NCBI GenBank assembly: GCA_025928155.1 | Contig: JAICKC010000014.1 | Span: 1-35,435 of the forward strand | Length of the DNA: 35,435 nt | Direction of reading: 5' to 3' | Source: Candidatus Saccharimonadota bacterium | Lineage (GTDB): Bacteria > Patescibacteriota > Saccharimonadia > Saccharimonadales > UBA4665 | Translations under genes and position numbers: made by a program | The notes under the pieces: generated by a model | Seen by the model: the letters and a program-made list of their open reading frames with translations, nothing else | The model's database searches: none | Told to the model about the DNA's origin: nothing | Shown: positions 1 to 35,435 of the stretch, in pieces | How the letters are laid out: every line of letters begins with the position of its first letter | How positions within the stretch are numbered: position 1 is the stretch's first letter

Positions 1-2
1 AC

Positions 3-593
3 GGCAGCAAAGGCTCCGACGACCCGAGTATGACTTCCGAGCGCCTGGTGCAGACCCGCGAGCAGGAACAGCGCGATGCTGCCACGACACTTGGGGTCAA
101 GGAAGTACACTTCCTGCACTACGAAGACGCTATGCTGGAAGTCACGTTGCCGCTCAAAAAGGACATCGTGCGGGTCATTCGCCAGGTGCGGCCCGACACG
201 GTGGTCGTGATGGATCCGACAGTGGTGTATGGGAGTATGAATGGCCTGTCGTTCCTAAACCATCCTGACCACCGCGCCGCGGCTCAGGCTACGCTGGATG
301 CCGTGTTTCCGCTAGCGCGTGACCGGCTAACTTTTCCAGATCTGCTGCGACAGGAAGCCTTGCAGCCCCATAAAGTTGAGCATGTCCTACTCATGAACGC
401 GCTTGGCAACCAAGACTATTTTATAGACATTAGCGACGTGTTCGAAACAAAAGTGGCGGCGTTTCTAAAGCATGCCAGCCAGTTTCCGGATCAGGCTGGC
501 GCGCGGGCTATGCTGGAGCAAATGGGTTCAAGCGCCGGTGCCAAAACCGGCAGCAAGTATGCCGAGGGGTTCGTGCGCCTAGACATTCAATAA
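3..593 (+). CDS. PIG-L/LmbE-family deacetylase, 5' truncated
   Basis: C-terminal part (about 196 residues) of a zinc-dependent PIG-L/LmbE-type N-acetylglucosaminyl deacetylase. The frame is open to the left edge, so the N-terminal AHPDD zinc motif lies outside the window. Visible family features are the stretch GSDDPSMTSERLVQTREQEQ that normally follows the first strand, and the second zinc motif HPDH in FLNHPDHRAA. The first in-window ATG (30) is internal: residues before it already match the family, so it is not the start. Such enzymes deacetylate GlcNAc-linked substrates (mycothiol, bacillithiol or GPI-like precursors); the actual substrate is not deducible here. Confidence 0.85.
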   Translation, partial: GSKGSDDPSMTSERLVQTREQEQRDAATTLGVKEVHFLHYEDAMLEVTLPLKKDIVRVIRQVRPDTVVVMDPTVVYGSMNGLSFLNHPDHRAAAQATLDAVFPLARDRLTFPDLLRQEALQPHKVEHVLLMNALGNQDYFIDISDVFETKVAAFLKHASQFPDQAGARAMLEQMGSSAGAKTGSKYAEGFVRLDIQ

Positions 594-622
594 CCTTACC
601 GACAAGGGGGAGATAAGTAGCC

Positions 623-1438
623 ATGAAGCAAACGGTCAGCCTCAATAGTGGTACCGATATGCCCATTCTCGGGCTGGGCCTATGGCGGGTTAAAGAGGAG
701 CAAGAGTGTGCGCGGGTAGTCAATTGGGCTCTGGCAGCCGGGTACACGCACTTTGACACGGCGCAGCTCTATGGCAACGAAAGCTACCTGGGCAGCGCGT
801 TCAAGGATGCCGATGTGAAACGCGAAGACCTCTTCATCACGACCAAGATTAAAAACAACAATCAGTGGTGGGTCGACCTGATTCCGAGCTTTGAGGAGTC
901 GCTCCAAAACCTGCAGATGGAATATGCCGATTTGCTGCTCCTGCATTTTCCGGTTACTGAACTGCGCCGGCCGGCTTGGCGGAGAATGGAAGAGTTGGCA
1001 GCCAGCGGCCGTGCTAAAGCCATCGGGGTAAGCAACTACACTATCAGGTACCTTGAAGAACTGCTGAGGGAATGCGCTATTAAACCGGCAGTGAATCAGG
1101 TGGAATTGCACGTCTATCTACAGCAGCCCGAGTTGGTGCAGTACTGCAAAGACCATGACATTGTAGTCGAGGCATATTCGCCGCTCGCCCACGGCCATGG
1201 TCTAGACAACCCTACACTCGCGGCAATTGGTAAGAAGTATGGCAAGAGTCCGGCGCAGATTATGATCCGTTGGTGTCTAGAGGCGGGCACGGTGCCATTG
1301 CCAAAGTCGGTACACGAAGACCGCCTTAAGGAGAACTGTGACGTATTTGATTTCGAGCTTGATGTGGATGGCATGACACAGCTCAAACAGCTGGATACGG
1401 GCTACCGAACCGCGTGGGATCCAACCCACGTAGCCTAG
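623..1438 (+). CDS. Aldo/keto reductase
   Basis: A 271-residue NADPH-dependent aldo/keto reductase with the family's usual length and TIM-barrel motifs. The catalytic tetrad is visible as Asp45 and Tyr50 (FDTAQLYGNE), Lys75 (TTKIKNNN) and His108 (LLLLHFP). The cofactor region IGVSNY and the C-terminal PLPKSVHEDRLKEN segment are also present. It reduces aldehydes or ketones to alcohols in the cytoplasm and may detoxify methylglyoxal-like carbonyls, which would suit the VOC gene downstream (inference). Start 623 is supported by a GGGGGAG ribosome-binding site at 606-612. It follows the deacetylase by 29 nt and may be cotranscribed with it. Confidence 0.93.
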   Translation: MKQTVSLNSGTDMPILGLGLWRVKEEQECARVVNWALAAGYTHFDTAQLYGNESYLGSAFKDADVKREDLFITTKIKNNNQWWVDLIPSFEESLQNLQMEYADLLLLHFPVTELRRPAWRRMEELAASGRAKAIGVSNYTIRYLEELLRECAIKPAVNQVELHVYLQQPELVQYCKDHDIVVEAYSPLAHGHGLDNPTLAAIGKKYGKSPAQIMIRWCLEAGTVPLPKSVHEDRLKENCDVFDFELDVDGMTQLKQLDTGYRTAWDPTHVA

Positions 1439-1529
1439 TAGAATGTGTGTCGCCGGCGGATGTAAAAATTATTACTTACTGCCTAGACGGCTTGCGATAG
1501 TATAAGTACGGAAACGAGGTTTTCCAGGG

Positions 1530-1556
1530 AAAGGGCCCGATACTTCCGGGCCTTTT
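1530..1556 (+). terminator. Probable intrinsic terminator after the aldo/keto reductase
   Basis: A 10-bp stem is formed by 1530-1539 and 1547-1556 (AAAGGGCCCG with CGGGCCTTTT, one G-U pair) with a 7-nt loop, and ends in four T residues. A smaller GGAAA/TTTCC hairpin precedes it at about 1511-1526. It lies between the reductase stop and the VOC promoter, where a terminator is expected. The T tract is short. Confidence 0.6.
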
Positions 1557-1583
1557 AAAGTGGACGCACTACTCGGGCCAGGC

Positions 1584-1589
1584 TATGAT
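1584..1589 (+). promoter_or_regulatory. -10 box of VOC gene, leaderless
   Basis: TATGAT ends 6 nt before the ATG at 1596. Normal -10 to +1 spacing would place transcription initiation at or next to the A of the start codon. Confidence 0.5.
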
Positions 1590-1595
1590 TACCCT

Positions 1596-2015
1596 ATGTA
1601 TACATTTCACCACGTCGCTCTGAGCGTCACAGATCGGGATCGTTCGGTAGTGTTTTACGGCAAGCTCGGGTTTACCCAGGTTCATTTATGGGCGGCCGAT
1701 GATGGCAGCCTAACCATCACGCATCTTAAGAACGGCGATATGATTCTGGAGCTATTTTGCTACAAGAATTACCAAGCTGCTCCGGAAAGTATTCACACCA
1801 CAAAGACTGACCTACCAATAATCGGCACCAAACACTTCGGGCTCAAAGTGGATTCAATTGAGGCGGCACGAGAAGATTTGGCTGGCAAAGGCATGGTAGA
1901 TAAAGCCGTCGAGATACAGCAAGGGCGCACCGGTCCGCGCTTTTTCTTTATCGAAGATCCGGATGGTATATTGGTAGAGATAGCGGAAGATAAAAGGAAG
2001 TTTTTACATGGCTGA
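1596..2015 (+). CDS. VOC (glyoxalase/bleomycin resistance) family protein
   Basis: A 139-residue vicinal-oxygen-chelate protein with two beta-alpha-beta-beta-beta modules. The usual metal-ligand positions are visible: His in the opening FHHVALSV, Glu in MILELF, His in KHFGLKV and Glu in ILVEIAED. Family members bind a divalent metal and act as glyoxalase I, dioxygenases or drug-binding proteins; the substrate is not clear. The ATG at 1596 is preferred over the GTG at 1560 because the domain begins there and a -10 box sits just upstream. It overlaps the next gene by 8 nt, so the two are translationally linked. Confidence 0.88.
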   Translation: MYTFHHVALSVTDRDRSVVFYGKLGFTQVHLWAADDGSLTITHLKNGDMILELFCYKNYQAAPESIHTTKTDLPIIGTKHFGLKVDSIEAAREDLAGKGMVDKAVEIQQGRTGPRFFFIEDPDGILVEIAEDKRKFLHG

Positions 2016-2388
2016 ACTCGAGCAAACCTACGAAATCAAAGCGCCAGTGAGTAAAGTATGGCAGGCGTTGACCGATGCGGAGACGGCTGGCAAATGGGGC
2101 GCCGCACCCGCCAAACTGGACGCGCGTGAGGGTGGCCAGTTCAGCTATTGGGATGGCGACATCCACGGTACGTTCACCAAGCTTGAACCCATGCAGGTTA
2201 TTGAGCAAGATTGGTATGGTCATGACAACCCCACCTGGAGATACAGAGTACGATTTACATTTGAAGACCGCGGCGATAGCACCACAGTGCATATGCTCTA
2301 CGCCGGCGATATCGTGGATGAGCAAAGAGATATTGCCGATTGGCGTGACTACTACTTTGACCCTATTAAGAAACTGCTAGAGGTCTGA
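2008..2388 (+). CDS. AHSA1/SRPBCC-domain protein
   Basis: A 126-residue single-domain Bet v 1-like (SRPBCC, AHSA1 type) protein. It opens with EQTYEIKAPVSKVWQALTDA, the typical first strand and helix. It continues with the GGQFSYWDGDIHGTF strand pair and the WYGHDNPTWRYRVRFTFE region and ends with the long C-terminal helix. Such proteins bind hydrophobic ligands in a deep cavity. Start 2008 has an AGGAAG ribosome-binding site at 1996-2001 and overlaps the VOC stop by 8 nt. VOC and AHSA1 genes often lie side by side in bacteria, sometimes in stress or resistance contexts; the specific role is unknown. Confidence 0.85.
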   Translation: MAELEQTYEIKAPVSKVWQALTDAETAGKWGAAPAKLDAREGGQFSYWDGDIHGTFTKLEPMQVIEQDWYGHDNPTWRYRVRFTFEDRGDSTTVHMLYAGDIVDEQRDIADWRDYYFDPIKKLLEV

Positions 2389-3035
2389 CAATAAAATTAC
2401 AGTCGCCAAGGTTACCGCGCAGCGATGGGTTTACGGTGATTGCTGCAAACGGTATTGCAGCCGAAGCTTCGTTTAGACGGACGTGTTTGAGCAATGCAGA
2501 TCTAAGCAGCGTGAGGGCCAGAAATCTCAGCTTTGACGAGGCTGTACTTAAAAAAATACTCTTTGGTGAAGCTTGGCTGGAGCAGCTCAGTTTGATGGAT
2601 ACTGAGCTGATACGGTGCGATTTTGCAGCAGCCCGACTAGTCGGTAGCTCGCTTATACGCGTGCATGTGAGGGGTACACGTTGGGCAGGTGCCGATCTGA
2701 GCTGGTCGATTATAAAAGATGTAGTATTTGAGGACTGCAAGCTTGATATGGCTAATCTTCGGTTCTCCAAGCTGGCTCGGGTGCAGTTTATAAACTGCAC
2801 CCTGGACGAGACTGACTTCCAAGTAGCGGAGCTAACAGACGTTGTATTCGACTCCTGCAGGCTGGATAAAACTGCGTTCGACCGCTGTAAGCTCAAAGCA
2901 GTTGACGCTCGCAGCTCGCAGCTGTTCGACATCCGCGGTTGGCACTCACTGCGTGGTCTGACCATTGACTCCGTCCAGCTCGCTGCCGTCGCGCCGGAGC
3001 TCGCTGCTGAGCTTGGTCTGGTTGTCAAAGCGTAG
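2385..3035 (+). CDS. Pentapeptide-repeat protein (start codon unusual)
   Basis: A pentapeptide-repeat protein built from tandem five-residue units around central Leu or Phe, for example CDFAAARL, ADLSWSI, ANLRFSKL, TDFQVAEL and TAFDRCKL, which should fold as a right-handed quadrilateral beta-helix. Function is unknown; some relatives mimic DNA. The first conventional start in the frame is GTG 2436, but the codons before it read LQSPRLPRSDGFTV, which resembles the Q-P-P-R-L-P opening I recall for this family. The frame opens at 2370 (TAA at 2367), so the start is probably CTG 2385, overlapping the AHSA1 stop in CTGA, or ATA 2391. Length is 216 residues from 2385. Confidence 0.8.
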   Translation: MTIKLQSPRLPRSDGFTVIAANGIAAEASFRRTCLSNADLSSVRARNLSFDEAVLKKILFGEAWLEQLSLMDTELIRCDFAAARLVGSSLIRVHVRGTRWAGADLSWSIIKDVVFEDCKLDMANLRFSKLARVQFINCTLDETDFQVAELTDVVFDSCRLDKTAFDRCKLKAVDARSSQLFDIRGWHSLRGLTIDSVQLAAVAPELAAELGLVVKA

Positions 3036-3045
3036 CATACCCGCG

Positions 3046-3054
3046 TGCTACAAT
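3046..3054 (+). promoter_or_regulatory. Extended -10 TGCTACAAT, leaderless
   Basis: TGCTACAAT ends 6 nt before the ATG at 3061, implying a leaderless transcript and supporting 3061 as the start. Confidence 0.6.
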
Positions 3055-3060
3055 GCCTCT

Positions 3061-3669
3061 ATGGATACGAGTAAGGATATTGTACCCACCGACTCGAGGT
3101 ATACTCCGTTCACGCAGCAGCCCTATTGTTGTGTCCCGACGAGTATCTCCATGATTATGTACCGGCACGGTATACCGCTCATGTCCACTGAAGAACTTGG
3201 GTATCATTTGGGGCTAACCGTCCCGCCGGAAGACGAACAGTTCTTCTACAACGTCCGGGTCGCCAAGCAACCGCCATCAGCTGCGGGTTACGGCACCCAA
3301 ATTTATAACCCTGACTATGAGCCGAACAAGGTGTTTGAAAGGCTCGCTATCCCTTTGAGCGTTAGGCTGCAACTAGCCACCGATATCCCGGACGAAGCTA
3401 CGTTGCTGACTGCGCTTGAGGAGAGCGAAGCAAACGACACGGATGCGCTTCTGTGCTTTAATCACGGTGTTATACGCGGCGAGTATCGGCCGAACACCGG
3501 ACACGTGGTGGTGTTTGACCGGATAGTTGACGGTAAGGTGCGCATCGTCGACCCGAACCCAAAACACCCGAAATGGCGACTTGTGGAGCCCGAGCTGCTG
3601 CTGGAGGCGATACGGCGACATGGCAATGGCTATTCTGGCGGCGTTTGGCATTTTAGGTGGCAGGCATGA
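3061..3669 (+). CDS. C39-like papain-fold protein
   Basis: A 202-residue protein resembling C39-type cysteine peptidases. The N-terminal QQPYCCVPTS (Cys23/Cys24, preceded by Gln) is the likely nucleophile motif. NTGHVVVFDRI carries a candidate catalytic His148, and VRIVDPNP gives Asp164 at the usual third position. Relatives cleave double-glycine leader peptides or act as peptidases or isopeptidases. No transporter domain or signal peptide is present, so this is a stand-alone cytoplasmic form. The start is 3061 rather than upstream because an extended -10 sits 6 nt before it. The stop overlaps the next gene's ATG (ATGA). Confidence 0.75.
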   Translation: MDTSKDIVPTDSRYTPFTQQPYCCVPTSISMIMYRHGIPLMSTEELGYHLGLTVPPEDEQFFYNVRVAKQPPSAAGYGTQIYNPDYEPNKVFERLAIPLSVRLQLATDIPDEATLLTALEESEANDTDALLCFNHGVIRGEYRPNTGHVVVFDRIVDGKVRIVDPNPKHPKWRLVEPELLLEAIRRHGNGYSGGVWHFRWQA

Positions 3670-4112
3670 ATGGTATTGACCCCAGCCTGGACCAAATAGC
3701 CGACTGCCTCTACCGTTTGTCGGCGAAGGCGGTAATCATCCAAGACGGCAAGCTGCTCATGGCCAAAGAGCGCGAGGGGTGGTGGGGGCTACCGGGCGGC
3801 GGCATTGACCACGGCGAAACAGTGGAACAGGCGCTCCGGCGTGAGCTATCAGAAGAACTCGGCCTTGCATTTGGCGATATACGCTGGGATTCTCAGGTTC
3901 TCTTCGTAGGCCTTGGCGCGGTACTGAACGGTATTCCAAAGGCGAACTTATTTTACCGCGTGCATGTGATCACCGAAAAGGTACAGTCGACCGACCACCT
4001 CCTCGGCTATGCTTGGTACGCGGCTGACGAGATTCCGCAGCTGCACCTAGGCCCGTCAATGCGCAGCTGCGTCGAGCAACTGACCACGTTTTTGCGAGCC
4101 ACTGAAAGCTAA
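3666..4112 (+). CDS. Nudix hydrolase
   Basis: A 148-residue Nudix hydrolase with a complete Nudix box (G-x5-E-x7-REUxEExGU) in GGGIDHGETVEQALRREL followed by SEELGL. It hydrolyses a nucleoside diphosphate linked to another moiety using a divalent metal; the substrate is not identifiable. The ATG at 3666 is chosen over the in-frame GTG at 3657 because AGGTGG (3655-3660) is well placed and the ATG overlaps the upstream stop as ATGA, indicating translational coupling. Confidence 0.92.
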   Translation: MNGIDPSLDQIADCLYRLSAKAVIIQDGKLLMAKEREGWWGLPGGGIDHGETVEQALRRELSEELGLAFGDIRWDSQVLFVGLGAVLNGIPKANLFYRVHVITEKVQSTDHLLGYAWYAADEIPQLHLGPSMRSCVEQLTTFLRATES

Positions 4113-4126
4113 GGCTGCAGAAAAGT

Positions 4127-4789
4127 ATGACGACGCACGTTCTGTACTTCAACGGCCTCGGCCGAGGCAAAATGCGCTGGCGTGAACGGCTAGTCGTACG
4201 GTATCTTGCCAAGCGGGAAGTTGCGGTTACCCATGTGCCGATTGACTGGTATGCGGACGAATCGTTCCAAGCTCTGCTCGCACGTACGGTCAAAATCACC
4301 AAGGCGCAGCTCAAAGAGGGCGGTGATCTGGTTCTGGTCGGTTCAAGTGCCGGCGGCAGTCTGGTAGTGAATATAGCCGGCGAGCTGCATGACTCGCATC
4401 TCAGTGCGGTCACTCTTTGCAGCCGTCTGCACGAAGCGCCGCTCAAATGGTGGGACCGGCGCGATCTGACGCGCATGGCACATATTGGCAGCAAGCATCC
4501 TGCTCAAGCCTTCTATGATTCAGTGACATATTGCGGCAACATCACCATTCCAAAACTTATAGCTAAAGATAAACAGCGGATCATTATCACGCAGCAGTGG
4601 GCCGACTTTGTCGTACCGCGCCAGACTATGGACGTACCTGGTGTCCGCATCTACAGGGTTTCTGGCCTCGGTCACGGCTGGGGTATCGCCATGGCTGCCC
4701 GCCGTTTACCCAAGATTATAGAGAGCCTACCGTTGGCTGGCAGGTTGCGCACAGACCACTCAGCTCAATCTGATGCTTCCGTAACGTAA
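4127..4789 (+). CDS. Alpha/beta hydrolase-fold protein
   Basis: A 220-residue alpha/beta-hydrolase-like protein. It has an N-terminal strand VLYFNGLGRG (oxyanion-hole region), a nucleophile elbow GSSAGG with Ser74, a late acid in QQWADFVVP and a C-terminal His in SGLGHGWG. These give a plausible Ser-Asp-His triad; the substrate is unknown. It lies 14 nt after the Nudix gene and is probably in the same operon. Its last 74 bp overlap the end of the convergent fur-like gene, so the two transcripts would be antisense there. Confidence 0.75.
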   Translation: MTTHVLYFNGLGRGKMRWRERLVVRYLAKREVAVTHVPIDWYADESFQALLARTVKITKAQLKEGGDLVLVGSSAGGSLVVNIAGELHDSHLSAVTLCSRLHEAPLKWWDRRDLTRMAHIGSKHPAQAFYDSVTYCGNITIPKLIAKDKQRIIITQQWADFVVPRQTMDVPGVRIYRVSGLGHGWGIAMAARRLPKIIESLPLAGRLRTDHSAQSDASVT

Positions 4790-5144
4790 AATTGTACGCA
4801 ACAGCCAAATCGTGTAAGTAGGCTTCGAGTTTAGGGTCTTCTGACAGCGGGACTACTTGGCCGCAGTGCAAGCATGTTGCGTGGTGATGATGCTCGTGAA
4901 AGGCATCGCTTAGCTCCAGTTTATATTTCCAACCGGCTTGCAGTCGCTGTACTATAGAGAGCCGCTCAAACAGTGCCACGGAGCGATACACAGTCGCCCG
5001 GTCGATGTCATTGCAGCGGATCACGAGTTCACCCATGGTGAGTGGTTCCTGCCCCTGCAAGGCAGCCAAGACAGCCTGCCGAGCTGCAGTTACACTTTGT
5101 CCGTGCTGCTTCAGAACCTGTTCTAGTTGTGCCGAAGGCTGCAT
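4716..5144 (-). CDS. Fur/Zur-family metal-responsive repressor
   Basis: A 142-residue Fer-uptake-regulator family protein. It has an N-terminal winged helix (QSVTAARQAVLAAL, then DRATVYRSVALFERL), a His-rich hinge HEHHHHATCLHCG and two CxxC pairs (CLHC, CATC) that hold structural zinc. The neighbouring divergent ZIP transporter suggests zinc or another divalent metal as the effector, so a Zur role is the best guess. ATG 5144 is preferred over the ATG at 5180, which lies inside the palindromic operator, because domain homology starts there and TGCTACGAT ends 6 nt upstream. The operator next to its own -35 region implies autoregulation. Confidence 0.88.
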   Translation of the reverse strand: MQPSAQLEQVLKQHGQSVTAARQAVLAALQGQEPLTMGELVIRCNDIDRATVYRSVALFERLSIVQRLQAGWKYKLELSDAFHEHHHHATCLHCGQVVPLSEDPKLEAYLHDLAVAYNFTLRKHQIELSGLCATCQPTVGSL

Positions 5145-5150
5145 GTCGCA

Positions 5151-5159
5151 ATCGTAGCA
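5151..5159 (-). promoter_or_regulatory. Extended -10 TGCTACGAT of fur-like gene
   Basis: On the minus strand TGCTACGAT ends 6 nt before the ATG at 5144, predicting a leaderless transcript. Confidence 0.5.
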
Positions 5160-5175
5160 TAAATTGCGACAAAGT

Positions 5176-5194
5176 TGCAAAAATAATTATTGCA
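5176..5194. promoter_or_regulatory. Fur/Zur-box-like 19-bp palindrome
   Basis: TGCAAAAATAATTATTGCA is a 9-1-9 inverted repeat with 8 of 9 positions paired, the geometry of Fur-family operators. It lies about 20 bp upstream of the -10 of the regulator gene and overlaps the proposed -35 (5190-5195) of the ZIP gene, so one bound dimer could repress both directions. Confidence 0.7.
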
Positions 5195-5219
5195 GCGCAA
5201 ACTCATGTGCAGGTAAACT
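5190..5219 (+). promoter_or_regulatory. Promoter of the ZIP transporter
   Basis: TTGCAG (5190-5195) and TAAACT (5214-5219) are separated by 18 bp. The -35 overlaps the palindrome at 5176-5194. This gives a short leader with GAAGG about 10 nt before the ATG at 5241. Confidence 0.5.
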
Positions 5220-5240
5220 TAACGTGAAGGCACGCAACCT

Positions 5241-5963
5241 ATGCTCCCAATTTTACTATCCTGCGGAACGTTCTTTTCCACCCTGACGGGTGGGCTTACT
5301 GGGCTTAAGAACAGCGATAAACTGCACCGGCTGCTCGGCTTTACCGCTGGCGTGGTCATGGGCGTGGTAGCCTTTGATCTCTTACCGGAAATCTTTGACT
5401 CACTGGGTCACGGCGTATCGGCGCGTGACGCTATGATTGCGCTGATGTGCGGCTTTCTGCTGTTCCATGTCGTCGAAAAAACCATCCTCATCCACCACAG
5501 CCAGGAGCATGACTACGAAGTACACCACCACCCAGAGGTGGGCATTGTGAGCGCGCTGGCGCTCTCCGGCCACAGTTTTCTGGACGGACTTGGCATTGGC
5601 CTTGGCTTCCAGGCGGGTAACGCGGTCGGTGTTGCCGTGGCCATTGCCGTTATCGCACACGACTTTTCGGACGGCTTAAACACTGTGACCCTAATGCTCA
5701 TAAATCGCAACAATCGTCGTCGTGCGTTCGCTATGCTGTTGCTCGATGCACTGGCACCAGTCGTTGGAGCGGTTGTCGGCACGTCGGTGCACATAAGCGA
5801 TGCCGGGCTCACGTTGTATCTCAGTTTCTTTGCCGGCTTTTTACTGTACATCGGAGCCAGCGAAATCCTGCCCGAAGCCCATAGCAAGCATTCGTCTTAT
5901 GCGACCATCGGCCTGACTGTCCTGGGTGCGGTGTTCATGTTTTTTGTCACGCGTTTTGCCTAG
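5241..5963 (+). CDS. ZIP-family divalent metal transporter
   Basis: A 240-residue integral membrane protein of the ZIP (Zrt/Irt-like) family. It has about eight hydrophobic segments and the two signature metal-site helices, HSFLDGLGIG (TM4) and HDFSDGLN (TM5). A His-rich cytoplasmic loop, HHSQEHDYEVHHHPE, lies between TM3 and TM4. It should carry zinc or a related divalent metal across the cytoplasmic membrane. Divergent placement from a Fur/Zur-like regulator with a shared palindrome argues for metal-regulated uptake. The L,D-transpeptidase gene follows after 5 nt. Confidence 0.92.
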   Translation: MLPILLSCGTFFSTLTGGLTGLKNSDKLHRLLGFTAGVVMGVVAFDLLPEIFDSLGHGVSARDAMIALMCGFLLFHVVEKTILIHHSQEHDYEVHHHPEVGIVSALALSGHSFLDGLGIGLGFQAGNAVGVAVAIAVIAHDFSDGLNTVTLMLINRNNRRRAFAMLLLDALAPVVGAVVGTSVHISDAGLTLYLSFFAGFLLYIGASEILPEAHSKHSSYATIGLTVLGAVFMFFVTRFA

Positions 5964-5968
5964 AACCT

Positions 5969-6613
5969 ATGAAATTAGTGATTCCCCACCTCAGAAAAGT
6001 GCCTGAGTTGCCGCTGCTGGCGGTGGTTGGGGTGCTATTTCTGGCTGTCGTCGGCACATTCATCTTGGGCGGCCGCGCCGCTGAACTGCGCGAAAGCGGT
6101 GTAACGGCTGCCGAGGCAGCCGTTCCTAGACGCACGCAGCAACTGTCGTTACCAGCCCTGGCGTCCGCCACCACGGCGCAGTCAGCGGTAGGCCCGAATT
6201 GCGCTGAAAATGGAGCGAGTAAGCTACTACTCGTAAGTATTAGCCAGCAACACCTGTGGGCCTGTGATGGCACGAGGCTTGTTAAAGACACCGCTGTTAC
6301 CACCGGTGCACCCAACGCTCCGAAAGGTGTGGACGACTCGACACCGACCGGCAGCTGGCACGTTTACAGTAAGCAAACCAACCGCTACTTGAGTGGCTGT
6401 GATGTCAATGGCTGCTGGCACGATTACGTCCAGTACTGGCTGCCGTTCGACGGCAGTGTCGGTTTCCACGACGCCAGCTGGCAGACCTTCCCGTTCGGTA
6501 GCTCAGAATATCGAACAGATGGTTCGCACGGCTGTGTCCACCTGCCGGCTGATTTTATAAGCTGGCTCTACGCCTGGGCGCCGGTAGGCACAACCGTTAC
6601 CGTTGAGGCGTAG
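5969..6613 (+). CDS. L,D-transpeptidase (YkuD domain), membrane anchored
   Basis: A 214-residue protein with one N-terminal membrane helix (about residues 14-34) and an extracytoplasmic YkuD domain. The catalytic motif is intact: SHGCVH with Cys189, His187 and His191. The domain starts around LLLVSISQQHLWACDG, the usual first strand. It would form 3-3 peptidoglycan cross-links or attach proteins to the wall. Only 5 nt separate it from the ZIP gene, so cotranscription is likely. The last 17 bp overlap the convergent RBBP9-like gene. Confidence 0.92.
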   Translation: MKLVIPHLRKVPELPLLAVVGVLFLAVVGTFILGGRAAELRESGVTAAEAAVPRRTQQLSLPALASATTAQSAVGPNCAENGASKLLLVSISQQHLWACDGTRLVKDTAVTTGAPNAPKGVDDSTPTGSWHVYSKQTNRYLSGCDVNGCWHDYVQYWLPFDGSVGFHDASWQTFPFGSSEYRTDGSHGCVHLPADFISWLYAWAPVGTTVTVEA

Positions 6614-7190
6614 CCCCGTCAGTCAGCGCCGCTAATAGCTCAGGGAATTCTGGAGTGCCGAGATCTTCGAGGGTAAAGTGACCTTTGTCTTCGAACTCGT
6701 GGATGTCCAAGCCGCGAACAGCGCCCTGCAATATCTCTACGGTTTTGTGCACGGCTTGCTCGTCGTTCTTGGAAACAAAGACGCTTGTGACGGCAGTGCG
6801 GGCTGGGAAGTCCGGGTCAATAGCAAACTCAAAGAAGTCAGCCGTATCGCTGGCGGGGTTGTTGTCCGGGTTTGTAAACGGCGCCACGAGCGCCACCTTG
6901 CCGACATGCAAGTCCGGATGTTCACTCAGATAGCGGACCAGGAAGCCACCCCCGCAGCTGTGGCCGACCAAAATCGTATCCGATGCAAGCTCAAACCTCT
7001 CAAGCTCCTTTTTCCATTCGTTATAGCGCGGCCGGAATGGAAAGGGCGGTTCAATGCTCACCGCATGAATATCGCGCAGAATCAGCTGCCGCTTCAGCCA
7101 GCTAAACCAATGGTCCTCGCTATTGCTTGGCCGTTTTGGGTCGTAGTGTTCGTCTCTGTCTGGCCGGCCAGGCACAAGTATGGCGTTCAT
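6597..7190 (-). CDS. RBBP9/YdeN-type serine hydrolase
   Basis: A 197-residue small alpha/beta hydrolase of the RBBP9/YdeN type. It opens with NAILVPGRP and has a nucleophile elbow GHSCGGG (Ser78), an acid in VSKNDEQAV and a C-terminal His in DKGHFTLED. The natural substrate is not known. On the minus strand TGCTATAGT ends 7 nt before ATG 7190, giving a leaderless transcript. Only 33 nt separate this start from the divergent rmuC start. Its 3' end overlaps the L,D-transpeptidase gene by 17 bp. Confidence 0.88.
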   Translation of the reverse strand: MNAILVPGRPDRDEHYDPKRPSNSEDHWFSWLKRQLILRDIHAVSIEPPFPFRPRYNEWKKELERFELASDTILVGHSCGGGFLVRYLSEHPDLHVGKVALVAPFTNPDNNPASDTADFFEFAIDPDFPARTAVTSVFVSKNDEQAVHKTVEILQGAVRGLDIHEFEDKGHFTLEDLGTPEFPELLAALTDGATPQR

Positions 7191-7197
7191 GCGAACT

Positions 7198-7206
7198 ACT
7201 ATAGCA
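7198..7206 (-). promoter_or_regulatory. Extended -10 TGCTATAGT of RBBP9-like gene
   Basis: The minus-strand hexamer TATAGT (7198-7203) ends 7 nt before ATG 7190. It is back to back with the rmuC -10, 8 bp away. Confidence 0.6.
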
Positions 7207-7208
7207 GA

Positions 7209-7217
7209 TGGTACAAT
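7209..7217 (+). promoter_or_regulatory. Extended -10 TGGTACAAT of rmuC
   Basis: TGGTACAAT ends 6 nt before ATG 7224. This fixes the rmuC start inside the long upstream-open frame and predicts a leaderless mRNA. Confidence 0.65.
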
Positions 7218-7223
7218 AGCGTT

Positions 7224-8282
7224 ATGCTTGTGGCGGTAATACTTTTGGGGTTGCTCGTACTCGCGCTCGGCGCAGCTGTGCTAGCGCTGGTGTTGCACGC
7301 CCCGAAGCCGGCTACACCAGATAACAGCGCACTGCTTATCAAAGAGGATCTGACTAAGCTGAGCGGCGACATCACGCGCTTGCAGGATGGCCTGCAGCGG
7401 CAGCTTGCCGAGCAGCTGGGCACCAATAGCAAACAAATGGCGGCACAGTTTGCCAGCAGCGCTAAAATCATCAAAGACGTTACCGAAAAACTGACCGAGC
7501 TCGATCGTACCAACAAAAACGTCGGTGATATCGCCAGCGAACTCAAGACCCTCCAAAACGTACTACAGAATCCTAAACAGCGTGGCGTACTCGGCGAATA
7601 TTATCTGGAGCAGATCCTCAAAAACATCCTACCGCCAGGCGCGTTTACTCTGCAACTCAAACTTGGCGAAGGCTTGGTGGTAGACGCGGCTATCCGCTAC
7701 GAAGACCGCTGGCTGCCGGTAGACAGCAAATTCAGCCTAGAAAACTATAACCGCATGATCGAGGCGGAAGGTGAAGAGCGCGAACGCTACGAAAAACTAT
7801 TCAAAGCCGACATCAAAGGTCGTATTGACGAAACTGCTAAGTACGTCAGGCCAGGCAAGGGCACATTAGATCAGGCTCTGATGTTCATTCCTAGCGAAAC
7901 CATCTACTACGACATCCTCACGGAAAGGGTCGGCTTGAGCGGTCGCAACCTGCTGGCCTACGCCTCCGAAAAGAAAGTAACCATCGTGGGGCCGACCACC
8001 TTAAGCGCCATTTTGCAAACCATCGTGCAGGGTTTGCGCAGTATGCAGATACACAAAGACACTGAATTGATCCGCAAAAATATCGAGCAGCTTGGCAAAC
8101 ATCTGATGACGCACAATACCTATATGCAAAAGCTCGGCTTGTCGCTCGGTACTACGGTCGGGCACTTCAATAACACTTACAAGGAGCTTGGCAAGATCGA
8201 TAAGGACATTGTGAAAATCACTGATAAAGCGCCGGATGTCGAGCCCGTATTGCTTGAAAAACCGCTGCTCGACGAAGACTAG
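7224..8282 (+). CDS. rmuC: RmuC-family DNA recombination protein
   Basis: A 352-residue RmuC homologue with an N-terminal membrane helix (residues 2-22), a coiled-coil segment (about 30-105) and the RmuC nuclease-like core. The core shows GVLGEYYLEQILKNILPPGA, LPVDSKFSLENY and VGPTTLSAILQTI. RmuC proteins limit DNA inversions and act in recombination. The open frame continues upstream to about 6678, but that part is antisense to the RBBP9-like gene. The ATG at 7224 is chosen from the adjacent -10 and because the membrane helix starts there. The stop abuts the stop of the convergent flippase gene (8282/8283). Confidence 0.93.
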   Translation: MLVAVILLGLLVLALGAAVLALVLHAPKPATPDNSALLIKEDLTKLSGDITRLQDGLQRQLAEQLGTNSKQMAAQFASSAKIIKDVTEKLTELDRTNKNVGDIASELKTLQNVLQNPKQRGVLGEYYLEQILKNILPPGAFTLQLKLGEGLVVDAAIRYEDRWLPVDSKFSLENYNRMIEAEGEERERYEKLFKADIKGRIDETAKYVRPGKGTLDQALMFIPSETIYYDILTERVGLSGRNLLAYASEKKVTIVGPTTLSAILQTIVQGLRSMQIHKDTELIRKNIEQLGKHLMTHNTYMQKLGLSLGTTVGHFNNTYKELGKIDKDIVKITDKAPDVEPVLLEKPLLDED

Positions 8283-9179
8283 CTACTCGGTCGCTATTTC
8301 AGCACGCTTGAACCGGTCGCCGGCATGCAGGCTCAAGACAAGCAAGAACAAAAATCCCAATAGTACCACGAACACCGACCGGTCAATCACGCTCGCCGCC
8401 AAAATGCCGCTGGTCGGTACGTGATGCAGCTGCCGACTAAAGGCCAAAAACGCTTCGCGGAACCCAATCGCGCCCGGCGTAAGCGACACGAACAGCGCAA
8501 AGTTTGCCGCGCCGCCGTAAGTAATCGCCTGCAGTAAGCTGGCACCGGTGTGCACGGCACGTAGCTCTACGTAATAGATAAGTGCGGTTACCAAAAGCTG
8601 ACAGAGCGTCGCCACCCCCAGTTCTGTAAGCAAGACAGGCGTGACGTGAAACCCGGTAGTCTGTCCGGTAAATTTGCGGTGGGCAAGCATTAAAATGCCA
8701 GCACAGCCTAGGATAACTAGAGCCGTAACCCCCAGCATTAGCGGCCAGTGCCTGCCCGAGCCGGCCAGCAAGAACAGAGCGCTTATCACCGCATAAAACG
8801 CGTAGTACGTTAGCGAGCCGAGGGTGTACGCCCGCAGGCTCAGCTGCAGCCGCTGCTTAAGGTAAGCGCCGCGCATGGCCGGGCCGCTTTGCAGCGGCCC
8901 AAAAAAGTTTACAAGCGTGGTGTAGCAGGTGAGAAGAATATTGTCTCTGACACCTTGCTGCTTGCTACAGAGCCGGAGGGTAATGTCGTTTGTCCAGGCT
9001 ACGCAGAGCAACATGACCACGTAGAGAACGGCTATCAGCAGTAACACCCAAAAGTTGGTATGTGCTAGCGTGTGGCGGTACTCCGGATGCTTGGCGAACA
9101 GGTATACGAATAGGCCCGCCGTCATGGTTACCAGGGCTGGGGGTAATAGTTTGCGGAGCGGTGTAGGCAAGCGCTTCAT
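8283..9179 (-). CDS. Flippase-like membrane protein (LPG synthase TM/UPF0104 type)
   Basis: A 298-residue polytopic membrane protein with about eight hydrophobic helices. It resembles the MprF N-terminal / AglD-like flippase domain, with a conserved NFFGPLQSGPAMRGAYLK region and the late motif SLTPGAIGFREAFLAF. Relatives flip lipid-linked substrates or aminoacylated lipids. No aminoacyl-transferase domain is attached. The frame opens further upstream, but MKRLPTPLRKLLPP at 9179 is the likely start because upstream residues are not hydrophobic or family-like. TGGTATGCT upstream gives a short leader. Confidence 0.8.
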   Translation of the reverse strand: MKRLPTPLRKLLPPALVTMTAGLFVYLFAKHPEYRHTLAHTNFWVLLLIAVLYVVMLLCVAWTNDITLRLCSKQQGVRDNILLTCYTTLVNFFGPLQSGPAMRGAYLKQRLQLSLRAYTLGSLTYYAFYAVISALFLLAGSGRHWPLMLGVTALVILGCAGILMLAHRKFTGQTTGFHVTPVLLTELGVATLCQLLVTALIYYVELRAVHTGASLLQAITYGGAANFALFVSLTPGAIGFREAFLAFSRQLHHVPTSGILAASVIDRSVFVVLLGFLFLLVLSLHAGDRFKRAEIATE

Positions 9180-9196
9180 ATATAACTTCAGTCCCA

Positions 9197-9205
9197 AGCA
9201 TACCA
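9197..9205 (-). promoter_or_regulatory. Extended -10 TGGTATGCT of flippase gene
   Basis: On the minus strand TGGTATGCT lies 17 nt before ATG 9179, leaving a leader of roughly 10 nt. Confidence 0.4.
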
Positions 9206-9223
9206 CACTGCACATAATGGAAA

Positions 9224-9281
9224 GGCCGGGTGCATCACTCTGGAAACGCATGCATGCGTCGCTAGTAGTGAGGCCCCGGCC
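9224..9281. repeat. 58-bp imperfect inverted repeat with central 14-bp palindrome
   Basis: GGCCGGG (9224-9230) pairs with CCCGGCC (9275-9281), TCACT (9235-9239) pairs with AGTGA (9267-9271), and the centre holds the perfect palindrome ACGCATGCATGCGT (9246-9259). No T tract follows on either strand, so it is not a clear terminator. It lies in a stretch without a convincing gene and could be an RNA structure or a protein-binding site. Confidence 0.5.
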
Positions 9282-9363
9282 GGTCCGAGTCTTAGGGGTA
9301 GGGTGCGCGTGGTTACATGAACAGCGCGTAGACCAGGCAAGCCACCACGTCAGCGTCAAGAAA

Positions 9364-9651
9364 ATGCGTAACCACTTAACCTTTGCTGAAGAGGGTGAGT
9401 GGAATTATGACAATGGTGATTCCCCAGCCATATTGGCTATATGTCACACCAAGCACGACCAAAAGAAACTGAACCGGCAGATGAAGAAAGCTCTCAGTGA
9501 CAGCAGCGATGCCGATGATACGCCTTGCGGTACGACGACACTTGAGCAACTGATGAACGCAAGCAAAGCTACGGATAAGATCTGGACGTCAATAACCTGG
9601 GTGGATGATGCGAGGCAATCTACGTTATTGGGGATTACTCGGAAATCCTAA
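9364..9651 (+). CDS. Doubtful small ORF, unknown protein
   Basis: A possible 95-residue protein starting MRNHLTFAEEGEWNYDNG. The frame continues upstream but there it runs antisense to the flippase gene, so the ATG at 9364 is the only reasonable start. I see no ribosome-binding site, no -10 box close to the ATG, and no motif I recognise. Charged and polar residues dominate, with a single Cys pair (ICHTKH, DTPCGT). It may be a real hypothetical gene, a remnant, or chance. The 9.2-9.7 kb stretch otherwise holds only the inverted repeat at 9224-9281 and the response-regulator promoter. Confidence 0.25.
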   Translation: MRNHLTFAEEGEWNYDNGDSPAILAICHTKHDQKKLNRQMKKALSDSSDADDTPCGTTTLEQLMNASKATDKIWTSITWVDDARQSTLLGITRKS

Positions 9652-9694
9652 CATTAGATACCGTCACCAACAACCGACTTACAGGGTCACATAG

Positions 9695-9700
9695 TACAAT
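9695..9700 (+). promoter_or_regulatory. -10 TACAAT of response regulator gene
   Basis: TACAAT ends 6 nt before ATG 9707, predicting a leaderless transcript for the two-component operon. Confidence 0.55.
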
Positions 9701-9706
9701 AAGGTC

Positions 9707-10396
9707 ATGCGGCTACTTGTTGTTGAGGACGAAGAGCGTATTGCGAAAGCTATTAAACGTGCGCTTGAATTGCATCACTTCGCGGTTGATATTGTAAGTG
9801 ACGCAGACAGTGGGCTTGTTGCCGCAGCCGATCCCGATTATGACATGGTAATTCTTGACCGCATGCTTCCCGGCAGTATGGACGGCGTAGCCATTTGCAA
9901 GCGCCTATGTGACCAAGGCGTAGACACGCCAATTATTATGCTGACTGCACTTGGTGAAATTGACGACCGCGTGGACGGTTTGCAAGCCGGCGCTGACGAC
10001 TACCTACAAAAACCATTTGCTATGAAAGAGCTGATTGCCCGTGTACAAACCCTCCTGCGTCGTCCGCGCCACACACTCGGGACGACACTCACCGTTGACG
10101 ATCTGCACTATGACCCGGTGACTTTTACGGCCACGCGTAGCGGTAAACCATTGTTACTCTCAGCGAAAGAAATAAAGTTACTATCGTACATGCTCTACAA
10201 TCCGGGACAAGTGGTGAGCAAAGACAAAATTATCAATCATCTATGGGATGAGGACGCGCTGGTTATTCCTAACACAGTCGAGGTCTATATGGGCTACCTG
10301 CGCAAAAAGATCGATACTAACTTTCCCGACAGGCCACCGCTTATTCACACAATCCGCGGTTTCGGCTATCGGATAGGGGTGATGGATAATGTTTAA
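9707..10396 (+). CDS. OmpR/PhoB-family response regulator
   Basis: A 229-residue response regulator. The receiver domain (1-115) shows the acidic pocket VVEDEE, phospho-acceptor Asp51 in VILDRMLPG, Thr80 in IIMLTA and Lys102 in YLQKPF. The C-terminal OmpR-type winged helix (about 130-225) includes LSAKEIKLLSYMLYNPGQVV and HTIRGFGYRI. It is the cytoplasmic output of the kinase encoded next, which overlaps it by 8 nt (ATGTTTAA). Its position directly before the flavin electron-transfer genes makes them the likely target (inference). Confidence 0.95.
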   Translation: MRLLVVEDEERIAKAIKRALELHHFAVDIVSDADSGLVAAADPDYDMVILDRMLPGSMDGVAICKRLCDQGVDTPIIMLTALGEIDDRVDGLQAGADDYLQKPFAMKELIARVQTLLRRPRHTLGTTLTVDDLHYDPVTFTATRSGKPLLLSAKEIKLLSYMLYNPGQVVSKDKIINHLWDEDALVIPNTVEVYMGYLRKKIDTNFPDRPPLIHTIRGFGYRIGVMDNV

Positions 10397-11375
10397 GTCG
10401 GCAACCGTCAAACTGACGTTTTGGTATGTGTTGCTGGCGGTGGCACTATGCCTAGCGTATAGCGTTGTTGTCTACCACCTCTCAACCGAGGAGTTGAGTG
10501 AGGCGCTCAATCACCAATACCATAGCTATACCGATAATGACCATGGCCGTTATAACATACCACTGCCAGAGCCGTACATACACGAACATGGTGCTCATTT
10601 ACTGAAGGGTTTGGTTTGGTTCAATGTCGTTGTTGTTGCCGGATCATGCATTGCTGGTTACTTTTTAGCGCGCCAAACACTCAGACCGATCGAGCACGCA
10701 CACCAAGCACAAGTTCGTTTTACAGCTGAAGCAAGCCACGAACTGCGCACGCCACTTGCCGCCATACGTGCCGATACTGAAGTGGCGCTCATGGAAAAAG
10801 GCCTAACCACCAAAACAAAACATACCCTCGAGGGCAACCTCCGTGATATCGAGCGTCTTGAGCAGTTGACGGCCAATCTACTTGATATTGCTCGCTACCA
10901 AAATGGCTCACAGATAAAACTAGCTGTGCTGGATTTTGATGAGCTAATTCGACAGGCCATAAAACAGCTTGCACATAAGGCAGAGCAAAAGCATATAAAG
11001 TTCAAAGCAGCCATTACACCCGTACAAGTTATGGGCGAACAGCGTGTATTAGAGCAGCTTGTCATTATTATTCTCGACAATGCCATTAAATATAGCCACG
11101 AAAAGACTACCGTTACCATTTCGCTCAACACCGATGATACCCATGCTGTGCTGATAATCAAAGATAAGGGCGTTGGCATACCAACCAGTGACTTGCCGCA
11201 TATCTTTGAGCACTTTTATCGTTCTCAAAACACCGATGCAATCTCCCACACATCCGGCTACGGACTTGGCCTACCACTGGCTCAAGAAATTATCAAAGCC
11301 CACAACGGCCAGATAACAATAGAGAGTCATGAGAAGCGTGGCACCACCGCGACCATTACGTTGCCACTAGCCTAA
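10389..11375 (+). CDS. Sensor histidine kinase
   Basis: A 328-residue membrane histidine kinase. Helix 1 spans about 8-28 and helix 2 about 71-94, enclosing a short outside loop of about 42 residues rich in His, Tyr and acidic residues (YHSYTDNDHGRY, IHEHGAH). That composition could bind a metal or sense redox state, which is speculative. The HisKA box is EASHELRTPLAAI with His117. The ATPase domain has the N box IIILDNAIKYS and G boxes KDKGVGIP and GYGLGLPLA. The linker contains QTLRPIEHAHQAQVRF, as in OmpR-type kinases. It overlaps its response regulator by 8 nt. Confidence 0.94.
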   Translation: MFKSATVKLTFWYVLLAVALCLAYSVVVYHLSTEELSEALNHQYHSYTDNDHGRYNIPLPEPYIHEHGAHLLKGLVWFNVVVVAGSCIAGYFLARQTLRPIEHAHQAQVRFTAEASHELRTPLAAIRADTEVALMEKGLTTKTKHTLEGNLRDIERLEQLTANLLDIARYQNGSQIKLAVLDFDELIRQAIKQLAHKAEQKHIKFKAAITPVQVMGEQRVLEQLVIIILDNAIKYSHEKTTVTISLNTDDTHAVLIIKDKGVGIPTSDLPHIFEHFYRSQNTDAISHTSGYGLGLPLAQEIIKAHNGQITIESHEKRGTTATITLPLA

Positions 11376-11407
11376 ACCCCAGTAAGCAAACCTACAGCCT
11401 CCGTCTG

Positions 11408-11413
11408 TATAGT
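11408..11413 (+). promoter_or_regulatory. -10 TATAGT of FMN-binding protein gene
   Basis: TATAGT ends 7 nt before ATG 11421, suggesting a separate leaderless promoter for the flavin genes inside the two-component/flavin block. Confidence 0.5.
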
Positions 11414-11420
11414 TCTAAGC

Positions 11421-11903
11421 ATGAAGAAAGTGTTTATTGGACTCGCCGTGTTTGCTGTTCTTGTTGTATATAGTCACGGCATACGCGACCACCAACCGAA
11501 GATCAGTACCCCCTCATCGTTAACCGCCGGTAATTCGTCAAACGGGGCAGGCTCAACCGACACTACACCAAGCAATAACAGTGCCAGTAGCGGCAGTCAG
11601 AGTTCCAGCCAGTCAAGCGGCTCATATAAAGACGGCTCATACACCGGCAGTACTGAAAATGCCTACTATGGTGACGTACGGGTAAAGGCAACTATTTCGG
11701 GTGGCAAGATTACCGATGTGACATTCTTACAGTACCCAGATACCCACTCAACTTCTGTCTATATCAACAAACAGGCTATGCCGTACCTCCAGCAAGAGGC
11801 TATCAAGGCCCAGAGCGCCAACGTCAACATTATTAGTGGTGCGACATACACCAGTCAGGCATTTATACAATCGCTGCAAAATGCTCTGTCGCAAGCCTCG
11901 TAA
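11421..11903 (+). CDS. Exported FMN-binding-domain protein (NqrC/RnfG-like)
   Basis: A 160-residue protein with an uncleaved or signal-type N-terminal helix (3-18), a Ser/Gly/Thr/Asn-rich linker (about 30-70) and a C-terminal FMN_bind domain (about 70-158). The flavinylation motif SGAT is visible at 139-142 (IISGATYTSQAF), with Thr142 the expected site of covalent FMN attachment by ApbE. The domain is the one found in NqrC, RnfG and extracellular electron-transfer proteins. It should sit on the outer face of the membrane as a one- or two-electron carrier. The ApbE gene follows after 5 nt, and the NqrB-like reductase gene after that. Confidence 0.9.
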   Translation: MKKVFIGLAVFAVLVVYSHGIRDHQPKISTPSSLTAGNSSNGAGSTDTTPSNNSASSGSQSSSQSSGSYKDGSYTGSTENAYYGDVRVKATISGGKITDVTFLQYPDTHSTSVYINKQAMPYLQQEAIKAQSANVNIISGATYTSQAFIQSLQNALSQAS

Positions 11904-11908
11904 ACTGC

Positions 11909-12646
11909 ATGAAGCAAACAAAAATCATCATGGGTATGCCGATTACTGTTGAGATTACGGACTCCAAATACACAACACTACTTGCTGACACCTTCGCTTT
12001 TTTTCGTGAGGTAGACAACCGCTACAGCACCTACAAAGACGACAGTGAAATCACGCAGGTCAATAACGGTATGCCGCGGAGTGACTGGAGTGACGAAATG
12101 AAAACAATTATGCAGCTCTGCGAAGAAACAAAACAAGCAACGAACGGCTACTTTGACATCAGACATGACGGCAAACTCGATCCATCCGGCCTTATAAAAG
12201 GCTGGTCTATTTGGGAGGCTGCGAAGCGTCTTAAAAAGCGAGGTGTGAAAAACTTTTATATTGAAGCTGGCGGTGATATCCAGGCTCAGGGTAACAATGA
12301 ATCTAATGAACCATGGACGGTTGGTATACGGAACCCGTTTAATTCTGACGAGATCATAAAGGTACTCCATGTAAAAAATAAAGGTGTCGCCACGTCAGGC
12401 ACATACATTCGCGGCCAGCATATTTACAATCCTCACCTGCCACAAGACGAGCTGCACGATGTACAAAGCCTGACAGTTATTGCTGACAATATCTACGAAG
12501 CCGACCGTTTTGCCACGGCTGCCTTTGCTATGGGTCAAGACGGTATTGCTTTTGTCGAACAACAAGAAGGGCTTGAGGGGTATATGGTAGATGACGCTGG
12601 TACAGCAACGTTCACCAGTGGCTTCAAGGAGTATGCGTATGCTTAA
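11909..12646 (+). CDS. apbE: ApbE-type FAD:protein FMN transferase
   Basis: A 245-residue ApbE-family flavin transferase, which moves FMN from FAD to a Thr in the SGAT motif of target proteins. Family segments are visible: MGMPITVEI at the N-terminus, DNRYSTYKDDSEI, LDPSGLIKGW, EAGGDIQAQG, GVATSGTYIRGQHIYNPH, and the metal-site helix EADRFATAAFAMG with its D-x-x-x-T pattern. Unlike many ApbE proteins it has no signal peptide or lipobox and begins directly with the catalytic domain, so it should act in the cytoplasm. Its likely substrate is the FMN-binding protein encoded 5 nt upstream. Confidence 0.93.
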   Translation: MKQTKIIMGMPITVEITDSKYTTLLADTFAFFREVDNRYSTYKDDSEITQVNNGMPRSDWSDEMKTIMQLCEETKQATNGYFDIRHDGKLDPSGLIKGWSIWEAAKRLKKRGVKNFYIEAGGDIQAQGNNESNEPWTVGIRNPFNSDEIIKVLHVKNKGVATSGTYIRGQHIYNPHLPQDELHDVQSLTVIADNIYEADRFATAAFAMGQDGIAFVEQQEGLEGYMVDDAGTATFTSGFKEYAYA

Positions 12647-14165
12647 AAGCATTGATGACTTTCTGAATAAAACCACCATGTACCGACTGCTCATCTACTA
12701 TTTAGGCGGACTGCTCGGTATTGCTTTTGTCGTGGGTATTTTTGGTAAGCTAGGATTTAACCCAGTCGCACTCCTAGTATCAGTAGTGATTCTTATTGCT
12801 GCCTGCTGGGGTATTAACCGTGCTTTTGCGTTTGTTTTCAAGGTGCCGGTTAACCATGAATCCTCGATTATTACGGCACTCATTCTGGCATTGCTAATTA
12901 CACCAAGTCTTGATAAGTATGGTTTACTATTCCTATTGGCGGCTTCCGGTCTGGCTATGGCCTCCAAGTATATTTTGACCATTAAAGATGTTCACATATT
13001 CAACCCAGCAGCACTAGCGGTTGTGTTGACTGCGCTCGGCCCGCAGCAAAACGCCAGCTGGTGGATTGGCACAGCTATCATGTTGCCATTCGTGATTATG
13101 GGTGGTCTATTGATGGTGCGAAAGATCAGACGCGAGGCTATGGTTAGTGGGTTTTTGTTGGCAACATTTGCGGCAACTGCACTCTTAACGGTCATTGATC
13201 ACGGCAATGCGCTCACAGCCCTCAAACAAGCAGCAGTAACCTCACCAATCTTTTTCTTAGGATTTGTTATGTTAACCGAGCCACTTACCTCGCCAGGCAC
13301 AAAGGGTAAGCAAACATGGTTCGGTATATTGGTCGGCCTACTGGTGCCACCACAGGTTCACCTATTCAGTTTCTATACATCGCCAGAGATTGCATTAGTA
13401 ATTGGTAACGTCTTTGCTTATGTGGTTAATCCTCGTGTTCGCGTATTCCCTGTGCTTAGTCAAAAGCTCCACATTGCAGCAAATACTATAGATTTTGTCT
13501 TTAACCCAGATAAAAAACTAGCCTATCAACCGGGGCAATACATGGAGTGGACGTTGCCACATGGCAATATTGACGATCGCGGCAACCGCCGCTACTTCAC
13601 CCTTGCCTCATCACCGACTGAGGCAACGCTACGACTTGGTATCAAGTTTTACGAACCGAGTAGTAGTTATAAAAAGGCCATGATTGAGATGACTGAGCAG
13701 ACCAACATTGTTGCCGCACAGGTCGCTGGTGATTTTGTTATGCCTCGTAATAAAAAACGAAAGCTCGTGTTTGTTGCCGGCGGTATTGGTGTAACGCCAT
13801 TCCGTAGTATGATCAAATACCTCACAGACACCAACGAGCAACGTGATGTAAAAGTGCTATATGCTGCCAACACGATTCAAGATATTGCCTATGCAGATGT
13901 TTTTGAGCAAGCACGAAAGCAGCTTGGTATAGCAACAACATACGTCTTATCTAAGCCCGATCCGAATAATCAAATCCCTGGACAATACTGGCGACAAGGT
14001 TATGTCGATGCTGAGGCTATTCGTGCCACCGTACCTGATTATCGCGAACGTACATTCTATATTTCAGGCAGTCACCAAATGGTTATTGCCGTACAAAACG
14101 CTTTAACAAATATTGGCGTTCCGCGACGAAACATTAAGACAGATTATTTCCCGGGTTATGTATAG
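12639..14165 (+). CDS. NqrB/RnfD-like membrane domain fused to FNR-like flavoreductase
   Basis: A 508-residue fusion. Residues about 10-270 form a polytopic membrane domain with the NqrB/RnfD pattern (HIFNPAALAVVLTALGP, then LTEPLTSPGTKGKQTWFG). Residues about 275-508 form a ferredoxin-NADP-reductase-like module: FAD-binding RRYFTLASSP, NAD(P)-binding FVAGGIGVTPFRSM and the C-terminal FYISGSHQMV and DYFPGYV. It should take electrons from cytoplasmic NAD(P)H through FAD into the membrane. No 2Fe-2S domain and no other Nqr or Rnf subunits are present. Start 12639 has AAGGAG (12626-12631) 7 nt upstream and overlaps apbE by 8 nt. The frame is open from 12591, but that part overlaps apbE. Confidence 0.88.
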   Translation: MLKSIDDFLNKTTMYRLLIYYLGGLLGIAFVVGIFGKLGFNPVALLVSVVILIAACWGINRAFAFVFKVPVNHESSIITALILALLITPSLDKYGLLFLLAASGLAMASKYILTIKDVHIFNPAALAVVLTALGPQQNASWWIGTAIMLPFVIMGGLLMVRKIRREAMVSGFLLATFAATALLTVIDHGNALTALKQAAVTSPIFFLGFVMLTEPLTSPGTKGKQTWFGILVGLLVPPQVHLFSFYTSPEIALVIGNVFAYVVNPRVRVFPVLSQKLHIAANTIDFVFNPDKKLAYQPGQYMEWTLPHGNIDDRGNRRYFTLASSPTEATLRLGIKFYEPSSSYKKAMIEMTEQTNIVAAQVAGDFVMPRNKKRKLVFVAGGIGVTPFRSMIKYLTDTNEQRDVKVLYAANTIQDIAYADVFEQARKQLGIATTYVLSKPDPNNQIPGQYWRQGYVDAEAIRATVPDYRERTFYISGSHQMVIAVQNALTNIGVPRRNIKTDYFPGYV

Positions 14166-14343
14166 CGGGTTGTGTAAAATTAAAGCTGACCAAGCAAAGC
14201 CAGTACGAGAAAATGAGCGTCGCATCCGTATTAGCATGAACTTCAAAGAAGCTGTAAAAAAGATGTCCAAAACTCCGCCTATCAGCAATAAAGGCTTAGG
14301 CAAGTGGGTTAAGGAACAGCGAAAGATAGCGACAATTAATTAG
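14158..14343 (+). CDS. Small basic hypothetical protein
   Basis: A 61-residue protein, rich in Lys and Arg, that overlaps the reductase fusion gene by 8 nt (ATGTATAG), the same junction type as the upstream genes in this block. The C-terminal half MNFKEAVKKMSKTPPISNKG resembles short proteins I recall with an F-x-x-A-x-K-K-x-x-x-T-P-P pattern, but I cannot name a family. It has no membrane segment. A shorter version could start at ATG 14236. Being the last gene of the flavin block, it may be functionally linked or merely a passenger. Confidence 0.5.
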   Translation: MYSGLCKIKADQAKPVRENERRIRISMNFKEAVKKMSKTPPISNKGLGKWVKEQRKIATIN

Positions 14344-14445
14344 CTCTAGTGAGTTATTTTGCTGGCTTGGTAACGTCAAGTATATAATTGCTTAAAATCC
14401 ATAGACCGTAAAGACACTGTAGGTGAAATCACCAGGCTCGTGGGG

Positions 14446-14451
14446 TAAAAT
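14446..14451 (+). promoter_or_regulatory. -10 TAAAAT before GT-C gene
   Basis: TAAAAT ends 6 nt before an ATT codon at 14458, the same spacing as the leaderless promoters elsewhere in the window. A GGTGA/TCACC dyad lies at 14422-14433. Confidence 0.4.
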
Positions 14452-14457
14452 AGAGTC

Positions 14458-15987
14458 ATTATCAAACGGTTCGCTGAAAATATCCGGTTCGTACTGGCCT
14501 CGCGGCTATTTTTTTGGCTTACCGTTGCCTTTTTTGCAGTGCAGTCGGCGTGGATTGCACTCTCGGCGCGCTACCCTCAGGCGTTCGACGAGCAGTTCCA
14601 TTTTGGGATTATCCAGGCGTACGCGCGCCACTGGCTGCCGTTTTTAAAAACCCAGCCGCCGGGCACCGACCCGTATGGTGCGGTTACTCGTGACCCGTCA
14701 TTCCTCTACCATTATGTGATGAGCTTTCCGTATCGGATAATTGAGTTGTTTACTCACGAGCAAACGACACAGATCATAGCGCTGCGCTTTATTAATATCG
14801 CTCTTTTTATGCTGGGCCTGATACTATTCCGCAGGATGTTGCGCAGAACCGGCCTGCCTAGTAGTGCTGCCAACGCCAGCGTCTTCATAGTCACTTTCAT
14901 CCCAGTGGCGCCGCAGCTGGCTGGCCAAATTAACTACGATAACCTGCTGTTTCCTATGACGGCGTGGGCCTGCCTACTAACATTCACGGCGATAGACCAA
15001 CTGAAAGAGCGGCAATTCACTATCCAATCGCTCTTGGCGGTCACAACGGTGTGTCTGGCCGCATCTATGGTGAAGTACGAATTTTTGCCGATTTTCTTTG
15101 GCATCGTCTTATTCTTGGCGATCTTTGGGTGGCAGCGCCTGCGGGACCGTTGGCACAAGGCCTGGCAACAGGCACTCAACAGCTGGCGACACGGAGGTGT
15201 AGCGGTGTGGCTGCTAGTCGCAGCCTTTATTACCGCCTTCTGTTTGTTTACGGAGCGCGACCTGGGCAACGTCGTTATGTACCATACGGTTGTGCCGGAC
15301 TGTGCGCAAGTACTCAACATAAACCACTGCAGTGCCTATAGCGTCTGGACTCATGATCACCAGTCACACCAAGCGGTTGTCGACCAGGGCTCCCACGTCA
15401 ATCCCAATCCGTTCGGCTATCTGTTCGAATGGGTCTACTGGCTGTGGTACCGGCTGTTCTTTGCGGTTAACGGACCGGATGATTTTGCGAACTATCCGCC
15501 GTTGCCGTTGCCGGCCGCCGCTTTCGCGCTGTTGCTCGTGGTCTCAGTCGCCGCTATCGTGGCATACGGACGAAGCGTATTCGCAGGCAAGCCGTACCTG
15601 ATACTGCTGAGTGTGGTTGTCGCGGTATATTTGTTGACGCTCCTCGGCGCCGGATACCTAAAGTATCTCGATACGGGTGTGTTGGAGCTAATGAACGGCC
15701 GCTACCTGTTTCCTGTCTTACTTCCCGGTGCCGCCGTAGCGCTGCCGGCCTTGGCTGCCCTGGCTCGTCGTGCGCCAGAGTATATTCGTTATGGTACGGC
15801 TGTAGTACTGCTGCTGTGTTTCCTGGAGGGCGGTGGAATCTTTACATTTATTTCTCGCAGCGACCATGCCTGGTATTGGCAAAATGCTACGGTGCAACGC
15901 GTGAATGATAGCGCTAAAAGAGTACTAGGTCCGGCTATTATCGATGGTCCGCGTTATTATTCTGGCAGCCGCTGGTTCTTCGACTAG
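14458..15987 (+). CDS. GT-C-fold membrane glycosyltransferase-like protein
   Basis: A polytopic membrane protein of about 509 residues with some ten hydrophobic helices. It has a GT-C-like acidic motif in the first outside loop (ARYPQAFDEQFHFGIIQAY) and a late TGVLELMNGRYLFPVLLPG region, as in ArnT/PMT-type polyprenyl-phosphate sugar transferases. The acceptor is unknown. The first conventional start is GTG 14539, but this would cut the first membrane helix. Codons 14458-14538 encode IIKRFAENIRFVLASRLFFW and more, a typical N-terminus with no ATG, GTG or TTG. The start may be ATT 14458. Confidence 0.75.
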   Translation: MIKRFAENIRFVLASRLFFWLTVAFFAVQSAWIALSARYPQAFDEQFHFGIIQAYARHWLPFLKTQPPGTDPYGAVTRDPSFLYHYVMSFPYRIIELFTHEQTTQIIALRFINIALFMLGLILFRRMLRRTGLPSSAANASVFIVTFIPVAPQLAGQINYDNLLFPMTAWACLLTFTAIDQLKERQFTIQSLLAVTTVCLAASMVKYEFLPIFFGIVLFLAIFGWQRLRDRWHKAWQQALNSWRHGGVAVWLLVAAFITAFCLFTERDLGNVVMYHTVVPDCAQVLNINHCSAYSVWTHDHQSHQAVVDQGSHVNPNPFGYLFEWVYWLWYRLFFAVNGPDDFANYPPLPLPAAAFALLLVVSVAAIVAYGRSVFAGKPYLILLSVVVAVYLLTLLGAGYLKYLDTGVLELMNGRYLFPVLLPGAAVALPALAALARRAPEYIRYGTAVVLLLCFLEGGGIFTFISRSDHAWYWQNATVQRVNDSAKRVLGPAIIDGPRYYSGSRWFFD

Positions 15988-16178
15988 AGCGTCTATATGT
16001 GTCATAAAAGTACGAACGCAGGACGGAAAGAAGATTGGAGCCGACAGACGACCACCGAAATACTTCTTTCCGACCCCGCGCAGGCTAGCGTAGTTTGCGG
16101 CTAACCTTATGTACCTACAATTGAGAGGCTTGTTCCTCGTTCACGGAGCCGGGCAGGCTGGGTGAGTCGCTGGGCGCG
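15988..16178. other. Intergenic region with a 10-bp perfect dyad
   Basis: About 190 bp between two convergent genes. CGGAAAGAAG (16024-16033) is perfectly complementary to CTTCTTTCCG (16063-16072) across a 29-nt spacer; no T tract follows on the plus strand. I see no coding frame with a plausible start and no -10 adjacent to a start codon. The dyad could act as a terminator-like hairpin for either gene, or belong to a small RNA. Confidence 0.35.
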
Positions 16179-16436
16179 TCAGTACGTCCAGGGGAAGATG
16201 CCGGCTAGGGGGTTGAGGACGTGCGCGAGCCACCACTGCTCCATCTGGACATCCCAGCTGTGGAACCAGCGGAACAGGAGGGCGTCGATGCTGACCACGA
16301 TGAACAGGACGGTCGCGATAAGCAGCAGGAGGGTGAGTACGCCAAGGACGGATCGCTTCATCCAGGTCGGGATGCGACGGCGACGACGGGTGCGGCTGTG
16401 GGTGTGGACGTTGTTCTGAGCGCTGGTAAGACGCAT
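16179..16436 (-). CDS. Small single-pass membrane protein, unknown
   Basis: An 85-residue protein with a basic, His/Arg-rich N-terminus (HTHSRTRRRRR) and one strong membrane helix (about residues 28-50, VLGVLTLLLLIATVLFIVVS), followed by a short Trp-rich tail. The positive-inside rule puts the N-terminus in the cytoplasm. The start is supported by TAGGAG about 7 nt before ATG 16434-16436. I do not recognise the family. It is convergent with the GT-C gene and is preceded by a leader of up to 200 nt. Confidence 0.6.
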   Translation of the reverse strand: MRLTSAQNNVHTHSRTRRRRRIPTWMKRSVLGVLTLLLLIATVLFIVVSIDALLFRWFHSWDVQMEQWWLAHVLNPLAGIFPWTY

Positions 16437-16652
16437 CGCTTGCTCCTAACGGTAGTCGTGCGGGTTTGCTGGCAAGGTCGGTTCCTAGTACGACGCATGC
16501 CGTGCGTGCCCATAATGAACAGGGCAGCTCCTGGTTGCAGGTACATAAAAGAACATGAGCGGCGCATCAGCGCTAAAGGAATATCGTCCCAACCTCGTAG
16601 AGGTCACTCAGCGTTATATAATACAATTTTAACAGATATTTAGCAAATGTGG
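16437..16652 (-). promoter_or_regulatory. Long leader and AT-rich promoter of the small membrane protein
   Basis: An AT-rich stretch (about 16616-16640) reads on the minus strand as AAAATTGTATTATATAACG and holds -10-like TATTAT and TATAAC. It would give a leader of about 180 nt before the ribosome-binding site at 16441-16446. The leader contains small hairpins such as CCTC-TAC-GAGG (16594-16604) but no riboswitch I recognise. No gene is convincing here. Confidence 0.3.
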
Positions 16653-17609
16653 CTAGCCGCCCATTCGACTGCGCTTAACTTGTTCCAGTATGTCTTCGAG
16701 TAAAAGGCGGTTAATGCGAATGAGATCAGCAATGACGCCTAGCGTAAAGCTGATGAACGAGGCGATGAGCAGCACAGAACCGATGATCAGCCCTTGCAAG
16801 TGGTGCGGCCCGAATACAATGCTCGTGCGCTCCGTCAGGTAGTCGTAGCCGAATTTGGCGAATGGGATAAGTCCCAGCGTCAGGAGCAGAATGCCGAGTG
16901 AAAAGAACAGCGCGTATGGCTTGTACATGACGAAAGCTCGGGCAATCGTTTTGCCACCGCGGCGTACGGGCGTCCAGATACTTTTGAACTGGCGCGATTC
17001 ACGCAGCTTGGCGTTGGTAGGAATGGGTACGATGGCAATGCGGTGCATTTTCTGCGCTGCTTGCATAGTTGTTTCGGTGGCCCAGCTGTGGTCGGCGATA
17101 GGATTTAGTTGCATTGCCGCCTGTCGAGTGTAGGCACGGAAACCGCTCATAACGTCCGGCACGGTAGTGTCGGCGGCCATGTTTAGCATCAGCGTACCTG
17201 CCCGTTGCAACAGTTTTTTGGTTGGCGAAAAATGCTCGATAGTGTGTGTCATACGGTCGGAAATCACTACGTCGGCCTTACCGTCCGTGATGGGTTTGAT
17301 AAGATCGGGAATACGTTCCTGTTTGTACTGATTGTCGCCTTCGGTCATAACAATGATGTCCGCACCGAGCTCCAGCGCACGATTTAGCCCGTGTCGGAAC
17401 GAGCGCGCTAGCCCTTGGTTACGGCGATGGCGCATAATCTCTTTGACGCCATAGCTTTTAGCTACCTCTGAAGTTTTGTCGGTGGAGCCGTCGTCGATCA
17501 CTACTGTTTGTATTTCGTCAATACCTTTGATGTGGCTCGGCAGACTCTCGAGTACTAGCGGCAGAGTCTCCTCTTCGTTGTAGCAGGGGATAAAAATAAC
17601 TAACTTCAT
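16653..17609 (-). CDS. GT2 glycosyltransferase with C-terminal membrane helices
   Basis: A 318-residue family-2 glycosyltransferase of the polyprenyl-phosphate (dolichol-phosphate mannose synthase-like) type. The GT-A domain starts LVIFIPCYNEEETLPLVLES, has VVIDDGSTDKT, and a metal motif reading TEGDNQY where relatives usually have DADGQ. Two membrane helices follow (about 235-255 and 270-295), then a charged tail. It should transfer a sugar from a nucleotide donor to polyprenyl phosphate at the inner membrane face, possibly supplying the GT-C protein encoded nearby. The leader carries AGAGGAACGGAG before ATG 17609. Confidence 0.9.
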   Translation of the reverse strand: MKLVIFIPCYNEEETLPLVLESLPSHIKGIDEIQTVVIDDGSTDKTSEVAKSYGVKEIMRHRRNQGLARSFRHGLNRALELGADIIVMTEGDNQYKQERIPDLIKPITDGKADVVISDRMTHTIEHFSPTKKLLQRAGTLMLNMAADTTVPDVMSGFRAYTRQAAMQLNPIADHSWATETTMQAAQKMHRIAIVPIPTNAKLRESRQFKSIWTPVRRGGKTIARAFVMYKPYALFFSLGILLLTLGLIPFAKFGYDYLTERTSIVFGPHHLQGLIIGSVLLIASFISFTLGVIADLIRINRLLLEDILEQVKRSRMGG

Positions 17610-17629
17610 ATAAGACTCCGTTCCTCTCT

Positions 17630-17638
17630 ATTGTAACA
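17630..17638 (-). promoter_or_regulatory. Extended -10 TGTTACAAT of GT2 gene
   Basis: Minus-strand TGTTACAAT lies 20 nt before ATG 17609, leaving a short leader that contains an AGAGGAA-type ribosome-binding site. This is an example of the leadered class. Confidence 0.55.
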
Positions 17639-17663
17639 GAGATAGACTGCGGTTTGACTGGCG

Positions 17664-19001
17664 TTAGCGCTTCAATAAATCGATGGTAAGGGCGGCAGTC
17701 CACGAGAAATTATGGGCGCCAAGCGGTTCGCCGGTGTTGGGGTCAAAATATTCAGCAAAGCCGCTTTTTTCGACCATTTCCAGGCTTGTTTCGCGCAGCG
17801 CTGCCGCATGGTCGTCGTAACCGTAGCGCTTAAGCCCATCCATGATGAGCCAGTTGACGTTCATCCAGCTAGGCCCCTGCCAGTAGCGCTGCGGGCCAAA
17901 ATCGGGACTGTCAAGCGGTACGGTAGGAACCGGGTAAGCGGGCCCGAATTTCCTGTCGTTTTCGAGTAGTTTTACGAGCTTGGCGGCGCGTTCTTTGGAG
18001 ATGGTTCCGGCATACAGCGGCATAAGTGTGGCGATGCTCGGCACTTTAAGTAGGCGGTGGGTCACAAAATCGCGCGACCAATAGACGTTGGCGTACTCGT
18101 CCCACAGGGTATCAAGTGCGTCTTCGGACTTTTTCATGTTAGCCAACAGTGGCTCAGGCAGTTCGTGTCTGACAGCCTTGGCAACTTCTTGTAACCGAGT
18201 GTTAGCGCGGATGAGTATACAGTTATAGGTTAGATCTTCAATAGCGAACAGGGCGTGGTCCAATATGCGGTTGGTATCATATTGCTTGCGGCGCAGGCGG
18301 CGCTGGGCGTTATATAAGCACAAGATTTCCAGCGTGCTGAAGCGCTGACCAGGCGGCACATAGTGTAAGTCTCGGCGGAACAGATTAATTACTTTGTCGG
18401 TATGCGTGGCACGGACAGCGCGGACCCAGGTCGGCATCAGGTGCTCGTGCAGCTCGTGCATCCACGGCGGTGTGTTATCGAGCCCAGTTTCCCAGGGGTG
18501 AATTTGTAATACCAGACCTTCCTGATGTGGGTCGCGCTCGGCGTACAGCCATTCGTGGTAGGCTTGCAGACCCGGCAGCATGTGTTTATACCAGGCACGG
18601 CGTTCAGCGGCGTTCAGCTGTTGGCCCACTTGCCATACGGCTTCGGCTAGCATGGGGGGTTGAGTAATGCCGCTGGTAGCGACTTTATCGGGTGAGTAGG
18701 GGTTTAGCCAGCTGCGCCAGAGCTGGCGGTCGCGTCCATACTCGCGCTTATCGCTAAAAATCATGCTGGGTACCATGCCGTTGGCCCACTGACCGCGCAG
18801 CAAACTGGCCAGCTCGGTCTGGGCGCGGTCCACATTCAGCCAGCGCAGGCCGATGGCGATAAAACAACTATCCCACAGCCATTGGTGAGGGTAGAGGTTT
18901 TCAGATGGCACCGTGTAAGTGTCGCGGTCGTTGATGCGCAGCACTTCTGTAGCCTGCGCGAGCAAGTCCGGCTGGCCAGGCGTGTCGGTAGTTTCGCTCA
19001 T
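17664..19001 (-). CDS. GH63-like (alpha/alpha)6-barrel glycosidase
   Basis: A 445-residue protein resembling GH63-type glycoside hydrolases (glucosylglycerate or mannosylglycerate hydrolase group). Visible family stretches are LYPHQWLWDSCFIAIGLRWL near residue 40 (Trp-Asp of the active-site wall), WANGMVPSMIF, HPWETGLDNTPPW, QRYWQGPSWMNVNWLIMDGL and EYFDPNTGEPLGAHNFSWTA with a candidate catalytic Glu. There is no signal peptide, so it is probably cytoplasmic and may act on a compatible solute or storage glycoside (inference). The frame extends upstream to 19142 but overlaps the next gene; MSETTDTPGQ at 19001 is the likely start, with TATACT 10 nt upstream. Confidence 0.85.
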   Translation of the reverse strand: MSETTDTPGQPDLLAQATEVLRINDRDTYTVPSENLYPHQWLWDSCFIAIGLRWLNVDRAQTELASLLRGQWANGMVPSMIFSDKREYGRDRQLWRSWLNPYSPDKVATSGITQPPMLAEAVWQVGQQLNAAERRAWYKHMLPGLQAYHEWLYAERDPHQEGLVLQIHPWETGLDNTPPWMHELHEHLMPTWVRAVRATHTDKVINLFRRDLHYVPPGQRFSTLEILCLYNAQRRLRRKQYDTNRILDHALFAIEDLTYNCILIRANTRLQEVAKAVRHELPEPLLANMKKSEDALDTLWDEYANVYWSRDFVTHRLLKVPSIATLMPLYAGTISKERAAKLVKLLENDRKFGPAYPVPTVPLDSPDFGPQRYWQGPSWMNVNWLIMDGLKRYGYDDHAAALRETSLEMVEKSGFAEYFDPNTGEPLGAHNFSWTAALTIDLLKR

Positions 19002-19011
19002 GCTTACGCTT

Positions 19012-19017
19012 AGTATA
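19012..19017 (-). promoter_or_regulatory. -10 TATACT of GH63-like gene
   Basis: Minus-strand TATACT ends 10 nt before ATG 19001, so the leader would be about 3 nt. Confidence 0.45.
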
Positions 19018-19045
19018 ACGCAAACTGGGCAAGTGCCAGAAGTCG

Positions 19046-19606
19046 CTAGATTTCGGCAGCGACTGGCGTCAGGCCCTGGATGCCGCTGGTATCGAAGTGG
19101 CGGGCAATCCGCATACCGCCGAGCACGAGGTCTAAGTAACAACCGGCAGTCAGTCCGGTCACCTCGGCTTCATACGATGGCATGTTCCCATTGAGAGCGG
19201 CAGGAGCGTCGATCTCAGGTACTTCCCGGCGTTCGACGCTGAAAACCTGAGAGGTTCCACTCGGCGTCATCTTGTATTCGACCGCTACCATGCCGCTGGG
19301 AAGGTATCTAAAGCTGCTGCGTGTTCGGACGTCTGGTCCGTTGAGGCTGAGGGGAACCAGATCCTCACCTTCCGGCCGGTAGTCGCCCGGCCTGAATGAG
19401 ACAGTCCCCGGTCTTGCTTGGTACAGCTTAAAGGGCCGGGTAGTCAGCTCGCGGTCTATGCTGGCTAGTATGTCGAGGCGGTTTTCTGTAACGACGCCAT
19501 ACGTACCGGTGATATCTACTGCACCCCAGAGCCGTTGTGTCGGAGCGCCATCAGCAGGGCCTTCTGATAGGCGTATGACGCTTTTAATATTTTCGTGGCC
19601 GATCAT
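19046..19606 (-). CDS. Hypothetical protein, probably beta-rich
   Basis: A 186-residue protein I do not recognise. It has no signal peptide or membrane helix, and its composition (many Val, Thr, Gly and Pro, alternating hydrophobic residues) suggests beta sandwiches. Distinctive stretches are RLWGAVDITGTYGVV, FKLYQARPGTVSFRPGDYRP and VTGLTAGCYLDLVLGGM. The start at 19606 has AAAGGGAT about 9 nt upstream, with TATAAA further upstream as a possible -10. It lies 44 nt before the GH63-like gene on the same strand and could be functionally linked to it. Confidence 0.65.
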   Translation of the reverse strand: MIGHENIKSVIRLSEGPADGAPTQRLWGAVDITGTYGVVTENRLDILASIDRELTTRPFKLYQARPGTVSFRPGDYRPEGEDLVPLSLNGPDVRTRSSFRYLPSGMVAVEYKMTPSGTSQVFSVERREVPEIDAPAALNGNMPSYEAEVTGLTAGCYLDLVLGGMRIARHFDTSGIQGLTPVAAEI

Positions 19607-19771
19607 TACGCGTTATCCCTTTCGAATGAAACCAACTTTATAGAACGCCGCACTGTAACATGCAGACACAACAAACCACCTTTTTGCTATGGCAGGCATA
19701 CACTTGTCACGAAAAAGAGATACTTTTGCCACGCAAATAGTACGCCCATACTCGAGTCAAGTCAAGAAAAT

Positions 19772-19787
19772 TGTGACTTTTATCACA
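19772..19787 (-). terminator. Possible terminator of yajQ
   Basis: On the minus strand TGTGA and TCACA (19783-19787 and 19772-19776) form a 5-bp stem with a 6-nt loop, followed by ATTTTCTT. The stem is short, so confidence is modest. The rest of the 19607-19791 gap shows nothing else I can name. Confidence 0.35.
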
Positions 19788-19791
19788 GAAA

Positions 19792-20286
19792 CTAACGATA
19801 GTTTGTGAAACTGAGCGGAAAATCGAAATCCTGGCCCTTGAGGAACTGCATGACGGCTTGCAGATCGTCTTTGCTGGCGCTCATAATTCGTACGGCATCG
19901 CCCTGGATCTGTGTTTTTGCTTTTGGATACATATCACGGAGAAGTCTGGTAATTTGCTTGGCTTTGTCTTGGTCAAGCCCTTGCTTGAAGACTACTTCCT
20001 GGGTAACCTTTAGATTGCTTTCTAGGGTATCACGGCTGGTATCAAGCACTTTCTGGCTAATGCCACGGATCGCCAATTTCTTGCGTACGATATCAAGGAT
20101 GGCATCGATTTGCCAGGGGCCGCTACCGGTAACTTTGAAACCCTTTTTGTCGTCCAGCCACTCAATGGCGGCCGGTGTGCCCTTAAAATCGTAGCGGCTG
20201 TCCATTTCACGCTTCACCTGGTCGAACACGTTATTCATCTCGGCCTTGTCATACTCGCTCACTACATCGAATGAAAAATTAGCCAT
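19792..20286 (-). CDS. yajQ: YajQ family (UPF0234) nucleotide-binding protein
   Basis: A 164-residue protein matching YajQ/UPF0234 along its full usual length (about 163). It opens with ANFSFDVVSEYDKAEMNNVF, continues with YDFKGTPAAI and the second repeat RQISQKVLD-like region, and ends DFDFPLSFTNYR, a conserved terminus. Members bind nucleotides or RNA, and some bind cyclic di-GMP and act with transcription factors; the role here is open. On the minus strand TGGTACACT ends 6 nt before ATG 20286, predicting a leaderless mRNA. Confidence 0.95.
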   Translation of the reverse strand: MANFSFDVVSEYDKAEMNNVFDQVKREMDSRYDFKGTPAAIEWLDDKKGFKVTGSGPWQIDAILDIVRKKLAIRGISQKVLDTSRDTLESNLKVTQEVVFKQGLDQDKAKQITRLLRDMYPKAKTQIQGDAVRIMSASKDDLQAVMQFLKGQDFDFPLSFTNYR

Positions 20287-20292
20287 ACCACT

Positions 20293-20301
20293 AGTGTACC
20301 A
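20293..20301 (-). promoter_or_regulatory. Extended -10 TGGTACACT of yajQ
   Basis: The minus-strand hexamer TACACT (20293-20298) ends 6 nt before ATG 20286. Confidence 0.6.
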
Positions 20302-20337
20302 AATCGCTGGTAAGCTGCACGGCTACCCCGAGATTTG

Positions 20338-20365
20338 TTGAAACTGTCAAAACTCGCGTTATACT
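20338..20365 (+). promoter_or_regulatory. Promoter of secreted-protein pair
   Basis: TTGAAA (20338-20343) and TATACT (20360-20365) with a 16-bp spacer. AAAGG at 20383-20387 is a ribosome-binding site 7 nt before ATG 20395. A normal leadered promoter. Confidence 0.6.
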
Positions 20366-20394
20366 AACTAGTACTTAAGCATAAAGGTTTTTAT

Positions 20395-21150
20395 ATGAAA
20401 CATGTAGTAGCAATGAAGAATGTGGCGTACCTGCTGGCGTCGCTCGTTACAGTATTGAGTCTGGCAGCTGTGCCGGTGAGTGCGGAGCATGGCTCCGACG
20501 GCGCGACCTCAGGCAGCGGTAGCTCTACCACCTCCAATACTGGCAGCGGTGGTAGCGGAAGCGGCGATTCCACCAGTGACAGCAGCCAAGGAGGTGCACC
20601 GAATTCCGGGCCAGGGACGGTGGCAGGAGATAGCAGTGAATCTGGGTCGGGTGATGACAGTTCTGGGCCTGAGTCCAGCAAACTTCGGAGCGCAGCGCAG
20701 CTACTGCTTCAGAACGAGCGCCAGGACGGCAAAGAACACACCACTGTGGAGCGTCAACACGCCTGCGAACAGCGTGCGCACAGTATCGCTACACGTACTG
20801 CTAACTTTGGGACTGCCGCTCAACGTCACCTTACTGTGTTTAACAGCATATTTACCAAGGTGCAGGCCTTCCAGACTGATAAACAACTGAATGTAAGCAA
20901 CTACAGCACCCTTGTCACTGCAGCGACCGCCAAGCAGACCGCGGCGCAGTCTGCCGTGAACGCGCTGAAGGCGCTTGATGCGCAGATAGATTGCACGCAG
21001 AGCGATCCGGCCAGCTCGGTAGCTACCATCAAAATGGCTGTCTCAGATGCTCGTACGGCCTTGCAAGCATACCGTAGCGCCATCAAGGATATAATTGTCG
21101 CCCTGAAGGGGGCTTCAACCGCGCAAACGAACGAAGGGGGTAACCAATAA
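20395..21150 (+). CDS. Secreted Ser/Gly-rich protein with helical C-terminal domain
   Basis: A 251-residue exported protein. It has a signal peptide (about 1-30, ending AAVPVSAEHG), then a low-complexity Ser/Gly/Asp/Thr linker (about 32-90). A predicted helical region (about 95-245) follows, with one Cys pair (HACEQR, DCTQSD) and repeated Ala/Thr-rich heptad-like stretches. Function is unknown; the layout suits a surface protein with an extended stalk or a coiled-coil adhesin-like part. ATG 20395 has AAAGG 7 nt upstream; MKNVAYLLAS at 20413 is an alternative. The next gene starts immediately after the stop. Confidence 0.75.
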   Translation: MKHVVAMKNVAYLLASLVTVLSLAAVPVSAEHGSDGATSGSGSSTTSNTGSGGSGSGDSTSDSSQGGAPNSGPGTVAGDSSESGSGDDSSGPESSKLRSAAQLLLQNERQDGKEHTTVERQHACEQRAHSIATRTANFGTAAQRHLTVFNSIFTKVQAFQTDKQLNVSNYSTLVTAATAKQTAAQSAVNALKALDAQIDCTQSDPASSVATIKMAVSDARTALQAYRSAIKDIIVALKGASTAQTNEGGNQ

Positions 21151-21435
21151 ATGAAACGACTTAACCAATCTGGCTCGCATATCATAGGCATTGCGCTGTT
21201 CGTGCTGGCGCTTGGCGTGGTAGGTTTTGCAGGTTACAAGGTAACGCAGGCGCACCATCAGTCAGCTGACAGCAGCTCGACCACAACGAGTAAGACTACC
21301 CCAAGCGTCCCCGCAAGCATCAAAACATCTGCCGATTTGAATCAAGCAGGTACCGTACTGGACGGCTCCTCGGCGCAGCTGAATAGCGGTCTGGACGATA
21401 GCAGCCTGAATACCGACCTAGACAGTATGCTATAG
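21151..21435 (+). CDS. Small membrane-anchored protein, unknown
   Basis: A 94-residue protein with a membrane helix at about 11-30 (IIGIALFVLALGVVGFAGY) and an outside Ser/Thr-rich then Asp/Ser/Leu-rich tail ending SSLNTDLDSML. ATG 21151 follows the upstream TAA directly, with GAAGGGGG about 10 nt upstream, so it is cotranscribed with the secreted protein. I do not recognise a family; the pair may form one envelope complex. Confidence 0.65.
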   Translation: MKRLNQSGSHIIGIALFVLALGVVGFAGYKVTQAHHQSADSSSTTTSKTTPSVPASIKTSADLNQAGTVLDGSSAQLNSGLDDSSLNTDLDSML

Positions 21436-21453
21436 GCCTGGGAGTCTAATAGT

Positions 21454-21480
21454 GGCCAGAGCTATTACTTCACTCTGGCC
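21454..21480 (+). terminator. Hairpin between secreted-protein pair and pheS
   Basis: GGCCAGAG (21454-21461) and CTCTGGCC (21473-21480) form a perfect 8-bp stem with an 11-nt loop. It ends only 5 bp before the pheS -10 hexamer, so it cannot be in the leaderless pheS mRNA. It probably ends the upstream operon or acts as a DNA dyad over the pheS -35 area. No clear T tract follows. Confidence 0.5.
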
Positions 21481-21482
21481 TC

Positions 21483-21491
21483 TGGTACAAT
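21483..21491 (+). promoter_or_regulatory. Extended -10 TGGTACAAT of pheS
   Basis: TGGTACAAT ends 7 nt before ATG 21499, predicting a leaderless pheS-pheT mRNA with no room for a T-box or attenuator. Confidence 0.6.
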
Positions 21492-21498
21492 TTGGTAA

Positions 21499-22554
21499 AT
21501 GAACTATCAAAACCCGAAGGTGCAGGAGACGGCCGAGCTGCTCAAAGGCCGTTTCGCCGAGCTTACCAGTAAGTCCGACATCTTAAAGGCTGCGGAGCTA
21601 CGTGCTTTATACGGCGAAATCCCCACACTACCTGTCGACCGGCGCGGTGTCTTCGGCAAAGAGCTAAACGACTTACGCGCCGAATTACAGGAGATGGTTG
21701 ACGAAGCTGGCGAGCAGGCCGAGGCGCTGCCACCTATTGACCTCACCGCGCCATTCGATGTCAACGTGTCTGTCGACGAGCGTCCTACGCTGCTCCCAAG
21801 CGAAACCGGCACCAAGCATCCGCTCATGACCGAGCTCGAATTGGTACTCGACATCTTCTACCGCATGGGCTTCATGGCGCTCGAGAGCCGGGAAATCGAC
21901 GACGACTTCCACATGTTCGGATCCTTAAACTTCCCCGAAGATCACCCGGCGCGCGATGATTACGATACTTTCATGACTACCCAGACCGACCTCAACGGCA
22001 AACAGCTCATCGCTCCTGCTCACACCTCCACGATGCAGAACCGCGTACTACAGGCCCACAAGGGCAACTTAGAGAAGGGCGAACCCATTGCCGTGCTGCT
22101 CCCGGGCCGCGTCTTCCGTAACGAAGATCTCGACGCCCGTCACGAGCACACTTTCTATCAGTTCGAAGGTGTGTATGTAGACAAAGGTATTCACGCTGGC
22201 AATCTGCTTGCCACCTTTAAGACATTCCTGGGCGAATACTATCAGCAGGACATCGAAATCAAGAGCCAACCGTTCTACTTCCCATTCACCGAACCGAGCT
22301 TTGAATTGGCACTGAGCTGCCCGTTCTGTCAGAAGAAGGGCTGCCACGTCTGCAGCTACACCGGCTGGATCGAACTGCTCGGCATGGGCATGATCCATCC
22401 CAATGTGTTGCGTGACGGCGGCATCGACTCTGAAGTTTACACCGGCTTCGCCTGGGGTTGTGGCCTGGAGCGCCTGGTGATGATGAAATACGGTATCGAA
22501 GATATCCGCCACTTCGAAAGCGGCAAACTAAACTTCCTGAGGCAATTCGCATGA
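21499..22554 (+). CDS. pheS: Phenylalanyl-tRNA synthetase alpha subunit
   Basis: A 351-residue PheRS alpha chain with an N-terminal coiled coil (about 1-85) and the class II catalytic core. Visible signatures are LIAPAHTSTMQNRVLQ (motif 1-2 region), FRNEDLDARHEHTFYQFEG (motif 2) and GWIELLGMGMIHPNVL with AWGCGLERLVM (motif 3). An inserted Cys cluster CPFCQKKGCHVC (Cys274, 277, 282, 285) before GWIELLG is a likely zinc knuckle, seen in a subset of bacterial PheS. The enzyme charges tRNA-Phe as an alpha2beta2 tetramer with PheT. The stop overlaps the following MazG-like start as ATGA. Confidence 0.97.
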   Translation: MNYQNPKVQETAELLKGRFAELTSKSDILKAAELRALYGEIPTLPVDRRGVFGKELNDLRAELQEMVDEAGEQAEALPPIDLTAPFDVNVSVDERPTLLPSETGTKHPLMTELELVLDIFYRMGFMALESREIDDDFHMFGSLNFPEDHPARDDYDTFMTTQTDLNGKQLIAPAHTSTMQNRVLQAHKGNLEKGEPIAVLLPGRVFRNEDLDARHEHTFYQFEGVYVDKGIHAGNLLATFKTFLGEYYQQDIEIKSQPFYFPFTEPSFELALSCPFCQKKGCHVCSYTGWIELLGMGMIHPNVLRDGGIDSEVYTGFAWGCGLERLVMMKYGIEDIRHFESGKLNFLRQFA

Positions 22555-22871
22555 GCGACCTGAAGGAGTTAGCGGCGCGTGCTCAGGAAATCCGTGAGCG
22601 TTATAACGAACTTAACGTCAAAGACGGGCGCAGCAAGTGGGGCGGCAAAGAATATGCCATGGGCTTTGTCGCTGATGTTGGCGAGCTGCTCGAAATCATC
22701 ATGGCTAAAGAAAACTTGCGTCGCGGCGAAAATGTCGACACCAGGCTCCCACACGAGCTGGCCGACTGCTTGTGGTCTGTGCTGGTACTGGCGGACCACT
22801 ACGGGATAGATTTGGAGAAAGAGTTTCTAAAAACGATGGATGCGTTAGAACAAAGGATTGCCGCAGCATGA
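22551..22871 (+). CDS. MazG-like nucleotide pyrophosphohydrolase
   Basis: A 106-residue all-alpha NTP pyrophosphohydrolase of the MazG-like group. The metal-binding pattern is present as VADVGELLEIIM followed by HELADCLWSVLVLADHYGID (E-x-x-E ... E-x-x-D arrangement). It would hydrolyse a (d)NTP to the monophosphate and pyrophosphate. The start is ATG 22551, not the upstream open frame, because ATGA overlaps the pheS stop; the end overlaps pheT in the same way. Its place between pheS and pheT is unusual and implies cotranslation. Confidence 0.87.
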   Translation: MSDLKELAARAQEIRERYNELNVKDGRSKWGGKEYAMGFVADVGELLEIIMAKENLRRGENVDTRLPHELADCLWSVLVLADHYGIDLEKEFLKTMDALEQRIAAA

Positions 22872-25399
22872 AAGTCAGTCTGAACTGGGTTAAGGAATAC
22901 CTGGATTTTGAACTACCACCGGTGGACGAGCTAGCAGAGCGGATCGGAGCGCAGCTGGGCGCGGTCGAAGAAGTGGAAGATCTCGGTGCTAAATATAATG
23001 GCGTCGTTATCGTAAGAGTAGTGGAGTGTGACCCACTCGAAAATTCCGACCATTTGCACCGCTGCTTGGTGGATGACGGTGGCAAAGTTCAAGGCGTAGA
23101 GCGGCAAGCGAACGGCTTAGTGCAGGTGCTCACTGGCGCACCGAACGTGCATAAAGATATGTGGGCTGTCTGGTTGGCGCCGGGCGTGACCGTCCCGGAA
23201 AGCGCTGGGAAGGAACCGTTCGTGCTCGAGAGCCGAAACATGCGGGGTAGTGTAAGCCACGGGATGTTGGCGAGTCCCCGCGAGCTGGCGCTGGGTGACG
23301 GCCATGAGGGTTTGCTGGAACTCGACGGTGACAGCATAAAACCCGGCGACGACTTCGCAGAGGCGTACAAGCTCAATGACTATATTATCGATATCGAAAA
23401 TAAGATGTTCACGCATCGGCCAGATTGCTTTGGCATTTTGGGTGTGGCACGTGAAATCGCAGGCATCTTGGGCCACCAGTTCACCTCGCCCGACTGGTAC
23501 ATCAACGGTTTGCAGGATATGCTGCAAGCAGATGGAACATCACTGCCGCTAGAGGTGCACAACGAACTGCCCACCCTCGTACCGCGCTTTGTGGCGATTC
23601 CTCTCAGCAACATCGAAGTCAAGCCGTCGCCGTTTTGGCTTCAGTCCTATCTGCTGCGCTGCGGCGTGCGGCCCATTAGCAACGTAGTAGACGTCACGAA
23701 CTACATCATGCTGCTGACCGGTCAGCCGATGCACGCCTACGACTACGATAAGGTCAAGGCCGTGAGCGGCGGCGATACCGCTACTGTTGTGGTGCGTTAC
23801 CCGCACTCCGGCGAGAAGATTACGCTGCTAAATGGCAAAGAAATCCAGCCGCGCGAAGAGGCTATCATGATAGCTACCGACAAGGCGTTGCTGGGCGTCG
23901 GCGGTATCATGGGTGGTGGAGCCACTGAAGTAGGCGCTGGCACCAAGAATATCATCCTGGAGGTCGCTACTTTCGATATGTACTCCGTCCGCCGAACCTC
24001 TATGACTCACGGTCTCTTCACCGACGCGGTAACCCGCTTTAATAAGGGTCAGAGTCCGTTACAAAACGTCGAGGTAGCAGGCAGGGCAGTGCAGCTCCTG
24101 TCTGAACTGGCCAGCGCCTCCGTAGCTGGCTCACTTATCGACAACAATCACGTGGGCGAGCAAAGCCGCGAACGCCGCTGGGTGCACCCGCCGGTGCCAG
24201 TAACGACTGATTTCATCAATTCACGTCTTGGGCTACAGCTCACTGCCGCGGACATACAGAAACTGCTCGGCGACGTTGAGTGCAGCGTGACAGCTGATGA
24301 CGATCGTCTACTCGTGCAAGCACCGTTCTGGCGAACCGATATCGAGACCCGGGAAGATGTGGTTGAGGAAGCCGGTCGACTGTATGGTTTTGACAAGTTA
24401 CCGCTTGAGCTACCAAAACGGAGTATCAAGCCTGCTGCAAAAGACACAACGCTAGAACTTAAAAATAGGCTTCGCACGAGGTTGGCCAAAGCGGGAGCCA
24501 ACGAAATTCTCACATATAGCTTCGTGCATAGCGACTTGATCAAAAGGGTTGGTCAGAACCCTGAAAACGCCTTTCAGGTGAGCAATGCCTTGAGCCCTGA
24601 CCTGCAATATTACCGATTGAGTCTCATGCCGAGCCTCCTCGATAAAGTACACTTAAACATCAAGGCTGGTTACGATGCGTTCGCGTTATTTGAGCTCGGC
24701 AAAACGCACTTTGTCGGTGAAATGGATGCGCAAGACCCGGAGCTCCCCAACGAAGATAACCAGGTGGCACTCGTCGTAGCCTATGGTGACAAACGTCAGC
24801 CTGTCGGTGCAGCGTATTACCAGGCGTGTAAGTATCTAGAGGGGCTAATAGATCCGCACTCTCTCGAGCTGACATCGCTTGCTGACTTTGACCTTACGAA
24901 AGATGCATGGGGCAAAGAGCTGACTGCCCCCTATGAGCCGAGCCGGTCAGCAGTCATTGTCAAAGATGGACAGATTTGGGGCGTGGTTGGTGAGTTCAAA
25001 GCAAGCGTTAGGCGAGCGCTGAAACTCCCTGTATATGCGGCAGGCTTCGAGCTGCACCTAGACGCTATAAACTTCAGCACAGCGGCGCGCTACCTGCCGC
25101 TTCCGCGCTTCCCGACCGTCTGGCAGGATTTGACACTCAAAGTCACAGCCGAAAAGTCGTATGCCGAGGTGCGTGGATTTGTTCATAGGGCACTTGAGGC
25201 CAACGCTCCTCACGATACGCTCATTCGGCTCGACGACGTCGGCATTTACCAGGCCAAGGGCGACCAGGCGCACAAAAACATCACCTTTCGTGTGCGTATT
25301 ACTGGCCAAAACCGCACTCTGACTGACAAAGAGGTGAGCAGGGTAGTCGAGGCGATTGCGGGGGCGGCCCAAAAAGACCTTGCCGCCGAGTGGGCCTAG
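22868..25399 (+). CDS. pheT: Phenylalanyl-tRNA synthetase beta subunit
   Basis: An 843-residue PheRS beta chain, slightly longer than the common 790-800. In order: N-terminal segment MKVSLNWVKEYLDFELP, a tRNA-binding OB fold (about 40-150), the B3/B4 editing domain (VPRFVAIPLSNIEVKPSPFW, then CGVRPISNVVDVTNYIML), B5 (about 440-520), the inactive catalytic-like core, and a C-terminal anticodon-binding FDX-ACB domain from about residue 745 (PRFPTVWQDLTLKV). ATG 22868 overlaps the MazG-like stop as ATGA; the frame is open upstream but that part overlaps the MazG-like gene. Confidence 0.97.
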   Translation: MKVSLNWVKEYLDFELPPVDELAERIGAQLGAVEEVEDLGAKYNGVVIVRVVECDPLENSDHLHRCLVDDGGKVQGVERQANGLVQVLTGAPNVHKDMWAVWLAPGVTVPESAGKEPFVLESRNMRGSVSHGMLASPRELALGDGHEGLLELDGDSIKPGDDFAEAYKLNDYIIDIENKMFTHRPDCFGILGVAREIAGILGHQFTSPDWYINGLQDMLQADGTSLPLEVHNELPTLVPRFVAIPLSNIEVKPSPFWLQSYLLRCGVRPISNVVDVTNYIMLLTGQPMHAYDYDKVKAVSGGDTATVVVRYPHSGEKITLLNGKEIQPREEAIMIATDKALLGVGGIMGGGATEVGAGTKNIILEVATFDMYSVRRTSMTHGLFTDAVTRFNKGQSPLQNVEVAGRAVQLLSELASASVAGSLIDNNHVGEQSRERRWVHPPVPVTTDFINSRLGLQLTAADIQKLLGDVECSVTADDDRLLVQAPFWRTDIETREDVVEEAGRLYGFDKLPLELPKRSIKPAAKDTTLELKNRLRTRLAKAGANEILTYSFVHSDLIKRVGQNPENAFQVSNALSPDLQYYRLSLMPSLLDKVHLNIKAGYDAFALFELGKTHFVGEMDAQDPELPNEDNQVALVVAYGDKRQPVGAAYYQACKYLEGLIDPHSLELTSLADFDLTKDAWGKELTAPYEPSRSAVIVKDGQIWGVVGEFKASVRRALKLPVYAAGFELHLDAINFSTAARYLPLPRFPTVWQDLTLKVTAEKSYAEVRGFVHRALEANAPHDTLIRLDDVGIYQAKGDQAHKNITFRVRITGQNRTLTDKEVSRVVEAIAGAAQKDLAAEWA

Positions 25400-25401
25400 T
25401 C

Positions 25402-27159
25402 GTGCGCCGCTGGAGCGCCATTATTGCCTCGACCGCGAGCTTGCTCGTGCTGCTGGTACCCGGTATTGCCTCGGCCGACGTCAATGACTTTGCGGTCACG
25501 AGCTTTTCGGCCGACGAAACCCTTACACGGGCGGACCCCCAGGGCGAACTGCGCATCATCGAACACATAGACGTGGATTTCAACGACTACAACCACGGCA
25601 TCCTGCGGGCTATCCCGCAGAGCTACCACGGGCATACGCTCAAACTGCACATAAATAAGGTGAGCTCAGGCTCTAGCGCACCGGCACAGTACACGACCTC
25701 GAGCAGCAGTGGCAATGAGGTCTTAAAAATCGGCGACCCGAACCGCACGGTCACCGGCCCGCAAGCATACACCATCGACTACACCGTGCGTAATGTTATC
25801 GGATTTACCAAAGGGGACGATGAACTCTACTGGGACGTCAACGGAGATCAGTGGGACCAGCAATTTGGCACTGTCACCACGGTGCTACACCTGCCAAGTG
25901 GCTTGCAATTGACTAATACGCCGCCCCAGTGCTTTACGGGGAGCTTTGGATCTACAGCCGCAAACTGTCTGGTGATAGGTGCTAACCGTGCTATAACTAT
26001 TACCGCCCCGGGTGGTTTGCTAGCCAACCAAACACTGACCTACCGCGTATACTTTCAAAAAGGCTACTTTGCGCCCATGACTTTCTGGGAGACGTTCGGA
26101 GATTACGCCGCCCCAATTCTAGAGGTGGCGGTGCCGATAGTGCTGGCGTTTGGCATTGCCTTTAGCCGCTGGTGGCGACTCGGCCGCGACCCCAAAGGGC
26201 GGGGAACGATTGTGCCGGAATACGCGGCGCCGGAAGGTATCTCGCCGCTCGATGCTGGCACGATTGCCGATTTCAAAACCGACAACCGCGATATAACCGC
26301 CACATTTATAGACCTGGCACGCCGCGGCTACCTGCGCATTATCGAGAACCGCAAGGATCGGAAAATTCTTAAAGACCAGGTATCGTACACGCTGGAACTG
26401 CGCAAGTCTGACTGGTCAGCGTGTACGCCGTTTGAAACCCGGCTGCTTATGGATACATTTTCGGGCAGCATCGTCGGCCTCACAGCAGACCTGAGCGATC
26501 TGAGCCACAAACTGTATAAGACCGCCAAGGATATCCGTAACGACCTCGGCGGTAATTTAGCTCTGCGTGGCTATTTCCGCAAAAACCCAACGAGATACAT
26601 TGGCGTGAGTTCTGGGATAATCGTTGTGGTGCTGGTGGGTGGAAATATTGTCGGTCCGGCGCTCGTCGGCGCGCACCTGTTACCGCTGGCATTCGGTGTC
26701 GGCATTGGGGCGGCCATCTGGCTAGTATTTGAACACTTCATGCCGGCGCGGACAGAACTTGGCGTTGCGGCCAAAGAGGCACTGCTAGGACTCAAGATGT
26801 ACATGGAAACGGCTGAAAAGGATCGTTTGGAAAAACTGGAGGGACCAAATGCAGCGTACGCTGCCGGCGCAGGCCAGCCACAGCGCACGGTTGAGCTGTT
26901 TGAGAAGCTGCTGCCCTATGCCATTGTACTCAAGGTAGAGAGCCAGTGGGCTGCTAAATTTAACGACATCTACAAGTCCGCACCGGATTGGTACGTGGGG
27001 AACTGGACAGCGTTCAATGCCGGTTACTTGGCAGGTTCGCTGAGCAGCGGTTTTGCCTCGGCCATTAATACAGGCTTTACGGCGCCCTCCAGCTCGGGTG
27101 CTGGCGGCGGTGGCTTCGCTGGAGGTGGTGGCGGCGGCGGAGGGGGCGGAGGCTGGTAG
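25402..27159 (+). CDS. DUF2207-family membrane protein with poly-Gly tail
   Basis: About 585 residues. It has a signal peptide (about 1-25, ending GIASADVNDF) and an extracytoplasmic DUF2207 domain (FSADETLTRADPQGELRIIE, NHGILRAIPQSY, ELYWDVNGDQWDQQFG). A membrane helix lies near 225-250, followed by a cytoplasmic domain (LGRDPKGRGTIVPEYAAPEG, DLARRGYLRI) and two more membrane helices near 395-440. The C-terminus ends in a long Gly run (FAGGGGGGGGGGGW), typical of this family. Function is unknown. The start is GTG 25402, or GTG 25390, which overlaps pheT; neither has a strong ribosome-binding site. Confidence 0.87.
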   Translation: MRRWSAIIASTASLLVLLVPGIASADVNDFAVTSFSADETLTRADPQGELRIIEHIDVDFNDYNHGILRAIPQSYHGHTLKLHINKVSSGSSAPAQYTTSSSSGNEVLKIGDPNRTVTGPQAYTIDYTVRNVIGFTKGDDELYWDVNGDQWDQQFGTVTTVLHLPSGLQLTNTPPQCFTGSFGSTAANCLVIGANRAITITAPGGLLANQTLTYRVYFQKGYFAPMTFWETFGDYAAPILEVAVPIVLAFGIAFSRWWRLGRDPKGRGTIVPEYAAPEGISPLDAGTIADFKTDNRDITATFIDLARRGYLRIIENRKDRKILKDQVSYTLELRKSDWSACTPFETRLLMDTFSGSIVGLTADLSDLSHKLYKTAKDIRNDLGGNLALRGYFRKNPTRYIGVSSGIIVVVLVGGNIVGPALVGAHLLPLAFGVGIGAAIWLVFEHFMPARTELGVAAKEALLGLKMYMETAEKDRLEKLEGPNAAYAAGAGQPQRTVELFEKLLPYAIVLKVESQWAAKFNDIYKSAPDWYVGNWTAFNAGYLAGSLSSGFASAINTGFTAPSSSGAGGGGFAGGGGGGGGGGGW

Positions 27160-27208
27160 GGCTCGCGTAATTCTGTAAGCTGTCTAACAACAATTTTATC
27201 CATAATTA

Positions 27209-27217
27209 TGGTATAGT
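27209..27217 (+). promoter_or_regulatory. Extended -10 TGGTATAGT with no gene at normal distance
   Basis: TGGTATAGT predicts transcription from about 27224, yet no plausible start codon follows for roughly 500 nt. It may drive a non-coding RNA. The perfect palindrome CCAAAAACGTTTTTGG (27243-27258) lies just downstream. Confidence 0.55.
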
Positions 27218-27223
27218 AGTGCC

Positions 27224-27676
27224 AGTTTTAGGAGTAATACGTCCAAAAACGTTTTTGGCACTTGCCAACTCCAAGACTACTGACAGGTACATGCTAGCTT
27301 TTTCAAGTGGGCAGAGTGTGTTAGTCACCGGGCTTTTTTGGTTTCCCCCAGTTGCCGTGGTGCGTGTGCCAGCACAGCCATGGGCACTCTGCTCTTGAAG
27401 AGCGATGACGCGAGCCAGCCGCCCCGACCCAGGTTGGTAAACTGTGGTTACCCCCGGTAACTGCATGTTGGTGCTCATTGCTCTTCAGGCGGTGGCCGGT
27501 GCGTAAGGCGCGAGTTTCTAGGCTAAGGTTGAGCTCCTTCCCCTATGCTCCCTCCCTAGCTCTGCGCAGCACTGGTCACCGCCCCTCGGTTGAGTTGAGC
27601 CTGTAGGCTTGAGAAACTTACTGGCTACGGCCACGTTTTTCGCTTCGCTCCTCCCCCTAACTACTGTACCTGTCTC
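27224..27676 (+). ncRNA. Candidate structured non-coding RNA
   Basis: About 450-500 nt without a credible reading frame, behind an extended -10 at 27209-27217. Complementary segments form a chain of stems: 27311-27318 with 27385-27392 (8 bp); 27396-27408 with 27475-27487 (13 bp, one G-U) enclosing a 10-bp hairpin 27443-27452/27456-27465; 27488-27497 with 27574-27583 (10 bp, one G-U); and AGCCT/AGGCT at about 27599-27610. I looked for RNase P RNA, tmRNA, SRP RNA and 6S signatures and found none. The 3' end is not defined. Confidence 0.45.
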
Positions 27677-27719
27677 CCTACCAGAGTCCACGAATATAGT
27701 TCTCGCGGACTGTGGCAGG
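27677..27719. promoter_or_regulatory. 43-bp inverted repeat around a -10-like TATAGT, before Nudix gene
   Basis: 27677-27693 and 27703-27719 are complementary (7 bp, one mismatch, 9 bp, with two G-U pairs as RNA). The 9-nt centre contains TATAGT (27695-27700). It is either the closing hairpin of the upstream RNA or an operator centred on the Nudix promoter, whose leader would be about 15 nt. Confidence 0.5.
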
Positions 27720-27721
27720 AA

Positions 27722-28219
27722 ATGGTACGCTCTAAGGATATGGCAAGCGTGTCTCATAGAAAATCGGTGCGGGCGATTGTGCTACACGGTGACAAGATGC
27801 TCGTTATAAAACGCAATAAATTCGGCAGTCGGTACTACATGCTTGTTGGCGGCGGCGTTGACCTGGGGGAAGACCTCGAAACCGCGCTCCGGCGCGAGCT
27901 GCGCGAGGAAACCGGGCTGGAGGTGGGTAGTGTGCGGTTAGTGTTCGTGGAAGATGGTGGATCACTGTTTGGCCCGCAGTATGCATATCTGTGTGAATAC
28001 ACAGGTGGCGAGCCCGCTCTGAACCCGCACAGCGAAGAAGCCAAAATATCTGCCCTAGGGCAGAACACCTACGAGCCGCTCTGGCTGCCTGTCAGTGAGG
28101 TGCCGAATGTGCCATTTCGCTCGCAATCTGTAGCTGAAGCCGTTCTGGATGGTATCAAGAACGGGTTTCCCGACGTCCCACGTGAGCTTGCCTGGAAGCC
28201 CGAAAACGTGCAACAATAG
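27722..28219 (+). CDS. Nudix hydrolase
   Basis: A 165-residue Nudix hydrolase with a complete Nudix box (GGGVDLGEDLETALRREL, then REETGL) after the opening strand KSVRAIVLHGDKMLVIKRN. The fold is a single domain; the substrate is unknown. The start is either ATG 27722, preceded by AGGA, or ATG 27740, preceded by AAGGAT; both spacings are short. It is followed by the FKBP pair after 24 nt and may share their transcript. Confidence 0.9.
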   Translation: MVRSKDMASVSHRKSVRAIVLHGDKMLVIKRNKFGSRYYMLVGGGVDLGEDLETALRRELREETGLEVGSVRLVFVEDGGSLFGPQYAYLCEYTGGEPALNPHSEEAKISALGQNTYEPLWLPVSEVPNVPFRSQSVAEAVLDGIKNGFPDVPRELAWKPENVQQ

Positions 28220-28243
28220 AGCGAAGTTAAGAGGAAGATTTCT

Positions 28244-28792
28244 ATGGCGCGAATGCGTGATCGAGTTTTTGCGGGAATGGGCGCACTACTGTTTTTTGGG
28301 AGCGCCTGTGCACTCACCGTTTTTGTTATCTTAAATCCTGGCAAAGACAATGCGTCCAACACGAGCGCGCAGACATCGCAGCAGCAAGCCTGCAGCGACA
28401 CCAGCACGAGCGAGCCCACGCTGGCCGTACCGGACATCTACAAGCCGGGTGGTGCGGTTACCGAGCTGCAGACGACTGATCTCGAGCCGGGTACCGGCCC
28501 TGCAGCTAAAGACGGCGACTGCTTGGTGGTAAAGTACTACGGTACTTTAGCTAGCAATGGCACAAAGTTCGACGAGAATTTTACCAGTGGTTCGGCATTT
28601 GCCTTTACGCTCGGCCAGGGACAGGTCATCCAGGGCTGGGACAAAGGCATGGTTGGTCTGAAGGCCGGTGGCATGCGTCGGCTGGTTATCCCGGCGGCTT
28701 TAGGGTACGGCAGCCAGTCACCTAGCTCGTCAATTCCGGCTAACTCCGACCTCGTGTTCGTCGTTAAGTTATTAAGGGTACAAAACTCATGA
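28244..28792 (+). CDS. Membrane-anchored FKBP-type peptidyl-prolyl isomerase
   Basis: A 182-residue protein with an N-terminal membrane helix (about 10-30), a polar linker (about 35-65) and an FKBP domain (about 85-180). The domain shows VVKYYGTLASNGTKFDENF, VIQGWDKGMVGLKAGG with the active-site Trp, RRLVIPAALGYGSQ and DLVFVVKLL. It should catalyse proline isomerisation or chaperone folding outside the membrane. An AGAGGAAG ribosome-binding site lies upstream of ATG 28244. The stop overlaps the next FKBP gene as ATGA. Confidence 0.92.
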   Translation: MARMRDRVFAGMGALLFFGSACALTVFVILNPGKDNASNTSAQTSQQQACSDTSTSEPTLAVPDIYKPGGAVTELQTTDLEPGTGPAAKDGDCLVVKYYGTLASNGTKFDENFTSGSAFAFTLGQGQVIQGWDKGMVGLKAGGMRRLVIPAALGYGSQSPSSSIPANSDLVFVVKLLRVQNS

Positions 28793-29151
28793 TGCCAGAT
28801 TTTACGCCCCTTGCTACCGTCTCGGAACTTACAGTAGAAGACCGTGTGCCCGGTGCGGGTGCCATGGTCGAGCCGGGCGACACCGTCACCTGTCACTACA
28901 CTGGTGCGGTTGCTAAAACTGGCCATGTGTTCCAGACTTCGCACGATTTCGGTAAACCGATCAGCTTTCCTTTAAGTGGTGTTATCGCTGGCTGGACAGA
29001 AGGCGTGCCTGGTATGAAAATTGGCGGTACTCGTCGCCTGCTTATCCCGGCCGCCAAGGCATATGGCAGCCAGCCTCCCCGTGGCTCAGGTATTCCGGCT
29101 GATGCCGACCTAGTATTTGACATCGAACTTGTCGCTATCGAAGGCAAATAG
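28789..29151 (+). CDS. Cytoplasmic FKBP-type peptidyl-prolyl isomerase
   Basis: A 120-residue single-domain FKBP without signal or membrane helix. Visible: VTCHYTGAVAKTGHVFQTS, VIAGWTEGVPGMKIGGTRRL and AKAYGSQPPRGSGIPADADL. The FD pair common at the active site (as KFDEN in the upstream FKBP) reads FQ here, so activity may be altered. It overlaps the membrane FKBP gene by ATGA, giving a matched inside/outside pair that probably arose by duplication. Confidence 0.92.
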   Translation: MMPDFTPLATVSELTVEDRVPGAGAMVEPGDTVTCHYTGAVAKTGHVFQTSHDFGKPISFPLSGVIAGWTEGVPGMKIGGTRRLLIPAAKAYGSQPPRGSGIPADADLVFDIELVAIEGK

Positions 29152-29155
29152 ACTA

Positions 29156-30010
29156 ATGCAGGGCACTGACCCGGAAGTCGCAAAGTCCTTTCGGATTGCC
29201 ATTGCACAGATCCCTATTAGCGGCAATATTCACCGCAACAGTATCCGGGTGCAGAACAATATGCGCAGAGCGGCTCGTAGTGGTGCTCGGCTGATACAAT
29301 TTCCGGAAGGTATGCTTTCAGGCTATGCCAAGCACCCCATTCAAGATTGGGCGGAGGTAGACTGGGGGCTGCTAAGACAAGAGCTCAAAGCCATCATGGC
29401 ACTAGCGGCTCAATTGAAGTTGTGGGTGTGCTTAGGGTCGGCGCACCAGCTGACATCGCCGCACTGGCCGCACAATAGCCTGTATATCATTTCCGACGAA
29501 GGTAAGTTGGTGAATCGTTATGACAAGCGTATCGTATCGCACACTGAAGTCACTCGTTTCTACACACCGGGTGCCGAGCCGGTAGTGTTTGACGCAGGTG
29601 GCTTTCGATTCGGCTGCATTATTTGTGTCGAGATCAACTTTCCGGACCTGTTCGCGGAGTATGAAAAGTTAGGGGTGGACTGCCTGCTATTATCGGCATA
29701 CCCAGAAGCTAGGGTTTTCTACACCAAAGCTTGTGCCCACGCCGCCATTCAATGCTACTGGATCAGCCTGTCTGTCCCGACAGAGTGTAGCGATATGATG
29801 CGTTCGAGCTTGATCGATCCGAATGGAGAGCCCATTGCTGTCGTCGATAGTGATGAGAGTCTGCTGATTGCGAATATGAACCCGCGGGATCCTGTCTATG
29901 ATATCGCGCTTACCAAAGCGCGGCCGTGGCGTGCTAGCGTGGCGACCGACAAAGCCTATAGGCCGCGGGCAGCTAATGACCCGCGCAGCGTCAATCGGAC
30001 TGTCCTGTAG
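29156..30010 (+). CDS. Carbon-nitrogen hydrolase (nitrilase superfamily)
   Basis: A 284-residue nitrilase-superfamily amidohydrolase with the catalytic triad visible: Glu51 in FPEGMLSGY, Lys124 in YDKRIVSHT and Cys157 in GCIICVEINFPDL. It would hydrolyse an amide (amidase, carbamoylase or NAD-synthetase-like glutaminase role); the substrate is unknown. ATG 29156 lies 4 nt after the FKBP stop, so it is probably the last gene of the Nudix-FKBP-FKBP operon. The open frame extends to 29117, but that overlaps the FKBP gene. Confidence 0.9.
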   Translation: MQGTDPEVAKSFRIAIAQIPISGNIHRNSIRVQNNMRRAARSGARLIQFPEGMLSGYAKHPIQDWAEVDWGLLRQELKAIMALAAQLKLWVCLGSAHQLTSPHWPHNSLYIISDEGKLVNRYDKRIVSHTEVTRFYTPGAEPVVFDAGGFRFGCIICVEINFPDLFAEYEKLGVDCLLLSAYPEARVFYTKACAHAAIQCYWISLSVPTECSDMMRSSLIDPNGEPIAVVDSDESLLIANMNPRDPVYDIALTKARPWRASVATDKAYRPRAANDPRSVNRTVL

Positions 30011-30053
30011 GTGGGCCATACGTTTGTGTTAAAAAGCACTACATGTAGCGGTC

Positions 30054-30083
30054 TTGACGGTAGTGATTACGCTAGCGTATACT
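30054..30083 (+). promoter_or_regulatory. Promoter of glutaredoxin-like gene
   Basis: TTGACG (30054-30059) and TATACT (30078-30083), 18-bp spacer. Transcription from about 30090 leaves a leader near 88 nt, ending in a GGAGGGGG-type ribosome-binding site before ATG 30178. The perfect palindrome CTACATGTAG sits upstream at about 30040-30049. Confidence 0.65.
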
Positions 30084-30177
30084 TCTCATTACGACTTTGA
30101 GGCGACCAAACAAACACGCGTAAAGGTCAACAATAAAGCCAAAAATAAAACAAACCAGTGGAGGGGGTTTACTAACT

Positions 30178-30426
30178 ATGGTCAAAAATATCACTATTTT
30201 CACGACAACAACTTGTGCATACTGCCCGATGGTCAAGCGATACCTGGGTGCTAAAGGCCTCGCCTACGATGAGGTCAACCTAGACCAGCATCCGGAGCGT
30301 CAGCAGGAAGCACTAGCAATAAGTGGCGCGCTAACAGTGCCAGTGACGGTTGTTACTAAACACGACGACACCAAAGAGGTGGTAGTGGGCTACAACCTTG
30401 CCAAACTAGCCCCTGCAGTGGCCTAG
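30178..30426 (+). CDS. Glutaredoxin/NrdH-like redoxin
   Basis: An 82-residue thioredoxin-fold protein with a CAYC active site (Cys13, Cys16) in TTTTCAYCPMVKRYL, a cis-Pro segment TVPVTVV and a C-terminal VVGYNLAKL. The length and CxxC type suit NrdH or mycoredoxin-like glutaredoxins that are reduced by thioredoxin reductase. The thioredoxin reductase gene is directly downstream, which supports that pairing. A purine-rich ribosome-binding site (GGAGGGGG) lies upstream. Confidence 0.92.
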   Translation: MVKNITIFTTTTCAYCPMVKRYLGAKGLAYDEVNLDQHPERQQEALAISGALTVPVTVVTKHDDTKEVVVGYNLAKLAPAVA

Positions 30427-30427
30427 C

Positions 30428-30436
30428 TGATACAAT
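30428..30436 (+). promoter_or_regulatory. Extended -10 TGATACAAT of trxB
   Basis: TGATACAAT begins 2 nt after the redoxin stop and predicts initiation near 30443, giving trxB its own leader of about 57 nt. Confidence 0.55.
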
Positions 30437-30452
30437 TAAGAATAAGCAAACG

Positions 30453-30475
30453 GAATGCTCCCATGCGGAGCATTC
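30453..30475 (+). promoter_or_regulatory. 9-bp perfect hairpin in trxB leader
   Basis: GAATGCTCC (30453-30461) pairs perfectly with GGAGCATTC (30467-30475) around a 5-nt loop, 9 nt before the AAGAGGAG ribosome-binding site. No T tract follows, so it looks like a leader element or weak terminator of the redoxin transcript. Confidence 0.55.
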
Positions 30476-30499
30476 TTGAATGTAAGAGGAGCAGTAACG

Positions 30500-31459
30500 A
30501 TGGCCGACAAAACAGAGGTACCTAAGCACGATGTCATTATTGTCGGCGCGGGCCCGGCAGCTCTGAGCGCGGCCATTTATACGACTCGCGAAGATATCGA
30601 CACGCTATTATTTGAGCGTGGAGTGCCCGGTGGTCTCGCAGCTATTACCGACCAGGTTGACAACTATCCAGGCTTTCCGGATGGGGTGCCCGGCTTGGAG
30701 TTGGCCAATAACTTTCAAAAACAGGCGGAGCGCTTTGGTGCGGCCATCGAGTTCGGTGAAGTTACGGCCATCCACGACGACGGCCACTGGAAGCGGCTCG
30801 AGACAACGAGTGGCGACTATTTGGCGCGGGCGGTGCTCATTGCGACTGGCAGTGACTATAAGAAAGTGGGGGTACCCGGCGAGGCTGACTACTACGCTCG
30901 CGGCGTGCATTACTGTGCTACCTGTGATGGCGCATTTTACCGTGACAAGCGGCTGGTGGTCATCGGCGGCGGCAACAGCGCCGTGCAGGAGGCTATGTTC
31001 CTAACCCGCTTCGCGAGTCACATCGACCTGCTGGTGCGGAGCACTATCAAGGCTAGTGAAGTGTTGCAAGACGAGCTGCAAAAATACATCGACAGCGGTA
31101 AGGTAACAGTGCACCTGGAAACGTCTACCGAGGAAATCGTCGGCGAGGCTGGCGCAGTTACAAAAGTTATTGGCAAGCACGACGGCAAAAAAGTCGAATT
31201 TCCAACCGACGGCGTGTTCGTGTTCGTGGGTCTGAAACCCAACAGTGAGTTCTTGGCTGGTAGTGGCATTGAACTTGACCACTTGCATCTCGTGAAGTCC
31301 GACGAAGACCTATGTACTACCCTGAAGGGCGTGTTCGTAGCGGGCGACATCCGATCCGGCGCCACTATGCAAATAGCCTCCGCAGCCGGCGAAGGCGCTA
31401 CAGCAGCTCTCAAAATCCGCGAATACCTCGAGGGCCATAAGCGCCCTATCCAGAACTAG
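30500..31459 (+). CDS. trxB: Thioredoxin reductase
   Basis: A 319-residue low-molecular-weight thioredoxin reductase. FAD-binding IIVGAGPAALSAAIY at the N-terminus, redox-active CATC (Cys139, Cys142), NADPH-binding VVIGGGNSAVQEAMF, and the C-terminal FAD motif GVFVAGDIRSG are all intact. It uses NADPH to reduce thioredoxin or the adjacent glutaredoxin-like protein. Start 30500 is set by AAGAGGAG (30484-30491); the earlier ATG at 30455 lies in the leader hairpin. Confidence 0.96.
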   Translation: MADKTEVPKHDVIIVGAGPAALSAAIYTTREDIDTLLFERGVPGGLAAITDQVDNYPGFPDGVPGLELANNFQKQAERFGAAIEFGEVTAIHDDGHWKRLETTSGDYLARAVLIATGSDYKKVGVPGEADYYARGVHYCATCDGAFYRDKRLVVIGGGNSAVQEAMFLTRFASHIDLLVRSTIKASEVLQDELQKYIDSGKVTVHLETSTEEIVGEAGAVTKVIGKHDGKKVEFPTDGVFVFVGLKPNSEFLAGSGIELDHLHLVKSDEDLCTTLKGVFVAGDIRSGATMQIASAAGEGATAALKIREYLEGHKRPIQN

Positions 31460-31464
31460 CTACG

Positions 31465-32073
31465 TTACTGTATACTGCGCCAGTTCTCTAGTAGCCTTTT
31501 GTTCTCGTACTCAAACGTATGCATGGCGATGGGGTTAGTTTTGAGCTGCTGCCAGTCACCGCGCTCCGCCTGGCCGAGAGCGGTTGCAAAGCGATCCCGG
31601 AAAAAACGCGGTGTAGCTAGTTGGGCATCTACTACCCATGCTTGGTTACCGATGGCAAAATATAGGTATCCACCGTCTTTCTCTCTGTGCTGTGTAAGCT
31701 CGTCGAAACTGCTTATTACCTCACAGCGATCCATTCCCTCGGGGATAATTGCCTCAGGAGGGCCGTTAAAAGGCAATAGGTGCACATGGGAATGAGAGAT
31801 GGTCTGCCCCAGCTTGCCGTGCTCGAAGGTGGCGACGGTGCCGTAGTATGTTCGTAGGAATTCGCGAAATATAGCGTGCAGTTTTTTAAGTTCTCGCAGC
31901 TGCTCAGGGGTGTAAGTACCGACAGACTCCGTATGCTCGAGAGGTACGATTAGGATATGACCTGCTGTAACGGGGTGCGGGTCACCTACGACGGTAAATA
32001 AGTCAGTTTGGAGCAGAAAGTATTCTGGTTGAGAACGCAAGCTGCAAAGCCGACATTCAGGGTCAACTGCCAT
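31465..32073 (-). CDS. HIT-family nucleotide hydrolase/transferase
   Basis: A 202-residue HIT-superfamily protein. The N-terminal CRLC (zinc pair) and ILIVPLEHTESV precede the catalytic histidine triad in HSHVHLLPFNG. A C-terminal extension of about 80 residues (WVVDAQLATPRFFRDRFATA) resembles the CwfJ-like or extended HIT group. It acts on nucleotide-sugar or dinucleotide polyphosphate substrates, not specified here. ATG 32073 is chosen because TGTTATAAT ends 6 nt upstream on the minus strand. Its stop is 5 nt from the convergent trxB stop. Confidence 0.87.
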   Translation of the reverse strand: MAVDPECRLCSLRSQPEYFLLQTDLFTVVGDPHPVTAGHILIVPLEHTESVGTYTPEQLRELKKLHAIFREFLRTYYGTVATFEHGKLGQTISHSHVHLLPFNGPPEAIIPEGMDRCEVISSFDELTQHREKDGGYLYFAIGNQAWVVDAQLATPRFFRDRFATALGQAERGDWQQLKTNPIAMHTFEYENKRLLENWRSIQ

Positions 32074-32079
32074 AGGCGA

Positions 32080-32088
32080 ATTATAACA
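32080..32088 (-). promoter_or_regulatory. Extended -10 TGTTATAAT of HIT gene
   Basis: The minus-strand hexamer TATAAT (32080-32085) ends 6 nt before ATG 32073, a near-consensus leaderless promoter. Confidence 0.65.
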
Positions 32089-32123
32089 GGCCGGCTGACT
32101 AACTAACCTCATTGCATGCTAGC

Positions 32124-32795
32124 CTATAGCTCAGCGTAGCCGTCGTAGTAGTCGAAGACAATGCGGCTACGTGGGGTGCCGAGGGCTTCCAGGCTGCCGC
32201 GCAGATCTTCCACAAAAGTCTGGCTCCCTGAGAGGTATACAAGCGAGTCGGGTGGGGTCGTGGCTTTGATTTCTTGGGCGGTGAGTTCATTAGGTGCGAG
32301 GATGATTTGCTTGAGCTGCAACGGATAGACATCGGTAAGCTCGCGGAAGAGCTGCTCGCGTCGAGTGCGCAGAACATAGAATAAGAAAATGGGGCGTTCC
32401 TCCTTGCGCGCAATCAGGTCACGCAGCATGCTGGCGTATGATGCCATGCCAATTCCGCCGGCTACGAACACCAGCGGCACGTTGGGCGATTTGGGCAGCA
32501 CCAGGTCGCCCATGGCCTCGCCGATGCGCGCTGAGGCGTCCGCGGTCAGAGTCTGCAGAGCATACTTATATGGAGTTTGCAGCTCGAAATGTTTGGTTAT
32601 AAAGGTGATTGATGGCTCACTGGGTAGCGAAGCCAGTGTAAATGTGCGCGAGCTACCCCGCGGGTCGCCGGCAACATCCGATAAAAACAAATCCACATAC
32701 TGCCCTGGCACGAAATCTACCGCCCGCTGGGACCGGAACCAGTACTGCCAAATTCCTAGAGCCAGCTCGAGCTTCCGTTCAAATACCACGTCCAT
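32124..32795 (-). CDS. Stand-alone FNR-like flavoreductase
   Basis: A 223-residue ferredoxin-NADP-reductase-like protein: FAD-binding SRTFTLASLPSEP, NAD(P)-binding FVAGGIGMASYASM and C-terminal LVYLSGSQTFV with DYYDGYAEL. It lacks a 2Fe-2S domain. Motif by motif it matches the C-terminal half of the NqrB-like fusion encoded at 12639-14165, so the two modules are probably paralogues. It would pass electrons from NAD(P)H to an unknown acceptor. TATAAT ends 6 nt before ATG 32795, so the mRNA should be leaderless. Confidence 0.88.
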   Translation of the reverse strand: MDVVFERKLELALGIWQYWFRSQRAVDFVPGQYVDLFLSDVAGDPRGSSRTFTLASLPSEPSITFITKHFELQTPYKYALQTLTADASARIGEAMGDLVLPKSPNVPLVFVAGGIGMASYASMLRDLIARKEERPIFLFYVLRTRREQLFRELTDVYPLQLKQIILAPNELTAQEIKATTPPDSLVYLSGSQTFVEDLRGSLEALGTPRSRIVFDYYDGYAEL

Positions 32796-32801
32796 CCCTT
32801 A

Positions 32802-32807
32802 ATTATA
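32802..32807 (-). promoter_or_regulatory. -10 TATAAT of FNR-like gene
   Basis: Minus-strand TATAAT ends 6 nt before ATG 32795. Confidence 0.6.
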
Positions 32808-32849
32808 CTCGTTGTAATTTTGTGAGGGCGGACGTATAAGCGATACAAG

Positions 32850-33518
32850 TTAGGCTTTAGTAAAGCGTTCAGGGCGGTTAGTGCACAGGCTGACGTCTGG
32901 ATACAGCCAATGCAAGACGTGAGCCAGTGCTGTGCCGTTGACGGTGTACAGGTAAATCTCTAGGTGGTAACGCTTGGCAAGCCAGTAGGTGAGCGGATTC
33001 ATAAGCCATTTGTTGAGTCCTATGCCAGTGGCATGCATGTGCCGAGCACTGTTGATGATAGCGATTGGCGCATAGTGCTCCAGTACGTAAGTCGGTACGT
33101 GCGGCATTACCCGCCGTACATTGCGGAGCTCGTCGTGTTGGTATGATGCAACGCTAGGGTTGGCGTCAGGGTGCCGCTCGAGCACCAGAAGTAGATCATC
33201 CACGCTGCCCTTATCCTTGAGCTCGATGATAACCGGCGTGGTACCAATGACATCTAGGGCTTCGTCCAGCGTCATGACCTTCTCGCCGTTGCTGAGGCTG
33301 ACTTGGCGAAGCTGTGCTAGGGTTAGCTTGCGCACAGTTTGCTTGTCTGTGGCTACACGGCTGGTCTCTTTGTCGTGTATAACCACTAGGTGGTCGTCGG
33401 CCGTAAGACGTACGTCGAACTCAATGGCGTCGACGCCTTGTTCGATAGCCGCCAGCAAACTGGCCCGGCTGTTTTCCAACGCCAGGCCAGCTGCACCACG
33501 GTGCCCAATTATTTTCAT
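32850..33518 (-). CDS. Glycerophosphodiester phosphodiesterase
   Basis: A 222-residue GDPD-family phosphodiesterase with a TIM barrel. The catalytic and metal motifs are visible: IIGHRGAAGLALENS at the N-terminus (His-Arg, Glu-Asn), IEFDVRLTADDHLVVIHD and VIIELKDKG. It hydrolyses glycerophosphodiesters to glycerol-3-phosphate and an alcohol. There is no signal peptide. ATG 33518 is preferred over ATG 33536 because the family begins KIIGHRGA and TACACT lies 9 nt before 33518. The promoter overlaps that of the divergent pyrophosphatase gene. Confidence 0.93.
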   Translation of the reverse strand: MKIIGHRGAAGLALENSRASLLAAIEQGVDAIEFDVRLTADDHLVVIHDKETSRVATDKQTVRKLTLAQLRQVSLSNGEKVMTLDEALDVIGTTPVIIELKDKGSVDDLLLVLERHPDANPSVASYQHDELRNVRRVMPHVPTYVLEHYAPIAIINSARHMHATGIGLNKWLMNPLTYWLAKRYHLEIYLYTVNGTALAHVLHWLYPDVSLCTNRPERFTKA

Positions 33519-33527
33519 CTTGCAATT

Positions 33528-33537
33528 AGTGTACAAT
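33528..33537. promoter_or_regulatory. Overlapping divergent -10 boxes (GDPD / pyrophosphatase)
   Basis: AGTGTACAAT holds TACAAT on the plus strand (33532-33537, for the pyrophosphatase) and TACACT on the minus strand (33528-33533, for GDPD). The hexamers share 2 bp around a TGTACA palindrome, so polymerase should occupy only one direction at a time. Confidence 0.55.
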
Positions 33538-33574
33538 AGAATCGAAGTAAAACAGAAGTTTAGAGGAGTCGATC

Positions 33575-34111
33575 ATGGCTGATTTTAACCAAGTATTAAC
33601 GCCGGGCGACTGGCAGAACGGTACCGTAAATACGGTCGTAGAAATCCCGCAGGGTAGTTTTCTAAAAATCGAGTGGCACCGTGACACAGCCACGTTTATG
33701 ATTGACCGCGTCGAACCGAGCATCTACGCGAAGCCCGTTAACTACGGCTTTATCCCGCAGACGCTTGATGAGGATGGTGACGAGCTTGACACTCTCGTGG
33801 TATGCGACCAGCCAATTCCGACTGGCGTGTGGCTGGAGGCCAAAGTGATCGGACTACTGAATTTTACCGATGACGGCGAGGCAGATTACAAGGTTGTAGT
33901 TGTACCGGCCGACGATCGCAACACCGGTGATAGCATCACTAGTCTGGATGATTTAGGTGAGCGCTGGAAGCAGATGGTGGCTGAACACTTCAGCCACTAC
34001 AAAGACCTCAAGAAGCCCGGCACGACTGTGGTAGAGGGCTGGGGCGATGTCGAGGCGGCCAAGCTGGTCATTAAAGAGTCAATCGATCGCTGGAACCAGC
34101 AGAAGAAGTAG
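33575..34111 (+). CDS. ppa: Inorganic pyrophosphatase (family I)
   Basis: A 178-residue soluble family I pyrophosphatase. The metal-binding signature D-G-D-E-L-D is at residues 67-72 (DEDGDELDTLVV), with VNYGFIPQT before it and VVPADDRN after it. It hydrolyses pyrophosphate and drives biosynthetic reactions. An AGAGGAG ribosome-binding site lies about 7 nt before ATG 33575 in a leader of about 30 nt. Two Nudix hydrolases follow closely on the same strand. Confidence 0.96.
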   Translation: MADFNQVLTPGDWQNGTVNTVVEIPQGSFLKIEWHRDTATFMIDRVEPSIYAKPVNYGFIPQTLDEDGDELDTLVVCDQPIPTGVWLEAKVIGLLNFTDDGEADYKVVVVPADDRNTGDSITSLDDLGERWKQMVAEHFSHYKDLKKPGTTVVEGWGDVEAAKLVIKESIDRWNQQKK

Positions 34112-34119
34112 CTGGCGGA

Positions 34120-34710
34120 GTGGTACAGAAAGTCATCCCCGAAAACGCCACGCTCATCCCCGATCAGGCCGAGCGTGTGTTCGAAGGGGTGATTTACGAC
34201 GTTTATCACTGGCAGCAACAGCTGTTTGACGGATCAGAAACGACATTTGAGATGCTGCGGCGAGCGGATACGGTCTCTGCCATCTGTATCGTCGACGACA
34301 AGCTTCTAGTGCTGCAGGACGAGCAGCCGCACCGAGGGCTGCGTACTACATTTCCCGGCGGTCGGGCAGAGGAAGATGAGGATTGTCTGGCTGCTGCCAA
34401 ACGCGAAGTGCATGAAGAGACCGGCTATAGCTTCCGAAACTGGCGGCTGGTACATGTCTTTCAGCCGCATACTAAAGTTGAGCAGTTCGTGTACCTGTAC
34501 CTCGCCTGGGACGGGAGGCGCGAAATCGAGCCCCATGTCGACGCCGGGGAGCGCATAAAGGTTGAACTCCTACCATTCGGCCATGTGAAGCAGTTGGTGG
34601 AAGCGAAGATAGGCTATATGGGCGAAAGCCAGAAAATTTTTGATACGGCAAGGAACATTCACGGATTACTGGCTTTGCCTGAGTTTGTTGGTAAGAAGGT
34701 GGAGCGATGA
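34120..34710 (+). CDS. Nudix hydrolase, ADP-ribose pyrophosphatase-like
   Basis: A 196-residue Nudix hydrolase with a complete box (GGRAEEDEDCLAAAKREV, then HEETGY). The N-terminal region VFEGVIYDVYHWQQQLFDGS precedes the Nudix core as in ADP-ribose pyrophosphatases, which suggests a nucleotide-sugar substrate. The start appears to be GTG 34120, 8 nt after the pyrophosphatase stop; GGCGGAG lies immediately before it. The stop overlaps the next Nudix gene as ATGA. Confidence 0.9.
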   Translation: MVQKVIPENATLIPDQAERVFEGVIYDVYHWQQQLFDGSETTFEMLRRADTVSAICIVDDKLLVLQDEQPHRGLRTTFPGGRAEEDEDCLAAAKREVHEETGYSFRNWRLVHVFQPHTKVEQFVYLYLAWDGRREIEPHVDAGERIKVELLPFGHVKQLVEAKIGYMGESQKIFDTARNIHGLLALPEFVGKKVER

Positions 34711-35267
34711 GCGCTTCAGGCGAAGCCCGCGCAGTACTGAATGCCTATCTGGAGCATTTTCCGGAAGATGCTGAGCGCTTGACCCTCCTACGCAAGCAGC
34801 TAGCGAATCGCGAGGATATGTTCCGCAAGAATTTTCGCGGCCACCTGACGGCCGCAGGAGTAGTATTCAATTCTGAGCGCACGGCCGTGCTTTTGATACA
34901 CCACCGTGCGCTTGACCGATGGCTGCAACCAGGCGGCCACATTGAGCCGGGCGACGTTGATCTGCTCACTGCGGCACGCCGTGAGGTAGCGGAAGAAACC
35001 GGCCAGACCAACCTGGAACAGATTGTGCTGTTCGGTGATCCGCTGATGCCGGCGGATATCGAAACGCATTACATCCCAGCTCGCCCCCAAAAGAACGAGC
35101 CGGAGCACTATCATCACGACTTCCGCTATGTATTTGTGGCGCGCTCGACGGACACTGCCAAACGGGTGGAAGAAGTCAGGGACGTAGCATGGGTACCATT
35201 GGATGACGAGCGATTCCCACAGGATCTAAGATCGGTCATCGGCCGTGTCGCCTCACTCGCACCATAA
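34707..35267 (+). CDS. Nudix hydrolase
   Basis: A 186-residue Nudix hydrolase with an N-terminal helical region (about 1-45) and a core beginning LTAAGVVFNSERTAVLLIHH. Its Nudix box GGHIEPGDVDLLTAARREV, then AEETGQ, has Asp at the first Glu position and one extra residue before the REVAEE segment. A His-rich HYHHDFRYVF strand follows. The substrate is unknown. ATG 34707 overlaps the preceding Nudix stop (ATGA), so the two are cotranslated. Confidence 0.9.
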   Translation: MSASGEARAVLNAYLEHFPEDAERLTLLRKQLANREDMFRKNFRGHLTAAGVVFNSERTAVLLIHHRALDRWLQPGGHIEPGDVDLLTAARREVAEETGQTNLEQIVLFGDPLMPADIETHYIPARPQKNEPEHYHHDFRYVFVARSTDTAKRVEEVRDVAWVPLDDERFPQDLRSVIGRVASLAP

Positions 35268-35278
35268 CAGGTGATATT

Positions 35279-35307
35279 TTGCATACGCCTCGCCGCTACG
35301 CTACAAT
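35279..35307 (+). promoter_or_regulatory. Promoter of GAPDH gene
   Basis: TTGCAT (35279-35284) and TACAAT (35302-35307) with an ideal 17-bp spacer. Initiation near 35314 gives a leader of about 40 nt with a purine-rich AGGGGTGGAGAG before ATG 35354. Confidence 0.65.
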
Positions 35308-35353
35308 TGAAGCGTAAGCACTATTTAACTATTTCCGGGACAGGGGTGGAGAG

Positions 35354-35435
35354 ATGAAAACACGAGTAGCTATTAACGGGTTTGGCCGCATCGGCCGTAA
35401 TGCCTTTAAGATTGCTTTTGCGCGCGATGACCTTG
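35354..35435 (+). CDS. gap: Glyceraldehyde-3-phosphate dehydrogenase, 3' truncated
   Basis: The first 27 residues before the window ends: MKTRVAINGFGRIGRNAFKI and a few more. The N-G-F-G-R-I-G-R NAD-binding motif identifies type I glyceraldehyde-3-phosphate dehydrogenase, a glycolytic enzyme. The catalytic Cys lies beyond the window. The gene has its own promoter at 35279-35307 and a strong purine-rich leader, as expected for a highly expressed gene. Confidence 0.92.
   Translation, partial: MKTRVAINGFGRIGRNAFKIAFARDDL

Follow-up and report, generated by a model that had tools for sequence, protein, structure and literature searches.

An NQR/RNF-like flavin electron-transfer locus with an adjacent two-component system in a Saccharimonadia genome

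What would a Candidatus Saccharimonadota bacterium do with a compact set of genes for flavin-based electron transfer, is such a set new, and where might its electrons go? The genes lie in the window (the whole stretch of DNA analysed, 35,435 nucleotides), where all five occupy the plus strand from 9707 to 14165, head to tail and tightly packed: the response regulator and kinase genes overlap by 8 bp, gaps of 45 bp and 5 bp separate the kinase from the FMN_bind gene and the latter from the ApbE gene, which in turn overlaps the gene for a fusion protein. Pfam searches recovered five genes named in a first-pass annotation of this DNA, those for regulator, kinase, FMN_bind protein, ApbE and fusion. 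The features are as follows.

9707 to 10396, plus strand: OmpR/PhoB-type response regulator (Pfam Response_reg and Trans_reg_C, above cut-off)
10389 to 11375, plus strand: membrane histidine kinase with a short extracytosolic loop (Pfam HisKA and HATPase_c, above cut-off; loop aligned)
11421 to 11903, plus strand: membrane-anchored FMN_bind protein, the presumed extracytosolic electron carrier (FMN_bind, 48 bits)
11835 to 11846, plus strand: SGAT motif (residues 139-142), with Thr142 as predicted site of FMN attachment
11909 to 12646, plus strand: ApbE flavin transferase, short and lacking an export signal (Pfam ApbE, 147 bits)
12639 to 14165, plus strand: fusion of an NqrB/RnfD-like membrane domain with an FNR-like NAD(P)H/FAD domain
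12639 to 13430, plus strand: NqrB/RnfD-like membrane domain of the fusion, lacking a covalent-flavin motif (AlphaFold model, PDB matches, motif scan)
13437 to 14162, plus strand: FNR-like domain of the fusion, with RYFT and GGIGVTPF motifs (NAD_binding_1, 51 bits; NqrF and flavohemoglobin matches)
14158 to 14343, plus strand: 61-residue ORF, judged to lie outside the system (neither relatives nor a convincing Pfam match)

The fusion most likely starts at the ATG at 12639 rather than at 12591, with AAGGAG lying upstream at about 12626-12631. Scans for promoters and terminators gave results near chance level. For the 61-residue ORF, which the annotation had counted among the parts, the surroundings of the other fusion genes contain no relative at E<=5 and Pfam gives no convincing match; we judge that it does not belong to the system.

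The locus among known flavin-based systems

In the reading that we favour, with a probability of roughly 85%, the locus encodes an NQR/RNF-like system that carries electrons outward, with NAD(P)H as donor and with FAD, a membrane flavin and an FMN outside as successive carriers. The C-terminal domain of the fusion would bring electrons from NADH or NADPH onto FAD at the cytosolic side; its NqrB/RnfD-like domain would conduct them across the membrane through a non-covalent flavin; an FMN outside, presumably fixed by ApbE to Thr142 of the anchored partner, would receive them and then pass them to an acceptor; and the local two-component system probably controls expression of the operon. The annotation had proposed the same path, which parts and fold support and which coincides with one already put forward for the NQR/RNF-like system (Meheust 2021, PMC8238504; Huang 2024, PMC11334425).

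Nor is the system itself new: it received its name in 2021, when its presence in the candidate phyla radiation was also described. Meheust 2021 (PMC8238504) gives 127 clusters, which belong 'primarily' to Actinobacteria and the candidate phyla radiation, and Huang 2024 (PMC11334425) a modelled two-subunit complex whose membrane subunit has lost the covalent flavin site. The window locus is a member of these published systems and has what their definition names: an NqrB/RnfD-like N-terminal and a PF00175 C-terminal domain, clustered with ApbE and FMN_bind. Held in common are the two-subunit plan, the domain order of the fusion, the FMN_bind partner and the ApbE, as well as a membrane domain without covalent site and the occurrence in the candidate phyla radiation. 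Set against the system as the consulted passages present it, the window differs in its adjacent two-component system and in an ApbE without export signal. No biochemistry was found in the literature for any member of the family. What is added here is the pairing of an ApbE lacking an export signal with an anchored target, and the co-occurrence of the fusion with heme-copper oxidases.

Na+-NQR and RNF have in common with the window a homologous NqrB/RnfD fold, an NqrC/RnfG-type FMN_bind protein and an NqrF-like FAD/NAD domain. Unlike them, the window system lacks PF02508 subunits, a 2Fe-2S domain and a covalent FMN threonine in its membrane domain, and there is therefore no basis for ion pumping. 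The annotation had noted two of these absences from the sequence, and both proved correct: PF02508 (NqrD/E, RnfA/E) gave no match anywhere in the 98% complete host genome, no other Nqr/Rnf subunit lies beside the locus, and Pfam detects no 2Fe-2S domain in the fusion, which has a single Cys. An extracytosolic FMN_bind carrier and an ApbE-type transferase are likewise common to Listeria-type extracellular electron transfer (PplA), from which the window is set apart by its membrane protein, NqrB/RnfD-like and fused to FNR; the PplA model, whose cut-off is 325 bits, was matched with a score of no more than 21.

The fusion, its FMN partner and the site of flavinylation

How firmly can the membrane domain be assigned? 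Against NQR2_RnfD_RnfE (PF03116) the window fusion scores 23.7 bits, below the Pfam cut-off of 27.7. This weak match is nevertheless real: in 17 of 18 relatives PF03116 is hit with E<=0.01 (best 1.7e-14), a search with a profile built from the membrane domain leads to RnfD of a solved RNF complex (E 3e-4), and the fold agrees. When the full-length fusion served as query in a fold search, the listed matches were driven by the FNR half only, and the membrane domain was therefore modelled separately. The AlphaFold model of this domain alone (pLDDT 84.7) has RnfD or NqrB as each of its top 15 PDB matches, which are also the sole ones at E<=0.001; the better score to a non-redox membrane family that, according to the annotation, would have refuted its reading did not appear. 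A scan of the same domain found no [SDGT][GSA]A[TS] motif, and of the membrane domains of 17 relatives 4 have scattered hits that do not share one position. Since the flavinylation motif is missing, the membrane flavin of the annotated path, a step that otherwise stands, is unlikely to be a covalent FMN of the NqrB type.

The C-terminus of the fusion carries NAD_binding_1 (PF00175; 50.7 bits, cut-off 22), present in all 18 relatives, and the best solved matches of this half are the reductase domains of NqrF and flavohemoglobin. Three further FNR-like reductases related to this half, all without an NqrB-like domain, are encoded in the same genome (window 32124-32795, minus strand; C20:24485-25210; C23:3297-3974); the one on C20 has C-terminal hydrophobic segments and adjoins a CsoR-type regulator.

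FMN_bind and ApbE are each encoded once in the host genome (1.30 Mb, 98% complete). A profile of 17 FMN_bind relatives leads to crystal structure 8P2A (E 1.3e-19), a domain of SaFMN3 of Streptomyces azureus for which covalent FMN at -184 mV has been demonstrated (PMC10339131); it is the closest solved FMN_bind domain, although SaFMN3 has three FMN domains and the window protein one (PMC10339131). The SGAT site of the annotation falls on residues 139-142, with Thr142 as the predicted acceptor of FMN. An N-terminal hydrophobic segment was found by hydropathy in 57 of 59 FMN_bind proteins; the more positive side is the N-terminus in 54 of these 57 and the reverse applies to none, which by charge indicates an N-in/C-out orientation. 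Motif counts gave neither a Tat motif nor a lipobox in this set; the window protein has a membrane anchor by hydropathy, and thereby supplies the one or more export signals that Meheust 2021 asks of a flavinylation cluster with ApbE or FMN_bind.

The window ApbE matches 13 solved FMN transferase sequences (best 5.1e-36) and belongs to the ApbE sequence family, whose conserved C-terminal region it has, but it lacks some 50 positions of the model in a stretch flanked by two conserved blocks; this short form prevails in most loci, and three aligned relatives have the longer one. Neither export signal, lipid anchor nor N-terminal hydrophobic segment was detected in it by hydropathy and motif. Such a segment is also missing from 50 of 52 ApbE proteins (the other two seem to be ORFs called too long), the export calls for both ApbE and FMN_bind proteins being hydropathy and motif counts, not the output of a signal-peptide predictor.

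A leaderless ApbE and a membrane-anchored target raise the question of where flavinylation happens, as ApbE enzymes with exported targets, where characterised, are mostly exported too. Perhaps the ApbE modifies the FMN_bind protein in the cytosol, either ahead of export or while export proceeds; alternatively, the FMN domain may remain inside. The near-universal lack of a hydrophobic N-terminus (50 of 52) points this way, and cytosolic ApbE enzymes without signal, acting on cytosolic targets, are on record (PMC12052999). However, the charge distribution of the FMN proteins favours N-in/C-out (54 of 57, none opposite), there is no Tat motif for export of a folded FMN protein, and the ApbE could itself exit by a route without classical signal. 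We thus regard cytosolic flavinylation as a tentative idea, somewhat unlikely to be correct.

Gene order and regulation

A scan using one genome per species yielded 19 relatives of the fusion, 18 of them untruncated, all in genomes labelled Saccharibacteria, labelled as other candidate-phyla-radiation lineages, or carrying no lineage label. In 15 of these 18 the FMN_bind, ApbE and fusion genes directly adjoin one another, so that the finding which would have refuted the annotation, homologous loci never carrying ApbE and FMN_bind genes, does not apply. Among 380 genomes drawn evenly from the phylum, full-length fusions occupy 63 loci in 60 genomes; by hand count, the trio is contiguous in about 30 of 62 examined loci and at least one partner is present in about 46 of 62. 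Neither partner gene is adjacent in about a quarter of the sampled fusion genes. Loci of this kind include L081, L084, L085, L088, L092, L099, L101, L103-L105, L107 and L108, with mostly lower-scoring fusions, where the flavinylated partner may be gone or may be encoded at another place.

Does the two-component system belong to this arrangement? A search of all 60 fusion-bearing genomes for PF00486 regulators placed nine of these regulators, from eight genomes, no more than 5 kb from a fusion gene, where chance would give 1.05 at most (Poisson P about 2e-6, or about 1e-5 leaving the window out). Because of this excess the association is recurrent and above chance, yet it is a minority add-on, present in 8 of 60 fusion-bearing genomes: the 'own two-component regulator' of the annotation holds at the window locus and in a minority of relatives only. 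The fusion-adjacent regulators vary in position and similarity, which suggests separate recruitment. In L002 and L054, in a close relative, two-component pairs flank the trio on both sides.

Oxygen, metals and the candidate acceptors

The host genome had been described as reduced and probably fermentative. It is not purely fermentative, since it encodes a bo3-type oxidase in a cluster that comprises COX1, a subunit II bearing the COX aromatic-rich motif, and a CyoE-like protein recognised by eye. This cluster adjoins a predicted NDH-2 and resembles, together with the latter, the chain described in one rhizosphere Saccharibacteria bacterium (PMC6031116). Across the sample, with kinship ignored throughout, a heme-copper oxidase occurs in 17 of 60 fusion-bearing and 13 of 320 other genomes (odds ratio 9), the corresponding figures being 9/11 versus 8/26 inside the window's class (odds ratio 10, P 0.01) and 8/49 versus 5/294 outside it (odds ratio 11, P 7e-5). 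It is therefore conceivable that the system takes part in oxygen-linked respiration or redox balance, e.g. by handing electrons to quinone, O2 or an envelope peroxide or repair enzyme where a quinol oxidase is present. Besides the co-occurrence at odds ratios of about 10 inside and outside the class, and the proximity of the host's bo3-type cluster to NDH-2, this would agree with O2 being an acceptor for reduced SaFMN3, a related FMN_bind protein (PMC10339131). On the other hand, the oxidase is missing in 43 of 60 fusion genomes, co-occurrence that ignores kinship may just mark aerobic habitats or common ancestry, and oxidase and fusion gene sets are not adjacent in the host genome; an oxygen-linked role is thus doubtful. 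Still less probable is the wider proposition that Patescibacteria use a leaderless ApbE to flavinylate the anchored FMN_bind protein in the cytosol before it crosses the membrane, whereas characterised extracytosolic flavoproteins mature in the reverse order, and that in this phylum the system goes together with a life based on oxygen respiration.

Could the system instead reduce iron or copper outside the cytosol, for metal uptake or homeostasis? VIT1 iron transporters occur in six published NQR/RNF-like clusters; a Fur-family regulator (4716-5180, minus strand) and a ZIP transporter (5241-5963, plus strand) lie some 4 kb upstream of the cluster, in divergent orientation; histidines are plentiful in the kinase loop, both in the window and in its nearest relatives; and CsoR-type regulators lie within 7 kb at four loci, against 0.7 expected. 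Yet ZIP and Fur are not kept near the closest relatives, the kinase-loop histidines are mostly gone in the next relative (L004), heavy-metal HMA proteins do not obviously cluster near fusion genes, and the CsoR count is small and comes from one among several tests. A copper link, considered when CopA-like ATPases and CsoR seemed frequent, was abandoned with HMA unclustered and CsoR weakly enriched, and metal sensing by the kinase was likewise set aside, as the His-rich loop is not kept past the closest relatives. We consider extracytosolic metal reduction unlikely; like the oxygen-linked reading, it describes a possible role without strong support.

A conserved neighbour as acceptor can be dismissed, as no acceptor gene is kept near the fusions and the genes clustering within seven of them are mostly of common families (ABC transporters, sigma factors, glycosyltransferases), with no steady partner. 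Separately, a small exported cupredoxin-like protein, picked out by eye from sequence alone, is encoded a few genes from the fusion in L087, L088, L099 and L107, and might possibly be a carrier in those genomes.

Returning to the NQR/RNF-like reading, fold, gene order and phylum-wide sampling lend independent support to the view that some of the smallest bacterial genomes retain a dedicated electron route out of the cytosol. Two testable points are thereby raised, namely where an ApbE without signal and its exported target meet, and whether the system accompanies the use of oxygen.

Follow-up and report, generated by a model that had tools for sequence, protein, structure and literature searches.

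A strongly folded, lineage-specific spacer as the possible 5′ leader of a NUDIX-FKBP-FKBP operon in a Saccharimonadota genome

The spacer in front of a NUDIX hydrolase gene in the window (the whole analysed stretch of 35,435 nucleotides, contig C9 of a 1.30 Mb genome that is 98% complete) is non-coding, contains several long stems and a promoter motif, and folds more strongly than expected by chance. No relatives of the candidate were found in the genomes searched, and the gene order around it was followed in related genomes. The reading we favour, with confidence about evenly balanced for and against it, is that of a young, lineage-specific transcribed spacer that would serve as the long structured 5′ leader of the NUDIX-FKBP-FKBP operon. 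Transcription, read-through and the leader role are predicted from the sequence. A lineage-specific leader is more likely than a demonstrated new RNA class.

According to this reading, the lineage would have gained ~560 nt of non-coding DNA, either by insertion or after the loss of an ABC-transporter gene. A promoter at ~27209–27217 would start a + strand transcript at ~27222–27225, which would fold strongly and then read through into the NUDIX gene and the two FKBP-type isomerase genes. An operon that is joined directly to upstream genes in relatives would here be served by its own promoter. We lean slightly towards a leader that is largely passive rather than regulated. If the fold is used, this could be, for example, for mRNA protection or for the regulation of NUDIX translation.

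The spacer (27160–27721, ~560 nt) lies between a DUF2207 gene and the NUDIX gene. pheS and pheT are located farther upstream of the DUF2207 gene. Two FKBP-type isomerase genes and then a carbon-nitrogen hydrolase gene follow 3′ of the NUDIX gene, all on the + strand. The nearest named relatives carrying the DUF2207 gene of the window are Saccharibacteria assemblies. The features of the locus are the following:

25390–27159, + strand: DUF2207 membrane-protein gene, upstream of the spacer (Pfam PF09972/PF20990)
27209–27217, + strand: extended −10 element TGGTATAGT (sequence motif; enriched between genes)
27224–27278, + strand: 5′ hairpin domain of the predicted transcript (minimum-energy fold)
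27243–27258, no strand: perfect 16-bp palindrome, shortly 3′ of the promoter (inverted-repeat scan)
27282–27674, + strand: closing helix with arms 27282–27291 and 27665–27674, 10 perfect pairs (pairing probability 0.9–1.0)
27309–27394, + strand: stem-loop 1, arms 27309–27319/27384–27394 (pairing probabilities)
27394–27489, + strand: stem-loop 2, arms 27396–27408/27475–27487, enclosing the hairpin 27443–27452/27456–27465 (pairing probabilities)
27488–27583, + strand: stem-loop 3, arms 27488–27502/27569–27583, adjoining stem-loop 2 (pairing probabilities)
27677–27719, + strand: 3′ hairpin just 5′ of the NUDIX gene, with no T-run after it (minimum-energy fold)
27722–28219, + strand: NUDIX hydrolase gene, downstream of the spacer (Pfam PF00293)

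For the NUDIX start, a GTG at 27749 is an alternative to the ATG at 27722, and AAGGA was seen by eye 10 bases before this GTG. The GTG, which aligned with the start in a relative, may be the true start.

The longest frame in the spacer comprised 90 aa on the minus strand. Its hexamer coding bias was 0.07, which is below 0.11, the 5th percentile of 506 true coding pieces (four neighbouring genes: 0.36–0.48), and it had no Pfam match. A protein-coding reading of the spacer was rejected on these two grounds, and the claim of the preliminary description that there is no credible reading frame was borne out.

In relatives, the place of the spacer is occupied differently. The gene order of G065 (L034, L064) was the same, with the NUDIX gene following the DUF2207 gene after a spacer of ~30 nt. 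An ABC-transporter gene lies between the DUF2207 and NUDIX genes in L065, L066, L067 and L079, and in L069 the FKBP gene comes after an alpha/beta-hydrolase gene and an ABC gene. The ABC gene of all these loci encodes 588–601 aa and is missing at this place in the candidate's genome. In the genus mate G001, the ABC gene runs straight into the NUDIX gene. The nearest upstream frame ended ≤39 nt from the NUDIX start in 23 of 28 other loci (mechanical ORFs; there were 29 other loci, and L202 had no upstream sequence). The five wider spacings were 85–693 nt, and L191, L194 and L200 were viewed. For the window itself, the mechanical count mistook a 92-codon minus frame for the upstream gene.

The candidate sits where relatives have an ABC gene or almost nothing, and it is not a conserved leader. 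The NUDIX operon has lost its old upstream attachment here and would therefore need its own promoter. The attachment of the operon to upstream frames in relatives argues for the leader reading, as do the NUDIX-FKBP-FKBP genes following on the same strand.

The spacer could also be a decayed copy of the ABC-transporter gene that the relatives L065, L066, L067, L069 and L079 carry at this place and that is missing here. Five full and two partial ABC proteins were searched by tblastn, but the best E value was 0.08 and the matching stretches were short and out of order. As no remnant was recognisable, this explanation was rejected, and we consider it very improbable.

The extended −10 element that had been proposed at 27209–27217 is present and credible, being of an intergenically enriched kind with a near-twin before the tmRNA of the genome. 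The motif TGNTATANT occurred at 0.32 per kb in spacers and at 0.043 per kb in genes (~7 times denser in spacers), and 48 of the 98 spacer sites with a following start were ≤40 nt from that start. Because of this enrichment and this proximity to starts, TGNTATANT is a real promoter motif in the candidate's genome. The candidate's TTATGGTATAGT is near-identical to TTATGGTATAAT upstream of the tmRNA. Moreover, a different species (G336) has 24 of the 25 bases around the candidate promoter in a stretch between two of its genes. A consensus scan for a −35/−10 pair at the candidate found none, and the −35 hexamer is poor. Four TGNTATANT sites were found in the window: only one is near the NUDIX operon, and the other three are >4 kb off. 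The enrichment of the motif, its match to the tmRNA promoter and its single occurrence near the operon speak for the leader. On the other side, few promoter motifs sit so far (~500 nt) from the next start.

In the region 26500–28500, four terminator-like sites were found, none of them on the + strand within 27222–27721; this again favours the leader. Since there is no strong terminator before the NUDIX gene, the predicted transcript most likely continues into it. As far as the sequence can tell, a promoter lies upstream and no terminator precedes the gene, which is the arrangement of a structured 5′ leader. A weak terminator-like stretch was seen by eye at 27624–27639 (4-bp TGGC/GCCA, then five T); it could end a shorter RNA and counts against the leader. 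The genome's RNase P RNA and tmRNA each have a clear terminator at the end, a hairpin plus T-run (read by eye).

All stems that had been listed were recovered in place, with pairing probabilities of 0.85–1.0, but their extents changed. The supposed 8-bp stem has 11 bp (27309–27319/27384–27394), and the supposed 10-bp stem has 15 bp (27488–27502/27569–27583). The stem described as 13 bp comprises 12 Watson-Crick pairs and one G-U; it can be extended to 15 pairs (27394–27408/27475–27489). The 15-bp version of stem 3 competes with the extended stem 2 for 27488–27489. A perfect 10-bp helix (27282–27291/27665–27674), which the preliminary description had overlooked, closes the whole structure. The inverted repeats 27153–27161/27676–27684 and 27160–27171/27405–27416 were dismissed as chance by a rough estimate.

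A 7-bp pseudoknot (27513–27519/27612–27618) was seen by eye; matches so short are expected by chance, and the nested folding model assigns it a probability of 0 by construction. The 16-bp palindrome at 27243–27258 is the sole copy in the genome, allowing up to two mismatches, and is possibly an operator or merely part of the 5′ hairpin. Elsewhere in the window, a perfect 24-bp palindrome (GGGTGCAGTTTATAAACTGCACCC) was seen at 2779–2802, inside or between reading frames.

Single stems were less striking than had been thought when a 13-bp match within 92 nt was judged unlikely by chance. In 300 dinucleotide shuffles, a helix of at least 13 pairs occurred in 16% and one of at least 15 pairs in 3% (G-U allowed, span up to 130), and two helices of at least 12 pairs occurred in 7%. 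The whole fold of 27222–27721 is beyond chance: on the + strand, z was −7.0 and none of 100 shuffles was as good. A repeat with 60 shuffles gave z −7.5, and the opposite strand gave z −3.45 for a slightly longer stretch. Among 140 500-nt windows of the contig (both strands), the candidate was the strongest fold after GC correction. This value shifts with the boundaries chosen: when 62 bases were added (27160–27721) and only 12 shuffles were used, z was −3.8.

The fold was compared with the other spacers of the genome in a survey of 152 spacers of at least 300 nt (defined mechanically as having no ORF ≥100 aa), with 12 shuffles each; 387 of the 392 planned window-strands were finished. Genome-wide, 27160–27721 took rank 27 of the 387 intergenic window-strands, 26 others being at least as extreme. 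The rank was 23 of 347 once windows containing genes for tRNA, tmRNA or RNase P RNA were removed. On average, the spacers of the genome beat their shuffles by −2.1 kcal/mol per 100 nt (s.d. 2.4; 387 window-strands). Because the long spacers of this genome commonly beat their shuffles, fold strength alone is weak evidence here. The excess over shuffles was about −8.9 kcal/mol per 100 nt for the candidate, with better boundaries than the other spacers, which had no such optimisation, −2.0 for the RNase P RNA and −4.4 for the tmRNA. A passive leader would not need so large an excess, above that of the RNase P RNA and tmRNA, and this counts against the leader reading. The promoter motif was present within the first 200 nt of 19 of the 387 window-strands, and of these the candidate had the second-strongest fold.

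Some other spacers stood out in the survey. On both strands, G000:C1:24984-25315 surpassed every other spacer of the genome in fold excess (−10.4 and −9.4 per 100 nt); it had no tRNA or Rfam match. On the − strand of G000:C24:11472-11851 (in L116), the excess was −7.25 per 100 nt; a promoter of the candidate's kind lies in the first part of this spacer, here with a TTGACA box by eye, and its place in L116 had no Rfam match. The spacers G000:C25:49647-50686, one of the genome's strongest folds, and G000:C5:11525-12908 have in common a 140-nt inverted copy with 89% identity.

The survey bears on the possibility that the spacer is neutral intergenic DNA that remained after a gene loss or an insertion, with a fold that reflects the general tendency of the genome and is unused as RNA. 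This would agree with the average excess of long spacers, with the 26 window-strands at least as extreme, with the complete lack of conservation and with single stems that are not rare in shuffles. We nevertheless consider it unlikely: a good promoter points into the spacer, and the fold ranks first of the 140 contig windows.

The search for homologues gave only the candidate itself in the genus (blastn, three genomes including its own). In 93 family genomes, blastn gave short matches only and no convincing second copy; many of these matches had E >0.03, and L025 (E 0.43) was the only one of them inspected. In 392 order genomes, the matches were again short, and eight besides the candidate reached E 0.01. 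In a phylum sample of 379 genomes, only the candidate reached 1e-4. Seven of the eight matches with E between 1e-4 and 0.01 were inspected (L057, L003, L058, L059, L004, L060 and L061), together with L025; the eighth, L062, duplicates the L060 match. Of the eight inspected places, six fall inside reading frames; L058 is an intergenic promoter, and L061 resembles a terminator. As a control, the same blastn recovered the RNase P RNA in 78 of the 93 family genomes, including both genus mates.

A covariance model of 27394–27585 (R1) found only the candidate in the 93 family genomes, the 392 order genomes and the candidate's own genome. The input of R1 was a single sequence, given twice, so the model has low power and would miss all but close structural relatives; stricter filters applied in the larger genome searches. 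Hence, with no homologue in the genus, family, order or phylum samples, the idea of a conserved class of new structured RNA is unsupported.

The same searches bear on a small MITE-type mobile element bounded by the inverted repeat GACAGGTACA/TGTACCTGTC. This perfect 10-nt repeat lies near both ends, and the candidate is absent from relatives. However, blastn (word size 7) and the covariance model each found only one copy in the genome, no target-site duplication was seen, and the candidate had no match in phage or plasmid records and no exact match in viral contigs. With neither several copies nor a target-site duplication, the mobile-element reading was rejected; we regard it as extremely improbable.

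Known RNA families were covered by the covariance-model search that the preliminary description had suggested, and none was identified. Against 4227 Rfam families, the window gave 0 matches at the gathering threshold. With E up to 10, three chance-level matches appeared in 27100–27800, the best with 15.4 bits against a gathering threshold of 100. A tRNA/tmRNA search of the candidate region found nothing. The earlier finding of no RNase P RNA or tmRNA signatures holds: the family models (RF00010 and RF00023) had no match here, and the genome has its own RNase P RNA at C8:55931-56276 (211 bits) and its own tmRNA at G000:C18:63249-63645. Both identities were rejected. The tmRNA was found by the Rfam model, while ARAGORN gave 0 in the genome.

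The remaining alternative is a stand-alone structured non-coding RNA gene of ~420–500 nt, either restricted to the species or diverging so quickly that it goes unrecognised in relatives. Its promoter resembles that of tmRNA, the fold is stronger on the + than on the − strand (z −7.0 vs −3.45), the closing helix gives a self-contained multi-branched fold, and the candidate is second in fold strength among the motif-bearing window-strands. On the other hand, no homologue was found in the two other species of the genus or in the family, order and phylum samples, although blastn does recover the RNase P RNA control in 78 of the 93 family genomes. A strong terminator is lacking as well, and other spacers without known RNA genes fold equally strongly. 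We therefore find a stand-alone RNA gene doubtful. The narrower claim of an undescribed multi-domain Saccharibacteria RNA of this kind, ~420–500 nt long, with a tmRNA-like promoter of its own and limited to a single species-level lineage, seems slightly less likely still. Should the RNA prove real, it would count as a large orphan RNA of bacteria that are reduced and host-dependent; in the portion of the literature that was covered, no study of such large RNAs in these bacteria was found.

The candidate can be compared with three kinds of known systems. With the tmRNA of its own genome, it has in common a near-identical extended −10 and a similar length; unlike the candidate, the tmRNA is conserved within the family, has a terminator and is matched by Rfam (64.5 bits). 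OLE, GOLLD, ROOL and HEARO are large bacterial non-coding RNAs that are spread over many species. They are likewise several hundred nt long with a multi-stem fold, whereas the candidate was found in one species and has no Rfam match beyond the three chance ones. From the known families of leaders, the candidate differs in that it matches no ligand-binding or attenuator family and is not conserved in relatives. Long structured 5′ operon leaders in general are similar to it: a promoter is followed by a long folded non-coding stretch and directly by genes on the same strand, with no strong terminator between the promoter and the genes. If the candidate is such a leader, it shows an operon regaining a promoter after losing its upstream gene.
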